Source: an uncultured Phycisphaerales bacterium
Lineage (GTDB): Bacteria; Planctomycetota; Phycisphaerae; Sedimentisphaerales; Anaerohalosphaeraceae
DNA: 64,000 nucleotides
Assembly: GCA_937868095.1 (NCBI GenBank)
Contig: CALMLO010000033.1
Span: 1-64,000, forward strand
Direction of reading: 5' to 3'
Made by a program: the position numbers and the translations under genes. Below the pieces are notes generated by a model. It did not search any database, was not told the origin of the DNA, and worked only from the letters and a program-made list of their open reading frames with translations. Position 1 is the stretch's first letter, and each line of letters opens with the position of its first letter. This document shows positions 1 through 64,000 of the stretch, piece by piece.

Positions 1-49
1 ACCCTATATAGAAAGAAAACGAACCTTTCACCAAACGGAATCATCAGAT

Positions 50-1834
50 ATGACGGAACAAAAACTTGGAAAAATCGTCAAGGTGGCCGGCCCGGTGGTG
101 GCGGCTGAAGGAATGACCGGTGCCCATATGTACGATGTGGTGCGTGTCGGAGAAGAGAACCTCATCGGCGAGATCGTGGAACTCAACGGTGATATGGCCA
201 GCATTCAGGTCTATGAAGATACGGTCGGCATCGGCCCGGGTGAAAAAGTAGTCAATACGGGCGCCCCGCTGAGCGTGGAACTCGGCCCGGGGCTGATTTC
301 GAATATTTACGACGGCATTCAGCGGCCGCTCAGTGCGCTGGTGGAAGCCCAGGGGAGTTTTATCAAACGGGGCAGCGATATTCCCGGCCTGCCGCGGGAT
401 AAGAAGTGGCACTTTAAGCCGACCGTTCAAAACGGCAGCGAGGTACAGCCCGGCGATGCTATCGGTGAAGTGCAGGAGTCCTCGCTGGTTCTGCATAAAA
501 TTATGGTGCCGCCCGGCGTGCGGGGACGGCTGGAGGGGCTTTCCGAGGGCGAGTTTACCGTAACCGAGCAAATCGGGACGGTGAAGACCAAACAGGGAGA
601 ATACCCGCTGACACTGATGCAGAAATGGCCGGTTCGCCGTCCGCGTCCGGTTCAGCGGCGGCTGAATCCCAACAAAATCCTGCTGACCGGCCAGCGCGTC
701 ATCGATGCCTTCTTTCCTATAGCCAAAGGGGGCACGGCCTGCGTGCCTGGGCCGTTCGGCACCGGTAAAACCGTTGTTCAGCACCAATTGGCCAAATGGG
801 TTGATGCGGATATTGTCGTCTATATCGGCTGCGGGGAGCGCGGCAATGAGATGACCGATGTGCTGATGGAGTTTCCCGAACTGACAGACCCTCACAGCGG
901 AGAGCCGCTGATGAAGCGTGTGGTTCTTTTGGCCAACACGTCGGATATGCCGGTGGCCGCCCGCGAGGCGTCGGTTTATACGGGCATCACGATTGCCGAG
1001 TACTTCCGGGATATGGGGCTGTCAGTGGCTCTGATGGCCGACAGCACAAGCCGATGGGCGGAGGCAATGCGGGAAATCTCGACGCGTCTGGAAGAAATGC
1101 CGGCCGAAGAAGGGTATCCGGCTTATCTGGGGGCAAGGATTGCCTCCTTCTATGAGCGGGCCGGTCGGGTCATCTGTGCCGGCAGTCCCCAGCGGGAAGG
1201 GGCGCTTTCTATTATCGGGGCGGTCAGTCCGCCCGGCGGCGACCTGTCCGATTCGGTTGTTCAGGCCACGCTGCATGTGGTGAAGGTTTTCTGGTCTCTG
1301 CTGGCCCGGCTGGCTCAGCAGCGGCATTTTCCGGCTATTGACTGGCTGACGAGTTATTCCTTCTACAAGCAGTATCTGGCGGACACCTTCGAAGACAAGG
1401 AGAAAGGGCGTGAGTTTGTCCAGATGACGCGGGAGGCGATGGTCCTTTTGGAGAAAGAATCGGAACTGGTGGAAATCGTTCGGCTGGTGGGAGCGGAGGC
1501 CATCAGCGCTGCCGACCGGATGGCTCTGGAAACAGCCAAAAGCATCCGTGAAGATTTTCTGCATCAGAACGCCTTTCACAAGGTGGACACTTATACGCCG
1601 ATTGAAAAACAGTATGATTTGCTCAAATTGATTCTTCATTTTCATCGGCAGGGGCTGGCCGCCATTGAGCGGGGTGTGGAGCCGGCGGAGCTGTTTGCAC
1701 TGCCGGTGAGGGAAGAGATTGCCCGAGCCAAATACATCGACTATACAGAAGCGGAGAAGATTCAGGCCATTCTGGACAAAATTGACAGCCAGATTAAGGA
1801 ACTTTATTCAGCCAAAATGCAGGAAGCGAAATAA
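50..1834 (+). CDS. atpA (ntpA): V/A-type ATP synthase catalytic subunit A
   Basis: Catalytic subunit of a V/A-type rotary ATPase, 594 residues, the usual length for the family. The N-terminal beta-barrel is followed by the long non-homologous insert typical of V-type A subunits (about residues 110-190). The Walker A motif GPFGTGKT lies at residues 234-241, and the GERGNE and [10 protein letters not shown] motifs follow. Subunit B starts 20 bases downstream and subunit D follows it, so the three form one operon. Genes for the stalk and membrane subunits (E, I, K) would be expected upstream of the window edge and are not seen here. The complex couples ATP to H+ or Na+ transport; the sequence read here does not tell which ion is used. 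Confidence 0.97.
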
Positions 1835-1854
1835 TCCGACAGCAGGAGTTTGGA

Positions 1855-3276
1855 ATGTTAAAAGAATATAGAACCGTTCAGGAAATTGCAGGTCCTCTGA
1901 TGCTGGTGGAAGGGGTGGAGCGGGCCAAATACGGTGAAATTGTAGAGATTGAGATCGGCGACGGCTCCTATCGGCACGGCCAAATCCTTCAGGTGGAACG
2001 GGATAAGGTGCTGGTTCAGGTCTTTGAAGGAACCGAGGGGATTGATGTTCGGGACACGACAGTTCGGTTTCTGGGCAAGCCGATGGAGCTGGCGGTTTCG
2101 CCGGATATTCTTGGCCGTGTTTTCAGCGGGACCGGTCAGCCCAAAGACGGCGGGCCGGCCATCATTCCTAAAAAGCGGCTGAACATCAACGGCAATCCAA
2201 TCAATCCGTATGCCCGCGACTATCCGAATGAATTTATTCAGACGGGAATCAGCACAATCGACGGGCTGAATCCTCTTGTTCGGGGTCAGAAATTGCCGAT
2301 TTTTTCAGGTTCGGGTCTGCCTCATGATGAAATTACGGCGCAGCTGGCTCGGCAGTCTACCGTGCTCGGCAAAGGCGAAAGTTTTGCGGTGGTGTTTGCG
2401 GCAATGGGCATTACGTTCGAGGCGGCGCAGTTTTTCATCAATGACCTGACGGAGACAGGGGCCATTGAGCGGGCGGTTCTGTTTATCAATCTGGCCAGCG
2501 ACCCTGCCATTGAGCGAATTTCCACGCCGCGTGTGGCCCTGACCGCCGCCGAATATCTGGCGTTTGAAGAAGATATGCATGTGCTGGTGATTCTCAATGA
2601 TATGACTAACTATTGCGAGGCCCTGCGTGAAATCAGTGCCGCCCGCAAGGAAGTGCCGGGCCGGCGCGGCTATCCCGGCTATCTTTATACAGACCTGGCC
2701 ACGATTTATGAACGAGCCGGACGAATCAAGGGCAAAAAAGGGTCGATTACGCTGGTTCCGGTGCTGACAATGCCCGAAGATGACAAAACCCATCCGGTGC
2801 CCGACCTGACCGGCTATATTACGGAGGGCCAGATTATTATGAGTCGGGGGCTTCATCGGCGCGGGATTGCGCCGCCGGTGGATGTTCTGCCGAGTTTGTC
2901 CCGTCTGAAAGACAAGGGCATTGGGCCGAAAAAGACCCGCGAAGACCACGCTGACTTGTACAACCAGCTGTATGCCGCTTATGCACGCGGCAAGGAGGCG
3001 CAGGAACTGGCAACCATTCTGGGCGAGGCGGCTCTGTCCGCAGAAGACCAGAAGTATATGAAGTTTGCCAACGAATTTGAAAACCGCTACATTTCGCAGG
3101 GATATTATGAAAACAGAACTGTTTTTCAGACGCTCGATCTCGGCTGGGAACTGCTGAGCATGTTTGAAAATGCGGAACTGAAACGAATTGATACCAAACT
3201 GATCGAAAAGTACATGCCCCGTTTTCGCAAAGAAACAGGGAATTCCGAGCAAGCGGAGCAGAACAACAAGAAATAA
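1855..3276 (+). CDS. atpB (ntpB): V/A-type ATP synthase subunit B
   Basis: Non-catalytic nucleotide-binding subunit that alternates with subunit A in the hexameric head, 473 residues. It has no Walker A lysine-threonine motif; in its place is [10 protein letters not shown], as normal for B subunits. Other family marks are [10 protein letters not shown], the [14 protein letters not shown] stretch and RLKDKGIG. It starts 20 bases after subunit A and ends 8 bases before subunit D. The first residues, [16 protein letters not shown], match the usual B-subunit start. Confidence 0.97.
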
Positions 3277-3284
3277 TTTGGCCT

Positions 3285-3905
3285 ATGCTGCAGAACGTCA
3301 ACGCAACCCGGATGGAAATGCTTCAGCTGCGAAGGCGAGTGGCGCTGGCCATGCGCGGTCACCGTCTGCTGAGCGAAAAGCGGGATGAAATCAGCCGGCA
3401 GCTGGTTCTGATTTCCAAATCGCTCAAAATGCTCCGTCAGCAGGTCGAAAAAGAACTGCTGGAAACCTCGCGGCGATTCGTCATCGCCCGCTCCACCATG
3501 GAGCCGGAAAGTGTAAATGCCGCCCTGGAAATCCCGACTAAAAAGTTCTCCCTGACCATCCGGTTTGCGAGCATTATGAATGTCAAAGTGCCCGAATTGA
3601 CCAAGCAAAGCGAAGGAGACATTCTTTGTTATGGTTTTTCCACAACCAGCGGGGAACTGGATGCCGCCCTGCGGGCTCTTGAGCGGGCCTTTGATATGCT
3701 CATTGAACTGGCCGGCAAGGAAAAACAGGCCCAGCTGCTGGCGTCGGAACTCCAGAGCACCCGCCGACGGGTGAACGTCCTCGAACACGTTGTCATTCCC
3801 GAACTTCAGGAAACCATTCGGTACATCTACAACAAACTCGGCGAGGCCGAACGCGATAATATCAGCCGACTGATGATTATTGCCGACATGATACGCGGAG
3901 AATAA
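3285..3905 (+). CDS. atpD (ntpD): V/A-type ATP synthase subunit D (central stalk)
   Basis: Central rotor-stalk subunit of the V-type ATPase, 206 residues. It opens with the family signature NATRMEMLQLRRRVALAMRG, and long heptad-rich helices at both ends form the coiled coil that inserts into the A3B3 head. The C-terminal helix reads RRRVNVLEHVVIPELQETIRYI, a hallmark of subunit D. It is the last gene of the operon: a hairpin begins inside its stop region and the next gene appears to have its own promoter. Confidence 0.95.
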   Translation: MLQNVNATRMEMLQLRRRVALAMRGHRLLSEKRDEISRQLVLISKSLKMLRQQVEKELLETSRRFVIARSTMEPESVNAALEIPTKKFSLTIRFASIMNVKVPELTKQSEGDILCYGFSTTSGELDAALRALERAFDMLIELAGKEKQAQLLASELQSTRRRVNVLEHVVIPELQETIRYIYNKLGEAERDNISRLMIIADMIRGE

Positions 3906-3945
3906 CCAATAATAAAGGTATGCATTCTCCGCTTACCTTTTCAAA
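3895..3945 (+). terminator. Terminator after the V-ATPase operon
   Basis: A perfect 9-bp dyad, GCGGAGAAT at 3895-3903 and ATTCTCCGC at 3924-3932, overlaps the stop codon of subunit D and is followed by TTACCTTTT. The loop is long (20 bases), and a nested alternative stem AAAGGTA/TACCTTT exists at 3914-3920 and 3934-3940. It probably ends the ATPase transcript. Confidence 0.6.
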
Positions 3946-3951
3946 CATTTC

Positions 3952-3980
3952 TTGCCCTTATAAACACAAAGCCGTAGAAT
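3952..3980 (+). promoter_or_regulatory. Sigma-70-type promoter for the TPR membrane gene
   Basis: TTGCCC at 3952-3957 and TAGAAT at 3975-3980 are separated by 17 bases, about 60 bases before the ATG at 4044. It sits just after the ATPase terminator. Recognised by eye only. Confidence 0.45.
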
Positions 3981-4043
3981 AATCTTCTGTTGTTTAATTC
4001 CAGATAAGAACTATACCGGTTTTCCCGGCACCGACCGCTTTTT

Positions 4044-5909
4044 ATGTCTGAGCCAAGCATTGCAAAACCAGCAGCACCGACCAAATCGTTTATGACGGCC
4101 GGTCCAACCCTTCATTACAGCCATGCCAACGTGCACGGCTGCTGGTTGCTGTCTATCGTCGTCTATGCAGGGATATGCCTTTTCTGGGCCCGTCTGACCA
4201 ATGGACAGTTTCTGGTTCTCAATCTGCTGGAGTTGTTTTATCCGAGTCAATGGCATTTGGGGCGGGTTGTTACGGAACCCTTAAGCATCTACGAGTATCC
4301 CTGGCAGATCGCCATTCTCGGCACGTTAATGGGGCTTTTGGCGGTTACCCCTTTGCTGACGGCTCAGTTGATGAGTTTTCGATACAGTGTGCCGCTGGTT
4401 CTGCTGCTGATGTTTCTGGCCCGTCTTCCGCTGCTTGGTGTTTTTGAACTGCTCAGCTGCATTGCGGTTGCCTGCCGTCCGCTTCGGTTCCGGTCGCGAG
4501 TTGTCTCGCTGGCGCTGTGCCTGGCCGGACCGATGATATACTGGGCGTTTTTTGGCGGGATTTCAAGCAGCGACCCTATTCGCTGGGGGATTTCTTTTAC
4601 CCCGTGGATTTATTCGTGGCTGATTGCGATGCTGATTGCCGGGGTGGTGATTGCAATCGGGCATTACAACCGCTATCGTCCGGGGCTTATTTGGCTGATT
4701 ACGCTGATGGCGGCAGGGATTACCTACCTGACCTTTGAAAAAACCATCGGCTTTGACGAACTGGATTATCAAATGTATGTAGCGGGCAACAACCCCGAAA
4801 AACAGGTTGAATTTCACGACCATGTTCTAACCCGCTATCTGGACCGGATTCTTGCGGATGAAATGCGGTACAGTTATTTTGCCGGCTATTTTTATCCGAG
4901 CGATAAGATTGACCTCCGGAAAAAACTTCGGGAGGAGATTGAAAGTCTGCTGTATTACAACCGCTGGCCGCAATGGTTTCTCACCGACATTCCGGAGGAA
5001 CTTCGGTATCAATCCAAGAAGAGCCAGCTGCTGGCCCAATACAACTACTTTCTTGAAAAACGGCCATTCAGCCGGCGAGTTCCCATCGCTCTCTATTTTA
5101 AGGCCATGGTAAACGAGCTGACGCCGGATGCCCGCTATTTCGGGCAGACGGAGATTCTGCGATTTTACAACGACTATCCCTTCTATGAAAATCTGCATAT
5201 TTGGCAGGACCTGCTGGTGCGGTTTCCGGACAGTCCGGAGGCACTGGAAGCCCGCTGGCGGGTGGCGGTTCATACGGCCGGACAGGGACGTTTCAAAGAG
5301 GCAGCGGAACTGTGCAACGTTGACCTGGCCCTGGTTTCAAAAACGACGGCCTCTCTTTCGGAACCCCCTGTTTCGCCGGGTGGTCTTTTAACGGCTTTCG
5401 CCCCGCCTGCCAAAACAGTAATGACCCGCTATAAACTTCAGGACCTGCGAAGCCGACTGCTGATTCTGAAGGAGACAATTTCCCCTGCCAACCAAGGCAG
5501 CAGTGAAGCAGAAAAACAGCGTCTGGCAAGGTTTGTTCTTCTGAATCCGTACGGCTTTCATTACCCTTTCCAACTAGAGGAATTGCTCACCTCTATGTCC
5601 GCAGACGATCCGCTTCGGGACAATGTTCTGACGGCTCGTGCACGTCTGATTCAAGATTTGCAGGTGCGTTCCGCTGCTTTGCGAGAGATTTGGGAAAAAT
5701 ATCCTGAGCAGGACGGGGGCATCCAGGCCCTTTATGAACTGGGAGCAATCCGGCTGCAGCAATGGAAAGAAAGCAAGCAGGGAGAAGCCAAAGGTGAACT
5801 GCTGGCGGAAGCACGCTCGCTGCTGAATCGCGTCATTCAAAACTATCCTCAAAGTCCGTTTGCAGAGTTAGCAGGTCGTCTTCTGGCCCCTTTAGCCAAT
5901 CTTGACTGA
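4044..5909 (+). CDS. Polytopic membrane protein with TPR-like C-terminal region
   Basis: Unrecognised family, 621 residues. The first 235 residues hold about six membrane helices (roughly 33-50, 87-108, 116-145, 153-171, 188-206, 213-231). The rest is soluble and helical, with repeated pieces such as WQDLLVRFPDSPEALEARWRVAVH and LLNRVIQNYPQSPFAELAGRLL that look like tetratricopeptide or Sel1-like helices used for protein contacts. No clear Shine-Dalgarno site precedes the ATG. A gap of 356 bases and a new promoter separate it from the Hsp70 cluster, so co-function with that cluster is possible but unproven. Confidence 0.75.
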   Translation: MSEPSIAKPAAPTKSFMTAGPTLHYSHANVHGCWLLSIVVYAGICLFWARLTNGQFLVLNLLELFYPSQWHLGRVVTEPLSIYEYPWQIAILGTLMGLLAVTPLLTAQLMSFRYSVPLVLLLMFLARLPLLGVFELLSCIAVACRPLRFRSRVVSLALCLAGPMIYWAFFGGISSSDPIRWGISFTPWIYSWLIAMLIAGVVIAIGHYNRYRPGLIWLITLMAAGITYLTFEKTIGFDELDYQMYVAGNNPEKQVEFHDHVLTRYLDRILADEMRYSYFAGYFYPSDKIDLRKKLREEIESLLYYNRWPQWFLTDIPEELRYQSKKSQLLAQYNYFLEKRPFSRRVPIALYFKAMVNELTPDARYFGQTEILRFYNDYPFYENLHIWQDLLVRFPDSPEALEARWRVAVHTAGQGRFKEAAELCNVDLALVSKTTASLSEPPVSPGGLLTAFAPPAKTVMTRYKLQDLRSRLLILKETISPANQGSSEAEKQRLARFVLLNPYGFHYPFQLEELLTSMSADDPLRDNVLTARARLIQDLQVRSAALREIWEKYPEQDGGIQALYELGAIRLQQWKESKQGEAKGELLAEARSLLNRVIQNYPQSPFAELAGRLLAPLANLD

Positions 5910-6265
5910 CAGCCCGAAATCCTCCCTTATCGGACTTGCCGTTTCTGTCCGCCCATTCCTTCACTTTATAGGAAAAGAAGATTTCAAAAACCTGTTCCGC
6001 AAGACCGATAAGGTCTTTGCTGCTTCTTGTTTTCTTTGGGGATAGATTTCCCTGGTCTTTTTTCGAGGGGAAGTCCGCTTACCCCTGCCTTCCGTTTGAC
6101 CGATAGAAGAGTGTACTTTACTATTTAAATAGGGAAAGTCCGGCCAAAAGGAAGATTCCTTAAAAAATGAGACTTTTTGCAATGGGTGTACGCCGAAAAG
6201 GCCGAAGTGCCGCCGACTGAACGGGGCATCGGCACCAAACCCTCAACCCCTGATAAGGTCTTTGT
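5910..6265. other. Intergenic region, 356 bases, structured leader
   Basis: No gene is supported here. The region holds a small dyad AAGACC-GATAA-GGTCTT near 6000-6017, a promoter at 6096-6124, and a leader of about 135 bases containing TGCCG and CGGCA elements near 6207-6236 that could pair. No CIRCE operator (the HrcA heat-shock site) was seen. Confidence 0.5.
6096..6124 (+). promoter_or_regulatory. Promoter of the GrpE-like/Hsp70/J-like operon
   Basis: TTGACC at 6096-6101, a 17-base spacer and TACTAT at 6119-6124 form a good vegetative-type promoter. The implied leader is about 135 bases. No heat-shock operator was recognised beside it. Confidence 0.6.
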
Positions 6266-7615
6266 ATGGGTGTGGACAATCAGGAAACAAGTTCAGCCAA
6301 AAATTGGTTTACCTGGGCGCTGCTGGCCCTTCTGCCCGGTCTGACCGGCTGGTGCATTGTCCTGACACAAAAGCAGATTCAGCAAAATCGAACGGACAAT
6401 TACCACCAGATCAGCCGACAGCAGAAGGATGAATTTCTGCAGAAGTACGAGGAATGGAACCGGCTCAGCGAGCGTGAAAAGATGGAAAATCCGTGGGGCA
6501 GCGGCCCTTACGGCGGACCGGAGATGCAGAAAAAACTGATGCTCCATCAGGAGGAGCGTCTGCTGGCGGACCTTCCGGAACTGGCCGCGGAAACAGACTT
6601 GCCCGAGGAATTGGGAGAGATGCTCTATGGGCCGGGATGGAAACTGCGAGTCCAGAAATACCAGAAACAAATTGAATATCAGGAAATTCTGGGTATTTTT
6701 TCATCGATTTTACTGCTCACCGGCGGTCTGGTTCTTTTGATTGGAATCCTTCTGCGGCTGGCGACCCTGCGAAGAATCAAAAAGGGCGAAGCCGACGCAA
6801 AACCAAAATCGCCAAAAACAGCCGGCCCAACAGCCGCTGACAAAAATTCTTCTGAACAGCCGAGTAAGGTTTCTGAAGAGAAGAAGGAAAAAGAAGAGGA
6901 AGAGGAAGTTCACCTTTTCACAAGAAAAACTCCCAGGCAAAAACCGTCGGCGAGGCCGTGTGCAAACGCACCCTCTGAATCGAACGGCCAGCCGCAGCCA
7001 ACCATCCCCAGGGCAGCTGCATCCATCAAGTCCAGCCCGCCTGCCGTTTCTCCGGCGGAGTCTTCCTCTTCGCTGTCGGCAGGCGCTGCCGCGGCTTTGC
7101 TGACTGAACCGGAGCCGGCCGTTTCAGACCCGATTCTTTCTTCCCTCATGACGCCGATTCCGGTGGTGCAGGGGCTTTCGGATCTCAGTGAGCAAATGTC
7201 GGCCATTCGGGAATTCGCCGCCGAACAGCAGAATCAGGTGAAAAAACTTCAGGACGGCTACGACTGGATGCTCATCAAGCGGTTCTGTCTGCGGATTATC
7301 CGGTGCGTTGATAATATTGAAGACCGCATGCGGCAGCTTCAGAAGGATAATCAGGATATCAGCGCTCTGAAAGATATTCGCGATGAGATTCTCTTTGCAC
7401 TGGAATCCAGCGGGCTGGAGCAATTTGAACCGGAGGTGGGGCTGGAATACCGCGGACTGGAACGGTATGCCGAAGCCATCAAGGAAAAAGAAAACAACAG
7501 CGAACCGGAAAAAAGCGGACGGATTGCCGAAGTAGTCCGTCCGGGCTATCAATATTTGATTAATGATGAGGAAGTGAAAATCGTTCGATGCGCACAGGTC
7601 AAACTGTATGCCTGA
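6266..7615 (+). CDS. Membrane-anchored GrpE-like nucleotide exchange factor
   Basis: 449 residues, more than twice the length of GrpE. A membrane helix lies at about 14-34, then a charged stretch at 35-140, a second helix at about 141-167, and a low-complexity Pro/Ser/Glu linker at about 170-295. The C-terminal 150 residues resemble GrpE: a long helix (about 303-360) that includes VDNIEDRMRQL, the ESSGLEQFEPE turn, and a beta domain ending GRIAEVVRPGY with VKIVRCAQVKLYA. With two helices, the 35-140 loop should face outside and the GrpE part should lie in the cytoplasm. The Hsp70 gene starts 30 bases downstream. I infer that it is the ADP-exchange factor for that Hsp70. Confidence 0.75.
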   Translation: MGVDNQETSSAKNWFTWALLALLPGLTGWCIVLTQKQIQQNRTDNYHQISRQQKDEFLQKYEEWNRLSEREKMENPWGSGPYGGPEMQKKLMLHQEERLLADLPELAAETDLPEELGEMLYGPGWKLRVQKYQKQIEYQEILGIFSSILLLTGGLVLLIGILLRLATLRRIKKGEADAKPKSPKTAGPTAADKNSSEQPSKVSEEKKEKEEEEEVHLFTRKTPRQKPSARPCANAPSESNGQPQPTIPRAAASIKSSPPAVSPAESSSSLSAGAAAALLTEPEPAVSDPILSSLMTPIPVVQGLSDLSEQMSAIREFAAEQQNQVKKLQDGYDWMLIKRFCLRIIRCVDNIEDRMRQLQKDNQDISALKDIRDEILFALESSGLEQFEPEVGLEYRGLERYAEAIKEKENNSEPEKSGRIAEVVRPGYQYLINDEEVKIVRCAQVKLYA

Positions 7616-7644
7616 GGAACGAACCTGAATAAGGAAGCAAGATT

Positions 7645-9195
7645 ATGGGCATGATTGCAGGAATTGATTTGGGAACCACCTTTTCGGCGCTGGCGATTCT
7701 AAACAAAATCGGCCGGCCGGAAGTCGTCCCGAACAGCGAAGGAGAACGGCTGACGCCGTCGGTGGTTTATTTCGATGACGACCAGGATGCAACGGTTCGC
7801 GTGGGCATTGAAGCACTTAACTGCCGGCAGCTCAATCCCGACCGCGCTGTTCGATGGATTAAACGGCATATGGGAGACTCCCAATGGCGAAAAACCATCG
7901 GCAATCGAGTCTGGACGCCTGAGGAAATTTCAAGCTTGATTCTGAAAAAACTCAAACAAGATGCTGAAATGATTTATCCAGGTATCGAAAGCGTGGTAAT
8001 TTCCGTACCGGCGCATTTTGACGAAGTCCGGCGGAAAGCGACAATGGATGCCGGGGCGCTGGCGGGACTGAATGTCATCGGGATTGTAAATGAACCGGTG
8101 GCCGCAGCCCTGTATTACGCCACGACGCACGATGTCAACGGTCGTGTTTTGGTGTATGACCTTGGCGGAGGCACCTTTGACGTGACGATTATGGATGTGA
8201 GCGGGCAGAATATTACCATCGTCTGCAGTCAGGGTGATCACGCCTTGGGCGGAATGGATTTTGACCGAAAAATTCTCCAGATTTTTGAAAAGGCCTATCA
8301 GGAACAGACCGGTCAGCCGCTGATTACAAATCCTCAGGAACAGGCCCAGTATGAAGACGAGGCCGAAGATGTCAAAAAGACCCTGTCGCGCCGGCCTTCC
8401 GCCAAAAAAGTTCTGTACGGAAAAGGCGGCAGCGCCCGTGTGGAGATTACCCAGCAGCAGTTTGAAGAGGCCGCCGAACCGCTGGTGGGCCGGACCGAAA
8501 TGCTGATTGATGTAAGTCTTCAGGAAATCGGCTGCTCCGCTCAGAAAATCGACCAGGTGCTTCTGGTAGGCGGCAGCACCCGCATTCCGCTCGTTCAGCA
8601 GCGGCTGACGGAAAAATTCGGCAAGCCGCCGGTTATGGCCGTCAATGTAGATGAATGCGTCGCCCTGGGAGCGGCTATCCATGCCGGCCTGACCCTGCTG
8701 CGCAACCATCCTGAGCAGGTGGAGGCGGGCATCGCCGGGGGGCTGCGCGACATCAAACTCAAAGACGTCTGCAACCACAGCTACGGGACGTTGTGTGCTC
8801 CGATTGACGAAACAACCGGCAAGCATGTTATTCGCAACAGCATCATTCTGAAAAAGAACACCCCGCTGCCCTGCGAAGCCATGCAGACCTTTTATACGAT
8901 GTGCGACGGTCAGACCGAACTTCAGGTTACTATTACTCAGGGAGAAGACGAAGACCCGGACTTTGTCAACAAAATCGCCACGGAAATATTTGAACTGCCT
9001 CCGCACCGGCCGGCCAACCGCCCGATTGTGGTGCGCTACAGTTACGACCTGAACCAGCGAATGCACTGCTCCTTCTGTGATGAAGAATCCGGACGGATAC
9101 TCGAAGTGGATTTGGCTCTGTCGGAAAGCGGAGCCGCGCTGGAAAAATCCATTCAGCAAAAAACGGAAGAAATCGCCAGATTTCAGGTTCATTGA
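7645..9195 (+). CDS. Lidless Hsp70 (DnaK/HscC-like) chaperone
   Basis: 516 residues against about 640 for DnaK. The ATPase domain is complete: phosphate-1 motif GIDLGTTF (6-13), EPVAAALYYA, phosphate-2 motif YDLGGGTFDVT (about 170-180) and adenosine motif LLVGGSTRIPLVQ (about 308-320). The substrate-binding beta domain begins near residue 370 (LKDVCNHSYGTL) and is divergent. The protein ends where the alpha-helical lid of DnaK would start, so there is no lid and no EEVD-like tail. It lies between a GrpE-like gene and a J-like gene, which gives it its likely partners. It is probably a specialised Hsp70, not the housekeeping DnaK. Confidence 0.92.
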   Translation: MGMIAGIDLGTTFSALAILNKIGRPEVVPNSEGERLTPSVVYFDDDQDATVRVGIEALNCRQLNPDRAVRWIKRHMGDSQWRKTIGNRVWTPEEISSLILKKLKQDAEMIYPGIESVVISVPAHFDEVRRKATMDAGALAGLNVIGIVNEPVAAALYYATTHDVNGRVLVYDLGGGTFDVTIMDVSGQNITIVCSQGDHALGGMDFDRKILQIFEKAYQEQTGQPLITNPQEQAQYEDEAEDVKKTLSRRPSAKKVLYGKGGSARVEITQQQFEEAAEPLVGRTEMLIDVSLQEIGCSAQKIDQVLLVGGSTRIPLVQQRLTEKFGKPPVMAVNVDECVALGAAIHAGLTLLRNHPEQVEAGIAGGLRDIKLKDVCNHSYGTLCAPIDETTGKHVIRNSIILKKNTPLPCEAMQTFYTMCDGQTELQVTITQGEDEDPDFVNKIATEIFELPPHRPANRPIVVRYSYDLNQRMHCSFCDEESGRILEVDLALSESGAALEKSIQQKTEEIARFQVH

Positions 9196-9197
9196 GT

Positions 9198-10379
9198 ATG
9201 GCCGAGCACTGGCTGAACATTCTGCTGTTCCTTCTGACGCTGGCCGCTCTTGTGACTCTAAGCGGACCGGCGAACCTGCGTCGGCGGCTCAGCCGTTTGT
9301 TTCCGGCTTTTCATCCGGAGCGTTTTGCCTGCCGGGTCCTGCTGGTTGAAGAGGAAAAGGATGCTGTTTACCGGGACGTGCTGAAAATTCAAATTCATGG
9401 CGCCATCCGTGCACCGCACAGCCGATGCGAAACAAACATCCTGATTCAGCTGACGGACGTTACGAAAAAAAACAGTGCCCCCAAACCAGTGCTGTGCCGA
9501 TATCCGGCGTGGTCTTCCGACGGAACACCCGCTTATCAGTACAAGTTTCACAACGGCCCGCTTCCGGCCCGTTTGTCTGTGCTGAAGGATTGGGTTACGG
9601 TAGCCGAAGTAGAGGTCAACGAGCTGGTTTTCCCTCGGCGCGGCCCAGCCCTTCTTGAATGCGAGGTGACGGTACTGGAAGAGGCCGTCGGCAAACCGCT
9701 GGCCAGCGCCCGCAGTCAGATTTCTCTGCTGTCCGGACAGTACGGATATGAGGAAATCCAGCAGCAGCGTCTGAGCAAGCAAACGGCGATGCAGCAGCTG
9801 GCCGAAGCTGTCTGGCACCTGACCGCCCCCAATCCTGCCGGCTGGGAACTGCTCTGTCAATGGCTGCAGCAGGGGCAGGAAACAGGGCCGCAGCCGCCCC
9901 CTCGCCCCAAATCGACTGAAGAAAGCACATCCGCCATGGAGGAGGCCTGCGAGCAGCTGCCGGGATACGCAGAGCCGGGCGACTGCTGTGGTATTTTTGA
10001 ACTGTGCATTCGAATCGCCGGCTCCGCTTCCAGGATTTCTCAATCCCTGCTGAAGACCCTCCGCTATATCGCGGAAAAACTGGAGATTCCCAAAGACCGA
10101 TACGAATCGCTGGTGCAGAAACACCTCACCGGCAAAGCTGAACAAATCGAAGAGCCGCTGACGCTGCTGGGACTCAGCGAAGAGATGTCCGAACAGCAAA
10201 TCATGGAGAAGCTGACCGCCGAATACCGCAAATGGAACGCGCGGGTGAACAATCCAGACGCAGCCGTCCGACAGCAGGCAGACCAAATGCTGAATCTCAT
10301 TGCCCAGTGCCGCAGCCGCTTGACCCGACGCGTTCAGTCGGCCGGCACTGATTCCAGAGCGTTATCTTCTGAAGGTTGA
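9198..10379 (+). CDS. Membrane-anchored TerB/J-like protein, HPD absent (DjlA-like layout)
   Basis: 393 residues from the ATG at 9198; a TTG at 9192 that overlaps the Hsp70 stop is an alternative. Residues 5-23 form one membrane helix. The middle (45-185) is beta-rich and unrecognised. Near 265-310, GIFELCIRIAGSASRISQSL with YIAEKLEIPKDRYESLVQKH resembles a TerB-type helical domain. Residues 323-377 follow a J-domain pattern (LLGLSEEMSEQQI, LTAEYRKWNAR, MLNLIAQCRSRL), but the HPD tripeptide is missing. The order helix-TerB-J is that of DjlA. I infer a membrane partner of the upstream Hsp70. The C-terminal end overlaps the convergent GH5 gene by 46 bases. Confidence 0.65.
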   Translation: MAEHWLNILLFLLTLAALVTLSGPANLRRRLSRLFPAFHPERFACRVLLVEEEKDAVYRDVLKIQIHGAIRAPHSRCETNILIQLTDVTKKNSAPKPVLCRYPAWSSDGTPAYQYKFHNGPLPARLSVLKDWVTVAEVEVNELVFPRRGPALLECEVTVLEEAVGKPLASARSQISLLSGQYGYEEIQQQRLSKQTAMQQLAEAVWHLTAPNPAGWELLCQWLQQGQETGPQPPPRPKSTEESTSAMEEACEQLPGYAEPGDCCGIFELCIRIAGSASRISQSLLKTLRYIAEKLEIPKDRYESLVQKHLTGKAEQIEEPLTLLGLSEEMSEQQIMEKLTAEYRKWNARVNNPDAAVRQQADQMLNLIAQCRSRLTRRVQSAGTDSRALSSEG

Positions 10380-11515
10380 CGTTCTCCAGCACTTGCAGCG
10401 GAATCGGGAAGGAGCAATTCTTCTGTGCGGCTCTCACAAGGCAAATCGTCATTGCGTTTTTCGTAGAGGTAATCCTTCACAAAACAGCCCATCTCATCAG
10501 GACCGCACCGCAGCGTCCAATCCGGATTGAACATTTTCGGCAGCCAGTCATAGCTGGCTACCCAGCAGGTGGTGCTGATTTTGTATTTTTCCGTCAATTC
10601 CATCAAGGGCCGGCCGTAATTATCAATAGTAGCCGGCGGGATGCGGTTGTGAGGGAAACTCCGGCTGAACCCCCATTCGCTCATAAAGACCGGATGTACC
10701 GAGACACAGCGGAGGAGATGGTCTTTGTACCATTGGGCGTTTTCGCTCAGCCAGTGCATAGGATAGATATGGGAGACGATCGCATAATTCCTGCCGCCAA
10801 GCGGGTCATTGATGGGATGGTCTGCTGCCGGGCCGATGATTTGCGAATAGTTGGCGCCGGCAATCAGCAGCAGCGTCCGCGGGGCATACTGCCGCACCAG
10901 ATTCACCCATTCCTGCATATCCTTGCGCACGCTCAGCCAGCATTCTTCATCGGTGCCGACTTTGTTGATCGGCTCGTTGAACAGTTCAAAAAGGACATGG
11001 CTGTCGCCGGCAAATCGCGGCGCCATATATTCCCAAAACTGACGGGTCGTCTGCCGGTGGTCAAACGTGTTTCCGATATAGTGCCAATCCACAATTGCAT
11101 ACAAACCTTTGGCGGCGCAATAATCCACGACCGGACGAAGCAGTTTTTCATAGAAATCATCGCGGCCCGGCTCAAAGGTCCACGGGCTTTTGTAATCTTC
11201 CTCGTCAGCCGGATAAATCGGAATACGAATCACCGTAGGATACCAGCCGGGCGAGGAGCCCTGGGGGTCGTCCCGATTGGTCAGCCGGTCAATCATCTGA
11301 ATGGCACCGCCGAACTCTTTTTCTGTGCCGCCTAAATCAATCAGCGACACCCCGCGCAGAACGACGATACAGCCGGCCGGGTCCTTCAGGACCGTGCCGT
11401 CAGCGTGCAGCCAGGGCGTCACAGCGGACGCCCAGCCCAGCCATACAAAAACACCCAGCACCACCCCGCCGCTCCAATCCCCAATGGCGGATGTCCGATT
11501 CTTTTTCCTCTTCAT
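10334..11515 (-). CDS. Secreted glycoside hydrolase family 5 endoglucanase-like
   Basis: 393 residues with a basic N-terminus and a hydrophobic segment at about 16-33, so it is secreted or anchored. The TIM-barrel GH5 marks are present: LRGVSLIDLGG, IVDWHY (about 141-146), the acid/base in FELFNEP (Glu181), SHIYPMHW and the nucleophile in FMSEWGF (Glu280). It probably cuts beta-1,4-glucan or a related polymer; substrate cannot be read from sequence. It begins 12 bases after the GH94 gene, preceded by GAGGCGGCC as ribosome site. The two likely act in series, cutting outside and phosphorolysis inside. Confidence 0.9.
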   Translation of the reverse strand: MKRKKNRTSAIGDWSGGVVLGVFVWLGWASAVTPWLHADGTVLKDPAGCIVVLRGVSLIDLGGTEKEFGGAIQMIDRLTNRDDPQGSSPGWYPTVIRIPIYPADEEDYKSPWTFEPGRDDFYEKLLRPVVDYCAAKGLYAIVDWHYIGNTFDHRQTTRQFWEYMAPRFAGDSHVLFELFNEPINKVGTDEECWLSVRKDMQEWVNLVRQYAPRTLLLIAGANYSQIIGPAADHPINDPLGGRNYAIVSHIYPMHWLSENAQWYKDHLLRCVSVHPVFMSEWGFSRSFPHNRIPPATIDNYGRPLMELTEKYKISTTCWVASYDWLPKMFNPDWTLRCGPDEMGCFVKDYLYEKRNDDLPCESRTEELLLPDSAASAGERQPSEDNALESVPAD

Positions 11516-11527
11516 TGGCCGCCTCTT

Positions 11528-13996
11528 TTATAGAGAGTTTTCAAGGGAACCCATTTCGGCCTCAACCTGCACGGTTTGGCCGGCTGGGTACACCGGCACA
11601 ACCTGCCCGGCTATCGGTTTTCCGTTCACGCAAAGCCGGCGGATGCCTTTCATGACGCCTGCCGAATTGTCCACACGAATTTCATACCAGCAGCCGCGAA
11701 ACAGCCGACGCACCCGAAAGCCCTTCCAATCCGCAGGAATGCATGGGTCGATGCAAAGGCCGTCATAGGTCGGACGGATGCCGAGAATATACTGGGTCAG
11801 GGCGGTAAAGGTCCAGGAGGCGGTTCCGGTCAGCCAGGAATTTTTGGCTTCGCCGGGAATCGGGGCATCTTTGCCGGAAATCGTCTGGGCAAAACAGTAC
11901 GGCTCGCAACGGTAAATATCCAGCCGGTCTTCTTTGGACGCCGGACAAATCCGCCGATACAGTTCCCAGGCCTTCTCCGCCTGTCCGAGAATTGTTTCCG
12001 CAATAATCACCCAGGTATTGTTATGGCAGAAGACGCTTGCGTTTTCTTTATAACCGGGCGGATAGGAAGTAATCTCTCCAAGATAATCGCGGTAAAATGT
12101 ATAGGCCGGCTGCACAAGCACCATCCCGTTTTCATCACTCAGGTACTCCCAGGCGCTGTCGAGGGCCTGGCGTGCCCGGCCGTCGTCCAGCCCCAGATGG
12201 GCCATGACGCCCCAGCCCTGCGTTTCGATAAAAATCTTGCCTTCATCGCAGGCCGCCGAGCCCACCGGTCTGGAAAAATGGTCGTATGCCCGCAAAAACC
12301 ACCGGCCGTCCCAGCCGAAGTTCATCACGGCCTCTTTCATCGCCTCGACTTCCTTTTCGTAAAATTCAGCTGCGTCGTTCTGCCCCCGCCGCCGCAGAAG
12401 GGCGGCCAGCTCACGAGCGCCGCAGATAAACAACTGAGCAACCATCACCGATTCGGCCTTGCCCTGCTGAATATCGCCGGCCAGCTGAAAACTTTCGCCC
12501 GGCGTCTGACTGAAGCAATTCAGATTCAAACAATCATTCCAGTCGGCATGGCCGATCAGCGGAAGACGATGCGGCCCTCGGTCGGCCAGAACCCGGCGGG
12601 CAGACTGGTGGAGATGGTCCAGCAGAGTCGTCCGCTCGGCGCTGCCCTCTTTATCCGCATAGCCAACCGGCGCATCAAGAATTGATTCGTCACCTGTCTC
12701 CTGAATATAGGCCGCCGTGGAAACAATCAGCCAAAGCGGGTCGTCGCTGAAGCCGGTTCCCGCCTCGTGATTGCCCTTTTTGGTGAGCGGCTGAAACTGA
12801 TGATAGCAGGTCCCGTCTGAGTTCTGCGCGGCCGCCAAATCGAGGATTCGCTGTCGGGCTCGCGAGCTGACCATGTGGACCGCCCCCAAAATGTCCTGAT
12901 TGGAATCCCGAAAACCCAGCCCCCGCCCGATTCCGGATTCAAAAAAACTGGCCGAGCGGGCCAGATTGAATGTAACCATGCACTGGTAAGGATTCCACGT
13001 ATTGACCATTCGGCGAACAAGAGGATTGTCGATGTCCACCTGAAAGGTTTGGAGGGTCTGGCCCCAATGCCGGCGAAGGCCGTTGAATTTCTCGTCGATT
13101 TGTTCAGGGGTCTCCAGCCGCCGGAGCAGGTCATAGCAGCGCTGTTTATTGAGCACGTTGGGGGCTGAAAATTTCCGGTCCTTCGGGTTTTCAAGATAGC
13201 CAAGGATAAAATGAAGCCGGCGGACCTGCCCGCCTTCAAGGGACAGTTGAAGATGGTGTGAGCCGATCGGCGCCCAGCCGTGCGCGAGACTATCGGCAGA
13301 AGTTCGCCGCAGAACAGCATCCGGACAGCCGTAATCATTCATATTGCCTAAAAACGCGTCCCGGCTGGTGTCAAATCCGACAATCGGTTCGCTGCAGGAG
13401 AAGAAGGCATAATGATTGCGCCGTTCGCGGTATTCGGTTTTGTGGTAAATCACGCTGCCCTCGATTTCCACTTCGCCGATGTTCCAGTTTCGCTGGAAGT
13501 TCGTCGCATCATCCCAGGCATCCCACAGACAGAACTCCGCATAACTGAACAAGTCGATGGTCTTTTTCCGCCGTCCCCGATTGGAGATTTGGACATCCCA
13601 GACCTCGGCATCTTCGTCGGGCGGCACAAAATAAGTTGTCTGAACCTCGATATCGCCCAGGCGGCCGGTAATGACCGTATAGCCCAGGCCATGGCGGCAC
13701 TGGTAAAAATCCAGCGGCTGACGCATCGGCTTAAAACCCGGATTCCACGTATGCCTGCCGTCACAAATATAGAGATAGCGGCCGGGATTATCCCTCGGCA
13801 CGGCATTATAAAAATACCGCGTCAGCCGGCGCAGGCGGGCATCCCGATAAAAACTGTATCCGCCGGCCGTATTGGAAATAATCCCCAGATAATCCTGAAA
13901 GCCGAGATAGTTTATCCAGGGCAGCGGAGTGTCCGGCCGGGTGATTACATATTCACGGGCTGCTTCATCAAAATAACCGTACTTGGATGCCTTCAT
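11528..13996 (-). CDS. GH94 cellobiose/cellodextrin phosphorylase
   Basis: 822 residues, normal for family 94. The N-terminal beta-sandwich begins with KYGYFDEAAREYVITRPDTP and is followed by the (alpha/alpha)6 barrel with the catalytic HADWNDCLN motif, the ETQGWGVMAHLG stretch and the IRPTYDGLCIDPCIP C-terminal fold. There is no signal peptide, so it acts inside the cell, splitting beta-glucosides with phosphate to give glucose 1-phosphate. AGGA lies 9 bases before the ATG. It is first in a two-gene unit with the GH5 gene. Chitobiose or laminaribiose phosphorylase specificity is not excluded. Confidence 0.93.
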   Translation of the reverse strand: MKASKYGYFDEAAREYVITRPDTPLPWINYLGFQDYLGIISNTAGGYSFYRDARLRRLTRYFYNAVPRDNPGRYLYICDGRHTWNPGFKPMRQPLDFYQCRHGLGYTVITGRLGDIEVQTTYFVPPDEDAEVWDVQISNRGRRKKTIDLFSYAEFCLWDAWDDATNFQRNWNIGEVEIEGSVIYHKTEYRERRNHYAFFSCSEPIVGFDTSRDAFLGNMNDYGCPDAVLRRTSADSLAHGWAPIGSHHLQLSLEGGQVRRLHFILGYLENPKDRKFSAPNVLNKQRCYDLLRRLETPEQIDEKFNGLRRHWGQTLQTFQVDIDNPLVRRMVNTWNPYQCMVTFNLARSASFFESGIGRGLGFRDSNQDILGAVHMVSSRARQRILDLAAAQNSDGTCYHQFQPLTKKGNHEAGTGFSDDPLWLIVSTAAYIQETGDESILDAPVGYADKEGSAERTTLLDHLHQSARRVLADRGPHRLPLIGHADWNDCLNLNCFSQTPGESFQLAGDIQQGKAESVMVAQLFICGARELAALLRRRGQNDAAEFYEKEVEAMKEAVMNFGWDGRWFLRAYDHFSRPVGSAACDEGKIFIETQGWGVMAHLGLDDGRARQALDSAWEYLSDENGMVLVQPAYTFYRDYLGEITSYPPGYKENASVFCHNNTWVIIAETILGQAEKAWELYRRICPASKEDRLDIYRCEPYCFAQTISGKDAPIPGEAKNSWLTGTASWTFTALTQYILGIRPTYDGLCIDPCIPADWKGFRVRRLFRGCWYEIRVDNSAGVMKGIRRLCVNGKPIAGQVVPVYPAGQTVQVEAEMGSLENSL

Positions 13997-14091
13997 ATTC
14001 TGTTATCCTGCCGCAATGGTAAGTAGTGGCTGGTTTTTCGACTATCTACAATATTTGCTTAGGGCTTTTCTGTAAAGTTTTTTCCGAAGAA

Positions 14092-14123
14092 ATAAAAAAA
14101 GGGCCTGCTTTTTCGGCAGGCCC
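14092..14123 (-). terminator. Rho-independent terminator (leftward)
   Basis: A perfect 8-bp stem GGGCCTGC (14101-14108) and GCAGGCCC (14116-14123) with a 7-base loop. Read leftward it is followed by seven T residues (14094-14100). It should stop transcripts from the FecR-like/carboxynorspermidine synthase side before they enter the GH94 gene. Confidence 0.85.
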
Positions 14124-14181
14124 ATCATCCTGTTTCCTGCGGAGCGGACTTGTCAAAAACATGCCGCCGCCATTAAGGATA

Positions 14182-14271
14182 ATACCCCTCCGCCAGTCAG
14201 TTCTGCGCCATAACGGCAAAATCCGCCAAATCAACCCGACAATAAGACGTGCTGTCTGGTTCAGGAATGCA
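14182..14271 (-). pseudogene. Remnant of a dockerin-like C-terminal repeat
   Basis: Read leftward, this stretch encodes YCRVDLADFAVMAQN, then a TGA (14197-14199), then LAEGYY. This is the planctomycete dockerin-like motif (compare VNLADFAQLAQQWL in the secreted protein at 30846-34316) with TGA where tryptophan TGG is expected. No open frame of useful length surrounds it and a dispersed repeat abuts it. It is probably the decayed tail of a secreted protein gene. Confidence 0.6.
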
Positions 14272-14322
14272 CGCCGCGCAAAATTCCCCCAAAACCCAAT
14301 TTTCGGCCCAAAAACCCAGAAA
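14268..14322 (+). repeat. Dispersed intergenic repeat, copy A
   Basis: About 55 bases beginning TGCACGCCGCG and ending GGCCCAAAAACCCAGAAA. It aligns with few changes and a short gap to the complement of 16523-16582 (copy B). The two copies are inverted and flank the FecR fragment and the carboxynorspermidine synthase gene. Confidence 0.65.
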
Positions 14323-14443
14323 CCTCATTTCACGGTAAGGACAGACAAAAATGCTTCAATGGAGAACAAAAATGTGCCCAAACTCCTTAACACTGCCAAG
14401 AAGAATCTTCCCCCCAGCCCTTTCTGAAACAGGGGGCTTATCA

Positions 14444-14749
14444 TCAGGAATGCTGAACCTTTTCGACCAGACCCTTGACCCCCAAGTCTGGACAAAAATA
14501 ACATCGGAGCATCGCACAAAGCATCATAAAATCAACATAATACGTCAGCGCCTCCGGGTCCGCACACAGCCATTTTTCAAGCCGATGAACGAACTTTCCC
14601 TCCAACTCCCCATCCTGCAGTTTCAGCAGCAGAATCCCCAGCCGATCCAGCCGTTTCAGCGGCGAATAGACAGGTTCAGTCGCCTCCGCCAGCAGATGAT
14701 TCAGTTCATCAATCTGCGACTGAATCGATTCAATTTCCTTCGGATTCAT
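14444..14749 (-). pseudogene. N-terminal fragment of a FecR/anti-sigma-like protein
   Basis: 101 codons from an ATG preceded by GGAG. The start MNPKEIESIQSQID, the helix GELEGKFVHRLEKWLCADPE and the segment ALTYYVDFMMLCAMLR match the N-terminal zinc-finger-like part of planctomycete FecR/LamG anti-sigma proteins, where a membrane helix, FecR domain and often a LamG domain should follow. Here the frame stops 14 residues later, with no trace of those domains. A longer reading to 14965 is open, but its extra 72 residues look non-coding. It may be a decayed gene or a retained short peptide; no ECF sigma gene lies next to it. Confidence 0.55.
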
Positions 14750-14961
14750 CTCCACAATTCCTTGCCTCCATTTTTCAACTGCTTCCGATTTGGCGGAGGG
14801 TTGATACGTGTTTAAAAATCTCCTTCCAATGAAATATCGGCTATTGAAAAGCCGCTCTAAAGAAAAAATAGACAGAAAAACAATAGCAGACAAAGAACGT
14901 CCCCAACCTCCTGTTCGGCCGCACTCCTTATCCCCCTTATTTACCCCTCCGGCCGCACTCT
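14750..14961. other. Intergenic region with a short direct repeat
   Basis: 212 bases between the FecR fragment and the stop of the next leftward gene. CGGCCGCACTC occurs twice (14916-14926 and 14950-14960), and a small stem CGGCT/AGCCG occurs near 14837-14853. No promoter was clearly recognised. Confidence 0.4.
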
Positions 14962-16152
14962 TCATCCTTCTAAGGTCTTGCCCTCAAGAACCTTCCACGG
15001 CAGGCCGTAACGATTGAGGTCTTCCATGAAAGGATCCGGATCAAATTGTTCCATATTGAACACCCCTTGCCCCCTCCACTTGCCCTCAAGCATCATCTTG
15101 GCGCCGATCATCGCCGGCACACCCGTTGTGTACGAGACGGCCTGCGCTCCCACCTCCCGAAAACAGGCGGCGTGATCGCAGACATTATAAATCATCATCC
15201 GGCGGCGCCGGCCGTCTTTGACGCCGTCAAAAATGCAGCCGATGCATGTCTTGCCTTTGTAGTTGACCCCAAGCGAACCCGGGTCCGGCAGAACCGCCTT
15301 CAAAAACTGCAGCGGAACAATCTGATGCCCCTCATACTCCACCGGATCAATCCGCGTCATCCCCACATTCTGCAGTACACGAAGATGCGTCAGATACGAC
15401 TCGCCGAACGTCATCCAAAACCAAATCCGCTTGAGCCCCCGAATGTACTTGACCAGCGATTCAAGTTCCTCATGATAGAGCAGATACGAAGCCCGCGGCC
15501 CCACCTCCGGATAATCAATCTCCTTTCGGATGCTCATCGGCTCCACTTCAACCCAGCGTCCATTTTCCCAATAGCGGCCCTTCTGGGTAATTTCCCGAAT
15601 ATTGATTTCCGGATTAAAGTTGGTTGCAAACGGATGCCCATGCTCGCCGGCATTGCAGTCCACAATATCGATCGAATGAATCTCATCATAAAAATGCTTT
15701 TGCGCATAGGCACAGAATACATTGGTCACTCCCGGGTCAAACCCGCTGCCGAGCAGCGCCATAATGCCGGCCTGCGCATAACGCTCATGGTAGGCCCACT
15801 GCCATTTATACTCAAACCTGGCCACATCCGGCGGTTCATAATTGGCCGTATCCAGATAATCGACTTTCTCCGCCAGGCAGGCATCCATAATCGGCAGGTC
15901 CTGATACGGCAGGGCCACGTTTATCACCAGCGAGGGTTTGTGCTTGCGGATGAGAGCGGCCACCTGCCCTGCATCATCCGCATTCACCTGCTCCGTCCGA
16001 ATCGGCCGGCTCACCTCGGATGCGATCTTGTCGCATTTGCTCTTCGTCCGGCTGGCCAGGACGATTTCGCTGAAAACCTCCGGCACCTGAGCACACTTCC
16101 TGACCACCACATTGCCGACTCCGCCGGCCCCGATAATCAGCACCTTCGCCAT
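14962..16152 (-). CDS. Carboxynorspermidine synthase (dehydrogenase)
   Basis: 396 residues from the ATG at 16152, chosen because GAGGGG lies just upstream and the Rossmann motif starts at once (KVLIIGAGGVGNVV). It belongs to the saccharopine dehydrogenase-like family. The GSGFDPGVTN, NFNPEINIREI and VPAMIGAKMMLEGKW segments fit carboxynorspermidine synthase, which joins aspartate semialdehyde to a diamine with NADPH in the alternative spermidine route. The decarboxylase partner nspC is not in the window. A lysine-pathway saccharopine reductase is a less likely alternative. Confidence 0.85.
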   Translation of the reverse strand: MAKVLIIGAGGVGNVVVRKCAQVPEVFSEIVLASRTKSKCDKIASEVSRPIRTEQVNADDAGQVAALIRKHKPSLVINVALPYQDLPIMDACLAEKVDYLDTANYEPPDVARFEYKWQWAYHERYAQAGIMALLGSGFDPGVTNVFCAYAQKHFYDEIHSIDIVDCNAGEHGHPFATNFNPEINIREITQKGRYWENGRWVEVEPMSIRKEIDYPEVGPRASYLLYHEELESLVKYIRGLKRIWFWMTFGESYLTHLRVLQNVGMTRIDPVEYEGHQIVPLQFLKAVLPDPGSLGVNYKGKTCIGCIFDGVKDGRRRRMMIYNVCDHAACFREVGAQAVSYTTGVPAMIGAKMMLEGKWRGQGVFNMEQFDPDPFMEDLNRYGLPWKVLEGKTLEG

Positions 16153-16522
16153 AAAACCCCTCACGTCTCAAAACCAGACTTGCCTTGCTCACGCCGCGGG
16201 GAGTATACTCAATATTCTTCAAGAATTCAACCGTTTCTCTCCCGCGGTTTCGCTCCCTATCCTTAATTCAGCGGTTCAGCCCCCCTTGGCCCATACGTGA
16301 AGTTCTCCGGTGATTTTGATTTCCCCGGCAGTCTCTTTCTGCGGTATGATTTTTCCATCGAACGTGGGGATCGGCAAATTGAAGGAAGTCATAATGATGG
16401 GGAAACGGCTGCGGCAGTTGAAGAAGGCACCGGCAAGGGCTGAGGGGTTTTGGGGCTGGTGCATCGTGGGGGGCTGGGTTTTCCAAGGGTGTTTGGCGGG
16501 GGGTGTTGTCAAAAATGGCTGT

Positions 16523-16582
16523 TTTCTGGGTTTTTGGGCTGAAAATGGGGTTTTTGGGGAAATTTGCGCACCGCGGCGTGCA
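16523..16582 (-). repeat. Dispersed intergenic repeat, copy B
   Basis: The complement of this stretch starts TGCACGCCGCGGTGCGC and ends AGCCCAAAAACCCAGAAA, matching copy A at 14268-14322 in opposite orientation with a small insertion and a few substitutions. The similarity lies in non-coding sequence. Confidence 0.65.
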
Positions 16583-16585
16583 GGC

Positions 16586-16676
16586 GGCGCGCATTTTAAA
16601 GCCACTTAAAAACGGCCGCGCGCATTTTAAAGCCGGATTTTGAACCTGCGGAGGCGTCGGCGCGCATTTTTGAGCC
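16586..16676. repeat. Three spaced copies of a short GCGCGCATTTT repeat
   Basis: Copies at 16586-16603, 16617-16634 and 16659-16676 share the core GCGCGCATTTTAAAGCC; the third reads GCGCGCATTTTTGAGCC. Start-to-start spacing is 31 and 42 bases, so the first interval is not a multiple of three, which argues against a coding repeat. They lie next to repeat copy B. Confidence 0.6.
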
Positions 16677-16946
16677 AGTTGAAAAGGGCTGCGGAGGGGG
16701 TTTGGGGGAAATTGCTGAGAATTCAATGGAGAGGCGGATTGGGGGGCCGGTTGGGAAGGGCTGAGAGGGGACAATGGAGAGGAAGTGGAGGGGGAAGATC
16801 TGAAATGATGGGGTAAATGGAGGGGGGTTGAGGCGGATGGGGTTTGTCGGGTTGTGCTCCTTCTGCTGCCCATTTTAATTCCTTTAATTCCTATACCTTG
16901 CGGCTCCTTGGGGCCGGATGTCTGCTCCTTCGTCATTCAAGCGGGT

Positions 16947-16974
16947 ATTATACCATATATGATTTTGAAATCAA
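16947..16974 (-). promoter_or_regulatory. Leftward promoter upstream of a long untranslated region
   Basis: On the minus strand, TTGATT (16969-16974), a 16-base spacer and TATAAT (16947-16952) form a near-consensus promoter. It faces about 790 bases of non-coding sequence before the carboxynorspermidine synthase gene, so it would give a very long leader or a separate RNA. Confidence 0.55.
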
Positions 16975-17080
16975 GGAAATGTTTGGTGATTATCAAACTT
17001 TTTTTGCGGGCAGGCGGAGCCGCGGTTGTGGGGGGAAATTCGGCTTGGCCGGTGATTTTTAAGTATTTTGGATGCTGTTT

Positions 17081-18844
17081 TTACTTGCTCCTAAGGACAG
17101 AGAGCCATTTGGAGATTTCTTTGCTTTTTTGTTCGATAATGTCCAGTAACTGCTCCGGCGTGCGGGTATCGACTACGGGCTTTTTGTTCGGATTGACCGC
17201 TTTCAGATCATAGACCGCATTTTCTATGTCGGCGGCTTTTTTCTCCGCTTCTCTGGCTGCTTTGGTGAATTGTTTTACCTTTTCCTGGGCCTCTTCGATG
17301 GCGGTTTTATCTTTTTTTCCGGCTTTTTTGAGTTCTTTGAGTCGCCGGCTCCATGCGGCGGCCTGGTGTTTTTTATTTGCGGCTTCGTCCCTGAACGGCT
17401 GGGCCTTGGCGGCAGCGGCTTTTTGCTTTTCTGCTATATCCACCGTCCAACTTAAAGGGCTGTCTTCCCGGTTGGGCAGGCGTCTGAAAAAGTCCTCAAA
17501 ATGCTTCAGCAGGAGCGGTGTCTTTTTGCCGACCTTGATATCCGTAAGGTCGTAGTACCAGATTTTTTCTGTGGGCCTGCCTTTGGTGAAGAAGAGCAGA
17601 TTGGTCTTGACGCCGGCGCCGGCGGCTGTGAATACTCCGGCCGGCAGACTAACGATACACCACAAACCGCAGTCAGCGAGGAGTTTGTGTTTGGTCTTGA
17701 CGAATGCTTTCTCGTTGGTTCGAAACAGCACTCCCTCATCCAGCACAATGCCGCATCGGCCGCCGGCTTTCAGGCATCGGATCACATGCTGTAAAAACAA
17801 AACCTGCGTGGCGCTGGTTTTATAGTCAAACGATGTCTGGGCTTCTTTGCCCTCCTTGCCTCCAAAAGGGGGATTGGTGAGGATGACATCGAACAGAGAG
17901 GGGGAGTTCTCAAAAAGCCCGCCATAGATTTCCTGGCCGGTCAGGGTATTGCCGTGCCAAAGATTGGGCTTATCGATCCCGTGCAGGATCAGATTGGCCA
18001 GAGCGATCGGATAGATCAGGTTCTCTTTTTCCCGGCCCCAGAAGGTGTTATGCTTTAATAATTCCAGGTCCTTGCCGGATTTGACCTGCCCGGCCATATA
18101 TTCAAACGACTGGGCCAGAAAACCCCCGGTCCCGCAGCCCGGATCATAGACGGTTTCTCCAAGTTTTGGATCGATAACCTGTACCATGGCTTTAATGACT
18201 TGCCGCGGGGTAAAGAACTGACCGCCGTCGTTGCCCTTTTCGCCCATCTTCAGGAGGAGTCCTTCATACACCTGCGAAAGCGGAAATACATGCGTCGGAT
18301 CGACGCTTTCCCGGCTGATCTCGTGGACCTTGTCGAGGACATCCTGAAAGTTCTTTTCCGTATCGATACGGACCTTTTCCACCCCGCTGAGGACCTCGCT
18401 GATGACCTTTTGCCGTGCGTTGGCATCCGGCTGTCTTTCCAGATTCTTCAGATACGGCAGGAGTTCATGATTAACGAACGAGAAAAAACTGTTGGTCGGG
18501 CCTTCGTTTTGCTCTTTTCGCTTCCAGCCGAGCGGTTTTCTCTGGCCGTTGACCTGAATTTGAACCGATTCATCGAATGGCGCCGCCCAGTCCCGCCAGC
18601 GGTACGGGGCCTTCAAAGACGGCTGGAATGGAATCCCGATCGCCTTGGCGTGTTCCTTTTCCTGTTCCTCCTGTTCATCCAAAATCCGCAGGAACAGAAT
18701 CCAGGTCAGTTCGGGGACATACTGCAAGGCCCCGGCACAGTTGCCACGGCGCATGATATCACAGATTGACTTAACTGCCGAATCAACCGACTGCTGAGTC
18801 GTCAGTTTTTTGCCGTTGCCGTTGTTGTTTTTCTTTTTTGCCAT
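17081..18844 (-). CDS. hsdM: Type I restriction-modification methyltransferase HsdM
   Basis: 587-residue modification subunit that methylates adenine N6. An N-terminal helical domain (about 15-190) is followed by the methyltransferase domain with motif I DPGCGTGGF (234-242) and catalytic motif IV NPPFGG (324-329). The C-terminal 110 residues are Lys/Ala-rich coiled coil, probably contacting HsdS. It is the last gene of the leftward operon hsdR-hsdS-orfX-hsdM; hsdM in last place is less common than M-S-R or R-M-S. AAGG lies 6 bases before the ATG. Confidence 0.96.
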   Translation of the reverse strand: MAKKKNNNGNGKKLTTQQSVDSAVKSICDIMRRGNCAGALQYVPELTWILFLRILDEQEEQEKEHAKAIGIPFQPSLKAPYRWRDWAAPFDESVQIQVNGQRKPLGWKRKEQNEGPTNSFFSFVNHELLPYLKNLERQPDANARQKVISEVLSGVEKVRIDTEKNFQDVLDKVHEISRESVDPTHVFPLSQVYEGLLLKMGEKGNDGGQFFTPRQVIKAMVQVIDPKLGETVYDPGCGTGGFLAQSFEYMAGQVKSGKDLELLKHNTFWGREKENLIYPIALANLILHGIDKPNLWHGNTLTGQEIYGGLFENSPSLFDVILTNPPFGGKEGKEAQTSFDYKTSATQVLFLQHVIRCLKAGGRCGIVLDEGVLFRTNEKAFVKTKHKLLADCGLWCIVSLPAGVFTAAGAGVKTNLLFFTKGRPTEKIWYYDLTDIKVGKKTPLLLKHFEDFFRRLPNREDSPLSWTVDIAEKQKAAAAKAQPFRDEAANKKHQAAAWSRRLKELKKAGKKDKTAIEEAQEKVKQFTKAAREAEKKAADIENAVYDLKAVNPNKKPVVDTRTPEQLLDIIEQKSKEISKWLSVLRSK

Positions 18845-18864
18845 ATATACCTTAAATCGAAAAA

Positions 18865-19290
18865 TTAACCGTGTTTTCGTATTAATTCAACAAATTCTTC
18901 GGTCATTCTGTATTTCTTAATCTTGACATTACTCGGAGTAATATCTATAACATATCCATAGTTTTCAAGGATATTGATTTTGCCCTGCAAATCTTCATGG
19001 TCTTCAAAAACGTAAAAAAAACATTTGCTGCTTGTGTTTGGAATAGCCCTCTTTGCAAGTATGAAGAAATTCCTAATAAATTTATTTTCCTCTTTACTGA
19101 GGTCACCCTTCATCTCTTCGATGAGTTTGGGCATGGATTCTTTAACAATTTTAAATTGTTTTATTGCCTGATTATGAGATTCCTGATATCGCCGCTTATC
19201 GGTGTATTTATCTGCAAAATATTTGCCAGTTGCTCCTATAGCACTTCCTAAAAGAAAACTTATCGAATTAGAGAACCAGTCAAATGCCAT
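18865..19290 (-). CDS. Small membrane-associated protein inside the hsd operon
   Basis: 141 residues, family not recognised. A weak hydrophobic segment near the N-terminus (about 8-25, FSNSISFLLGSAIGATGKYF) precedes a Lys-rich helical region and a small alpha/beta end with ENYGYVIDITPSNVKIKKYRM and TEEFVELIRK that resembles a winged-helix tail. It starts 2 bases after the end of hsdS and ends 20 bases before hsdM, so it is co-transcribed with them. It is clearly more AT-rich than neighbouring chromosomal genes. A role in regulating or localising the restriction complex, or an added defence function, is guesswork. Confidence 0.7.
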   Translation of the reverse strand: MAFDWFSNSISFLLGSAIGATGKYFADKYTDKRRYQESHNQAIKQFKIVKESMPKLIEEMKGDLSKEENKFIRNFFILAKRAIPNTSSKCFFYVFEDHEDLQGKINILENYGYVIDITPSNVKIKKYRMTEEFVELIRKHG

Positions 19291-19292
19291 AT

Positions 19293-20504
19293 TTACAAAT
19301 CACCTATGAATGCTTTTCGGAGCAAAGATGCCGAGATAGCGTTTATTTCATTTATTTCCGTTTCTATCAATTGGCAGAGTTGTTCTACGGATTTCATATG
19401 TACATTGATTTTATTAGCAATCTGCTTTTGTTCTTTTAAATCAGGTATTGGTGCATCCCATGAAAAAAGCTGATCGCGATTTAATTTGGGCATTCTTGCT
19501 CGTTGTGATTGACTTACCGCAAAATTCGTAAATTCTTCAGACAATAATAACCATGCAGTGTAATCAGGCCTTAAAAACCTCTGGTTAACCTCTATCGGAT
19601 ACATATCTGCACTACATAATCCCTCAAAATCAACTAACGCAACTTTTCTAAGATATGGTCTTAATTTAGAATAAAGAACCGATCCGGCAGAGAATAAATA
19701 TTTTCCACTAATCATTTGTTCTTCTGCCGCCGTGTTCAGATAAATAATCTTGCAAGTACCGGACTCAATATTTTCCCCGTTAACATGAGGCAAATTTCGA
19801 TACTCTGGTAGAGTAGGATTGACTTGTTTAGCTTCAATCTTCACTACCTGATCAAATCTTTTTCTGGGCCACCTTTTTAGGTTGGCTGGTGAAAAGACTT
19901 CCCGCAGGTAGGCATTGGGGAGGGCTTTGGCGGCTTCCTGTTGTTCCTGTGCAGCCTGGCGGGCCTTTTCCACAGCCGCAAGTTGCTCATTCAAAATCGC
20001 CGTAATCCGTTTTTGCTCAGAAAGAGGGGGAAGGGGGATTTCTATGCTTTCCACAACAGATTGTTTAAGTGATGGATACCCAGTGTTATCACTGTATTCC
20101 ATCATATCTATGCAACACAAAGACCAATACAGCCAAAGTGAAGTAGCTTCATCAGTAGGCTCAACAGCTATCAAATGCGAAACAATGTAAGCATTCCTTC
20201 CAAGTATCGCTCGGTTGTTCGTCATAATGGCTGCACCACTTTTTGGAAACAAAACTGTTCCTTTCTTCGCAGGCACCAGTTGACATTCTTTCAGTGCCTT
20301 TTCTGAAAGCCTGTCTGAAGTTTCCATTAACTTAATTGTTCTGCCGTGCCTACCCAAATCACTCACACGAACAAAAGGTGGTCCATCAGAACTAAAGAAT
20401 TCTTTTCCTTGTGGTGCTGCAGAACCAGCGAATATTCGAGCTACCTCCCCCAGTTTTACCCATTTCCATCCTTTCGGAAGTTGTTTATCAGCGGAAGCCA
20501 TCAT
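19293..20504 (-). CDS. hsdS: Type I restriction-modification specificity subunit HsdS
   Basis: 403-residue DNA-recognition subunit with two target-recognition domains (about 1-150 and 210-345). They are joined by a conserved helical spacer, PLPPLSEQKRITAILNEQL, and a matching C-terminal copy, DLKEQKQIANKINVHMKS. The ATG overlaps the hsdR stop by four bases, so translation is coupled. The second half is AT-rich, as usual for shuffled recognition domains. The recognition sequence cannot be inferred. Confidence 0.94.
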   Translation of the reverse strand: MMASADKQLPKGWKWVKLGEVARIFAGSAAPQGKEFFSSDGPPFVRVSDLGRHGRTIKLMETSDRLSEKALKECQLVPAKKGTVLFPKSGAAIMTNNRAILGRNAYIVSHLIAVEPTDEATSLWLYWSLCCIDMMEYSDNTGYPSLKQSVVESIEIPLPPLSEQKRITAILNEQLAAVEKARQAAQEQQEAAKALPNAYLREVFSPANLKRWPRKRFDQVVKIEAKQVNPTLPEYRNLPHVNGENIESGTCKIIYLNTAAEEQMISGKYLFSAGSVLYSKLRPYLRKVALVDFEGLCSADMYPIEVNQRFLRPDYTAWLLLSEEFTNFAVSQSQRARMPKLNRDQLFSWDAPIPDLKEQKQIANKINVHMKSVEQLCQLIETEINEINAISASLLRKAFIGDL

Positions 20505-22894
20505 GCTGCGAATATCCTGATTTTTGTTTCTTTGTATATTTCGTCGGGGCTGCCGGCCTGCTGGAGGGCGTCCAGTCCGCCGGCCTTTCTGACCTCCGGC
20601 GTCTCGAATATATGGGGACTTTCCAGACCTTCCGTGCCGCTGGTTTCAAACTGGGCGGCTATCGCCCGGATCGCATCCGCCGCTGGCTTGGGGAAGCTGT
20701 TTAACCAGGTTTGGTGCTTATAAGCAAACGAAAAGGCACGCTCCCGCTTTGTTCGGGGATTGGCCCCCCAGCCCAGTTCGGCCAGCACATCGTACAGGTC
20801 GTAATCCTCTTTTTTCTCTACCAGTTTGACTACAGAGGGGGAATACCCGGCCCGCACCAGCGTGTCCAGCAGGTCCTGCCGGGCAGGCGGCTCGACCCAT
20901 AGCGTGCGGAACTGGTCTAACGTATGGGCCTGACTGAGCAGTTTTTCCGCCAGCCGCTGCTTGTATTCCTCTACTTCAACCGGCATCGCCTGGCCGTCCA
21001 CATCGGTAACGATATAACGGCCCTGATCGGTGATATAGACTTCAAATCCGTCAACCAGAACCTGCTTCGGCGGGGCGGGGGGCGGCGTGGGTTCCGATTG
21101 GCCGGAGGTTTTTGGGGTAGTTGGGGCGGTAATAAACTCTTCGCCGAAGAGCCGCGTGGCATCCGTATAGTCATAGACCCGGAACATCAGTTTGTTGGTC
21201 GGAAGGTCAATGCGGGTTCCCCGTCCGACCATCTGGTAGAAACTGATTGGGGATTTTAGATACTTGAAAAAGACAATGTTCCGCACACAGGGTACATCCA
21301 CTCCGGTGGTTAGCAGGTCCACTGTCGTAGCGATAAAATGACTTCGGGTGGAGGCCCGCAGATCCGGCAACTGGTCATTGCCGCTGGAGGCGGCCGTACA
21401 TTTGAAGGCGTAATTTGGAAGTCGCGGGCGGTGATTTTTGGCGCACCAGTCTGCATACAGGTTGTTTAGGCAGACTGCCACATCGTCGGCATGGCGGTCG
21501 CGGGCACAGAAGATAATGGTTTTCTGCTCCGGTCCCCCGGTTTCCAGAAGATACTTAAAGAGGTCCTGGCACATGGCAAGGACTCGATCGGGCAGAAGGA
21601 TCTTATCTTCATATTGGTATCTCTCATAGAGATCTTCGATTTGGTCTGGACTGAGCGGCTGACCGGTGAGCGCATCCACCGGATTTCGGGCGATGATTTC
21701 TTCCTTAGTAATGCCTGTATCATCCAGATTGACGCGGCCTTTGTAGATTTCGCAGGCGGCCAGGTAGCCATCTTCGATGGCCTGGGCCATGTCATATTCA
21801 TAGACCGGCTCGCCGAAATACTTCAGGTTGTTGGCGGTTATTTCTTCATCGGCGATGGCCTCGTGGGTCTTTTCTTTTATCTTCAGTTGCCGGGGTGTAG
21901 CGGTCAGGCCGATCTGAACGGCCTGGCTGTTGCGGGTGAGGACCTGAGACCACTTGCCCCAGGCCGAGCGATGACATTCATCGATGATCACGTGCGAAAA
22001 ATAGTTTTCCGGATAAAATTCCGTTAAAAATGTTGCATCGTCATCCTCTTTGGCTACTCCCAAAGTCTGATAGGTGGCGATATGGATACGGGCGTTGCGG
22101 GCGTTGTTTTTGCCGTCTGCGTTGCGATAGACCTCAGCGGCATTGGAGCCGAACACATTCTGAAAGGCGCCGAGGGCCTGCGTCCGCAGTTCATCCCGGT
22201 CACAAACAAATAAGGCCCGTTTTAACTGGCCTGCATCGCTGATGCGTTTGAGGAGATTGACGGCGATAAAGGTCTTTCCTGAGCCGGTCGCCAAAGCAAG
22301 CAGGGCGCGGGGCGGGATGTTTTTCTGTCTGCATTGTACGATTTTTTCAAGGACGGCCCGGATCGCTGCGTCTTGATAATAGCGGCGAGTCCCCTCTCCA
22401 CCGGTGTACGGCGTCAGCAGAGGTTTGGCCTCTTCGGATTCAAGATTGAATCCCATTTTTTGCTCATAGCGGCTGCGTAGTTCGTCCGGGGTTGGAAACT
22501 CGCTTAAGGGGCGGGGCGGTGTTGTGATTCCGGTATAGCGGTCAAACTCGACGAACAAGTAGCCGTTGGAGGAAAAAACAAAGGGGACATTTAACCGTTT
22601 GCATTCTGAATATCCTTTGGCCTGATCGAGGCCGTGGGCTGGGGGAAGTGTGTTTCTCTTGGCTTCGATGAGGGCAACAGCGACCGGCTGGTTGTTGGGA
22701 TTGACTTTGACACGCAGGAGATAGTCCACTTTCCCCTTGGCACGTCGTCGGGCTGTGCCGTTGATGATTTCGATGCTGCCGGCGGTTTGTTCTCTGCGGA
22801 TCAGGTCCTCTGTCCAGCCCCTTTGATGAAGGGCCGGATCGATGAGTTTGGCCCTTGTGTCGGCTTCGGAATAAGCCACGATGTGATTCGGCAT
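20501..22894 (-). CDS. hsdR: Type I restriction endonuclease HsdR
   Basis: 797 residues from the ATG at 22894, chosen because GGGAG precedes it at good spacing. The N-terminal PD-(D/E)XK nuclease has Asp57 (KVDYL) and the IEAKR core (about 76-80). The helicase motor has Walker A ATGSGKT (about 202-208), DECH (305-308) and motif III GLTATP. Motif VI reads QMVGRGTRID. The C-terminal part resembles the EcoEI-type HsdR tail. It leads the operon. Together with HsdS and HsdM it should cut unmodified foreign DNA. Confidence 0.95.
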   Translation of the reverse strand: MPNHIVAYSEADTRAKLIDPALHQRGWTEDLIRREQTAGSIEIINGTARRRAKGKVDYLLRVKVNPNNQPVAVALIEAKRNTLPPAHGLDQAKGYSECKRLNVPFVFSSNGYLFVEFDRYTGITTPPRPLSEFPTPDELRSRYEQKMGFNLESEEAKPLLTPYTGGEGTRRYYQDAAIRAVLEKIVQCRQKNIPPRALLALATGSGKTFIAVNLLKRISDAGQLKRALFVCDRDELRTQALGAFQNVFGSNAAEVYRNADGKNNARNARIHIATYQTLGVAKEDDDATFLTEFYPENYFSHVIIDECHRSAWGKWSQVLTRNSQAVQIGLTATPRQLKIKEKTHEAIADEEITANNLKYFGEPVYEYDMAQAIEDGYLAACEIYKGRVNLDDTGITKEEIIARNPVDALTGQPLSPDQIEDLYERYQYEDKILLPDRVLAMCQDLFKYLLETGGPEQKTIIFCARDRHADDVAVCLNNLYADWCAKNHRPRLPNYAFKCTAASSGNDQLPDLRASTRSHFIATTVDLLTTGVDVPCVRNIVFFKYLKSPISFYQMVGRGTRIDLPTNKLMFRVYDYTDATRLFGEEFITAPTTPKTSGQSEPTPPPAPPKQVLVDGFEVYITDQGRYIVTDVDGQAMPVEVEEYKQRLAEKLLSQAHTLDQFRTLWVEPPARQDLLDTLVRAGYSPSVVKLVEKKEDYDLYDVLAELGWGANPRTKRERAFSFAYKHQTWLNSFPKPAADAIRAIAAQFETSGTEGLESPHIFETPEVRKAGGLDALQQAGSPDEIYKETKIRIFAA

Positions 22895-23334
22895 AAGAAG
22901 ACTCCCTCGCACTGTCTCTTCTATTCTATGAGCCCAATGGCCGACCCTTTGTGTCGCATATTATCAGTGATTTCTGTTTGTAAGATATAATAATAGCCGA
23001 TTTTTGACGGTTTGGCAAGGGTTTTTGGGGGGGTTGTTGTGGCGATGACGGTGCGGGGGTGGGGCAAGGGTTTTTGGGCGGGCGGCGAAGCTGAGGATTC
23101 AGCGGAGGAGTTCGCCTTTTTCGGGGTGTTTTCCCGTGGAGCTGTGTAAAAAGCCGGCCGGGTTAAGGCAAGTTTTTTGCGGTGTGCGGCGGAGGGGCGT
23201 GGGGATTAAAAAACGACCTATCCTGTTTTTCTGCAAGGAGTAATGAAAAATCCGGCGGGCTGATTCTTCAAGCCGGCCGGCGGCGCGGGGATAGAGTATG
23301 GCAAAAAAAGGCAAATCTGGTAGGATAGCGGCGG
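22895..23334. other. Intergenic region between hsdR and recG
   Basis: 440 bases between divergent genes. A 16-base direct repeat GGCAAGGGTTTTTGGG occurs at 23014-23029 and 23063-23078 (49-base period), inside a G-rich stretch with the same flavour as the repeat zone at 16.5 kb. No intact gene or clear promoter was recognised. Confidence 0.5.
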
Positions 23335-25437
23335 ATGACAGAACAAGTAAGCCGACAAACAGAAATCACCCTTTCCACGCCGGTGCAGTATTTGAAGGGA
23401 GTGGGGCCGATTCGCGCCAAGGCACTGGCGGAATCAGGGGTTCAGACAGCCGGAGAACTGCTTGATTATTTTCCGCGCGAGTGGCGCTTTGCGCCTCCGC
23501 TGAAGAAAATCTCTGAGATTCGGGCGGGCGAGAAGGTCTGCATAACGGGGATTGTCGAGCAGACCCATTATCAGGCCCACCGCAAAATTCCTTTTTTTGA
23601 GGCCGTGGTGGCCGACGAGAGCGGCGTGTGCCGGATTGTGTGGTTTCACGGGAAATATCTTCTTCATCAAATTGAGCCGGGCCAGCGTCTGATTGCCGCC
23701 GGCGAGGTGAGCGAATACAAGCACCGGCTTCAACTGACCAATCCGCGATTTCACATTCTCCGTCCTGATGAACCGGAAGCAGCCGAGGCCTTCAGCGGTC
23801 CGGTGTATCCGGCCAGCGCCAAACTGCCCTTTTGGCAGATACGAAAAATCATTCAGGAATCGCTGGATGTTCTTACGGAGCAGGTGCCGGAGTTTTATCC
23901 GGAGTCCTTTTTGAAACAGAATGCGTTTATTTCCCGACGGACGGCTTATCGGCAGATTCATCGTCCGGAAAATGAAGCGGTTCTTGCTGAGGCCATTCGT
24001 CGTCTCAAGTATGATGAGTTGTTTCTGATGCAGCTGGGGCTGGCGGTTCGGCGGCATCATCTGGAGCATACGTGTTCGGCTTTTCCCATGCAGTGGACGG
24101 AAGAAATTGACCGGCGGATTCGCCGGCGTTTTCCCTTTCTGCTGACGGCTGAGCAGGAGCGCGTCATTGAGGAAATCGTATCGGATATGAAGCGGACGAT
24201 TCCAATGAATCGCCTGCTGCAGGGGGATGTCGGTTCGGGCAAGACGGTTGTTGCGCTGTATGCGGCACTGCTGGCGGCGGCCAATAAAAAGCAGGCCGTC
24301 CTCATGGCTCCTACGGAAATTCTTGCCCGCCAGCACATGGAGAGCATCGAGCGATATCTGAAGGGCAGCCGTGTCCGCCGGGGGCTGCTGGTCGGGGGGA
24401 TGCCGGCGGCTCAGCGTGCGGAACTGACGCGGCAGCTGGCCGAAGGCGGGATAGATATTCTTGCGGGAACAGTGGCCATGCTTGAACAGGATGTGCAGTT
24501 TGCCGATTTGGGGCTGGTTGTTATTGATGAGCAGCACAAGTTCGGGGTTCGTCAGCGTGCGGAGCTTCGCAAAGGGAGTTATCCGCACTGTCTGGTGATG
24601 ACGGCCACGCCGATACCGCGAACGCTGGCGATGACGGTTTTCGGGGATTTGGATGTATCGGTTATCCGGCAGCGTCCGCCCGGGCGCGGGGAGGTTGTGA
24701 CCCGCTGGGTTCGGCCTCCGCAGCGGGCGGCGGCGATGGATTTTATCCGCCGGCAGATTCGGGCCGGAAGGCAGGCCTATTTTGTTTATCCGCGGATTGA
24801 GAGCAACGGAGACGCTGCCGAAAACGGGGCGATGAAGGCCGCGGTGGAGGAGCATCGACTTTTGTCGCAAACTGTTTTTCCGGAGTTTCGAATCGGTCTG
24901 CTTCACGGGCAGATGGCATCGGCGGAGAAGAAAAAGATAATGGCGGAGTTCCGCAGCGGCCGAATCCATATTCTCGTGAGCACGGTTGTGATCGAAGTGG
25001 GGGTGGATGTTCCTAACGCCACTATTATGGTGATTGAAAATGCCGACCGTTTCGGGCTGGCGCAGCTGCATCAGCTGCGGGGGCGAATCGGGCGGGGGCA
25101 GAATCGCTCCTATTGTCTGCTGTTTTCTGAAACGGATGACCCGCAGGCCAGCGAGCGGCTGTCGATTCTGACGCGTTCGAGTGATGGGTTTGAGATTGCC
25201 GAAGAGGACCTTCGGCTGCGGGGGCCCGGGGAATTATTCAGCGCTCGACAGCATGGGCTGCCGGATTTGAAGATTGCGAATATTGTGGAGGATTTCGACC
25301 TGCTGACCTATGCCCGCAAAAATGCCTTTGAACTGGTGCGTGAGGACCCGCGTTTGTCGCGGCCGGAGCATGCAGCGCTGCGTCGGGCGCTGATAGAACG
25401 GTTCGGAGCGGCGCTGGGGCTGGCGGATGTGGGCTGA
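23335..25437 (+). CDS. recG: ATP-dependent DNA helicase RecG
   Basis: 700 residues, full length for RecG, which rewinds and reverses stalled replication forks and Holliday junctions. The N-terminal wedge/OB region begins [19 protein letters not shown] and continues to about residue 220. The motor has Walker [20 protein letters not shown] as the Walker B region, [11 protein letters not shown], and the [12 protein letters not shown] motif VI. The C-terminal wedge-contacting part includes [17 protein letters not shown]. It may be co-transcribed with the potassium transporter genes, which start 45 bases downstream. Confidence 0.97.
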
Positions 25438-25482
25438 AATTGTGTTGGAAAAAATGAGCATGAACGGATAAGACATAGGGCT

Positions 25483-27261
25483 ATGAACATACGCTACAAG
25501 AACATGACTGTGGAACGGGTTCTGATCGCCGTCAATGGGCTGGCGGTTCTGGCGGTGGCCGCCTCGTTTGTGATGCTTTACGGCTTTGAGAGGCCGGTTC
25601 TGCCTGCCGGCGTGCTCTACAGCATTCAGTTTACGGCGCTGCTGATTTTTCTGGGTGAAAAGGTTGTCCGGTACTGCAATGCGGAATCGAAGCGGGAGTT
25701 TTTCAAACTGAACTGGTTTGAGATTCCGCTGCTGGGGGTTCTGGTGCCTTTTGCGGTGGGCAGCGGGCGATGGTTTGATGCCGAAAATCAGCGTCTGGCT
25801 CTTCTGATTGCCACGGATACGTATCTGGTTCTTCAGGTGATAACCAAATTGTGCCGCAGCATGGTTGCGGCGGCTGCCAGCGGGAAAAATCCGCCGCGGG
25901 CTCTGGCCGCTCTCTTTGTCATTCTGATTGCGGCCGGTTCGGGCCTTCTGATGCTGCCCCGCTCTCATCATCTTGAGCATCTTGCCTTTACGGATGCGGT
26001 GTTCACCGCTGCCAGTGCGACGTGTGTGACGGGTCTGAGTGTTCACGATACAGGCACTGATTTTACGACGATGGGTCAGGTGGTGATTCTGGCGCTGATT
26101 CAGCTGGGCGGGCTGGGTATCGTGATTTTCGGGGCTGTGATGGCACTGCTTCTCGGCCAGGCGCTGAGCGTGCGGGAATCGGCGGCGATGCAGGACCTGC
26201 TGAACGCTCAAACGCTCAGCCGTATCGGCCGGATGATTGCCTTTATTTTTCTGACGACCCTTCTGATCGAATCGGTCGGGGCTGTTTGTCTGTATCCGAT
26301 GTGGGATGATGTGCCGTGCCGCTACACAACCGCCGACGGGAAATGGTTCTGCAGTTTTTTCCATTCCGTCAGTGCGTTCTGCAATGCGGGCTTCAGTTTG
26401 TTTTCAAAAAGTCTGATGGAGTATAAATCATCGGCGAGGGTGTATGCGGTCATTGCGCCGCTGATTATTCTTGGCGGGCTTGGGTTCAGTGTGCTTTCCA
26501 ACCTTGCGGCCATCGCTGAGGATCGTCTGATTCGCTTCTTCCACCGTCGAAGGCAGCAGGGTTTTGTTTTCACGAGCCGCCCGCCCGTGCGGCTTCATCT
26601 TCAAACCAAAATCGTTCTGACTGTTACTGCTCTGCTGATTGCGGTCGGGACGGGGGCCCTTCTGCTGTTTGAATCGTTCCTGCCGGGTTCTCTTTACAAA
26701 GGCGATATTGGGGCGGCCTTTTTCCAGGCCGTCTCTGCACGAACGGCGGGCTTTAACACAGTGGAGATTGGGGCTTTGTCGGAGGCCTGCCGGGCGGTGC
26801 TGATTCTGCTGATGTTCATCGGCGGTTCCCCCGGTTCGACGGCCGGCGGTATCAAAACCGTTACGTTTGCGGTGGTCGTGATGATTGCGTGGGCATCGTT
26901 CCGCAAGCGGCGGGATGTGGAAATCTTCCGCCGTTCCATCCGTCTGGTGGTGGTCGGACGCGCCGTGACCGTAGTTCTGCTGTTTTCCGCCATGGTCCTG
27001 CTATCAACCTTCGGGCTGGTTTTGACCGAACGGCACAGCCATTTTTCCTTTCTGGATTTGCTGTTTGAGGCGGTTTCGGCGTTGGGAACGGTTGGTCTGA
27101 GCACCGGTCTTACCCCCGCTTTGACAACAGCCGGCAAATGGATTATCATTGTGACGATGCTCGTCGGCCGTCTGGGGCCGCTGACACTGCTGGCGGGTCT
27201 GACACACGAAATCAAACCGGCAAGTTTTGAGTATCCGTCCGAGCCGGTTATTGTCGGTTAA
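25483..27261 (+). CDS. TrkH/KtrB-type potassium uptake channel subunit
   Basis: 592-residue multi-pass membrane protein of the SKT family. The four pore loops show their selectivity-filter glycines in TCVTGLSVHDT, FCNAGFSLF, RTAGFNTVE and GTVGLSTGLT. About 150 extra N-terminal residues carry further hydrophobic helices and extend the usual core. The gating partner TrkA/KtrA starts 14 bases downstream, and the pair form a regulated K+ (or K+/Na+) uptake system in the inner membrane. Confidence 0.93.
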   Translation: MNIRYKNMTVERVLIAVNGLAVLAVAASFVMLYGFERPVLPAGVLYSIQFTALLIFLGEKVVRYCNAESKREFFKLNWFEIPLLGVLVPFAVGSGRWFDAENQRLALLIATDTYLVLQVITKLCRSMVAAAASGKNPPRALAALFVILIAAGSGLLMLPRSHHLEHLAFTDAVFTAASATCVTGLSVHDTGTDFTTMGQVVILALIQLGGLGIVIFGAVMALLLGQALSVRESAAMQDLLNAQTLSRIGRMIAFIFLTTLLIESVGAVCLYPMWDDVPCRYTTADGKWFCSFFHSVSAFCNAGFSLFSKSLMEYKSSARVYAVIAPLIILGGLGFSVLSNLAAIAEDRLIRFFHRRRQQGFVFTSRPPVRLHLQTKIVLTVTALLIAVGTGALLLFESFLPGSLYKGDIGAAFFQAVSARTAGFNTVEIGALSEACRAVLILLMFIGGSPGSTAGGIKTVTFAVVVMIAWASFRKRRDVEIFRRSIRLVVVGRAVTVVLLFSAMVLLSTFGLVLTERHSHFSFLDLLFEAVSALGTVGLSTGLTPALTTAGKWIIIVTMLVGRLGPLTLLAGLTHEIKPASFEYPSEPVIVG

Positions 27262-27275
27262 AAACAGGAGTATCC

Positions 27276-27953
27276 ATGAAACGGTTTGCAGTAATTGGAC
27301 TGGGACGATTCGGGAAGAAACTGGCCGCTGCGCTGGCGATGAGCGGCGCGGAAGTAATCGCGATTGACCGCGAGCGGGATGTAATTGAAGACATTCGCGA
27401 CCAGGTAAGTCATGCCGTACGGCTGGACAGCACCGACCTCAATGCCCTTCGCGCCCAGGGAGTGGACAAGGTGGAGGCGGCTATTGTGGGAATGGGGGAA
27501 CGGGGCCGCGGATTTGAATCCGCCATTTTGACGGTGGTGAATCTGAAACAACTGGGAGTGCCGGAAATCTATGCACGGGCCGCCGACCTGACGGCCGGAG
27601 AGGTCTTCAGTGCGGTGGGGGCTACGGAAGTGATTTACCCTGAACTTGAAACCGCCCAGCGGTGGGCCTACAAACTGATTGCTCCGCACATCGAGGAAAA
27701 AATAGACTTTGCGCCCGGGTACAGTCTGGCGCGGGTGAAGGCGCCCGGCAGTTTTCACGGCAAAACCGTCCGCGATCTTCAGCTGCGGCAAAAGTACAAT
27801 GTGAATCTGGTAGCGATCAAACGGGAAGGCGGGCCGCACACCGAGGAAGAGAACATTATCAACGTGCCGATGCCCGATACGGTTATTTATGCGGGCGATA
27901 TTCTTATGGTGGCCGGCACGGATAAAGATTTGGCTCGACTGCCGCAGGAATAA
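27276..27953 (+). CDS. TrkA/KtrA-type potassium channel gating protein
   Basis: 225-residue RCK protein. The N-terminal Rossmann domain has the nucleotide-binding motif GLGRFGKKLA (about 8-17) and an acidic residue after the second strand (AIDRERD). The RCK-C domain follows from about 135. It forms a cytoplasmic ring under the TrkH-type pore and gates it in response to nucleotides. AGGAG lies 7 bases before the ATG. Confidence 0.95.
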   Translation: MKRFAVIGLGRFGKKLAAALAMSGAEVIAIDRERDVIEDIRDQVSHAVRLDSTDLNALRAQGVDKVEAAIVGMGERGRGFESAILTVVNLKQLGVPEIYARAADLTAGEVFSAVGATEVIYPELETAQRWAYKLIAPHIEEKIDFAPGYSLARVKAPGSFHGKTVRDLQLRQKYNVNLVAIKREGGPHTEEENIINVPMPDTVIYAGDILMVAGTDKDLARLPQE

Positions 27954-27956
27954 GCT

Positions 27957-28814
27957 GTGAATAAGACTGCCGACCGGTTTCTTTTTGTTTCAGACTTAGA
28001 TGGGACGCTGCTGCGGAGCGACGGGACTCTTTCGGAGGATTCCCGCCGGCGGCTGAAAGAGCTGCTGGAGGCAGGTCTGTGCTTCACGGTCGCCAGCGCT
28101 CGGACGTGGAGCGAGATTGCGCCGGTGCTGGAGGGGCTTCCGCTGCGTTTGCCGGTTATCGCCGTCAATGGGGCTTTTCTGTCGGATTTTGCCACCGGGC
28201 GGCCGCTGCGCATCAAGGCGCTGCCTGCTGAACTGGCAGCGAATCTCTATGAAGAGATACGGCGGGTCGGGTTAAGTCCTTTTCTCTGCGCCTTCGATGG
28301 AACCGGCGACAAACTTTATTATTGTGAATTGCTCAATGAACAGATGCGATGGTTTCACGAGATTCTGACGACGCACAATCGGGCGCGGCTGTGCCGGCTG
28401 GAACCGCTTGAAAAGGCCCTTTCGCTGCAGGTGGTTTCATTTGCTGTGATGGGCGACGAGCGGCCGGTTGCCGAGTTGGCCCGCCGTCTGGATGAACAAT
28501 ATGCCGGCCGGCTTGAATGCTTTCATTTTCAAAATCCCTACACCGACGGACACTGGTGGCTGACGATTCACGATGCCGGCGCGTGCAAATCCAAGGCCCT
28601 TTGTGAATTGGCTCACCTGTACGGCTTTTCGATGAAGGATGTCGTGGTATTCGGCGACGAGATTAACGATGTGCAGATGTTCCGGGCGGCCGGGCGGGCG
28701 GTGGCCGTAGCCAACGCTCACGAAACGGTAAAATCCTGCGCCGATGAAATTATCGCCTCCAACGATGAAGACGCCGTCGTCCGCTATATCTGCCGCACTC
28801 TTCAGGGCATCTGA
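27957..28814 (+). CDS. Cof-type HAD-superfamily phosphatase
   Basis: 285 residues from a GTG start three bases after the trkA stop. Motif I DLDGTLL carries the nucleophilic Asp; motif II is the VASARTW region; motif IV GDEINDVQMFRAAG ends the core. The type IIB cap lies between them. Such enzymes dephosphorylate sugar phosphates, FMN or similar; the substrate is not predictable. Tight spacing suggests it is translated with the potassium genes. Confidence 0.92.
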   Translation: MNKTADRFLFVSDLDGTLLRSDGTLSEDSRRRLKELLEAGLCFTVASARTWSEIAPVLEGLPLRLPVIAVNGAFLSDFATGRPLRIKALPAELAANLYEEIRRVGLSPFLCAFDGTGDKLYYCELLNEQMRWFHEILTTHNRARLCRLEPLEKALSLQVVSFAVMGDERPVAELARRLDEQYAGRLECFHFQNPYTDGHWWLTIHDAGACKSKALCELAHLYGFSMKDVVVFGDEINDVQMFRAAGRAVAVANAHETVKSCADEIIASNDEDAVVRYICRTLQGI

Positions 28815-28888
28815 CTGTTGTTTCATCACTGCCGAGGCCGTACAAAGGCGGTAAAAGAATGCTTATCGAAAGCACAGACTGAGAGCGG

Positions 28889-30694
28889 ATGGCTCACAAA
28901 AGGAACAATCTGACTCGTTTTCTTGGGTATGTTCGGCCGTACAGCGGGTATCTGGTGCTGGCGGCAGCGGGCGGGATTGTCAAGTTCACTGTGCCTCTGC
29001 TGACCCCGCAGGTGACCCGCTATCTGCTGGATAAGGTCTTTTTGAGTTCATCTCTGACGGCGGCGGAGAAAGTCCGCCAGCTGTGGCTGTGCACGGGCGG
29101 GCTGGCGGCTGTGTTTGTGTTTATTTATGCTCCGTGTGTCTATCTTCGGCACCTCTGCGCCGACAAGGCCAGCCATCGGGCCGTATTCAGGCTGCGCTGC
29201 GACCTTTACTACCGCATTCTGCGTCTCTCGGCGTCCTTCTTCAGCCGGCACAGAAGCGGCGAAATTGTGTCGCGGCTGATCAGCGATGTAGCCCTGGCTC
29301 AGAATCTGGTCGGCACGGCTCTGACGAATACCTGGATGGATGCCATTGCCCTGATTGTCATTCTGATTTTTCTGTTCCGCATCGATGTTCCGGCGGCGCT
29401 AGTGGCGCTGGGGACCTATCCGGTTTATCTGTTTTTCTTCCGGAAATTCAAAAGCAGAATCCGTACAGCCACGATGCGCATCCAGGATGAACTGGCGGCG
29501 ATGGCCGGCGATATGAGCGAACGCATCTCCGCTACGACGGTCATTCACGCCTTCGGGCGGGAACAAACGGAAAAACAGCGATTTCACAGGCAGTCGGAAA
29601 AACTTTTTTCCATCAATATGGAGCGGATTCTGATTCAGGGGCTCAATCAGGCCGTTACCGGAACCCTCATCGGCCTTGCTCCGCTGATTGTGATTTCCTT
29701 CGGGGGGATGCGTGTTCTTAAAGGGGCGATGACGGTCGGCGATTTAATTGCCGTTATGCTGTATCTCGGCCCGCTCTATCTGCCGCTGCAGCGGCTTTCG
29801 GAACTCAATGTCGTGATGGCCAACGCGCTGGCGGCGCTGGAGCGAATCTTTCAGATTATGGATGAGCAGCCCGAAATCGTGAACCGTCCGGATGCGATTG
29901 AGCTGCCTGCTGTGCAGGGGCTGGTGGAGTTTGACCATGTTCAGTTTGGTTATGAGCCGGACCGTCCTGTTCTGAATGATATTTGTTTTGCGGCCGAACC
30001 GGGGCGCAGAATTGCGCTGGTCGGCCCCAGCGGTTCCGGGAAAAGCACGCTGGTCAGTCTTATTCCCCGCTTTTATGATGTGCAGAAAGGAGCCGTGCGC
30101 ATCGACGGCTATGACGTGCGGGATATCAAAATCCAGTCGCTCCGCAAAGCCGTCGGAATGGTTCTTCAGGACCCGATCCTTTTCAGCGGCACTATTCGGG
30201 AAAACATCCTTTACGGGAATCCTTCCGCAAGCGACCAGCAGGTAGTGGAGGCGGCTCGGGCGGCGCATGCGCTGGAGTTTATCCAGGCCCTGCCCAACGG
30301 ATTTGATACGGAGGTTGGCGAGCGGGGTCTGATGCTGTCCGGCGGGCAGAAACAGCGGATTACCATTGCCAGGGCTTTCCTGAAAAATCCTTCTATTCTT
30401 ATTTTCGATGAGGCCACCAGTTCTCTGGACTGCGAATCGGAATACTGGATTCAGCAGGCGATGAAAACTCTGATTGAGGGCCGGACAACTTTTATTATTG
30501 CCCACCGGCTGGCGACTATCATCGGAGCCGACTGGATACTGGTGCTTCAGAACGGCCGCATTGCAGAACAGGGCACGCATGAACAGCTGCTGCCGGCGGG
30601 CGGTATTTATCGCAACTTTTTCCGCAGACAAATTGAATCGGCTCCGCTGGATTTGCTGCAAAATCCTCTTCTTTTGAATCAAGAAATTTTTTGA
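28889..30694 (+). CDS. MsbA-like ABC exporter (fused permease and ATPase)
   Basis: 601-residue half-transporter. Six membrane helices fill about 1-310. The ATPase domain (about 345-585) has Walker A GPSGSGKST, signature LSGGQKQR, Walker B ILIFDEATSSLD and the switch histidine in IIAHRL. It resembles lipid flippases such as MsbA, but a drug or peptide exporter is possible. An 11-bp perfect dyad overlaps its stop codon. Confidence 0.94.
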   Translation: MAHKRNNLTRFLGYVRPYSGYLVLAAAGGIVKFTVPLLTPQVTRYLLDKVFLSSSLTAAEKVRQLWLCTGGLAAVFVFIYAPCVYLRHLCADKASHRAVFRLRCDLYYRILRLSASFFSRHRSGEIVSRLISDVALAQNLVGTALTNTWMDAIALIVILIFLFRIDVPAALVALGTYPVYLFFFRKFKSRIRTATMRIQDELAAMAGDMSERISATTVIHAFGREQTEKQRFHRQSEKLFSINMERILIQGLNQAVTGTLIGLAPLIVISFGGMRVLKGAMTVGDLIAVMLYLGPLYLPLQRLSELNVVMANALAALERIFQIMDEQPEIVNRPDAIELPAVQGLVEFDHVQFGYEPDRPVLNDICFAAEPGRRIALVGPSGSGKSTLVSLIPRFYDVQKGAVRIDGYDVRDIKIQSLRKAVGMVLQDPILFSGTIRENILYGNPSASDQQVVEAARAAHALEFIQALPNGFDTEVGERGLMLSGGQKQRITIARAFLKNPSILIFDEATSSLDCESEYWIQQAMKTLIEGRTTFIIAHRLATIIGADWILVLQNGRIAEQGTHEQLLPAGGIYRNFFRRQIESAPLDLLQNPLLLNQEIF

Positions 30695-30708
30695 CAGAAA
30701 TTTCTTGA
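30679..30708. promoter_or_regulatory. 11-bp perfect inverted repeat overlapping a -35 box
   Basis: TCAAGAAATTT (30679-30689) and AAATTTCTTGA (30698-30708) are perfect inverted arms around an 8-base centre. The left half spans the end of the ABC exporter gene and the right arm enters the -35 box at 30705. No T-run follows, so an operator seems likelier than a terminator. Confidence 0.5.
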
Positions 30709-30732
30709 CTTTGGACTCAAGTCTTTTATAGT
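30705..30732 (+). promoter_or_regulatory. Promoter of the large secreted protein gene
   Basis: TTGACT (30705-30710), a 16-base spacer and TATAGT (30727-30732) lie about 115 bases before the ATG at 30846. The 11-bp dyad overlaps the -35 box. Confidence 0.6.
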
Positions 30733-30845
30733 CAGATTCAAAGGACGGACAAAAAACCCCTACGCTTTCTGCACTATCCGCTCTGTTTAAAGTTTGGCTT
30801 CGCACAGAGAAACGGTTTTTGGTCAAAAAATGGAGGGTTTGAATT

Positions 30846-33800
30846 ATGTCTAAAAAGTCTACATTTTTCACCTTTATTATCCTCTTCGGTTTCGACCTCA
30901 CTTTCGCAGCGGATGGAGACCTGCTTTGGAATTTTGGCGGGGTTTCCATCCCCATCACCGGGACTAACTTGAATTTTTTTGATCTTGCAACAGACCAGGA
31001 CGGCGGAATCTTCTTTGCCTGGGAAGTAGACGCCAGCTATCAGGTTCGACTGCAGCGGGTGGATTATACCGGACAAACCAGCGGATATTTTCCCGGACCG
31101 GCCTGGTCTTCGGAGGTGGTTCTTTCCTCGGGTCTGGAGAATCAAAACCCGGATGTGATTTCTGACGGCAACGGCGGGGCTTTCGTCGCCTGGGTGGAAA
31201 AGATCAGCGAAACTCCTCCTGTTAATACATGGGTGTACAAAGCCCAGCGGGTTAACAGCTCGGGAACAAAACTGTGGGCCTCTGCGGTGACCTTGACCAG
31301 TTCTTATACGGCCAGCGGAACCAGCCAACCCAAACCGATTCTGGTTGGCGACGGCGGCAACGGTGCCTATGTCGTGATGCAGTATAACTATGCCTGTCAC
31401 GTGGTTCATTTTAACGAAAACGGGGTCCTCACAGGCAGGGTGGACGGTCTAAGCATGGATTTCACCATGAAGGATGCCGTCTCAGACGGGGCGGGCGGCG
31501 TGATTGCGACGGGTCTGAGCAGTGTGCAGGTGGCTGCCAACCGTGCGGCTGTCAGCGGAAGCAGTGTTGCGGCCTTGTGGGGGTCGGGCGTGACAGTGGG
31601 AAATACGACACATACTACTACGGCTGTTCACGCGGTCTCTGATGGACATGGCGGAGCGATTGTCTGCTGGAATACAAGCGACAATGTGCGGATTCAACGG
31701 ATCAATTATGCCGGCTCGGTGCTCTGGCAGGCGGGCGGGCTGGAGCTGGTGTCAGCGGCCGCCGTAGGCGGAAGCGCCTGGACGTACGGCATCAGTTCGG
31801 ATGTATGCAGCAACGGGGCCGAAGGAGCGTATGCGGTCTGGACAGACTGGCGGAACGAACCAGCGTACGGCGGCAACTGCGATATTTATGCGCAGCATAT
31901 CGACTCCGACGGCACTATTCGATGGGCACTGTACGGCATCCGCATTAATAATCTGCCGGCCGGCTCGCAGCGGAATCCGGTGATTTGTGCCGACAGCACC
32001 GGCGGCGCGATTGCGGCCTGGCAGGATTACTATTATTTGAGTTACAATATCCGCGCCTGTCGGGTTAATGCAGAGGGTTCTTTAGTCTGGTCGAACTGGG
32101 TGATTAACGATGACGGGTATCCCGACAATCCAGGCGCGGAGCAGTCGTATCCGAAAATCCTCTTCGCCAACGACGGCCCCTCCCCTGTCGGCGCCATTAT
32201 CGCCTGGAAAGATAAGCGGTCGGCCCTGGACAACTACTGCCAGAAAATGGAAATCAACACCCTTTGGGCGCCGCTGGCTCCATCGAACCTGACGGCGGCG
32301 GTAACGTCTCCGCAAATCCATCTGCAATGGAAAGACAATTCAGCCAATGAAAACGGCTTCGAGATCGAATACAAGCAATGGAGTCGTTTTTTGACGGAAC
32401 CGGCGTCGTGGACTGTTCTGGACAGTGTCGGCGCCAACGTGATGTCTTATCAACTGAACGAAATCACTTACAACAACTATTACAAATTCCGGCTTTGCGC
32501 CTTCAACAGCGAGGGATTCTCCGACTACTCCAATACGGCAACGGTGCTGGTGGGGCTCTTCCTGTATTCGATTACGGTTACGCAGCCGAACGGGGGCCAG
32601 AGTTGGCCTGCGGGGGCCGTACGGGAAATTACGTGGGCTTCCACCGGGGGGATTCCCTCGGTGCAGATTGACTATTCTCTGGACGGAGGCAGCCACTGGA
32701 TGGATCCGCCGATTGCGGCCTCAACGGCCAATGACGGCTCATTCCTGTGGACCGTGCCGAACACACCCAGCGACAACTGTATTATACGGATTCAGGATGC
32801 TTCCGACGGGGCTCCGCATGACCTGAGCAATCAGCCGTTTCGGATTACGCCGGCAGCTCCAGACCTGGTGATTGAATCGTTTGTCTGTGAGCAGCAGCAG
32901 ACGGCGATTCAGGATCAGGTACTGACATTTCACTGCACGGTTCGGAATATCGGCTCCCAAGGCACCGGCCGTTCCTTCTATATGGACTTTTATCCAAACC
33001 GCTCCGTCCCGCCAGGCAAGGAGGAGGGGGAATTATTTTGCTTGATTCCCAGTCTGGGGCCGGATGAGACGTACACGTGGAACTTTTCTTATACTTATCC
33101 GATTCCAGGACCGCAGTCGATTTATGTACAGGTGGACATGGACCAGTACGTTGCGGAGGCCGATGAAGATAACAATGTGCTGGGGCCGCATGCCCTTGAT
33201 ATCCATGAATTTGAGTTTATCGAGGATACCTCCGTGACGCCCGATTGGTGGTTTGGCGGCGACAACCGAGAAGGATGGACGCGCAATGTCGGATACGGGC
33301 AGAGTTTTACCTTCCCCCGCAGCGCGCACGTGGATTACGCGGGATTTCATCTCAAGGAGAAGTTTGATTATTACGAAAATCCCACAGGAGTCGGTCATGC
33401 CGTTACCCTGATCCTGAATATTCGCGCCGAGGACGGAACAATCGTAAAAACAGTTTCCAAGAACCTGCCGGCCTCGTTCAATGGCGGCTGGGTGTTCTTT
33501 GATGTGGATGCCGATCTGTGGGCCAGCGATACATACATCTTCACCTGTTATCTGCAGAACGGACATGTTAATGATCTCACGTCATATATACGGGCTCGGA
33601 ATGATGACCCGTGGCCTGACAGCCAGGGATATATCCAGAATAATCGAACCGCTCCCTATGACATGGAGGACTGGAGCAGTTGGAATACACATCTGTGGGA
33701 TTTCAATTTCCGGATTGCAGGGTTCTATACCGACCTGAGTCCATCAGACTTTCTCCGCGATTATCAGGTCAACCTGGCGGATTTTGCCCAGTTAGCCCAG

Positions 33801-34316
33801 CAGTGGCTTCAAGCAGACTGCATCCTGCCCGGCTGGTGCAGCGGGACGGATTTGGACTACTCCGGCGGAATTGACCTGGACGATTTGGACCAGTGGACGG
33901 AGGATTGGCTGTGGGAAGGATACGGGGCGCTGGAGAAGGCGGATATTGCGGCGATGGATGCCCAGTTGTCCAGTGCGCCGATTTACGGCTCGAACGGCAG
34001 CCAATTCTGGCCGGGAACATACTTTGTTTACGTCACCAACAGCGGGCGGTACGGCAAGTTTATTGCAGAAAAGTACGAACCGGCAGAAAACCATCGACTG
34101 ACGATTGGCTGGATTACGTATAATGCGGACGGAACGATTTATTCGACCGGCACGGGCTTAAACATCCGTGGAACCTTTAGCTGCGACCTTGACCTCGGAA
34201 TGGAAGGCGACACGGACGTGGACTGGAAATGGACAATGCACACTTCCACGGAGCGGGCTCTGGAGCCGCGCAACGGGGCGAGATTTAAGCTGATGTACCG
34301 CTCACCGGCGCCGTAA
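30846..34316 (+). CDS. Large secreted multidomain protein with internal dockerin-like module
   Basis: 1156 residues with a signal peptide ending near FDLTFAA. Residues 30-470 hold repeats of the type DGNGGAFVAWVE and DGHGGAIVCWNT, probably a beta-propeller. Then come a fibronectin type III domain (about 475-572), a beta-sandwich of the YSLDGGSHW type (575-669), a CARDB-like domain (672-789) starting DLVIESFVC, an unrecognised beta region (790-960), a dockerin-like pair of acidic loops (966-1030, with VNLADFAQLAQQWL and GIDLDDLDQWTEDWL) and a further C-terminal beta domain. The dockerin-like module is usually terminal in this group, but here about 125 residues follow it. GGAGGG precedes the ATG. 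Substrate or role is unknown; cell-surface or polysaccharide-binding function is likely. Confidence 0.85.
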   Translation: MSKKSTFFTFIILFGFDLTFAADGDLLWNFGGVSIPITGTNLNFFDLATDQDGGIFFAWEVDASYQVRLQRVDYTGQTSGYFPGPAWSSEVVLSSGLENQNPDVISDGNGGAFVAWVEKISETPPVNTWVYKAQRVNSSGTKLWASAVTLTSSYTASGTSQPKPILVGDGGNGAYVVMQYNYACHVVHFNENGVLTGRVDGLSMDFTMKDAVSDGAGGVIATGLSSVQVAANRAAVSGSSVAALWGSGVTVGNTTHTTTAVHAVSDGHGGAIVCWNTSDNVRIQRINYAGSVLWQAGGLELVSAAAVGGSAWTYGISSDVCSNGAEGAYAVWTDWRNEPAYGGNCDIYAQHIDSDGTIRWALYGIRINNLPAGSQRNPVICADSTGGAIAAWQDYYYLSYNIRACRVNAEGSLVWSNWVINDDGYPDNPGAEQSYPKILFANDGPSPVGAIIAWKDKRSALDNYCQKMEINTLWAPLAPSNLTAAVTSPQIHLQWKDNSANENGFEIEYKQWSRFLTEPASWTVLDSVGANVMSYQLNEITYNNYYKFRLCAFNSEGFSDYSNTATVLVGLFLYSITVTQPNGGQSWPAGAVREITWASTGGIPSVQIDYSLDGGSHWMDPPIAASTANDGSFLWTVPNTPSDNCIIRIQDASDGAPHDLSNQPFRITPAAPDLVIESFVCEQQQTAIQDQVLTFHCTVRNIGSQGTGRSFYMDFYPNRSVPPGKEEGELFCLIPSLGPDETYTWNFSYTYPIPGPQSIYVQVDMDQYVAEADEDNNVLGPHALDIHEFEFIEDTSVTPDWWFGGDNREGWTRNVGYGQSFTFPRSAHVDYAGFHLKEKFDYYENPTGVGHAVTLILNIRAEDGTIVKTVSKNLPASFNGGWVFFDVDADLWASDTYIFTCYLQNGHVNDLTSYIRARNDDPWPDSQGYIQNNRTAPYDMEDWSSWNTHLWDFNFRIAGFYTDLSPSDFLRDYQVNLADFAQLAQQWLQADCILPGWCSGTDLDYSGGIDLDDLDQWTEDWLWEGYGALEKADIAAMDAQLSSAPIYGSNGSQFWPGTYFVYVTNSGRYGKFIAEKYEPAENHRLTIGWITYNADGTIYSTGTGLNIRGTFSCDLDLGMEGDTDVDWKWTMHTSTERALEPRNGARFKLMYRSPAP

Positions 34317-34363
34317 AGCCGTGTCTGAACGGCGAACTGTCTGCGGCAGTGCCGCGGCTGGTC

Positions 34364-35431
34364 TCAAGAGGAAAGAGAGCGGTGCCTGCGGAGGGCCTCG
34401 AGGAAGGTCTGCATATCGTTGGGCAGCGGGGCCTCAAACTTCATTGGCTCTCCGGTGGCCGGATGGGTCAGTTCGAGCGTCCAAGCGTGCAGGGCTGTAC
34501 GGGCAATAAGGGGACTTTCGGGGGCGGGTGTGCGATCCTCAATCTGCCAGGGATAAACGACCTTGCCGCCGTAAAGGTCGTCGGCCACAATCGGATGCTT
34601 CAGCCAGGACAAGTGCACGCGAATCTGATGGGTGCGTCCGGTTTTTAGGTCGAGTTTGAGCAGACTGTATCCGCGAAACGCCTCAAGCACTTCATAAATG
34701 GTAACTGCTTCTTTGCCGATATCGGGCCGAATAGAAAACTTTTCCCGGATATAGGGATGCACCCCCAACGGCTGATTGATGCAGTCAGCCCGAAGCGGCG
34801 GCGTTCCGTGGACGATTGCCAGATAGGTTTTTTTGGTCAGTCGGTCGGCAAACTGCCGGGAGAGTTTCCAGTGGGAGGTGTCGTCTTTGGCGACTACCAG
34901 CACCCCTGTTGTGTTGCGGTCAAGGCGATGGACAATGCCCGGCCGCCATGGGTCAGTGCCCTGGGACAGTTTCTGATAGTGATAGACCAAGGCGTTCACG
35001 AGGGTGCCGTGTTTGCAGCCGCGGGCCGGATGCACAATCAAATCCGCCTGCTTGTTCACCACCAGCATATAATCGTCTTCGTAAAGGACATCGAGCGGAA
35101 TATCCTCCGGTATGAGCTCGCGCATGGGGCGCGGGGGGAGAATCAAATCAATCTCATCGCCGGGATTCAGCTGGCAGCTGGGCTTGGCCGGCCGGCCGTT
35201 GACATTGACCCCCTGCTCCTTAATCAACTTCTGAAGGCGTGTTCGGCTGAAGTGGCTGAATCGTCCGCACAGATATTTATCGAGACGGCGAAACTTCAGA
35301 TTGGAACCGACGCGAAAGCAAAGGCGCTGTCCGGCCAGTTCTTCCGACTCATCAATGGTTTCTTCGTCGCTTCCTTCCTGGGGAAGTTTGGGCTCCAGCG
35401 GCGAGAAAGGATATTCATCCGGAACCGTCAT
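34364..35431 (-). CDS. RluD-family 23S rRNA pseudouridine synthase
   Basis: 355 residues. An S4 RNA-binding domain (about 45-105, LDKYLCGRFSHFSRTRLQKLI) precedes the RluA/RluD catalytic domain with the nucleophile in HRLDRNTTGV and the GRTHQIRVHL motif. It isomerises uridines in 23S rRNA helix 69 or similar sites; RluC or RluA specificity cannot be excluded. It begins 4 bases after the TPR membrane gene, so both are translated from one leftward message. Confidence 0.94.
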   Translation of the reverse strand: MTVPDEYPFSPLEPKLPQEGSDEETIDESEELAGQRLCFRVGSNLKFRRLDKYLCGRFSHFSRTRLQKLIKEQGVNVNGRPAKPSCQLNPGDEIDLILPPRPMRELIPEDIPLDVLYEDDYMLVVNKQADLIVHPARGCKHGTLVNALVYHYQKLSQGTDPWRPGIVHRLDRNTTGVLVVAKDDTSHWKLSRQFADRLTKKTYLAIVHGTPPLRADCINQPLGVHPYIREKFSIRPDIGKEAVTIYEVLEAFRGYSLLKLDLKTGRTHQIRVHLSWLKHPIVADDLYGGKVVYPWQIEDRTPAPESPLIARTALHAWTLELTHPATGEPMKFEAPLPNDMQTFLEALRRHRSLSS

Positions 35432-35435
35432 ACCA

Positions 35436-36272
35436 CTACGGAGCGGCCGGCGAAGAGGAGGAAGCAGCCGGTTCGGGTGCGGGTGCAGTCGGCGGAGTTA
35501 CTGGGGCTGCGGGGGCCGGCTCAGAAGAAGAGGTTGGCGATTGGGCAGCCGGTGCCTCGGGCTGCTGGGTGTCCGCAGCCGGCTGGTCTTGCTGGGGCTC
35601 CGGAGCCGGCGCCGGCGCGAAGACGACTTTTACCGCATTGTCCTCCAAGAGGTCCAGCCGACGTTTGGCCTGTTCGATTACGGAAGTGCCTGCATAGGCC
35701 GTATTTTGAATGATTTGCGTATACACCTGGCGGGCCTGCTCGTATTGGCCGGCTTCTTCGGCACACAAGCCCAGAGCCAGTTCGGCCAACCCTTTCAGGG
35801 TGGGCGATTGGGCTGTTTCGAGGGCCTCTTTGCAGGCACTTTCCGCCTTGGACAGATTGGCGGAGATGGTTTCCGGGCTGGGCTGTTCATCCAGATGCAG
35901 GGCCGCCCGCAGCAATTTGGCGGACTCGAGAAGAGCAATGGCCGCTAAGTCTTTCTGGCTGGTGGAGGACGCGGCGGTTCGGAGTTCCTCGGCAGCGGAT
36001 TCAAGCAGAGAAGCAGGACGAACCTCCCCTTCCGCCTGGGCGGCACGGCTCATCGCCTCGCGAGCACTTTGAATGCGGGAGACCATCGTGGTCTGCTCGC
36101 TTCGGCGGCTCTGGTGACGGAAGTGCTTGTAAAGCGGGATTCCGAGCAGGGCAATCAGGATCAAACACACCCCGATAATCTGATTGGAATAGCGCTGCAT
36201 AAAATCGGGCAGCCGGGCGAGAAAGTCGGCCAACTCATTGGTCTTCAATTCATGACGATGCTCTGTATCCAT
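35436..36272 (-). CDS. Membrane-anchored TPR-like protein with Ala/Pro tail
   Basis: 278 residues from the ATG at 36272. A short cytoplasmic start with ELADFLARLPDF is followed by one membrane helix (about 30-50, IIGVCLILIALLGIPLY). About 65-220 are Ala-rich helices with the TPR signatures GLAELALGLCAEEAGQYEQAR and VYTQIIQNT. The last 60 residues are an Ala/Pro/Glu low-complexity tail. The layout matches YfgM-like proteins that sit at the membrane with secretion chaperones. It is coupled to the rluD-like gene. Confidence 0.8.
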   Translation of the reverse strand: MDTEHRHELKTNELADFLARLPDFMQRYSNQIIGVCLILIALLGIPLYKHFRHQSRRSEQTTMVSRIQSAREAMSRAAQAEGEVRPASLLESAAEELRTAASSTSQKDLAAIALLESAKLLRAALHLDEQPSPETISANLSKAESACKEALETAQSPTLKGLAELALGLCAEEAGQYEQARQVYTQIIQNTAYAGTSVIEQAKRRLDLLEDNAVKVVFAPAPAPEPQQDQPAADTQQPEAPAAQSPTSSSEPAPAAPVTPPTAPAPEPAASSSSPAAP

Positions 36273-36376
36273 AACGATTCCTGGTTTGCTCCTGTGCCGG
36301 CTGCTTTCAGGTCTGTGCGGCTTTCCCGGCTTCAAAACCGCCTGCTTTTTGAACTCCTGTATTTCCGAAACACCTT

Positions 36377-36405
36377 ATTATAAAAAGTTTACTTTTGACA
36401 GGCAA
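36377..36405 (-). promoter_or_regulatory. Leftward promoter for the TPR/rluD unit
   Basis: On the minus strand TTGCCT (36400-36405), a 17-base spacer and a perfect TATAAT (36377-36382). Its -35 box overlaps the -35 box of the rightward promoter by one base. Confidence 0.65.
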
Positions 36406-36423
36406 GAACTCTTTCCGCATACT
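36395..36423 (+). promoter_or_regulatory. Rightward promoter for the S55 peptidase operon
   Basis: A perfect TTGACA at 36395-36400 is followed after 17 bases by CATACT (36418-36423). The -10 match is weaker. It lies about 60 bases before the ATG at 36481. Confidence 0.45.
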
Positions 36424-36480
36424 AATAGCGTCCTTTCGGCGGCAGCAAAATGATTGTTTGAAACGATTGAGGAAGCACAA

Positions 36481-38271
36481 ATGAAAAGACCCGTGCGGAC
36501 GGCGGCTTCGGCTGTCTGGATTGTGTTTTGGGCGGTTTGCGGTCCGGCCCGGCCGGCATCCGCACTGGACGAAAGCCGTTATATTCCTTTCGAACAAATC
36601 CGCGCGGGGATGGAGGGGTACTGCCTGACGGTGCTGGAAGGAACGGCGGTCGAAAAGTTTCCCTTAAAGGTGCTAAGCATTGTCCGCAATGCGGAGCCCG
36701 GGTCGGATTTCATCCTTGTTGTGGGGACGGATGAACGATTTAAATATGTCGGTTCCGTGCAGGGGTGCAGCGGCTCGCCGGTCTATCTGGAGGGTCGGCT
36801 GGCCGGCGCATTGGCCGCCGGGTGGGAGGATGCGATTGAGCCGCTTTATCTTGTCCGGCCTATTCAGGACATGCTCAAGGTAGAATCTTCCCCTGCATCG
36901 GGTCCGGTTCCTTCCTTGACAACCGAGCCAAAAGACCTTATTTGTCCTGAAATAGCCCAAAAGCGTTATTTTGACTACCTTCAGAAGACATTTTCGGTTC
37001 GGCGAACAGTCCTGCCTTTGGCTGTCTCTGCGGCGGCGGGTGCTGTCCGGTCGGTCGAGCCGATTCTTCAATCCCTTGGTTTCTATCCTGTTACCGGTCC
37101 GGCGATGGAGGGTGAAAACCAGCCCTCTGCTGAAGGCCAAGCGGGGCTTGTTCCAGGGGGGGTGCTGTCGGTGGTATTGTGCGGCGGCGATATTTCTGTT
37201 GCGGCTGTGGGAACCGCCACGGATGTGGTGGGCGATACGGTGTATGGTTTTGGGCATGGGCTGCTGAGCACGGGGGCGGTTCAGCTGCCGATGGCCGGCG
37301 GGTTTATTCATACGACGATTGCCCGCCGCTCCATCTCCTTTAAATTTGGTTCTCCCGGGCCGATTCTTGGAACGTTTACATCGGACCAGGCCAGCGGGGT
37401 CTGCGGCCGGGTTGGTCAAAAGCCGCCGATGATTCCGCTTCATATCCATCTGGAGCGTTCTGATATTGGCCAGAGCCGTGATTTTGACTGCCAGGTGGCG
37501 GTTCATCCGATTCTGACGCCGCTGCTGCTGCGGATTGCTATTCTTTCGGCGGCTGAGCATTACGGCCAGCTGCCGAGTGAACACTCACTTGAGTATGAGG
37601 GTGTTATCGAACTGGAGGGCTATGACCCCATCCGGCTGGCCAATCTCAGCAGCGATACGGAAGCATTGCAGCCGGCGTCGGAGGCGGCCTCGGCGGCGAA
37701 TCTGCTGCTGAACAACCCTTATCGGCAGGTCGGCATCCATTCGGTGGCGTTGTCGCTGCGGTTTTCGGGCCGTTCCCGTACCGCCAATATCTGGTCGGCA
37801 GAATTGTCCGACGATAAGCCCAAGCCGGGCCAGGTTATTACCCTTCAAACCGTGCTGGAGTCGTTCCGCAGCGATAAAACGATTCATTCCATCCGGCTGC
37901 AGATTCCGCCGGAGTTGAAACAAGGGACTTATTTGCTGCAGGTGCTGGACCGAGATGAGTATTTGGGGTTTCTGCAGAAGGCCTCGCCTTCTCAGTTTGT
38001 CGCTGAAGACCTGGCCTCGATGCTCAAGGCGGTGCGGCGCATTCTGCAAACGCCGCGAAACCAATTGACAGCGGTTCTTCTGCTCGGCCAGGGGGGCATT
38101 GCCATTCGCAATCAGGACCTGCCGGACCTGCCGCTGAGTCGTGCCCTGCTTCTGCAGGACAAGCGGCGGCTGACGCCGGCACTGCCCTTGCAGAGTTGGA
38201 TAGAAACGCAAACCTCCATGGAGTGGATTCCCACCGGAACAATCGTTGTACCGATTCAAGTAGAACCCTAA
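36481..38271 (+). CDS. Secreted SpoIVB-type serine peptidase (family S55)
   Basis: 596 residues from the ATG at 36481, preceded by GAGGAAG. A signal peptide ends near PASALDE. The segment IPFEQIRAGMEGYCLTV is the S55 opening motif, GCSGSPVY (about 95-102) carries the catalytic serine, and FGHGLLSTG and GFIHTTIA are further S55 motifs. Family S55 includes the sporulation signalling protease SpoIVB. About 300 C-terminal residues are beta-rich and unrecognised. The organism type does not form endospores, so a different envelope signalling role is likely. The next gene starts 11 bases on. Confidence 0.87.
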   Translation: MKRPVRTAASAVWIVFWAVCGPARPASALDESRYIPFEQIRAGMEGYCLTVLEGTAVEKFPLKVLSIVRNAEPGSDFILVVGTDERFKYVGSVQGCSGSPVYLEGRLAGALAAGWEDAIEPLYLVRPIQDMLKVESSPASGPVPSLTTEPKDLICPEIAQKRYFDYLQKTFSVRRTVLPLAVSAAAGAVRSVEPILQSLGFYPVTGPAMEGENQPSAEGQAGLVPGGVLSVVLCGGDISVAAVGTATDVVGDTVYGFGHGLLSTGAVQLPMAGGFIHTTIARRSISFKFGSPGPILGTFTSDQASGVCGRVGQKPPMIPLHIHLERSDIGQSRDFDCQVAVHPILTPLLLRIAILSAAEHYGQLPSEHSLEYEGVIELEGYDPIRLANLSSDTEALQPASEAASAANLLLNNPYRQVGIHSVALSLRFSGRSRTANIWSAELSDDKPKPGQVITLQTVLESFRSDKTIHSIRLQIPPELKQGTYLLQVLDRDEYLGFLQKASPSQFVAEDLASMLKAVRRILQTPRNQLTAVLLLGQGGIAIRNQDLPDLPLSRALLLQDKRRLTPALPLQSWIETQTSMEWIPTGTIVVPIQVEP

Positions 38272-38282
38272 GGGATGTTTTC

Positions 38283-40556
38283 ATGAGAAAAAAGCCGCTG
38301 TTCTTTCTGAGTGGTGCGGTTCTGGCCGTATGGTTTGTTTCGGCAGGCCGTGTTGGAGCCGTTACCTCTGTCGTCAGCCGTCATGCCAAGAGTGAGGATT
38401 TTCTCAAGGGCAAACTGGAGAACCTGATGGTGGATTCTGACGGGAATCTCCGGCTGGCCCGTCGGGCTGATGTTTTGCTGGGGCCGGAGACCCTGATTGG
38501 GGTCTGGACAATCAACGCCGTTGCGGCGGAACCGGACGGCTCTGCTGTTTATGCAGGGACCAGCCCGAACGGCACAATCTTTAAATACTCCCAAGGCCGG
38601 ACGGATGTGCTTTATCCAACTGATACGGTTGGGGGAGCGAAAGATGTCTCCTCAGCGCTGGTGGCTCCGCTGCGCAATGAACATGTTTTTGCGCTGGCGT
38701 TCGATTCCGGTGGACGGCTGCTGGCCGGCATCAGCGGTCAGAAAGCCCGTCTGCTGCGGTTTGACAAAGAGCCGACTGTCCTTTTTGAATCTGAGACGGA
38801 TCGGTACATTTATGCCATCACTGCCGACGCGGATGGGATGCTGTATGTGGCAACCGGCCCCAAGGGACGCATTTATCGTCTGCCGCCCTTCGGCGGAGAA
38901 GCGGAGGTTGTTTATGAAAGCCGCGACAAAAATATCCTCTCGCTGGCCTTTGCCAAAGATGGTTCTCTGCTGGCCGGCAGCGACACCCGCGGGCTTGTCT
39001 ATCAGATTGATGTGAAGAGCCGCACGGCTCGCATTCTTTATGACAGTCAGCAGAAAGAAATCACCGCCCTGACGACGGACTCGGACGGCAATGTTTATCT
39101 GGCGGCCTCGAGCACAGCAGCCGTAGCCGGCCGAATTGATTCTGCTGCGCAGGCGCTTGCCAAATCGCCGGGCAGACCTCAATCGGCCCTGGAACCGTCG
39201 GCTCCGGAGGAGGACGAAGGCGATGAGGAAGAAGGCGATGAAGGGGATGAGGAAGAGGGCGGGGAGTTTCTTCTGACAGCGGCCAATGTTGTGAAAGAAG
39301 AACGGCCTGCTGCGCCCGGCGCGCCGCCGGCACCGCCGGTAGGTCCCGCTCCGCGTGCGGTCAGCAGTGTGGTGCGCATCAGTCCCGATGGTTTTGTGCG
39401 GGAAATATTCTCCGACAGAGTAATTTTTTATGCCTTGCTGTATCAGGACGGCAAAGTTTTGGCTGCAACCGGCAATCAGGGACGGCTCTTCGGCATCGAG
39501 CCGGTGATTGACCATCGTTCTATTCTTTATCAGAATGACAAATCCGCCCAGATTACCGCTGTTTTTGCAGGGGCAGACAAGAGTCTTCTGCTGGGGCTGT
39601 CCAATCCGCCGCAACTGGTTTGCCTTGCTCCGGAAGCGGCGGTCGAGGGCAGTTTTACCTCGGATTTGATTGACGCCGGCCAGCCCGCCCGCTGGGGCAA
39701 AATTCAGGCAGAGGGCCGGCTGCCGGAAGGGTCTTCTATCCGGTTTCGTGCCCGCAGCGGCAACCTGAAGGACCCCAATGACCCGACTTTTTCGCCGTGG
39801 CTGCCTTTTCAGGAGCTGACGAAGCCGAGCGACCTGGGCTGTCCGACGGCCCGCTATCTGCAATACCAAATCACCCTTGTCCGCGGCAAAGGCGCCCAAA
39901 GCCCCCTGCTGCAGGAAGTGGCTGTGGCGCACAGCATTCCTAACCTGCCGCCGCAAATTCAGTCAATCGAGGTGCAGCCCTCCAAGGACAAACAGAAATC
40001 GTATCTGTTTCAAATTGGTGCGCGGGCCCTGGACGAAAACGGCGACAAACTGGTCTATCACTTTGATTTTCGGCGTCAAAACCGAAAACGCTGGATTTCG
40101 CTTAAGAAGGATTCTGAGAAGCCCGTTTATGAATGGGACAGCCGCACGGTGGAAGACGGGCGGTATGAAATTCGGATTACCGCCGATGACAAGCGGTCGA
40201 ATCACCCGTCGGAGGCCCTTACCGCTTCCCGCATCAGCGAGACGGTCATTGTGGACAACAGCCAGCCGGCGATTGACGAGGTTCGGCTGAACGTTCAGGG
40301 CCGCGCGCTCGAACTGCAATTTACCGCCGCGGACGTTTTGTCGGCTATCGCCGAGGCGCGGTACACCCTTGACAGCTGCGAAGACTGGATAGGCCTTCTG
40401 CCGGAAGACCTTGTTTTTGATACCACTGAAGAACGTTTCCGTCTGCGGGTGGACAACCTGGAGCCGGGTGATCATGTTCTGACGCTGGCCGTCAGCGACA
40501 GTCCGGGCAATACGCGTTATCAAAGTATGGAGTTCACGATTGGACAGGACGGCTAA
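38283..40556 (+). CDS. Secreted beta-propeller protein with acidic insert
   Basis: 757 residues with a signal peptide (MRKKPLFFLSGAVLAVWFVS). Blades of the type VFALAFDSGGRLLAGISG, IYAITADADGMLYVATG, ILSLAFAKDGSLLAGS and ITALTTDSDGNVYLAASS form an NHL/SMP-30-like propeller. It is interrupted near 305-325 by an Asp/Glu-rich stretch and by a Pro/Ala-rich linker around 345. The C-terminal 220 residues are Ig-like (LVYHFDFRRQNRKRW, YEIRITADDKRSNHPSEAL). It is translated right after the S55 peptidase, and may be its substrate, scaffold or sensor. AAGGGA precedes the ATG. Confidence 0.82.
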   Translation: MRKKPLFFLSGAVLAVWFVSAGRVGAVTSVVSRHAKSEDFLKGKLENLMVDSDGNLRLARRADVLLGPETLIGVWTINAVAAEPDGSAVYAGTSPNGTIFKYSQGRTDVLYPTDTVGGAKDVSSALVAPLRNEHVFALAFDSGGRLLAGISGQKARLLRFDKEPTVLFESETDRYIYAITADADGMLYVATGPKGRIYRLPPFGGEAEVVYESRDKNILSLAFAKDGSLLAGSDTRGLVYQIDVKSRTARILYDSQQKEITALTTDSDGNVYLAASSTAAVAGRIDSAAQALAKSPGRPQSALEPSAPEEDEGDEEEGDEGDEEEGGEFLLTAANVVKEERPAAPGAPPAPPVGPAPRAVSSVVRISPDGFVREIFSDRVIFYALLYQDGKVLAATGNQGRLFGIEPVIDHRSILYQNDKSAQITAVFAGADKSLLLGLSNPPQLVCLAPEAAVEGSFTSDLIDAGQPARWGKIQAEGRLPEGSSIRFRARSGNLKDPNDPTFSPWLPFQELTKPSDLGCPTARYLQYQITLVRGKGAQSPLLQEVAVAHSIPNLPPQIQSIEVQPSKDKQKSYLFQIGARALDENGDKLVYHFDFRRQNRKRWISLKKDSEKPVYEWDSRTVEDGRYEIRITADDKRSNHPSEALTASRISETVIVDNSQPAIDEVRLNVQGRALELQFTAADVLSAIAEARYTLDSCEDWIGLLPEDLVFDTTEERFRLRVDNLEPGDHVLTLAVSDSPGNTRYQSMEFTIGQDG

Positions 40557-40558
40557 GG

Positions 40559-41422
40559 ATGCGCTCCATTGCCTTCGACTCCATCGTCCGAACGACGGCG
40601 GATTTGTGCATTCAGGCCGCCTATGAACTGCCGGAGGATATTTCGGCTGCCGTGCGGAAGGCCCTTCAGACGGAGTCCAGTCCGCGTGCCCGTCTGATTC
40701 TTCAGCAGTTGCTTGAAAATGCGGCGGTTGCCGCCCATGAGCGAATCCCTATTTGTCAGGACACTGGTTTGACGGTCGTGTTTGCGGAGGCAGGCAGCGA
40801 GGTGAGAATTGCTGCGCCGCCGGAGAAGGGTTCGGCCACTTTGATGGATGCCATTCAGGAAGGTGCTGCGCTGGCCTGCAAAGAAGGGCTGCTGCGAGCC
40901 AGTGTCGCCGCCGAGCCGCTGAACAAGCGGCTCAACACAAACACCAACACGCCGGCGTTTGTTCATTTGTCGATTGTGCCCGGGGAGCGGCTGCGGTTAA
41001 GCGTATTGCTGAAGGGCGGCGGCTGTGAGAATAAAAGCCGTTTTGAGATGTTCAATCCGACGGAGTCGCCGCAAACCGTCTGCCGATGGATTGTGCAGAC
41101 CGTGCAGGACGCCGGCCCGAATGCCTGTCCTCCTTTCGTGGTGGGAGTAGGGCTGGGGGGAGATTTTGAATGGTGCTGTCTGCTCAGCAAGAAAGCCCTG
41201 CTCAGGCCCGTCGGCAGTACCCACCCTGACCCTTTTTATGCCTCTCTTGAAGAAACCCTGCTGAAGGACATCCATGCGTTGGGGCTTGGGCCTCAGGGAT
41301 TGGGCGGGGATACGACTGCCTTGGCCGTCCATATTGAAACAGCCCCCTGCCATATTGCCTCTCTGCCGGCGGCGGTCAATATCGACTGCCACGCCCATCG
41401 GCATAAAACCGCCGTTCTTTAA
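40559..41422 (+). CDS. Class I fumarate hydratase, alpha (N-terminal) subunit
   Basis: 287 residues matching the iron-sulfur half of class I fumarases and L-tartrate dehydratases. The three cluster cysteines are visible in ICQDTG, KGGGCENKSRF and GGDFEWCC. LNTNTNTPAFVHL and LGLGPQGLGGDTTALAVHI are typical. The beta subunit that completes the active site normally follows, but the 100 bases downstream and the next genes do not contain it. It begins two bases after the propeller gene, an odd operon for a TCA-cycle enzyme. Tartrate dehydratase alpha is an alternative. Confidence 0.9.
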   Translation: MRSIAFDSIVRTTADLCIQAAYELPEDISAAVRKALQTESSPRARLILQQLLENAAVAAHERIPICQDTGLTVVFAEAGSEVRIAAPPEKGSATLMDAIQEGAALACKEGLLRASVAAEPLNKRLNTNTNTPAFVHLSIVPGERLRLSVLLKGGGCENKSRFEMFNPTESPQTVCRWIVQTVQDAGPNACPPFVVGVGLGGDFEWCCLLSKKALLRPVGSTHPDPFYASLEETLLKDIHALGLGPQGLGGDTTALAVHIETAPCHIASLPAAVNIDCHAHRHKTAVL

Positions 41423-41522
41423 TCCGCGGAAGGCCTGCTGAAGAAGTCCGGCTGTCCGGTCCAAGAGTTCGGCTTCGGCCAGACGCCGGAGCAGATGATT
41501 TGATACGGCACGGCTGAAGGTT

Positions 41523-42608
41523 TTACTCCTTCAGGGCATCGAGAATCCGGTCTGTATCCACGTAGTCGCGTACAATCTGATGAAGACGGATAATCTTGTC
41601 TGTTTCATAGGGGCGAATCTTAAACCCCAAATCCTTCATCCGGGCACTGACGGTAAAGGTGTCGTCGGTGCTCAGCAGAACGGGAATCTGACTGGCCTGC
41701 AGCAGCGGCTCGATGGTCGGATGGGGTTCAAAGCCGCTGGTGAGAATCATCCCTCCGGTCTTTTCGCCGTACCGCGAGAGCAGCAAAATGGTAATCAAAA
41801 TGTTGTCCACGCGGTCGCCCGGGATAATGACGAGGGTGCGATCTTCGATATGCTGAAAGACATGCTGGGGCTCCATCGCCGCGATAATCACATGATTGAT
41901 GCGGTTGTTCAGCGACTCTGAGCCGCAGAATACCTTATAGCCGAATTCTTCGGCAACCTGCCCTACGGTAAATTCGGACAGGGCCGGCTCATAGGGCATG
42001 GCCCCTACGAGTTCTGTACCGAGCAGGCGAAGGCCCTTGGCGGCTGTTTCACAGATTTTGTCGTACTTTTCGGGAAGAATCTTGTTTAAGATTGCGCCGA
42101 CGACTTCCACCTCGTAGTCGGCAAAGAGCGCCAGACTGACAGCGATTTCATCGAGCGGCCGGCCGATGCCTCCTTCGGTGACAATCACCACCTTGGCTCC
42201 GAGCAGCTGGGCTACGCGGGCATTGGACAGTCCAAAACAGCTGCCGACTCCGGCATGGCCGGTGCCTTCATAAATCAGCATCGGATGCCACTGCCTGAGT
42301 TTGTAATGCACAGAGAGAATCTGCTCTTCCAGCGGCCTTACATCGGGATTGTCAATAAAGCGTTTGGTAAAGCCCCTCTCAATGGCAATGGGGCTGAGAT
42401 AATACGGCTCATCTTTTATATGAAAGACCTGGTGCATCAGGACGCCGTCTTCGTCGATATTTTTGTCCTGGTAGCGGACATAATGCTGGCCTACCGGCTT
42501 GCAGTATCCGGGATTGAGGCCTCGCTCCTGCAACAGCTGCATCAGTCCCAGGCAGACGGATGTCTTGCCGCAGTCCCGCAGTGTCGCTCCTATGAAGAGT
42601 GGTTTCAT
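41523..42608 (-). CDS. BioD-like ATPase with DRTGG domain
   Basis: 361 residues. The N-terminal P-loop domain (about 1-215) has a modified Walker A, GATLRDCGKTSV, and resembles dethiobiotin synthetase and the N-terminal part of long phosphotransacetylases. The C-terminal DRTGG domain (about 215-340) contains RTLVIIPGDRVDNI and GEKTGGMILTSG. The phosphotransacetylase catalytic domain itself is absent. Such stand-alone proteins may sense nucleotides or acetyl metabolism; function is not established. Confidence 0.85.
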   Translation of the reverse strand: MKPLFIGATLRDCGKTSVCLGLMQLLQERGLNPGYCKPVGQHYVRYQDKNIDEDGVLMHQVFHIKDEPYYLSPIAIERGFTKRFIDNPDVRPLEEQILSVHYKLRQWHPMLIYEGTGHAGVGSCFGLSNARVAQLLGAKVVIVTEGGIGRPLDEIAVSLALFADYEVEVVGAILNKILPEKYDKICETAAKGLRLLGTELVGAMPYEPALSEFTVGQVAEEFGYKVFCGSESLNNRINHVIIAAMEPQHVFQHIEDRTLVIIPGDRVDNILITILLLSRYGEKTGGMILTSGFEPHPTIEPLLQASQIPVLLSTDDTFTVSARMKDLGFKIRPYETDKIIRLHQIVRDYVDTDRILDALKE

Positions 42609-42682
42609 CGGTTTTCTTTATGCCTCTGTTTCCGTTTTATAACAGTATACTTTCTGCCGCGGAAAAAAGGTTTAAAAAACTG

Positions 42683-43150
42683 CTACTCCGAAGGAAACTT
42701 TACTCGACTTATTTCCTCCCGACTGCGGATCCGCCGTCCCAACGGGACCAGCCCCCAAAGGACAATCAAAGCGATAACGGTCACGCCGACAGCGGTCCTG
42801 TACAGTTGAAATCCGCACGCAATCCCAATGCCGCTTACCAGCCAGATTGTGGCGGCTGTTGTAATGCCATGAATGGAGCGGCTGCCCTGGATAACGGCCC
42901 CGGCCCCGATAAATCCGACGCCGGTAATCACTCCCTGCAGAAGTCGAGCCGTACTGTTATTGTCAGAGGAGCCCTCCTTCAGGGATAAGGCCAGAGTGGT
43001 AAACAGGGTTGCCGACAAACAGATAAGGATATTGGTCCGAAGACCGGCCGGCTTGCGATGAAGTTCGCGCTCCAGGCCTATCAGCCCTCCGAGCAGAAGT
43101 GCCACCCCATAGGGTATCAGCTGTTTCCAGTCTGTTATGTCCGTTCCCAT
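42683..43150 (-). CDS. MgtC/SapB-family membrane protein
   Basis: 155 residues with about five membrane helices. The family core is clear: LLLGGLIGLERELHRKPAGLRTN, ITGVGFIGAGAVI and GITTAATIWLVSGIGIACG. The C-terminal cytoplasmic ACT-like domain of long MgtC proteins is missing, as in the short SapB group. MgtC proteins inhibit ATP synthase or affect Mg2+ homeostasis in some pathogens; the role here is open. AAGGAGC precedes the ATG. Confidence 0.93.
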   Translation of the reverse strand: MGTDITDWKQLIPYGVALLLGGLIGLERELHRKPAGLRTNILICLSATLFTTLALSLKEGSSDNNSTARLLQGVITGVGFIGAGAVIQGSRSIHGITTAATIWLVSGIGIACGFQLYRTAVGVTVIALIVLWGLVPLGRRIRSREEISRVKFPSE

Positions 43151-43368
43151 CGGAGTGCTCCTTGAAAAAGCGGTTTATAAGTACTTTTGCAAATTTTTAT
43201 TAAAAAGACAAAGACGCCCGCCAAGGCCTCAAGGCACTTGCCTTTTCTTGTGTTTTACCGGACTGGGTTGGCTTATTGATTCCTCTATAAAGTTATAGGA
43301 ATATATCTGTATCAAGGCCTTTGAACGGCGGCATCCGTTTCTTTATCGGCTTGCGAGCACCCGGAAGG

Positions 43369-43989
43369 TTAATCGGCGGAGAGGGAGGGGAGCAGTTCGG
43401 GGTGTTCCACCTGTTCGAGGGTCTGGCGGATAAATTCTTTCCAGTGAGGCAGCCGGTGGGTGCGGCGCTGAAGGATGATATTGCGCAGCGTCCGATAACT
43501 CATACACCACAGGCGGGTCTGAAGGAACCCTTCGGGGAGGCGTTTTTTGACGCCGACCAAATCCTGCCTGCCGGCGGCCTGATGAATGGCATGCAGTGTC
43601 TCCAGCGGGCAGCTGTCCGGCTCAAAATTGGCCTTCAGAAATGCGGCGACGGAGGATTCATCCTCCAGATTGACGGCCAGCAACTCCTCGGTGAGGGTGT
43701 GCATGGTGCTTTCGGACTGCTTTGTTGACATGCGGAATGTATCGGCCTCCTGCCACCAATAGCGAGGAGCTCGAACATCCAGCCAGACAAAAATGCTCTC
43801 AAGAAACTTGTTGTGGCCGCCGTCTTTGTCGGCCAGCCGCTGAGCAACCTGAGACATCTTGTCGGGATTTCGCTTCTTATTATGCGAAAGCCCCAGCAGG
43901 GCTGCTTCATAGCCGGCTTCATTTATTTTTTTTACATCCATATAAATATGAGCCGCTGTTTGCGAGGGCTTCTGTGTCGCCGTTTCCAT
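43369..43989 (-). CDS. Conserved protein with a ThyX-like motif region
   Basis: 206 residues. The motifs APRYWWQEADTF, STKQSESTMHTL and FLQTRLWCMSYRTLRNII recall a family of unknown function found in phages and bacteria that seems distantly related to flavin-dependent thymidylate synthase. The ThyX RHR signature is not present in its standard form, so thymidylate synthesis is not claimed. AGGGAGC precedes the ATG. No phage genes are nearby. The 218-base gap to the MgtC-like gene has only weak hairpins. Confidence 0.6.
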   Translation of the reverse strand: METATQKPSQTAAHIYMDVKKINEAGYEAALLGLSHNKKRNPDKMSQVAQRLADKDGGHNKFLESIFVWLDVRAPRYWWQEADTFRMSTKQSESTMHTLTEELLAVNLEDESSVAAFLKANFEPDSCPLETLHAIHQAAGRQDLVGVKKRLPEGFLQTRLWCMSYRTLRNIILQRRTHRLPHWKEFIRQTLEQVEHPELLPSLSAD

Positions 43990-44112
43990 CGCTGCTCCCT
44001 ATCCCTGGATATTTTCCCTTTTTTGTTCTTTTTACCAGCCCAACAAAAATATAGCAAGAATTGTTTGGCTTTGCCGACCGGACTATCTGGACAAAAACTG
44101 TCCCTTTTGTAT

Positions 44113-44661
44113 TCAAACCGTTGCCGGCGAGCGTTCGAGTGTGAGCAGTCTTTGCTTGATTCTGATTCCCCCTTGAGCGGAGAAACCGCCCAACGAGCCG
44201 TCTGAGCGAATGACGCGATGGCAGGGGATAATCAGCGGAAGAGGGTTGGCGGCCAAGGCCCTGCCGACAGCCCTTGATGCGTTGGGAAAATACGCCCTTT
44301 GGGCAAGAGCATTGTAAGTTATTGTATTTCCGTAAGTTATGTTTCTTAAGGCATTCAGCACTGTGTTTTGAAACTCGGTAAGCCCGTGAAGGCAAACCGG
44401 AACCCGCCCAAAATCAATACAAACTCCCTCGAAATACTCCTTTACTGCTTCCTGGACCTCTTTTTGATAAGCAGGGTCATAAGAGACTTCAAAGCCGCGG
44501 GATAAGGTCTTGTGAACCATTTCTTTATTCTTTGCGGGCAGACAGGTTCGGGTAAGCCCATCGTGAAAACCGGCCAGCCCAAACCAGCCCCATTGGGTCT
44601 GGAATGTCGTATAATATCCTTTGGACTTCACTTTCAGTTCCTCTTTCTTGGCAATAACCAT
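44113..44661 (-). CDS. ogt: O6-alkylguanine-DNA alkyltransferase
   Basis: 182 residues from the ATG at 44661. A GTG at 44631 is preceded by GAGGAACTGAAA and may be the true start (172 residues). The acceptor-cysteine motif IIPCHRVI, the helix-turn-helix ITYNALAQRAYFPNASRAVGRALAANP and the C-terminal SLGGFSAQGGIRIKQRLL define the family. It repairs O6-methylguanine by a suicide transfer to cysteine. The frame stays open upstream to 45798, but that stretch is antisense to pheA and is not coding. Confidence 0.92.
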   Translation of the reverse strand: MVIAKKEELKVKSKGYYTTFQTQWGWFGLAGFHDGLTRTCLPAKNKEMVHKTLSRGFEVSYDPAYQKEVQEAVKEYFEGVCIDFGRVPVCLHGLTEFQNTVLNALRNITYGNTITYNALAQRAYFPNASRAVGRALAANPLPLIIPCHRVIRSDGSLGGFSAQGGIRIKQRLLTLERSPATV

Positions 44662-44690
44662 TCTGAACCGGCTCAAAACAGAAAAACAGA

Positions 44691-44719
44691 TTGACTGAAC
44701 CCTGGAAATATGATAAATA
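44691..44719 (+). promoter_or_regulatory. Promoter of pheA
   Basis: TTGACT (44691-44696), a 17-base spacer and TAAATA (44714-44719) lie about 60 bases before the pheA ATG, in the gap divergent from ogt. Read by eye. Confidence 0.55.
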
Positions 44720-44781
44720 AGTTCTTTCCGACATAAAGGGAGATTTTCTATCTTTATCAGAAGGGCCTGCTGCTTTCGGCA

Positions 44782-45852
44782 ATGACGCTGGATAAATTGA
44801 GAAAACAGATTGATTCGATTGATGAAAAGCTTGTCGAGCTGATCAATCAGCGTGCGCAGGTCGCCGTCGAAATCGGCAAGCTCAAACAAGGCCGCAACGA
44901 TCCGGTTTATGTTCCGCATCGGGAAAAGGAAGTTTTGGACAAAATTGCCGCGCTCAACAAAGGACCTCTTCCCGATAAGACTCTTTTTGCGATCTGGCGG
45001 GAATTGATGAGCGGGTCTTTGTACCTGGAACAGCCGCTGCGGATCGGGTTTCTGGGGCCTAAGGGCAGTTTCAGCCACAATGCGGCGATTCTGAAATTCG
45101 GCCAAAGCGTGGAGTACGAGGCGCTGGCTGATATTCGGGCTATTTTTGAAGAGGTCAGCAAGGGGCACTGCCATTTTGGAATTGTTCCGATTGAAAACTC
45201 CGCCGGCGGCGGTGTTCGGGAATCGCTGGATGCCTTTATCGAAACGGACGTGATGGTCTGTGCGGAAGTGCATATGGCCATTCATCACAACCTGATGGCG
45301 AATTGTCCGCTGTCGGAAATCACCAAAATCTACTCCCAGCCGGAGGTTTTCGCTCAGTGCCGCAACTGGCTGGCCGCCACGTTCAAGGTGGCCAAGACCA
45401 TTCCGGTTGCCTCTTCTTCGCGGGCGGCGCAGCTGGCCCTTGAAGAACCCGGCGCTGCGGCCATTGCCTCCTCTGTCGCTGCGGAAATTTACGGGCTGAA
45501 AATCCTCTGCGAGGATATCGAAGACATCTCCAACAACATCACCCGTTTTCTGATTATCGGCAAGCAGGATGCCCAGCCCACCGGCGACGACAAAACCATT
45601 GTTCTGTTCAGTACGGCGCATCGGACGGGGGCACTGGCTGATGTGCTGGATGTCTTCAAAGAATACAACCTTAATATGACCAGTATCGGTTCGAGGCCGA
45701 ATAAAAAACGCGAGTGGGAATATTATTTCTTTGTGGATTTTCTCGGCCATCGCCTGCAGGAGAATGTAAAGAAGGCGCTGGAAGAGGCAAAAAGCCACTG
45801 CCTTCAGCTGTCGGTGCTGGGCAGTTTTCCCCGCAATCCAACCGTTTTATAA
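44782..45852 (+). CDS. pheA: Bifunctional chorismate mutase/prephenate dehydratase
   Basis: 356-residue P-protein. The chorismate mutase domain occupies 1-85 (LDKLRKQIDSIDEKLVELINQRAQVAVEIG). The dehydratase domain (about 88-270) has LGPKGSFSHNAA, PIENSAGG and ITRFLIIG. The C-terminal ACT domain (about 275-356, with SIGSRPNKKREWEY) should bind phenylalanine for feedback control. It converts chorismate to phenylpyruvate. It is followed 48 bases later by tpiA. Confidence 0.96.
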   Translation: MTLDKLRKQIDSIDEKLVELINQRAQVAVEIGKLKQGRNDPVYVPHREKEVLDKIAALNKGPLPDKTLFAIWRELMSGSLYLEQPLRIGFLGPKGSFSHNAAILKFGQSVEYEALADIRAIFEEVSKGHCHFGIVPIENSAGGGVRESLDAFIETDVMVCAEVHMAIHHNLMANCPLSEITKIYSQPEVFAQCRNWLAATFKVAKTIPVASSSRAAQLALEEPGAAAIASSVAAEIYGLKILCEDIEDISNNITRFLIIGKQDAQPTGDDKTIVLFSTAHRTGALADVLDVFKEYNLNMTSIGSRPNKKREWEYYFFVDFLGHRLQENVKKALEEAKSHCLQLSVLGSFPRNPTVL

Positions 45853-45900
45853 CCAGCCCTTTATGAAAAGATAAATGGAAAGGAAAAACAGGAGCAACCC

Positions 45901-46668
45901 ATGAGAACCTTGTTTCTTGCCGGCAACTGGAAAATGAACACCAACAGCGTCTCATCCATCAATCTGACCGCCGGTCTCGTCCGCGAACTGGCGGAGATTC
46001 AGAATGTTCGAATCGCTGTGTGTCCTCCTTTTGTTTATCTGCAATCGGTCTCGGCCTCTTTGTGCGGCTCACAAATCGAGCTGGGCGCTCAGAATGTCTA
46101 TTTTCAGAAGAACGGGGCTTTCACCGGCGAAATCAGTTGTGAAATGCTGATTGACTGCGGCTGCACCTATGTCATCATCGGGCACTCGGAGCGGCGGCAT
46201 ATTCTCGGCGAAACCGATGAACTGATTAACCTGAAAATCCGAGCCGCTGCGGCCGCCGGTCTGAAACCCATCTTCTGTGTGGGAGAACTGCTGGAAGAGC
46301 GCGACAAGGGCCAAACCTTTGATGTTGTGGAACGTCAAATCCGAAAAGGTCTGGATGGGATTTCGCCTGAACAGGCGGCAACCGTTACCATCGCCTATGA
46401 GCCCGTTTGGGCCATTGGAACCGGGCGGAATGCCACTCCCCAGCAGGCGCAGGAAGTCCACGAGCGCATCCGCCGGCTGATAACGGAGATGTACGGTTCG
46501 GAGACAGCAGGCAATCTTACCATTCAGTACGGCGGTTCGGCCAAGCCGGCCAACACGGCGGAACTGCTGGCCGAGCCGGATGTGGACGGTCTGCTGGTGG
46601 GCGGAGCCAGTCTGAAAGTGGAAGACTTTGCGGCGATGGTGAAAACCGCCGCTGCCATTAAAAAATAA
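45901..46668 (+). CDS. tpiA: Triosephosphate isomerase
   Basis: 255 residues. The catalytic residues are visible: Asn and Lys in GNWKMN (about 7-12), His in IIGHSERR (about 96-103), Glu in AYEPVWAIGTG (about 165-175), and the phosphate loop QYGGSAKPANTAEL. It interconverts dihydroxyacetone phosphate and glyceraldehyde 3-phosphate. AGGAG lies before the ATG. secG follows after 24 bases, as in many bacteria. Confidence 0.98.
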   Translation: MRTLFLAGNWKMNTNSVSSINLTAGLVRELAEIQNVRIAVCPPFVYLQSVSASLCGSQIELGAQNVYFQKNGAFTGEISCEMLIDCGCTYVIIGHSERRHILGETDELINLKIRAAAAAGLKPIFCVGELLEERDKGQTFDVVERQIRKGLDGISPEQAATVTIAYEPVWAIGTGRNATPQQAQEVHERIRRLITEMYGSETAGNLTIQYGGSAKPANTAELLAEPDVDGLLVGGASLKVEDFAAMVKTAAAIKK

Positions 46669-46692
46669 CCTTCAGCAAAAGGAAGCAAACGC

Positions 46693-47163
46693 ATGGTCAT
46701 TACGCTGGCAAAGATTTCGTTTTTGATGAATATTATGATGGGTCTGTTTGTCGCCGTCGCCATTCTGCTGATTCTGGTTGTTCTTATTCAGAAAGGCAAA
46801 GGGGGCGGTTTGAGTTCTATGCTCGGCGGGATGGGCGCTTCCAGTCTGCTGGGCTCCAAAACCGGCGATGTGCTCACATGGGTTACCATTGGGCTGGTCT
46901 CCCTGCTGCTGGTGGTGGCCGTTCTGCTGGATAAGTTTCTCAAAACCCATGTCTCCAGTGTTCCCCGCAGTGTGCCGGCTGCCACGATGCCTGTCGAACC
47001 GGAAACCCCGGCCGCTTCCACGCCGGCTCCCGCCGCAGCCCCTGCCGCAGGACAGCCGGCAGCGTCCGGCGAAGAGACGACCGGCACCGGCGGACCAGCA
47101 GCCCAGCCGCAGCCGGCGCCGTCTGAAAGGCCGCAAACTCCTCCGGCTCAGAATGAACCCTGA
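46693..47163 (+). CDS. secG: Preprotein translocase subunit SecG
   Basis: 156 residues. Two membrane helices (about 8-32 and 58-80) flank the conserved loop IQKGKGGGLSSMLGG; this is the auxiliary subunit of the SecYEG channel. The C-terminal 70 residues form an Ala/Pro/Glu-rich tail, so the protein is longer than the usual 75-110 residues. It lies between tpiA and yicC. Confidence 0.93.
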   Translation: MVITLAKISFLMNIMMGLFVAVAILLILVVLIQKGKGGGLSSMLGGMGASSLLGSKTGDVLTWVTIGLVSLLLVVAVLLDKFLKTHVSSVPRSVPAATMPVEPETPAASTPAPAAAPAAGQPAASGEETTGTGGPAAQPQPAPSERPQTPPAQNEP

Positions 47164-47196
47164 GTATGAACCGGACAAGCCGAGGGAATTGACTGT

Positions 47197-48081
47197 ATGG
47201 TAAGCAGTATGACCGGTTTTGGCCAGGCGTCAGCCGAGGCGGACGGCATCCTTTACACGGTGGAAATCCGCTCGCTGAACAACCGCTATCTCAAGACCCA
47301 ATTGCGGCTGCCGGAGATAGCCGCTTTTCTTGAAGATGACCTGGACAAACTGCATCGGGCTCATTTCTACCGCGGCAGCATCAGCTACTTTCTGCGGATG
47401 AAAAACGTTTCCGGCCAAGTCCTTATTGAACTTGATGAACAGGCGCTGCGAACGTATATTGAACGTCTGCATTCGCTGATTCCCGCCGGCATCGGGCCGT
47501 TCCGCATTGACCTGTCTTCGCTGCTGGCGCTGCCCGGGATTGTCCAGCCGCCAACGCCGGACCTGGATACGATAGAAAAAATCCGCAAGACCGTGCTGGA
47601 ACTGACGCTGGAGGCGTTTGAGCAGCTCAAAGCAAGCCGCCGGCAGGAAGGCAAACTGCTGGCGGAAGACATGCGGGCCAACTGCTCGCTGATTCGGGAA
47701 AAACTGAATCTCATCCGGCAGCGCAAAGATGCTGTCGTTGAAGAATATTATCAGCGGCTCAGCAAACGGGCGGCTGAACTGCTGGCTCAGGCGCAGCTCG
47801 AAATGGACCAGGCGCTTCTGGCGCGTGAAGTGGCTCTCTTTGCTGAACGCTCCGACATCTCGGAGGAACTGATTCGCCTGGAAACGCACTTGAGTCATTT
47901 TGAGTCCTGTCTGGACAGTCAGGAAGCAGCCGGACGGCGGCTGGACTTCATCGCACAGGAACTGCTGCGGGAAGCCAATACCATCGCCAGCAAGGCGTCG
48001 GATGCCCAGATTGCTCAATATGTGATTGATATCAAGTGTGCGGTGGACCGCATCAAAGAACAGGTGCAGAATATTGAATAG
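47197..48081 (+). CDS. yicC: YicC/YloC-family endoribonuclease
   Basis: 294 residues, full length. The opening SSMTGFGQA and EIRSLNNRYL and the closing GRRLDFIAQELLREANTIASKASD are the family signatures, with the DUF1732 end rich in conserved Glu. E. coli YicC is reported to act on RNA, including small RNAs. It precedes gmk and rpoZ in the common yicC-gmk-rpoZ-coaBC order. Confidence 0.96.
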   Translation: MVSSMTGFGQASAEADGILYTVEIRSLNNRYLKTQLRLPEIAAFLEDDLDKLHRAHFYRGSISYFLRMKNVSGQVLIELDEQALRTYIERLHSLIPAGIGPFRIDLSSLLALPGIVQPPTPDLDTIEKIRKTVLELTLEAFEQLKASRRQEGKLLAEDMRANCSLIREKLNLIRQRKDAVVEEYYQRLSKRAAELLAQAQLEMDQALLAREVALFAERSDISEELIRLETHLSHFESCLDSQEAAGRRLDFIAQELLREANTIASKASDAQIAQYVIDIKCAVDRIKEQVQNIE

Positions 48082-48100
48082 GCGACAGCCCCTCGTTTCT

Positions 48101-48700
48101 ATGGCACAAACAACCCCAAAAACCGGCGGCAAATTAGTAATCTTATCCGGGCCTTCAGGCGTGGGGAAAACCTCCATTCGCCGTGAAATCGTCCGCCGGC
48201 TGGGGGCTTATCACAGTGTTTCGCTGACCACCCGCCCGCCGGGGACCGGCGAGCAGGACGGGGTGGACTATCATTTTGTGTCCAAGAAGGAATTTGAGCG
48301 TGCGCTGAAAAACAACGAACTGCTGGAGCATGCGTGCATCTTCGGTCATTATTACGGGACTCCTCGAAAACCTATTGAGGAAGCGCTGGCTGCCGGCCGG
48401 ATTGCCCTGCTTGAAATTGATGTAGAAGGCGCCCGCCAGGTGCTGCGGCATTACCCGGATGCCGTTACCATCTTCCTTCTGCCGCCGCAGAAGGAAGTTC
48501 TGGCTGAACGGCTGCAGGGGCGAAACCGCGGCGAAGATGAACAGACCCGCCGGCAGCGTCTGGCCAGGGCCGATGCGGAAATGGCGGCCGCCGCCCGTGA
48601 ATACAAATATCAGGTGGTGAACGACAATCTGGAAAGAGCCGTCGAAGACGTAATTTCCATTATTCAAAAAGAACTCGAAGCACAGGAGAATAAACAATGA
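48101..48700 (+). CDS. gmk: Guanylate kinase
   Basis: 199 residues from the ATG at 48101, 19 bases after yicC; earlier in-frame codons overlap yicC and are not homologous. The P-loop is GPSGVGKTS, followed by the GMP-binding [20 protein letters not shown]. It phosphorylates GMP to GDP. Its stop overlaps the rpoZ ATG as ATGA. Confidence 0.97.
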
Positions 48701-48924
48701 TAGAAGAACTCAAAGACACGGCGATTGTCAACAAAGTCGGCGGCCGTTTCAAACTGGCTGCCATCATTCAGAAGCGGCTGGGGGAACTGATAGATGGCGG
48801 ACGCCCGCTCATCGAAGATACCGAAGGCAAAACGCCGATGGAGATTGTCATTGAAGAACTCAAACGCGACAAAATCGCACCCGACTACGGCTCTCCTGAA
48901 AAGACGAAAAAAGAACCTTTTTAG
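48697..48924 (+). CDS. rpoZ: RNA polymerase omega subunit
   Basis: 75 residues with a four-base overlap with gmk. [20 protein letters not shown] and [16 protein letters not shown] fit the omega fold and its MreL-like helix. The position between gmk and coaC is the usual one. It helps assemble RNA polymerase and, in proteobacteria, contributes to ppGpp binding. Confidence 0.93.
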
Positions 48925-48937
48925 CGGTGTTTGACCC

Positions 48938-49501
48938 ATGACGGCTGAGCGTTCGGTCCTTCACGGTAAAAAAATCGTTCTGGGCGTTGCCGGCGGAATT
49001 GCGGCTTACAAAGCCGCCGATCTGGCCAGTAAACTGACCGCCGCCGGCGGCCTGACCCGGACGATTCTGACGGCGGCCGCCCAAAAACTGATTACCGCCA
49101 AGACTTTTGAGTCGCTGACCGGACAGCCCGTTTATACGGACCTGTGGTCATCTTCTGAAGATTTCTGCATCGGTCATATCCAGACGGCCGAGTGGGCGGA
49201 TGTGCTGGTGGTGGCGCCCGCTACCGCCGACATCCTTGCCAAGGCCGCTTTGGGGCTTTGCGATGACCTGCTGAGCACCACCCTCTGTGCCGCCTGGGAA
49301 AAGCCGATTTTGATGGCGCCGGCTATGAACAGCCGAATGTGGTCGAATCCTGCCACTCAGCAAAATGTTCAGGTGCTTCGGAACCGCCATGTTCGGTTTG
49401 TGGGGCCTGCCAGCGGCCGACTGGCCTGCGGAACGGAAGGACCCGGACGGATGGCCGAGCCGGCGGACATCCTGTCTGCCCTGGCGGAGATATTTCAATA
49501 A
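48938..49501 (+). CDS. coaC: Phosphopantothenoylcysteine decarboxylase, stand-alone CoaC
   Basis: 187-residue flavoprotein. VLGVAGGIAAYKAADLASKL opens the HFCD fold, VVAPATADILAK contacts FMN, PAMNSRMW is the decarboxylase signature and GRLACGTEGPGRM the substrate flap. Most bacteria fuse this to the CoaB synthetase; here the frame stops after the decarboxylase domain and no CoaB follows in the window. It is needed for coenzyme A synthesis. Confidence 0.93.
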   Translation: MTAERSVLHGKKIVLGVAGGIAAYKAADLASKLTAAGGLTRTILTAAAQKLITAKTFESLTGQPVYTDLWSSSEDFCIGHIQTAEWADVLVVAPATADILAKAALGLCDDLLSTTLCAAWEKPILMAPAMNSRMWSNPATQQNVQVLRNRHVRFVGPASGRLACGTEGPGRMAEPADILSALAEIFQ

Positions 49502-49649
49502 CCTTCCCGGCCGGCGGTTGTGCGTACACCCTCTCTTTAAAAAACATTCTTCTGAAAACTGCTTTTTCTGACGCCCTTCATCAAGATTTCAGGAGCACAC
49601 GGCCGATAAAAAAGACAGAAAATTCAATCAATACCGTGGAGGTACGAAA

Positions 49650-49979
49650 ATGAAACCGAGTTTTCTTTCTACAAAAACCCTCTTTTTTCTGCTTATTCTT
49701 TTGGGAATCCTTGGGTTGCTGTCGTTTGCCGCGGTCTCCGAAAAAAGCCGGGAATATGACATTACAGTGCCGGAGTACAAGAGCGACACTGTTCGAATGA
49801 TTGAGGCATACGAACGGCTCAGCGATCAATATCTCACCCTGGTCCAGCGGCATCTGCTCGGAATGGACTCGACGGATCAGGCCATCTTGCGAAAACTTGA
49901 ATCGCTCGAAAAAAAACTGGATGAGGTAAGCCAAAAAATCGATCGGCTCACGCCAGCGGTGCCTGCCCAGCAGCCGTAA
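49650..49979 (+). CDS. Small single-pass membrane protein with coiled coil
   Basis: 109 residues, family not recognised. One membrane helix (about 9-30, LFFLLILLGILGLLSFAAV) is followed by an extracytoplasmic part and a heptad coiled coil near the end (LRKLESLEKKLDEVSQKIDRL). A strong GGAGG lies before the ATG. It lies 148 bases after coaC and before dsbD. Confidence 0.75.
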   Translation: MKPSFLSTKTLFFLLILLGILGLLSFAAVSEKSREYDITVPEYKSDTVRMIEAYERLSDQYLTLVQRHLLGMDSTDQAILRKLESLEKKLDEVSQKIDRLTPAVPAQQP

Positions 49980-49982
49980 GAG

Positions 49983-50010
49983 CCGGCCTGTAAAAACAGC
50001 CGGAACTTTT
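49983..50010 (+). terminator. Possible terminator after the small membrane gene
   Basis: The stem CCGG-C-CTGT/ACAGCCGG (49983-50003, one bulged C) with a short A-loop is followed by AACTTTT. A weak U-tract makes it uncertain. Confidence 0.4.
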
Positions 50011-50159
50011 CGCAAAGCACCTGCGTAGAAGGGACGTTTGCCGAGTTGATGTCCGATACCATAACCGGCTTTTGGAAAACGGGACAGGAGAAACCAATCG
50101 ATGACAAGCCGGATTTTTGCCTGTGCGGAAAAGTCAGCGAGTTTTGTAAGGAGCAGAAA

Positions 50160-52046
50160 ATGAAGCGGCCTGGCCCGGTTTTTCTCTTGCTGCCGGCTGT
50201 TTGGCTGTTCGGCCGGCCGGTTTTGGCGGCGGAACTGTTCCCGCTGTATGAGTACGAATCCGAACACTCCGGCATCCGCTTCTATCTGGATGAACAAAAC
50301 GGGCAGAAAGGAATCACGGCTGAGTTTGTCGGCACGGACGGGCTGCATTACTACGCCTCCGACACAACGGCACCGGCCCCCGGTGCGGCGCTGCGGCTGT
50401 CTGCCCGTGCGGAGGGAATCTCATTTGGGCCGGCTGTGTTTCCGCCCCCTTCTGCATTTCGAGATGAGGCGCTTCAGCAGGATATTGATGTTTATGCCGG
50501 CCGGTTCAAGGTTTTCCTGCCGGCACTGTCGGGGTTGTCGGAGGCGACCGCCGGAGAGGTGGAAATCACGCTCAGCGGGCTGGCCTGTACAGACAAGTTG
50601 TGTCTGAGGCCCATTCGTAAGACGTTTCGTGCCGTGCTGCGTCCGTCTCCGGGAAATCCGGCAGGGCTTCCGACGCTGGAGAAGGTGGTTGAAATCGCCG
50701 CCCCTTCGCCGTCTCTGCCGCCGTCAGCCCAGCCGTCTAAGGACGATGCTCTCCGCCAAATACTTGCCGGATGGAAAGAAGAGGTTGCCGGTCAGCGCAC
50801 CGAGGAGCGAGGCCGGCTTTTCTATTTTCTCCTGGCTGTTCCTGCCGGTCTGTCGATCAATCTGATGCCGTGTGTACTGCCGATTCTTCCTTTGATTATC
50901 ATGCGGCTGGTGATGCAGGCCAAAGAGTCCGCCGGCCGCCGGCTGATGCTTGGGCTGGCCTTCTGCGGAGGGATTGTTCTGTTTTTTGCCGCGTTTGCGG
51001 TCTTATCAACCTTGATTTCGCTGACGACGGGCCTTGTGATTGACCTGAACTTTCTTTATCGTCAGCCCAGCGCGGTTATTGCTCTTTTCCTGCTGCTGGT
51101 GTTCTTCAGTCTGGTATTTTTTGATGTGATTGTTTTTACCGTCCCCGCCCCGTTCAGCAGCCGTCAGCAAACGCTCGGCAGCGGCTATGCCGGCTCCATT
51201 GCGATGGGATTTTTCATGGGTCTGCTGAGCACGCCGTGCAGCGGGGCCCTGCTGGGGGCTGTCCTGGTGTGGGCTCAGTCGCAGCCGCCGGCTGTGAGCA
51301 GCCCGGTTATCATTCTGATGGGAATCGGGATGGCGCTGCCTTATGCCTTGCTGATTTCGATTCCCAAACTGCTCGATTTTGTCCCCAAACCCGGCGTCTG
51401 GATGGAACTCTTCAAGAAAAGCTGCGGCTTTCTGCTTTTGATTCTTGCCGTCAAGTTCACTCTTACCCCGCTGAGCAAAGAGCGGCTGATTCAAGTCCTT
51501 CTTTACGGTGTGATTTTTGCGTTTTGCCTGTGGATGTGGGGGCAGTGGGTGCGATGGGATACGCCTGCCTTTCGGCGGAGAGTCATCCGGCTGCTTGCCG
51601 CAGCGATTGCGATTGGGTGCGGCTTCCGGCTGCTGCCGGCTGAGCCGCCGGCAGCCGTCCCCTGGCAGCCGTATGACCGCGACCTTATCCAACATGCTCT
51701 GGCAGAAGGCAGACCTGTTCTGATTCAATTCACAGCCGACTGGTGCACCAACTGTCAGGTAATCAAGCGGAAGGTTTATCAGCAGCCCGACCTGGTCAAA
51801 CTGCTGAAGGAGCGCCACATCCTGACCATCCAGGCCGACACGACGCAGGCGGACTTTCCCGCCTCCGCTGACCTGAAAACCATCTTCGGCGAGGCCGGCA
51901 ATGTCCCCGTCACCATTCTGCTGGAGCCCGGCAGCAAAACCATGATTAAGATTCGCGGCATCTTTGAGCCGGACCAGCTTCGCCGGCAGCTGAGCCAAAT
52001 TCCTTCCTCGACCCTCTTGAAAAAAAACAATTTCCTGATAGGATAA
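50160..52046 (+). CDS. dsbD: Thiol:disulfide interchange protein DsbD
   Basis: 628 residues from the ATG at 50160, preceded by AAGGAGC. The order is signal peptide, periplasmic alpha domain with the cysteine pair in ACTDKLC, eight-helix membrane domain with NLMPCVLP and LLSTPCSG, and a C-terminal thioredoxin domain with the active site ADWCTNC. It passes electrons from cytoplasmic thioredoxin to periplasmic thiols, for cytochrome c maturation or disulfide isomerisation. All three cysteine pairs are intact. Confidence 0.95.
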   Translation: MKRPGPVFLLLPAVWLFGRPVLAAELFPLYEYESEHSGIRFYLDEQNGQKGITAEFVGTDGLHYYASDTTAPAPGAALRLSARAEGISFGPAVFPPPSAFRDEALQQDIDVYAGRFKVFLPALSGLSEATAGEVEITLSGLACTDKLCLRPIRKTFRAVLRPSPGNPAGLPTLEKVVEIAAPSPSLPPSAQPSKDDALRQILAGWKEEVAGQRTEERGRLFYFLLAVPAGLSINLMPCVLPILPLIIMRLVMQAKESAGRRLMLGLAFCGGIVLFFAAFAVLSTLISLTTGLVIDLNFLYRQPSAVIALFLLLVFFSLVFFDVIVFTVPAPFSSRQQTLGSGYAGSIAMGFFMGLLSTPCSGALLGAVLVWAQSQPPAVSSPVIILMGIGMALPYALLISIPKLLDFVPKPGVWMELFKKSCGFLLLILAVKFTLTPLSKERLIQVLLYGVIFAFCLWMWGQWVRWDTPAFRRRVIRLLAAAIAIGCGFRLLPAEPPAAVPWQPYDRDLIQHALAEGRPVLIQFTADWCTNCQVIKRKVYQQPDLVKLLKERHILTIQADTTQADFPASADLKTIFGEAGNVPVTILLEPGSKTMIKIRGIFEPDQLRRQLSQIPSSTLLKKNNFLIG

Positions 52047-52073
52047 TACACAAGCGGCAACTGGAAGAAAACG

Positions 52074-53906
52074 ATGGCACTGATTGCAGGTTGTTTCTGC
52101 TTAAAAGGAGAGCCGGAAACAGATCTTTGTTTCCAAAGACTGAAGGCGTTTCCGATTCTTCTGCAGGAAACGGACGGCAGGTATGAATACCTGCTGGAGG
52201 CCGGACCGCACGCCTTTATGATGGCTAAATACAAGCCAATCAAGCCGTCCAAATTATCGTGGGGCCGGACCGAAAACCTTTCTCTTCTTACCCTGGGCTT
52301 TCACGATCTGCGATATCCGATTGACTGGGCTGATTCGCTTTCCGCCGAACAGACAGCGGAAAAGATACAGGCCTCCGAAGGGGAATTCACTTCCATTCTG
52401 ATGGATCGCAAAGACAACCGGCTCTTTCTTATCAACAATCGCTATTGGGTTCGTCCCTTGTATTATATTCAAACGGCGGAGCGATTCTGGTTTTCTTCCA
52501 ACCTTGCCTTTCTGCTGTCGATGAGCGGCTGGAAGGCATGTCCCGACCCGGCGGGGGTATTGCAAATCGTCTGCTACGGACATACCCTTGTGCCGCAGAC
52601 TCATACGCAGGGCGTGGAGCGGCTTGTTCCCGGCAGCTGTCTGTCCGTCAGTACCGACGGTGTGAGGAAGGAACTGTACTGGCGGCTGGCTTATCATCCA
52701 GCCGAAGGGTTGGAGCCGGATGCGTATGCCGATGAGGTTTTTGAGGCGTTTCGGCAAAGTGTCGAAAGAAAGGTCAGACGTTCGCCGGCGGGTTTTATAA
52801 CACTCAGCGGCGGATTGGACAGCCGCTTGACAGTCGGGGCAGCCCACGGTTTATGCAACTATTTTGCATTGACCTTTTCGAATGATACACGGCAGATAGA
52901 CACGCCTGATGTCATCGTGGCCCGTCAGATTTGCCAGCGGCTGAACATAGAACACCGTGTTGTGCAGGTATCCGCCGATGAGGCCTCTGCGGCAGCAGAT
53001 AAAATTGTCCGGCTGACCGGCGGTATGCAGCCGATGCACCATTCACTGAAAGGATGGCAAACCGTCAAGGTCATGGCGCAGACCACTCGATACAGTCTCA
53101 GCGGCGGCGGCGGGGATACCGCAGCAGGCGACTATATCAACTCCCTCTACCAAATCGAACCGGACTGGACGGACACCCTGATTCGACTGTATGCCGAACA
53201 AAGACGACTGTTTTCCAAGAAAGAACTTCTTCGCCTATTCCGCAGAGAAATTGTAGAAGAGGCCTTCCGGCCCATGAAGGCAGCGATGGTCCGAAGTCTG
53301 CGGGAAATATCCGGTCCGACAGCCGCCCACAAAATCTCCGGCTGGGCTCAGGTCTATTTCAATTCCGGATTTACCTGCTGCGGTCTTGGCAATCATCCGG
53401 ATGTGTTCGGAACCAGTCCGCATTTGGGGTATGCGTACCTGGAAAAGATGCTTCGGCTGCCTGCCGACTGGCTTTACAAGAAAAACTTTTATCAATACAT
53501 GATTTATCGCTGTCTGCCCCAATTGCGGGATATCGTTTATGCCAATACCGGCAAGCCGCTGTCCGGCAGAATGGAGTGCTACCGTCTCTCCTTCCGCAAA
53601 AAGGCGGCCCGCGCCATAGGCAAGCGGCTGCCCTTTTCTCTGGTGTCCAAACTCTGGGTGCACCCGCCGATCCTCCGAAGCAGTATGGCGGGAATGTTCA
53701 CAGAAGACCGCCGACTGTTTGCGGACATGCGGGAAATCCTTGCCGGCTCCGCTGCTGTCCGTGAGCTGTTCGATCCGGACGGATGCCTGAAATTTATAGA
53801 CGATTATCAGGCCGGCCGATGCACCTTCGGCAGCATTCCAATTGATGATGAGATGTTTGGTTCGCTGGTTTCCCTGTTCTACTGGTTCAAGAATACAGCA
53901 GGATAA
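52074..53906 (+). CDS. Asparagine synthetase-like ligase lacking the glutaminase cysteine
   Basis: 610 residues. The N-terminal 200 residues have the class II amidotransferase shape (GEFTSILMDRKDNRLFLINNRYWVRPLYY), but position 2 is Ala (MALIAG) where active enzymes have Cys, so glutaminase activity should be absent. The C-terminal synthetase domain has the PP-loop LSGGLDSRLT (about 243-252) and SGGGGDTAAG. This resembles lasso-peptide cyclases, beta-lactam synthetases and envelope-glycan AsnB relatives. No precursor peptide or biosynthetic cluster was recognised next to it. GGAAG precedes the ATG. Confidence 0.85.
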   Translation: MALIAGCFCLKGEPETDLCFQRLKAFPILLQETDGRYEYLLEAGPHAFMMAKYKPIKPSKLSWGRTENLSLLTLGFHDLRYPIDWADSLSAEQTAEKIQASEGEFTSILMDRKDNRLFLINNRYWVRPLYYIQTAERFWFSSNLAFLLSMSGWKACPDPAGVLQIVCYGHTLVPQTHTQGVERLVPGSCLSVSTDGVRKELYWRLAYHPAEGLEPDAYADEVFEAFRQSVERKVRRSPAGFITLSGGLDSRLTVGAAHGLCNYFALTFSNDTRQIDTPDVIVARQICQRLNIEHRVVQVSADEASAAADKIVRLTGGMQPMHHSLKGWQTVKVMAQTTRYSLSGGGGDTAAGDYINSLYQIEPDWTDTLIRLYAEQRRLFSKKELLRLFRREIVEEAFRPMKAAMVRSLREISGPTAAHKISGWAQVYFNSGFTCCGLGNHPDVFGTSPHLGYAYLEKMLRLPADWLYKKNFYQYMIYRCLPQLRDIVYANTGKPLSGRMECYRLSFRKKAARAIGKRLPFSLVSKLWVHPPILRSSMAGMFTEDRRLFADMREILAGSAAVRELFDPDGCLKFIDDYQAGRCTFGSIPIDDEMFGSLVSLFYWFKNTAG

Positions 53907-53922
53907 CTCCGCGAGGAACGGA

Positions 53923-54606
53923 TTGACGGCCAAAGAGAAAAAGTCTGTTTCTACGAATAAAGAAGAGGCCCGCCGGCGGGTGCTGAACATCTTCCCGATT
54001 CTTGTCAGGACCTATCCGGATGCGAAGGTTACTCTGAATTACAAAACCCCTTTCGAACTGCTGATTGCGACGATTCTGGCGGCGCAATGTACCGACGAGC
54101 GCGTCAATCAGGTGACCGCCAAACTGTTTCAGAAATACCGCGGGCCGGAGGATTATTTAAAGGTGCCGATTGAAGAACTGAAGGAAGACATCCGCTCCAC
54201 GGGCTTTTATAACAACAAGGCCGAAGCCATCCGTTCCGCCTGCCAAAGCATTCTCGAAAAATTCAACGGGCAGATTCCCGATACGATGGAAGAACTTCTC
54301 CAACTGAAGGGGGTAGGCCGCAAAACCGCCAATGTCATTCTCGGCAACTGCTTCGGCAAGCCGGCCCTTATCTGCGACACCCATATGCTTCGGCTGGCCC
54401 GCCGGCTGGGGCTGTCCAGCCAAACCGATCCGGTCAAACTTGAATTTGACCTGATGGAAATCGTCCCGAAAGACAAATACGGCGGCTGGACGAAATTCAG
54501 CCACTGCATTGTCGCTCACGGACGCGCCTGCTGCACAGCCCGCAAGCCCAATTGCACCCATTGCCCCATTGCCCAGTACTGTCCTTCCGCCGGCAATCCG
54601 GACTGA
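53923..54606 (+). CDS. nth: Endonuclease III
   Basis: 227 residues from a TTG start at 53923 preceded by GAGGAACGGA; the frame is open further upstream but overlaps the previous gene. The helix-hairpin-helix LKGVGRKTANVIL carries the catalytic Lys, DTHMLRLARRLG the catalytic Asp, and CCTARKPNCTHCPIAQYC has the C-X6-C-X2-C-X5-C 4Fe-4S site. It removes oxidised pyrimidines from DNA. Confidence 0.96.
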   Translation: MTAKEKKSVSTNKEEARRRVLNIFPILVRTYPDAKVTLNYKTPFELLIATILAAQCTDERVNQVTAKLFQKYRGPEDYLKVPIEELKEDIRSTGFYNNKAEAIRSACQSILEKFNGQIPDTMEELLQLKGVGRKTANVILGNCFGKPALICDTHMLRLARRLGLSSQTDPVKLEFDLMEIVPKDKYGGWTKFSHCIVAHGRACCTARKPNCTHCPIAQYCPSAGNPD

Positions 54607-54612
54607 CAATGT

Positions 54613-55392
54613 TTACTTCAGCAGCTGCTCAAGCACCGGGTTCATGGCCTCCGCCCACAGACGATAGCCCTCTTCTTCCGGGTGCAGCAGGTCCGGCATT
54701 ATCCGGCGCGTCAGCACGCCCTGCTCGTTGAGAAAGGCCTGATTGATGTTCAGGTAATAAATCATTCGGCCGTCCGCCAGTTCGGAAATTATCCGGTTCA
54801 CCTGGTCATTTTTGGCCCAGAGCGGATTATAGGCGGCATCCTGCGTTTTGTTCCTGCGCTGTTCATCGGAGCCGCGCGGGAAAATCGCCAGAATCAGGAT
54901 TTTGGTTTGCGGCAGCCGGGTCCGCAGCGTGCAGACAATCGCCTGGATACCGTCGGCAATCTGCTCGGGTGTATATTGCTCCCGGCTGGCATTGTTGGTT
55001 CCAATCATCAGCACCGCCGCCTTGGGGGAAATGCCGTCAATCTCGCCGTTTTCCAGCCGCCAGAGCACATGCTCGGTCCGGTCTCCGCTGAAACCAAGAT
55101 TGAGGGCATCATACTGACTGTAGTACTTCTCCCAAACGGCCTTGCCTTTGTTTTCCCAGCCGTGCGTGATGGAATCGCCGATAAAGATTACCGTCGGCTG
55201 CTTCTGGTGAACCTGCTCAAGAATCTGCTGATGCCGCTGCTTCCACCAGTCATCTCCTCGCGGCTGCGGCGTGACAGCGGCGTGGCTGCCCCAGGCAATC
55301 TGCGAGCAGACGTCTTTTGTTTGCGAGGTTCCGCATCCGCTAAGAATTGCACACAAGATTCCGACTGAAAGAAACCATTTTGTCTGTTTCAT
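54613..55392 (-). CDS. SGNH-family esterase lipoprotein (PAF-acetylhydrolase-like)
   Basis: 259 residues. The signal MKQTKWFLSVGILCAILSGC is a lipobox type, with Cys20 as lipid site. The SGNH blocks are complete: GDSITHGW (nucleophilic Ser), GFSGDRTEHVLWRLENGE, GTNNASREQYTP and the C-terminal Asp/His pair in PDLLHPEEEG. It probably deacetylates sugars or glycans at the cell surface. It converges on nth with 6 bases between stops. Confidence 0.92.
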   Translation of the reverse strand: MKQTKWFLSVGILCAILSGCGTSQTKDVCSQIAWGSHAAVTPQPRGDDWWKQRHQQILEQVHQKQPTVIFIGDSITHGWENKGKAVWEKYYSQYDALNLGFSGDRTEHVLWRLENGEIDGISPKAAVLMIGTNNASREQYTPEQIADGIQAIVCTLRTRLPQTKILILAIFPRGSDEQRRNKTQDAAYNPLWAKNDQVNRIISELADGRMIYYLNINQAFLNEQGVLTRRIMPDLLHPEEEGYRLWAEAMNPVLEQLLK

Positions 55393-55736
55393 ACATAGTC
55401 TCCGTTCATGCTGGCTGTCTGATGATCTTTATCGCTTTTTCAAATGAACAACAGAATACTTTGTTTTCGCGGCACAGGAAAGAGGGAAGGCCGGCAAAAT
55501 CAGAATTTGGGTTCGGCCGCTTTTGCAAAAACGGCAAAGAACCCGCGACTGAATGAACAATATCCAGTACAGGGACAGATGCTGGTTTCATTCTTCATCC
55601 CCAAAAACTGCAAAAGCAGGATACCTTCCCCGGCCGCCTTCTGCAAGGGGCAAGTTGGAATTTCTTGACGGTCTGCCGCAAAAGGGATACAGTGCTTTCC
55701 AATGGAAAAGACAAAAGAATCCCAAGGACCATTTCT
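55393..55736. other. Intergenic region between the SGNH and propeller genes
   Basis: 344 bases between divergent genes. The only element recognised is the rightward promoter at 55665-55693. No gene is supported. Confidence 0.5.
55665..55693 (+). promoter_or_regulatory. Promoter of the secreted propeller gene
   Basis: TTGACG (55665-55670), a 17-base spacer and TACAGT (55688-55693) end 43 bases before the ATG at 55737. Confidence 0.6.
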
Positions 55737-57326
55737 ATGAACCGTTTTCTTTCCTGGAAGGTTTTTTCGGCCGCATGGGCTATGCTCCTGTTTTCCCTGT
55801 TTTGCCGGGCGGAGGTTACAGGCCCTTTTTTTATTGAAGCCCTCGACGAGCAGACCGGTCGCGGGATCCCGCTGGTAGAACTGCGAACTACCAGCCAGAT
55901 TCGGCTTTTCACCGACAGCGGCGGGATAGCCGCATTTGACGAGATTGGCCTGATGGGGCAAAAGGTTTTCTTCTTTGTTGAATGTCCCGGCTATGAGTTT
56001 GCCGCCGACGGTTTTGGGATACGGGGAGTGGCGCTGGATACCCAGTCCGGCAAGACGGCCGTGATAAAGCTGAAACGCACCCAGATTGCAGAACGGCTGT
56101 ATCGTCTGACCGGTCAGGGGATTTACCGCGACAGCGTACTTGCCGGCCGCCGTGTGCCGATTCGGCAGCCGCTTTTGAATGCCCAGGTCTGCGGGCAGGA
56201 CTCCGTGAATAACTGCCTGTACAAAGGCCGGCTGTACTGGTTCTGGGGTGATACCGCCCGGCTGAGTTATGCCCTTGGGCATTTTGCCACTGCCGGAGCC
56301 GTCAGCGAATTGCCGGGCAAAGGCGGGCTGGACCCGGAGTACGGAGTTGACCTAACTTATTTCGTCGATGAGAGCGGCTTCAGCAAACCGATGTTTCCCC
56401 TTACCGGGCCTGGGATGGTGTGGATTGACGGCCTGATAACCGTCCCGGACGCAGAGGGGCAGGAAAAGATGCTTTGCCACTTTGCCAGAATGAAAGACCT
56501 GGGGCATTTCTATGAGCGGGGAATCGGGATGTTCAATGAGGCGGCCAATCGCTTTGAACCGATTCTGCGGGACAGTCAGCAGTTAATGCCCTATCCGGCG
56601 TGCGGCCATCCGATACCGGTGCGCTCGGAAGGGGTTTTATATTGGTATTTTGCCGTGCCTTTTCCGCTGTCGGTGCGGATGCGGGTGCAGGCGACGTTCC
56701 ATGCGGCGGCAGACCCGAATCAGTACGAAGTGCTTACCGCCCTTGGACAGCCGGCCGGACAAACGAATAGCCGATGGATCGCTTTCGGAAAATTGTGTCA
56801 GCAGATAGGCGGCCGGCAGGCAGCCCAGAAGGCCCTTGAACAGGAGCATCAAAAGGATCAGATGACAGATATAGACAGCCGCAAGCCGATTACACCGCAC
56901 GGCGGCTCTGTCTGCTGGAACCGGTGGCGGCAGCGATGGATTATGATTTTCAATCAACTCAAAGGCGAGCATTCCTACCTGGGCGAGGTCTGGTACGCCG
57001 AGGCACCCACGCCGGCAGGGCCATGGACCTGCGCTAAGAAAATTATTACACACAACCGGTATTCGCTCTACAACCCCAAGCAGCACCCGTATTTTGACCG
57101 GGACAACGGGCGGATTATTTATTTGGAAGGAACCTACAGCACCACCTTTTCCTGCGATGAAAAGCAGGCGACGCCGCGGTACGATTACAACCAGTTAATG
57201 TATCGGCTGGATTTGTCTGATGCGCGGCTGAAAGATTTGCGTGATACCACCTCTCCGGGGAATACGCTGCGGGATTCGCAGGCCCAGCCCGATGAGTCCA
57301 TTTGGGCGGGTGCGGCAAATCCGTAA
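55737..57326 (+). CDS. Secreted glycosidase-like beta-propeller protein
   Basis: 529 residues from the ATG at 55737. A signal peptide is followed by a carboxypeptidase-regulatory-like beta-sandwich (about 25-125, IPLVELRTTSQIRLFTDSGG) and then a five-bladed propeller with CGQDSVNNCLYKGRLYW and FWGDTARL, the style of DUF4185 and GH43-type proteins. PHGGSVCWNRWRQRWIM and YNPKQHPYFD are later blades. It may bind or cleave polysaccharide; catalytic residues were not assigned. Confidence 0.75.
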   Translation: MNRFLSWKVFSAAWAMLLFSLFCRAEVTGPFFIEALDEQTGRGIPLVELRTTSQIRLFTDSGGIAAFDEIGLMGQKVFFFVECPGYEFAADGFGIRGVALDTQSGKTAVIKLKRTQIAERLYRLTGQGIYRDSVLAGRRVPIRQPLLNAQVCGQDSVNNCLYKGRLYWFWGDTARLSYALGHFATAGAVSELPGKGGLDPEYGVDLTYFVDESGFSKPMFPLTGPGMVWIDGLITVPDAEGQEKMLCHFARMKDLGHFYERGIGMFNEAANRFEPILRDSQQLMPYPACGHPIPVRSEGVLYWYFAVPFPLSVRMRVQATFHAAADPNQYEVLTALGQPAGQTNSRWIAFGKLCQQIGGRQAAQKALEQEHQKDQMTDIDSRKPITPHGGSVCWNRWRQRWIMIFNQLKGEHSYLGEVWYAEAPTPAGPWTCAKKIITHNRYSLYNPKQHPYFDRDNGRIIYLEGTYSTTFSCDEKQATPRYDYNQLMYRLDLSDARLKDLRDTTSPGNTLRDSQAQPDESIWAGAANP

Positions 57327-57459
57327 ACACCGCCGGCACAATGCTGCGGGCTGCTGCAGACAAGACAAAAAATTTTCGGGCAAAATCACCCCAATGTCCT
57401 ATAAAGACGGGCCTGGAAAACAGCAGAATCAAACAGCCGTGAAAAACCACAGCAAAGCC

Positions 57460-57485
57460 AAAAACAGCCGGCCTGTTTTTGTTAT
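57460..57485. terminator. Hairpin with A and T runs, possible bidirectional terminator
   Basis: AAAAACAG (57460-57467) and CTGTTTTT (57473-57480) pair across the loop CCGGC. A TATAAT at 57483-57488 overlaps its end but lacks a good -35 box. Confidence 0.5.
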
Positions 57486-57555
57486 AATATCCTCAATTTG
57501 ATGGCTGCGATAATCACCACGGAGGGGAGAAATCAACCCATCCAAAGGGGGTACA

Positions 57556-57951
57556 ATGCAGTACAAGTATTACACAAAATCAGGCAGTGTGTATATCCGC
57601 ACGGTCGATGCCTATGGCGACACGTGGGACAGGCAGGACAAAGCAGGCCGGCCGATTCCGTTGGCCGGCGCAGTGCATCTGACACGCAGGCGCCTCCAGG
57701 AACTCATCACTGACTATCCTGTCAATGTACTCGACCGCACCGCCCTGATGAGCCGGAGTGTGGCCAGGGAATTCTTCGACGATGCCAAACGGGAAGGGAA
57801 GAAACCAATCTCTCAAAGTGAAGAATCCCTTATCTTCTTTCTGCTCGACCTCGGCGACGGCAAGTACAGTATCGGCTACAGCAGCCCTGTAGAACGAGTC
57901 GAAATCCGTGAGCAGACAGAAAAGCCCGAAGGGGCCAAAATCAGGTACTAA
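57556..57951 (+). CDS. Small conserved-looking protein of unknown function
   Basis: 131 residues, not recognised. GGGGG lies just before the ATG. It is soluble and mixed alpha/beta (YKYYTKSGSVYIRTVDAYGD, then LTRRRLQELI and SLIFFLLDLGDGKYSIGY), with no signal peptide or membrane helix. It stands alone, convergent with the alcohol dehydrogenase gene 76 bases away. Confidence 0.65.
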   Translation: MQYKYYTKSGSVYIRTVDAYGDTWDRQDKAGRPIPLAGAVHLTRRRLQELITDYPVNVLDRTALMSRSVAREFFDDAKREGKKPISQSEESLIFFLLDLGDGKYSIGYSSPVERVEIREQTEKPEGAKIRY

Positions 57952-58027
57952 AGAACTCAAACACAAAAGCATCGGCTCTGGCTGACAAAACAACGGATTT
58001 TATCTGCTGCTCCAAAAACAGCATTCT

Positions 58028-59182
58028 TTAGAGGCACAGGTTCAGAATTTCTTCCACCTGCGGAGCGCCGATGTTGTTGTGTTCTCCCATCAGCGTGCCG
58101 CGCTGACGGAAACGCTCTACCACTTTTTGAATATCGGCCTTTGAAATGCCGAAGTCGCTTAACTGAGTGGGCATGCCGATGGAATGGAAGAACTGAACCG
58201 TCTTTTCAATCGCTGCCTTCGCCTGCGAGGTTTCGTCGCCTTCGGTGATATGCCAGACCCGTCGGGCCAGTTGAGCCAGTTTGCCTTTTTTGTTTTCAAA
58301 CTGATGCTTCCAGACGCCGGGTAAAACAATCGCCAGCGATTCGGCATGGGCCACGCCGAAAAACGCGGTCAGTTCATGGCCGATGCCGTGGGTGCTCCAA
58401 TCTTCGACGACGCCGCGGCTCAGACTTCCGTTGAGAGCCCACGTAGCCGACCACATAAAGGTGGCCCGACTGTCATAATCCTGTTTGTTGAGCACGTCGT
58501 CGGCCACGTCCAGAAGCGTCCGGACGACCGCCTCGGCCTGACGGTCCTGCAGAGGGGTATTTACGCTGTAGGTTGCATACTGCTCCATCACATGGACAAA
58601 GGCATCGACCAGCCCGTTGCGCAACTGCTTTTTCGGCAGGGAATAGGTCACTTCGGGGTCCAGAATAGAAAAAACCGGATAAACCAGCGGGCTGTAAAAG
58701 CCCAGTTTTTCCTGACTGCTCCGGCGGGAGATGACGGCGTTGGCGTTCATTTCCGAGCCGGTGGCCGGCAGCGTCAGCACATCGCCCAGCGGCAGAGCCG
58801 ATTTTACGCAGGCACCGCCGGTGGCAAGAATCTCCCAGGGATCGAGGCCCTGATAACAGCAGGCGGCTGCAATGAATTTGGTCGCGTCCAGCACCGACCC
58901 GCCGCCGACCGCCAGGAGAAAGTCAACCTTTTCTGTCTTGATTTTCTCGACGGCCTTCATACATGTCTCATAAAGCGGGTTGGGTTCGATTCCGGAAAAC
59001 TCGACCCACCGAAACCCCTTTAATCCCTGAACCACCTGCTCATAAACGCCGTTTTTCTTAATCGAACCTGTGCCGTATATCATCATTACTTTCTTACCGG
59101 CTGGGATATACTTGCCGACATTAGGAATGTTCCCTTTTCCAAAAACGATACGAACCGGATTAAAAAATTCGAAATTGTTCAT
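58028..59182 (-). CDS. Iron-containing alcohol dehydrogenase (BdhA/YqhD-like)
   Basis: 384 residues from the ATG at 59182, chosen for the AGGA before it. The N-terminal dinucleotide domain has IYGTGSIKKNGVY and GGGSVLDATKFIAA. The metal ligands are Asp and His in NGLVDAFVHVMEQY, and His in GIGHELTAFFGVAHAE. The YqhD-like group uses NADPH to reduce aldehydes, often for detoxification. It is divergent from ffh. Confidence 0.94.
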   Translation of the reverse strand: MNNFEFFNPVRIVFGKGNIPNVGKYIPAGKKVMMIYGTGSIKKNGVYEQVVQGLKGFRWVEFSGIEPNPLYETCMKAVEKIKTEKVDFLLAVGGGSVLDATKFIAAACCYQGLDPWEILATGGACVKSALPLGDVLTLPATGSEMNANAVISRRSSQEKLGFYSPLVYPVFSILDPEVTYSLPKKQLRNGLVDAFVHVMEQYATYSVNTPLQDRQAEAVVRTLLDVADDVLNKQDYDSRATFMWSATWALNGSLSRGVVEDWSTHGIGHELTAFFGVAHAESLAIVLPGVWKHQFENKKGKLAQLARRVWHITEGDETSQAKAAIEKTVQFFHSIGMPTQLSDFGISKADIQKVVERFRQRGTLMGEHNNIGAPQVEEILNLCL

Positions 59183-59341
59183 TTTGAAATCCTTTCCTAT
59201 GGATAAACTTTTTGCCAATTATCCTGAAATTGAACAAAATAGCAAGAGCAGGTGTGAACGCTTTATTGTCCCAGAAGGCGACGGGAAAAATCTTGTTATA
59301 GAAAAGAAAGCGTCTTTTTCGCCGCCAGCGGGCTTTTGTCC

Positions 59342-59370
59342 TTGCAAAAAGCGTTTCTTTTCCGTACAAT
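59342..59370 (+). promoter_or_regulatory. Promoter of ffh
   Basis: TTGCAA (59342-59347), a 17-base spacer and TACAAT (59365-59370) lie about 70 bases before the TTG start at 59440. Confidence 0.55.
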
Positions 59371-59439
59371 TCTTCGTTTTCGCAGGGAGTCCCTGCGCAG
59401 ATTCATCTTTGGTTGGAAGCAAAACCGGAGTACCAAGAA

Positions 59440-60852
59440 TTGTTTGACGCCTTAACCAGTAAGTTTAATTCGATTTTTCATTCGCTTTCCGGACGGGGGC
59501 GCATCACGGAGGCCAACGTCTCCGATGCGATGCACGAAGTGCGCAAGGCCCTGCTTGAGGCCGATGTAAACTACCACGTCGTAAAACAGTTCTGCAAAGA
59601 TGTTCAGCAGGCGGCCCTTGGCGCCGAGGTGATCAAGAGTCTTCGGCCCGGTCAGGTGATGGTTAAAATCGTCCACGACGAACTGGTGAAACTGATGGGG
59701 CCTGTCGATACCCGCATCTATTTCGTCTCGCCTGGGCCGACGGTGATTCTGCTGGCGGGCCTGCAGGGTTCAGGCAAAACCACCACCGCTGCCAAACTGG
59801 CTCAATATCTTATAGCCAAAGACAAAAAGCCATGTCTGGTTGCCGACGACCTCCAGCGTCCGGCTGCTATCGACCAGCTCGAAACGCTCGGAAACCAAAT
59901 CGGGGTGCCTGTTTATACCGAACGCGACACCTCCGATGCCGTCAAGGTTGCCCGCAAGGGCATCGAGTACGCCCGCCAGAACGGCTGCGATGTTGTGGTG
60001 CTTGATACGGCCGGCCGTCTTCATATTGATGAAGAAATGATGCAGCAAATCGAAAACATCGCCAAGGCCGTCAGCCCTCATCAGATTTATCTGGTTTGCG
60101 ATGCCATGACCGGCCAGGATGCCGTCAATTCGGCCAAGGCCTTCAATGAGCGGCTGGAACTGGACGGCGTTATCCTGACCAAACTGGACGGCGATGCCCG
60201 CGGCGGTGCAGCCCTGAGCGTCAAAGCCGTTACCGGCAAACCCATCAAGTTCATCGGCGTCGGCGAAAAACTTGACAAACTCGAGGAGTTTCACCCCGAC
60301 CGGATGGCCGGACGAATCCTCGGCATGGGCGATGTAGTCACCCTCGTCGAAAAGGCCCAGGAACAATTCGATGCCGAAGAGGCCCAGAAAATGCAGGTCA
60401 AAATGGCCAAAGGCACCTTCGGTTTCGATGACTTTTTAAAGCAGATGCAGACCCTTAAAAAAATGGGCGGCATCGCTTCCATGCTCAAACTTCTGCCCGG
60501 AATGGGCCAGTTGGGCGAATTGGATGTGGACGAGCGGGAAATCAACCGGATGGAAGGGATTGTTCATTCGATGACGCCGGAGGAGCGGCGGGACCCGGAC
60601 ATCATTGATGCTTCACGGCGCCGCCGCATTGCCCGCGGCTGCGGCCGCGATGCGCAGGAAGTTGCATCCCTGATTAAAACCTTCAAGCGCACCCGCGACT
60701 TGATGAAGTCTCTTTCCGGCGGAGCCATGGGCGGCTTTAAAAGTTTATTTACCGGCAAAGTGGATATGTTCAGCGCCTTAAACGGCGGACGGAAAGTTAA
60801 ACAGCGTTCGACGCGAAAACGGCCGCCCCGGCGGAAAAAACAGCGGCGTTAA
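59440..60852 (+). CDS. ffh: Signal recognition particle protein Ffh
   Basis: 470 residues from a TTG at 59440, preferred because CGGAG lies 10 bases upstream and the protein then starts FDALTSKFNSIF like other Ffh; a TTG at 59413 has no ribosome site. The NG domain has GLQGSGKTTTAAKL, DDLQRPAAIDQL, DTAGRLHIDEEMM and TKLDGDARGGAALS. The M domain has GFDDFLKQMQ, RMEGIVHSMTPEER and the signal-RNA motif SRRRRIARGCG, ending in a basic tail. It targets membrane proteins with 4.5S RNA and FtsY. No 4.5S RNA gene was recognised in the window. Confidence 0.97.
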   Translation: MFDALTSKFNSIFHSLSGRGRITEANVSDAMHEVRKALLEADVNYHVVKQFCKDVQQAALGAEVIKSLRPGQVMVKIVHDELVKLMGPVDTRIYFVSPGPTVILLAGLQGSGKTTTAAKLAQYLIAKDKKPCLVADDLQRPAAIDQLETLGNQIGVPVYTERDTSDAVKVARKGIEYARQNGCDVVVLDTAGRLHIDEEMMQQIENIAKAVSPHQIYLVCDAMTGQDAVNSAKAFNERLELDGVILTKLDGDARGGAALSVKAVTGKPIKFIGVGEKLDKLEEFHPDRMAGRILGMGDVVTLVEKAQEQFDAEEAQKMQVKMAKGTFGFDDFLKQMQTLKKMGGIASMLKLLPGMGQLGELDVDEREINRMEGIVHSMTPEERRDPDIIDASRRRRIARGCGRDAQEVASLIKTFKRTRDLMKSLSGGAMGGFKSLFTGKVDMFSALNGGRKVKQRSTRKRPPRRKKQRR

Positions 60853-60853
60853 G

Positions 60854-61171
60854 ATGACGGTCGAGGAATATTTAAAAGCCCTGGAACGCTTCATTGATGA
60901 CCCATACGGCCGGCAGATTCGCACCTGCTTTGCGGGGATAGACGGGCAAAGCGAACTGGCGATCCTTCAGGCCCCCAGCCGAGGGGAGTATGAGCAGCTG
61001 GCACGGGCGGTGATGCGGATGACGCCGGAAGAAAAAGAGACGGCCGAGCAGTTGAGTCAGCAGCAGGTAGAGCGGCTGGCCCGTCAGGCCGACGCGGACC
61101 CGGCTCTTTTGGCCATTTTTCTGAACGGCTATGCCCTTCAGAAAAAGAAGGCAGGTAAAAAAACGGTGTAG
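60854..61171 (+). CDS. Small acidic-helical protein between ffh and rpsP
   Basis: 105 residues, not recognised. It starts one base after the ffh stop and is therefore coupled to it. It is predicted helical (EEYLKALERFIDDPYG, MTPEEKETAEQLSQQQVERLARQ) with a basic end. In many bacteria a KH-domain protein occupies a nearby slot in this operon, but no GXXG motif is present here. Confidence 0.7.
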   Translation: MTVEEYLKALERFIDDPYGRQIRTCFAGIDGQSELAILQAPSRGEYEQLARAVMRMTPEEKETAEQLSQQQVERLARQADADPALLAIFLNGYALQKKKAGKKTV

Positions 61172-61190
61172 GGCAGATTACTTTCTGCCC
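61171..61190 (+). promoter_or_regulatory. First hairpin in the rpsP leader
   Basis: GGGCAG (61171-61176) and CTGCCC (61185-61190) with an 8-base loop begin at the stop codon of the small gene. There is no T-run, so it is more likely a processing or stabilising hairpin than a terminator. Confidence 0.4.
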
Positions 61191-61210
61191 AGGAATGGAT
61201 TGAAAACCTG

Positions 61211-61241
61211 TTTTGCCCTCGGCATTGGGCCGACGGCAAAA
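61211..61241 (+). promoter_or_regulatory. Long hairpin just upstream of the rpsP ribosome site
   Basis: TTTTGCC-C-TCGGC (61211-61223) pairs with GCCGA-C-GGCAAAA (61229-61241) around a 5-base loop: 12 pairs with a single C-C mismatch. The Shine-Dalgarno-like AAAGAAAGG starts about 12 bases after it. It may be a translational control element of the ribosomal-protein operon. Confidence 0.55.
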
Positions 61242-61270
61242 ATTGATCATAAAAAGAAAGGAAAACAGAC

Positions 61271-61654
61271 ATGGCAGTAAAAATCAGAATGACCCGAATG
61301 GGTCGGCGGCACCGGCCGTTCTACCGCATCAATGCGGTGGAGGTTCGCACGCCGCGCGACGGACGAATCCTCGAAAAACTCGGCCATTATGACCCCATCG
61401 AGAAGGACCCCGCCAAGCAGGTGGTTCTCAACCTCGAGCGGGTTCGCTACTGGATTGGGCAAGGTGCTCTGGCTTCCGACACGGTAGCGCAAATACTGAA
61501 GAAGCAGGGTGTTTCCTGTCTGGATTATGAAGAAAAACTGAAACGGCGGCAGCGGGCCCTTGAAATCGCCCGCAAGAAAGGCGTGCCGTTTACCAAGGCG
61601 GAAAAAGCCGCGGCCGGTCTTCTGACCGAACAAAAAAAGGGCAACGGCAATTAA
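61271..61654 (+). CDS. rpsP: 30S ribosomal protein S16
   Basis: 127 residues, beginning AVKIRMTRMGRRHRPFYRI with DGRILEKLGHYDP, both typical of S16. The C-terminal 40 residues extend beyond the common 80-90-residue core and are Lys/Ala-rich. It heads the classical rpsP-trmD-rplS cluster; trmD starts 12 bases downstream. Confidence 0.97.
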   Translation: MAVKIRMTRMGRRHRPFYRINAVEVRTPRDGRILEKLGHYDPIEKDPAKQVVLNLERVRYWIGQGALASDTVAQILKKQGVSCLDYEEKLKRRQRALEIARKKGVPFTKAEKAAAGLLTEQKKGNGN

Positions 61655-61666
61655 GCCCGAATTTGT

Positions 61667-62389
61667 ATGAGAATCGATGTCCTGACTCTGTTTCCGGAGA
61701 TGTTCGAGTCGCCTTTAAACCACTCGATTCTGAAACGGGCACAGGAGCAGGGTATCGTTGAAATTGCTCTTTGGAATATTCGAGATTTTACCACAGACAA
61801 ATACCGCAAGGTGGATGACAAGCCCTATGGGGGCGGGCCGGGAATGGTGATGATGTGCCAGCCGGTCTTTGAGGCCTTCCGGCATGTTCGTGCGGCGGCT
61901 GCGGAGCCGGGACGAGTGCTGCTGCTGAGCCCGCAGGGCCGGCTGTTTACTCAGGAAAAGGCCGTCTCCCTCAGCCGCGAACCTCGGCTGATTCTGATTG
62001 CCGGACGCTACGAGGGCTTCGATGAACGCATCCGCATCGGTCTGGGAGCCGAGCAGCTGTCGATCGGCGATTATGTACTTACCGGCGGCGAATTGCCCGC
62101 TATGGTGGTCATTGATGCTGTCGTCCGTCTGCTCGACGGCGCACTGGGCGACGGGGCTTCCGCCGCTGATGAATCCTTCAGTGAGGGACTGCTCGAATAC
62201 CCCCAGTACACCCGGCCGGAAGAGTTTGAAGGGATGAAAGTCCCGGACATTCTCCTCAGCGGGGATCACGGGCGGATTGCTCAGTGGCGAAATCAGCAGC
62301 GCATCGAGAGAACCAGGCAATTTCGACCGGACTTGTGGGAACAGTACGAAGCCCGTAAGAAAAACAGGAAAGACTCTGAAACACAATAA
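61667..62389 (+). CDS. trmD: tRNA (guanine-37 N1) methyltransferase
   Basis: 240 residues. The knotted SPOUT fold is marked by [43 protein letters not shown] and [15 protein letters not shown], with the C-terminal domain [19 protein letters not shown]. It methylates G37 of tRNAs next to the anticodon and prevents frameshifting. Confidence 0.98.
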
Positions 62390-62406
62390 AAGCAGGAGAA
62401 CTAACC

Positions 62407-62775
62407 GTGAAAAAAGATTTGATAGACGCAGTTGAAAATAAAAGCCGCAAAAAAGAGATTCCCTATTTCGAAATCGGAGACACCGTGGATGTGCACTGCC
62501 GCATCGAAGAAGGCGGCAAGACGCGCGTCCAGGTTTTCAGCGGCATTGTAATTGCCCGCAAAGGACGGGGAATGAATGAGATGTTTACCGTCCGGCGAAT
62601 CGTCAGCGACGAAGGCGTCGAGCGTACTTTTCCGCTTCATTCGCCCAACATTGTGGACATCAAGCCGCTCCGCAGCGGCAAGGTGCGCCGTGCCAAACTT
62701 TACTACCTCCGGGAGCGCAGCGGCAAGAGCGTGCGGCTGCCCAAGCGGCACAGCAAACACACAGCCACTACATAG
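62407..62775 (+). CDS. rplS: 50S ribosomal protein L19
   Basis: 122 residues from a GTG start preceded by [51 protein letters not shown] and [10 protein letters not shown] are L19 signatures. It sits at the 30S-50S interface. It is the third gene of the rpsP operon. Confidence 0.97.
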
Positions 62776-62791
62776 CCGGCAGAGGCGGTGA

Positions 62792-63190
62792 ATGTTTCTG
62801 TTCGGCACCCGTGCGCGTTTGCTGGCCGATCCGAAGAAACTCGGACGCTGGGGACAGCGCCAGGCCGAACGATTTCTTCGGCGAAACGGCTGGCAGATGC
62901 TGGCACGGAACTTCGCCGCCGGCAGCGGTGAAATCGACTTGATTGCCGCCAGCCGCAGCGGCACTATTGCTTTTGTAGAAGTGAAGACCCGGCGAAGCGA
63001 AGCGTTTGCCCCGGCGGTCTCCGCCGTCAACTATCGAAAACAGCAAAAACTCATCCGAACCGCAAAGTGCTTTCTGAGACAATACAAACTCTCCGATTGC
63101 CCTTTGCGGTTCGATGTGATTACGGTCATTCTTCCGAGGCAGGGTCCGCCGCAGATTCGGCACTATCCGGCCGCCTTTCGTCCGAGCTGA
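62792..63190 (+). CDS. yraN: YraN-family (UPF0102) nuclease-like protein
   Basis: 132 residues with the family core GQRQAERFLRRNGWQMLARN, GEIDLIAASRSG and VEVKTRRS, a restriction-endonuclease-like fold with Glu, Asp and the E-V-K triad in place. The function is unsettled, but the gene often follows rplS. It converges on the PH-domain gene with one base between them. Confidence 0.94.
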   Translation: MFLFGTRARLLADPKKLGRWGQRQAERFLRRNGWQMLARNFAAGSGEIDLIAASRSGTIAFVEVKTRRSEAFAPAVSAVNYRKQQKLIRTAKCFLRQYKLSDCPLRFDVITVILPRQGPPQIRHYPAAFRPS

Positions 63191-63191
63191 C

Positions 63192-63917
63192 TCATTCAAG
63201 ATGGACAACGCCATGTTTGCGGTCGGCTACTAACGAAGCGGATTTAATGTAATCATAAAGTTCACGCGGCCGGCGGACTTTTTCAAACTCAAAGACAGGG
63301 TCGGTCTTGTCCTGCGTCATCAAGGTAACCTTCCCGATACCCAGCAGGCAATCCAGCAAAGAACGATGCAGTTTGATATCAATCACCCGAAACATATCCA
63401 GATTGTCCACCTTTCGATTGAAAACGCCGCGATTCCACTCAATTCGGTCCGGCGTTATCTGATAAAGAATGCTCTTTAAATACAGCGCCTTGTACAAAAT
63501 CTTCATTAGAGCCACTACGACGAACAGCGCCCCTGCCCAATGAGCGGCCTTGCAAGCCAGACGCACTGATTCCTGCGCAGCCGTCTGCTCTCCCAAATAT
63601 TTTTCAAAGGGTATCATCAGAGCAATCCCAACGGCCGCAATCAGCAAACCGGATAAGAAGGTGCCGGCCATTCCCCACAAAGAAGGCACCACCCGCATCG
63701 GAGTTGTGCAGGCCGGCCCTGAATCGGTCTTCTGAGCCGCCGGTGTTTCTGAAGGGGCCGGCCGGATTGGCCGACGCAGCCCGCCCACATGGTGCGAGAC
63801 CGGCAGCGAATCCTCATCCTCCGTCAGGAACTCTTTGCAATAACGGCATTTCACGGCATCTGCAAGAATCATCTCGCCGCAGAATGGACACGGCTTTGTT
63901 TTTCGCGGATTTTCCAC
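63192..63917 (-). CDS. Zinc-ribbon and bacterial PH-domain membrane protein
   Basis: 241 residues from a GTG at 63917, chosen for the strong AAAGGAG five bases upstream. A zinc ribbon CPFCGEMILADAVKCRYCKEF opens the protein. Two membrane helices follow (about 85-110 and 128-155), then a bPH_2 domain (ITPDRIEWNRGVFNRKVDNLDMFRVIDIKL). Such proteins are membrane-bound with unknown ligands. Confidence 0.85.
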   Translation of the reverse strand: MENPRKTKPCPFCGEMILADAVKCRYCKEFLTEDEDSLPVSHHVGGLRRPIRPAPSETPAAQKTDSGPACTTPMRVVPSLWGMAGTFLSGLLIAAVGIALMIPFEKYLGEQTAAQESVRLACKAAHWAGALFVVVALMKILYKALYLKSILYQITPDRIEWNRGVFNRKVDNLDMFRVIDIKLHRSLLDCLLGIGKVTLMTQDKTDPVFEFEKVRRPRELYDYIKSASLVADRKHGVVHLE

Positions 63918-64000
63918 AAAAACTCCTTTCCAAATTCTGATATGAAAGGATTCTTCTCTTTTCAACCATCGTCGAGTTTCGTGTTATCTCTTGAAAAACC
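63918..64000. other. Window edge upstream of the PH-domain gene
   Basis: 83 bases up to the end of the window. They hold the ribosome site of the leftward gene and no other recognisable feature. Confidence 0.4.

Follow-up and report, generated by a model that had tools for sequence, protein, structure and literature searches.

A predicted J-like domain without HPD, conserved beside a lidless Hsp70 and a GrpE-like protein in planctomycetes

The HPD motif has been treated as indispensable to the function of J proteins. In DnaK, residues R167 and Q378 contact the Asp of this motif (PMC8215388, PMC13012618), while H33 of the motif meets the backbone of L391 and P34 meets P419 (PMC8215388). Type IV J-like proteins have been defined by a J fold whose HPD is non-conservatively replaced (PMC13254874), and a 2026 review regards it as enigmatic whether J proteins without HPD are accidents or were selected (PMC13254874). 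Variant contacts appear feasible, since D35N in DnaJ suppresses R167 variants of DnaK, J proteins with HPE work with HscC (PMC13254874), and a designed J analogue lacking HPD has been reported to stimulate Hsc70. The locus described here lies in a window of 64,000 nucleotides (the whole stretch of DNA that was analysed) from an uncultured Phycisphaerales bacterium. It encodes a real and conserved J-like domain, predicted from its fold and lacking HPD, as part of a membrane-anchored system with its own lidless Hsp70, and so varies the J-like/Hsp70 theme. As clade-wide conservation is combined with an invariant motif and with an Hsp70 devoid of the contacts for the HPD Asp, the accident-or-selected question becomes testable in a compact three-gene system.

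The features of the locus are collected in Table 1. The J-like gene begins with an ATG (there is an in-frame TTG at 9192) and directly follows the gene for the lidless Hsp70, which is itself preceded by the gene for the GrpE-like protein. The latter has two hydrophobic segments and a C-terminal GrpE domain, as judged from hydropathy and Pfam. The J-like gene product is arranged in the order transmembrane helix, Ig-like, TerB-like and J-like domain; its N-terminal hydropathy exceeds 1.6, as does that of 71 of the 91 family ORFs. The Ig-like domain is closest to the beta domains of transglutaminases and glycoside hydrolases (best VIA Z 8.3), and AlphaFold2 places helices at residues 184-226, between it and the TerB-like part. 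Of 59 relatives, 36 match Pfam TerB, with a best E of 2.6e-8; the window copy itself does not. A convergent ORF (10334-11515, minus strand), by reading of its sequence a putative glycoside hydrolase, shares 46 bases with the 3′ end of the J-like gene. Upstream of the trio, positions 50-3905 of the window encode subunits A, B and D of a V/A-type ATPase, and positions 4044-5909 encode a multi-pass membrane protein with a TPR-like C-terminus, whose place ahead of the trio is conserved in the genus and in part of the family. This 621-aa gene was considered as a core part of the system and rejected, since it is missing from six further loci that were inspected, of which five lie outside the family. 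A defence role was likewise set aside, the PADLOC matches being marginal and unrelated.

Table 1. Features of the GrpE-like, Hsp70 and J-like locus (positions in the window)
Feature	Position	Strand	Basis
Membrane-anchored GrpE-like protein	6266..7615	+	Pfam GrpE 8.5e-6, just over cut-off; conserved upstream of Hsp70
Lidless Hsp70, 516 aa	7645..9195	+	Pfam HSP70 1e-97
Membrane-anchored TerB/J-like protein	9198..10379	+	ORF; family of 60+ relatives
N-terminal transmembrane helix, residues 2-22, then RRR	9201..9263	+	AlphaFold2 helix; hydropathy
Ig-like beta sandwich, residues 43-180	9324..9737	+	AlphaFold2; VIA
TerB-like helical domain, residues 240-316	9915..10145	+	Pfam in relatives; AlphaFold2 helices
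Predicted J-like domain without HPD, residues 320-390	10155..10367	+	AlphaFold2; fold searches
W346-N347-A348-R349-V350; N-A-R at the HPD site	10233..10247	+	VIA/profile register; 60-sequence alignment
Loop NNPD before helix III; THPD in closest relatives	10248..10259	+	Alignment of relatives

The sequence-only reading had proposed a three-helix J-like fold on the basis of peptides that map to 10164-10331 of the plus strand, and this proposal is borne out by AlphaFold2, Foldseek and VIA, no other fold having been found. A full-protein AlphaFold2 model built from 62 aligned relatives (pLDDT 92.9) has helix I at residues 320-324, helix II at 332-347, a seven-residue loop at 348-354 and helix III at 355-390. 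Because fold searches with the whole model were swamped by the Ig-like domain, the J-like domain (320-376) was folded separately, with a pLDDT of 90.8. J domains made up nine of the ten best Foldseek rows for the domain alone, the tenth being a Euglena ATP-synthase subunit; probability reached 0.98 and TM 0.73, with E-values above 0.3 because the query has only 56 residues. VIA gave Z 6.8 against 6rzy, Z 5.9 against the J domain of DnaJ (5nro_B; rmsd 2.0 Å over 51 residues) and Z 5.4 against the HPD-less Tim16 (2guz_B). Modest significance is to be expected for 56 helical residues, and the weight lies with consistent ranking and full-length coverage; residues 320-376 are thus predicted, with high confidence, to form a J-like hairpin. 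By sequence alone the J domain is not clearly recognisable: the Pfam search of the window protein gave no match, so that it falls below the PF00226 gathering cut-off, PF00226 was matched in only two of 59 family members (E about 0.1), and J domains taken from the same organisms were matched only weakly in profile-profile comparison (probability 15-24%). Matches of the C-terminal alignments to PDB profiles involve only designed helical repeats over about 20 residues of helix III and are regarded as spurious.

The position of the HPD site follows from a gapless register, obtained from VIA and a local profile match, in which LLGL...KW lies over ILGV...KY or VLGV...KY. VIA pairs residues 1-56 of the model with residues 6-57 of DnaJ, so that N347-A348-R349, at the end of helix II, falls on H33-P34-D35, and W346 on the aromatic residue preceding HPD. 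Two relatives with KW-HAR and the distant G660 copy with KY-NAR at this site support the register. That HPD is missing had been recognised from the letters alone; the site itself had been placed at VNNPD, about four residues too late, in what is the loop before helix III.

Conservation was counted in 60 distinct relative sequences, across which the J-like domain shows no length variation. W346 and R349 are invariant (60/60), V350 is present in 59, and G324 or its equivalent is invariant as well. HPD occurs at the aligned site in none of the 60; the first position is N in 47, S in 11 and H in two, the second A in 35, S in 20, G in three, C in one and Y in one, and the third R in all. Invariance of W346 and R349 together with the complete absence of HPD points to a motif under selection and not to one in decay. 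A site changed in all 60 sequences argues for a loss that is old and fixed. In distant copies, which come from another order and from a different class of the phylum, the stretch is KWRSRA and KWRARA. The earlier concern that the window merely carries a single mutation is answered by the same alignment: in 17 of the 60 the letters H-P-D do occur, at residues 352-354, which lie five residues past the HPD site and ahead of helix III, where most other relatives have NSD, SSD or NTN.

The J-like gene is carried by 88 of 148 relatives. A locus search with an alignment as query returned 76 loci, all planctomycete-labelled except one at a Pontiellaceae contig edge, and a locus search with the single window protein as query found no relative. 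Phylum-wide searches detected the family in only eight of 392 genomes, order searches around two distant genomes added one further distant relative (G660), the near relatives among public records are MAGs that carry Phycisphaerae or Sedimentisphaerales labels, and a plasmid search found none. The Pontiellaceae-labelled copy (L171:50-271, with KWNSRV) reflects either transfer or misbinning. One genome (G099) has, besides a first J-like copy with the full trio (L048), a second copy (L053) in whose stretch no Hsp70 was detected; in another (G040) the paired Hsp70 (L254) and the J-like gene (L068) lie on different contigs, with no Hsp70 in the J-like stretch.

The order GrpE-like, Hsp70, J-like is kept in nearly all loci whose contig extends far enough, and sequence comparison indicates that the trio is conserved in Sedimentisphaerales-type planctomycetes, an order-level clade. 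Among 45 relatives in which presence and absence were scored by the author's reading of search results, the paired Hsp70 accompanied the J-like gene in 24 of 26 genomes and was found in at most one of the 19 that lack this gene (Fisher 2e-9). The operon encodes no J protein with HPD. A single canonical DnaJ, with HPD, and a single canonical DnaK are encoded elsewhere in the genome of the window, and trio-bearing genomes retain an HPD DnaJ and an R167 DnaK.

The partner Hsp70 has about 516 aa versus 644 for the organism's own DnaK, and ends after SBD-beta without the SBD-alpha lid. In the window copy R167 is G, Q378 is H and the linker reads DIKLKD. The catalytic residues D8, T11, K70, E171, D194, T199 and D201 are kept in 54 of 54 partner Hsp70s, as are L391 and P419, and D393 is also unchanged. 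At position 167 Arg has given way to G (44 sequences) or A (10). Three partners retain Q378, and 47 of the other 51 have H; every one of the 54 carries M in place of K155 and V in place of T173, and 53 have H instead of Y145. Both R167 and Q378 are invariant in 30 DnaKs from the same clade. E. coli HscC, whose identity to DnaK (33%) is much like that of the window Hsp70 (34%), retains R167, Q378, Y145, T173 and E217. Cysteines in DVC-NHSYGT, LPC and RMHC and before SQGD are present in 54 of 54 lidless Hsp70s, and that of (T)xCAP in 52 of 54; they are missing from the organism's own DnaK at the compared positions and perhaps have a redox or metal role. Other divergent lidless Hsp70s of the same order, with R167 changed, occur at loci L252, L253 and L255-L258, where no J, TerB or J-like gene was detected.

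The extent to which these substitutions are tied to the loss of HPD is limited by the divergence of the paralogue as a whole. As 132 of 247 DnaK-invariant NBD columns, more than half, are changed in the lidless paralogue, the changes at R167 and Q378 alone are not significant; substitution at R167, Q378 and E217 was not significantly higher than general divergence (P 0.15), and a wider set, selected in part informally, gave P 0.017 against the same background. In distant relatives that also lack HPD, one of three partner Hsp70s has R at 167 and another K, so that the two losses are not strictly coupled. A stronger claim of co-evolution was dropped on these grounds, and the co-loss of HPD and R167 is suggestive and not statistically proven. 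In the likely order of events, HPD was lost first, and drift or remodelling of the Asp pocket followed.

A mechanism can be proposed from the fold, the motif, its conservation, the operon and the partner substitutions, which sequence comparison or prediction has shown. On balance, the protein probably acts as a dedicated co-chaperone that docks on its own Hsp70 as a J domain does, with WN-x-RV replacing HPD. The N-terminal helix would serve as its membrane anchor, with the protein probably on the cytoplasmic side, and the TerB-like and Ig-like domains would be its likely client or scaffold parts. The J-like hairpin would dock in the groove formed by NBD, linker and SBD-beta of the neighbouring Hsp70, with W-N-x-R-V as the switch in place of the aromatic residue and HPD: R349, at the position of the HPD Asp, would face the G or A that stands where R167 would be, and the groove would keep its backbone and Pro contacts. 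Different contacts may then trigger or bias ATP hydrolysis, and the membrane-anchored GrpE-like protein would exchange nucleotide. Two further observations count against this reading: the acidic residues that bind helix II are kept only in part, and R167 is also lost in lidless Hsp70s without a J-like neighbour. A bolder proposal, that the two proteins form a natural J/Hsp70 pair with an altered switch in which the invariant W-N/S-x-R-V, with no HPD, activates an Hsp70 that has neither R167 nor a lid, is held only tentatively. If true, HPD and R167 would be one solution and not a mechanistic requirement; the trio may also be a possible source of orthogonal Hsp70/J pairs.

The main competitor to such docking with different contacts is a Pam16-like tether that would bring Hsp70 to the membrane without stimulating it, hydrolysis being left to the client or to the cell's single canonical DnaJ. 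Alteration of HPD abolishes stimulation in the J proteins tested (PMC13254874), Tim16/Pam16 is among the fold matches, and a canonical DnaJ is indeed encoded elsewhere in the genome; however, that DnaJ would need both R167 and Q378, which the partner has lost, the operon supplies no HPD protein of its own, and the replacement motif is invariant where drift would be expected. The sequence-only reading had left open whether the protein recruits Hsp70 without stimulating it or uses a different contact, and the latter is favoured because R167 and Q378 of the partner are replaced; the tether is rather unlikely. It is improbable that the hairpin serves the TerB protein for structure or dimerisation and makes no contact with Hsp70, the operon reflecting a common client. 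Weak sequence homology to J domains and the lidless Hsp70s that lack such a neighbour would fit this idea, yet gene order and co-occurrence with Hsp70 are strict, and the invariant residues cluster at the tip of helix II and in the loop, where J domains contact Hsp70. Least credible is a shifted register with a longer helix II, in which the THPD of relatives at 351-354 is the true motif, mutated only in the window species: the 17 relatives bearing it do include the window's closest, but AlphaFold2 ends helix II at N347 and makes this stretch the last part of the loop, most of the family has other residues there while W-N/S-x-R is invariant, and the paired Hsp70s of the THPD-bearing relatives also lack R167.

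The docking co-chaperone favoured here has parallels in several known systems. Like HscC with DjlB and DjlC, the locus combines a divergent Hsp70 with dedicated membrane J proteins whose motif is altered; The acid, however, is preserved in HPE, as are R167 and Q378 in HscC, whereas in the present locus motif and contact residues alike have changed, the Hsp70 has no lid and a GrpE-like protein accompanies it. DjlA, a membrane-anchored co-chaperone of DnaK, shares the N-terminal membrane helix, the TerB-like domain and the C-terminal J-type domain; unlike DjlA, the window protein has an extra Ig-like domain, no HPD and an adjoining dedicated Hsp70 that is not DnaK. With the type IV or pseudo J proteins (Pam16/Tim16, DnaJB13 and the plasmodial type IV JDPs) it shares a J fold in which HPD is non-conservatively replaced. 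It differs from them in that its J domain is not clearly recognisable by sequence and its partner Hsp70 is without the HPD-Asp contacts, and in being bacterial, with an invariant replacement motif, and encoded together with its own Hsp70 and GrpE-like protein.
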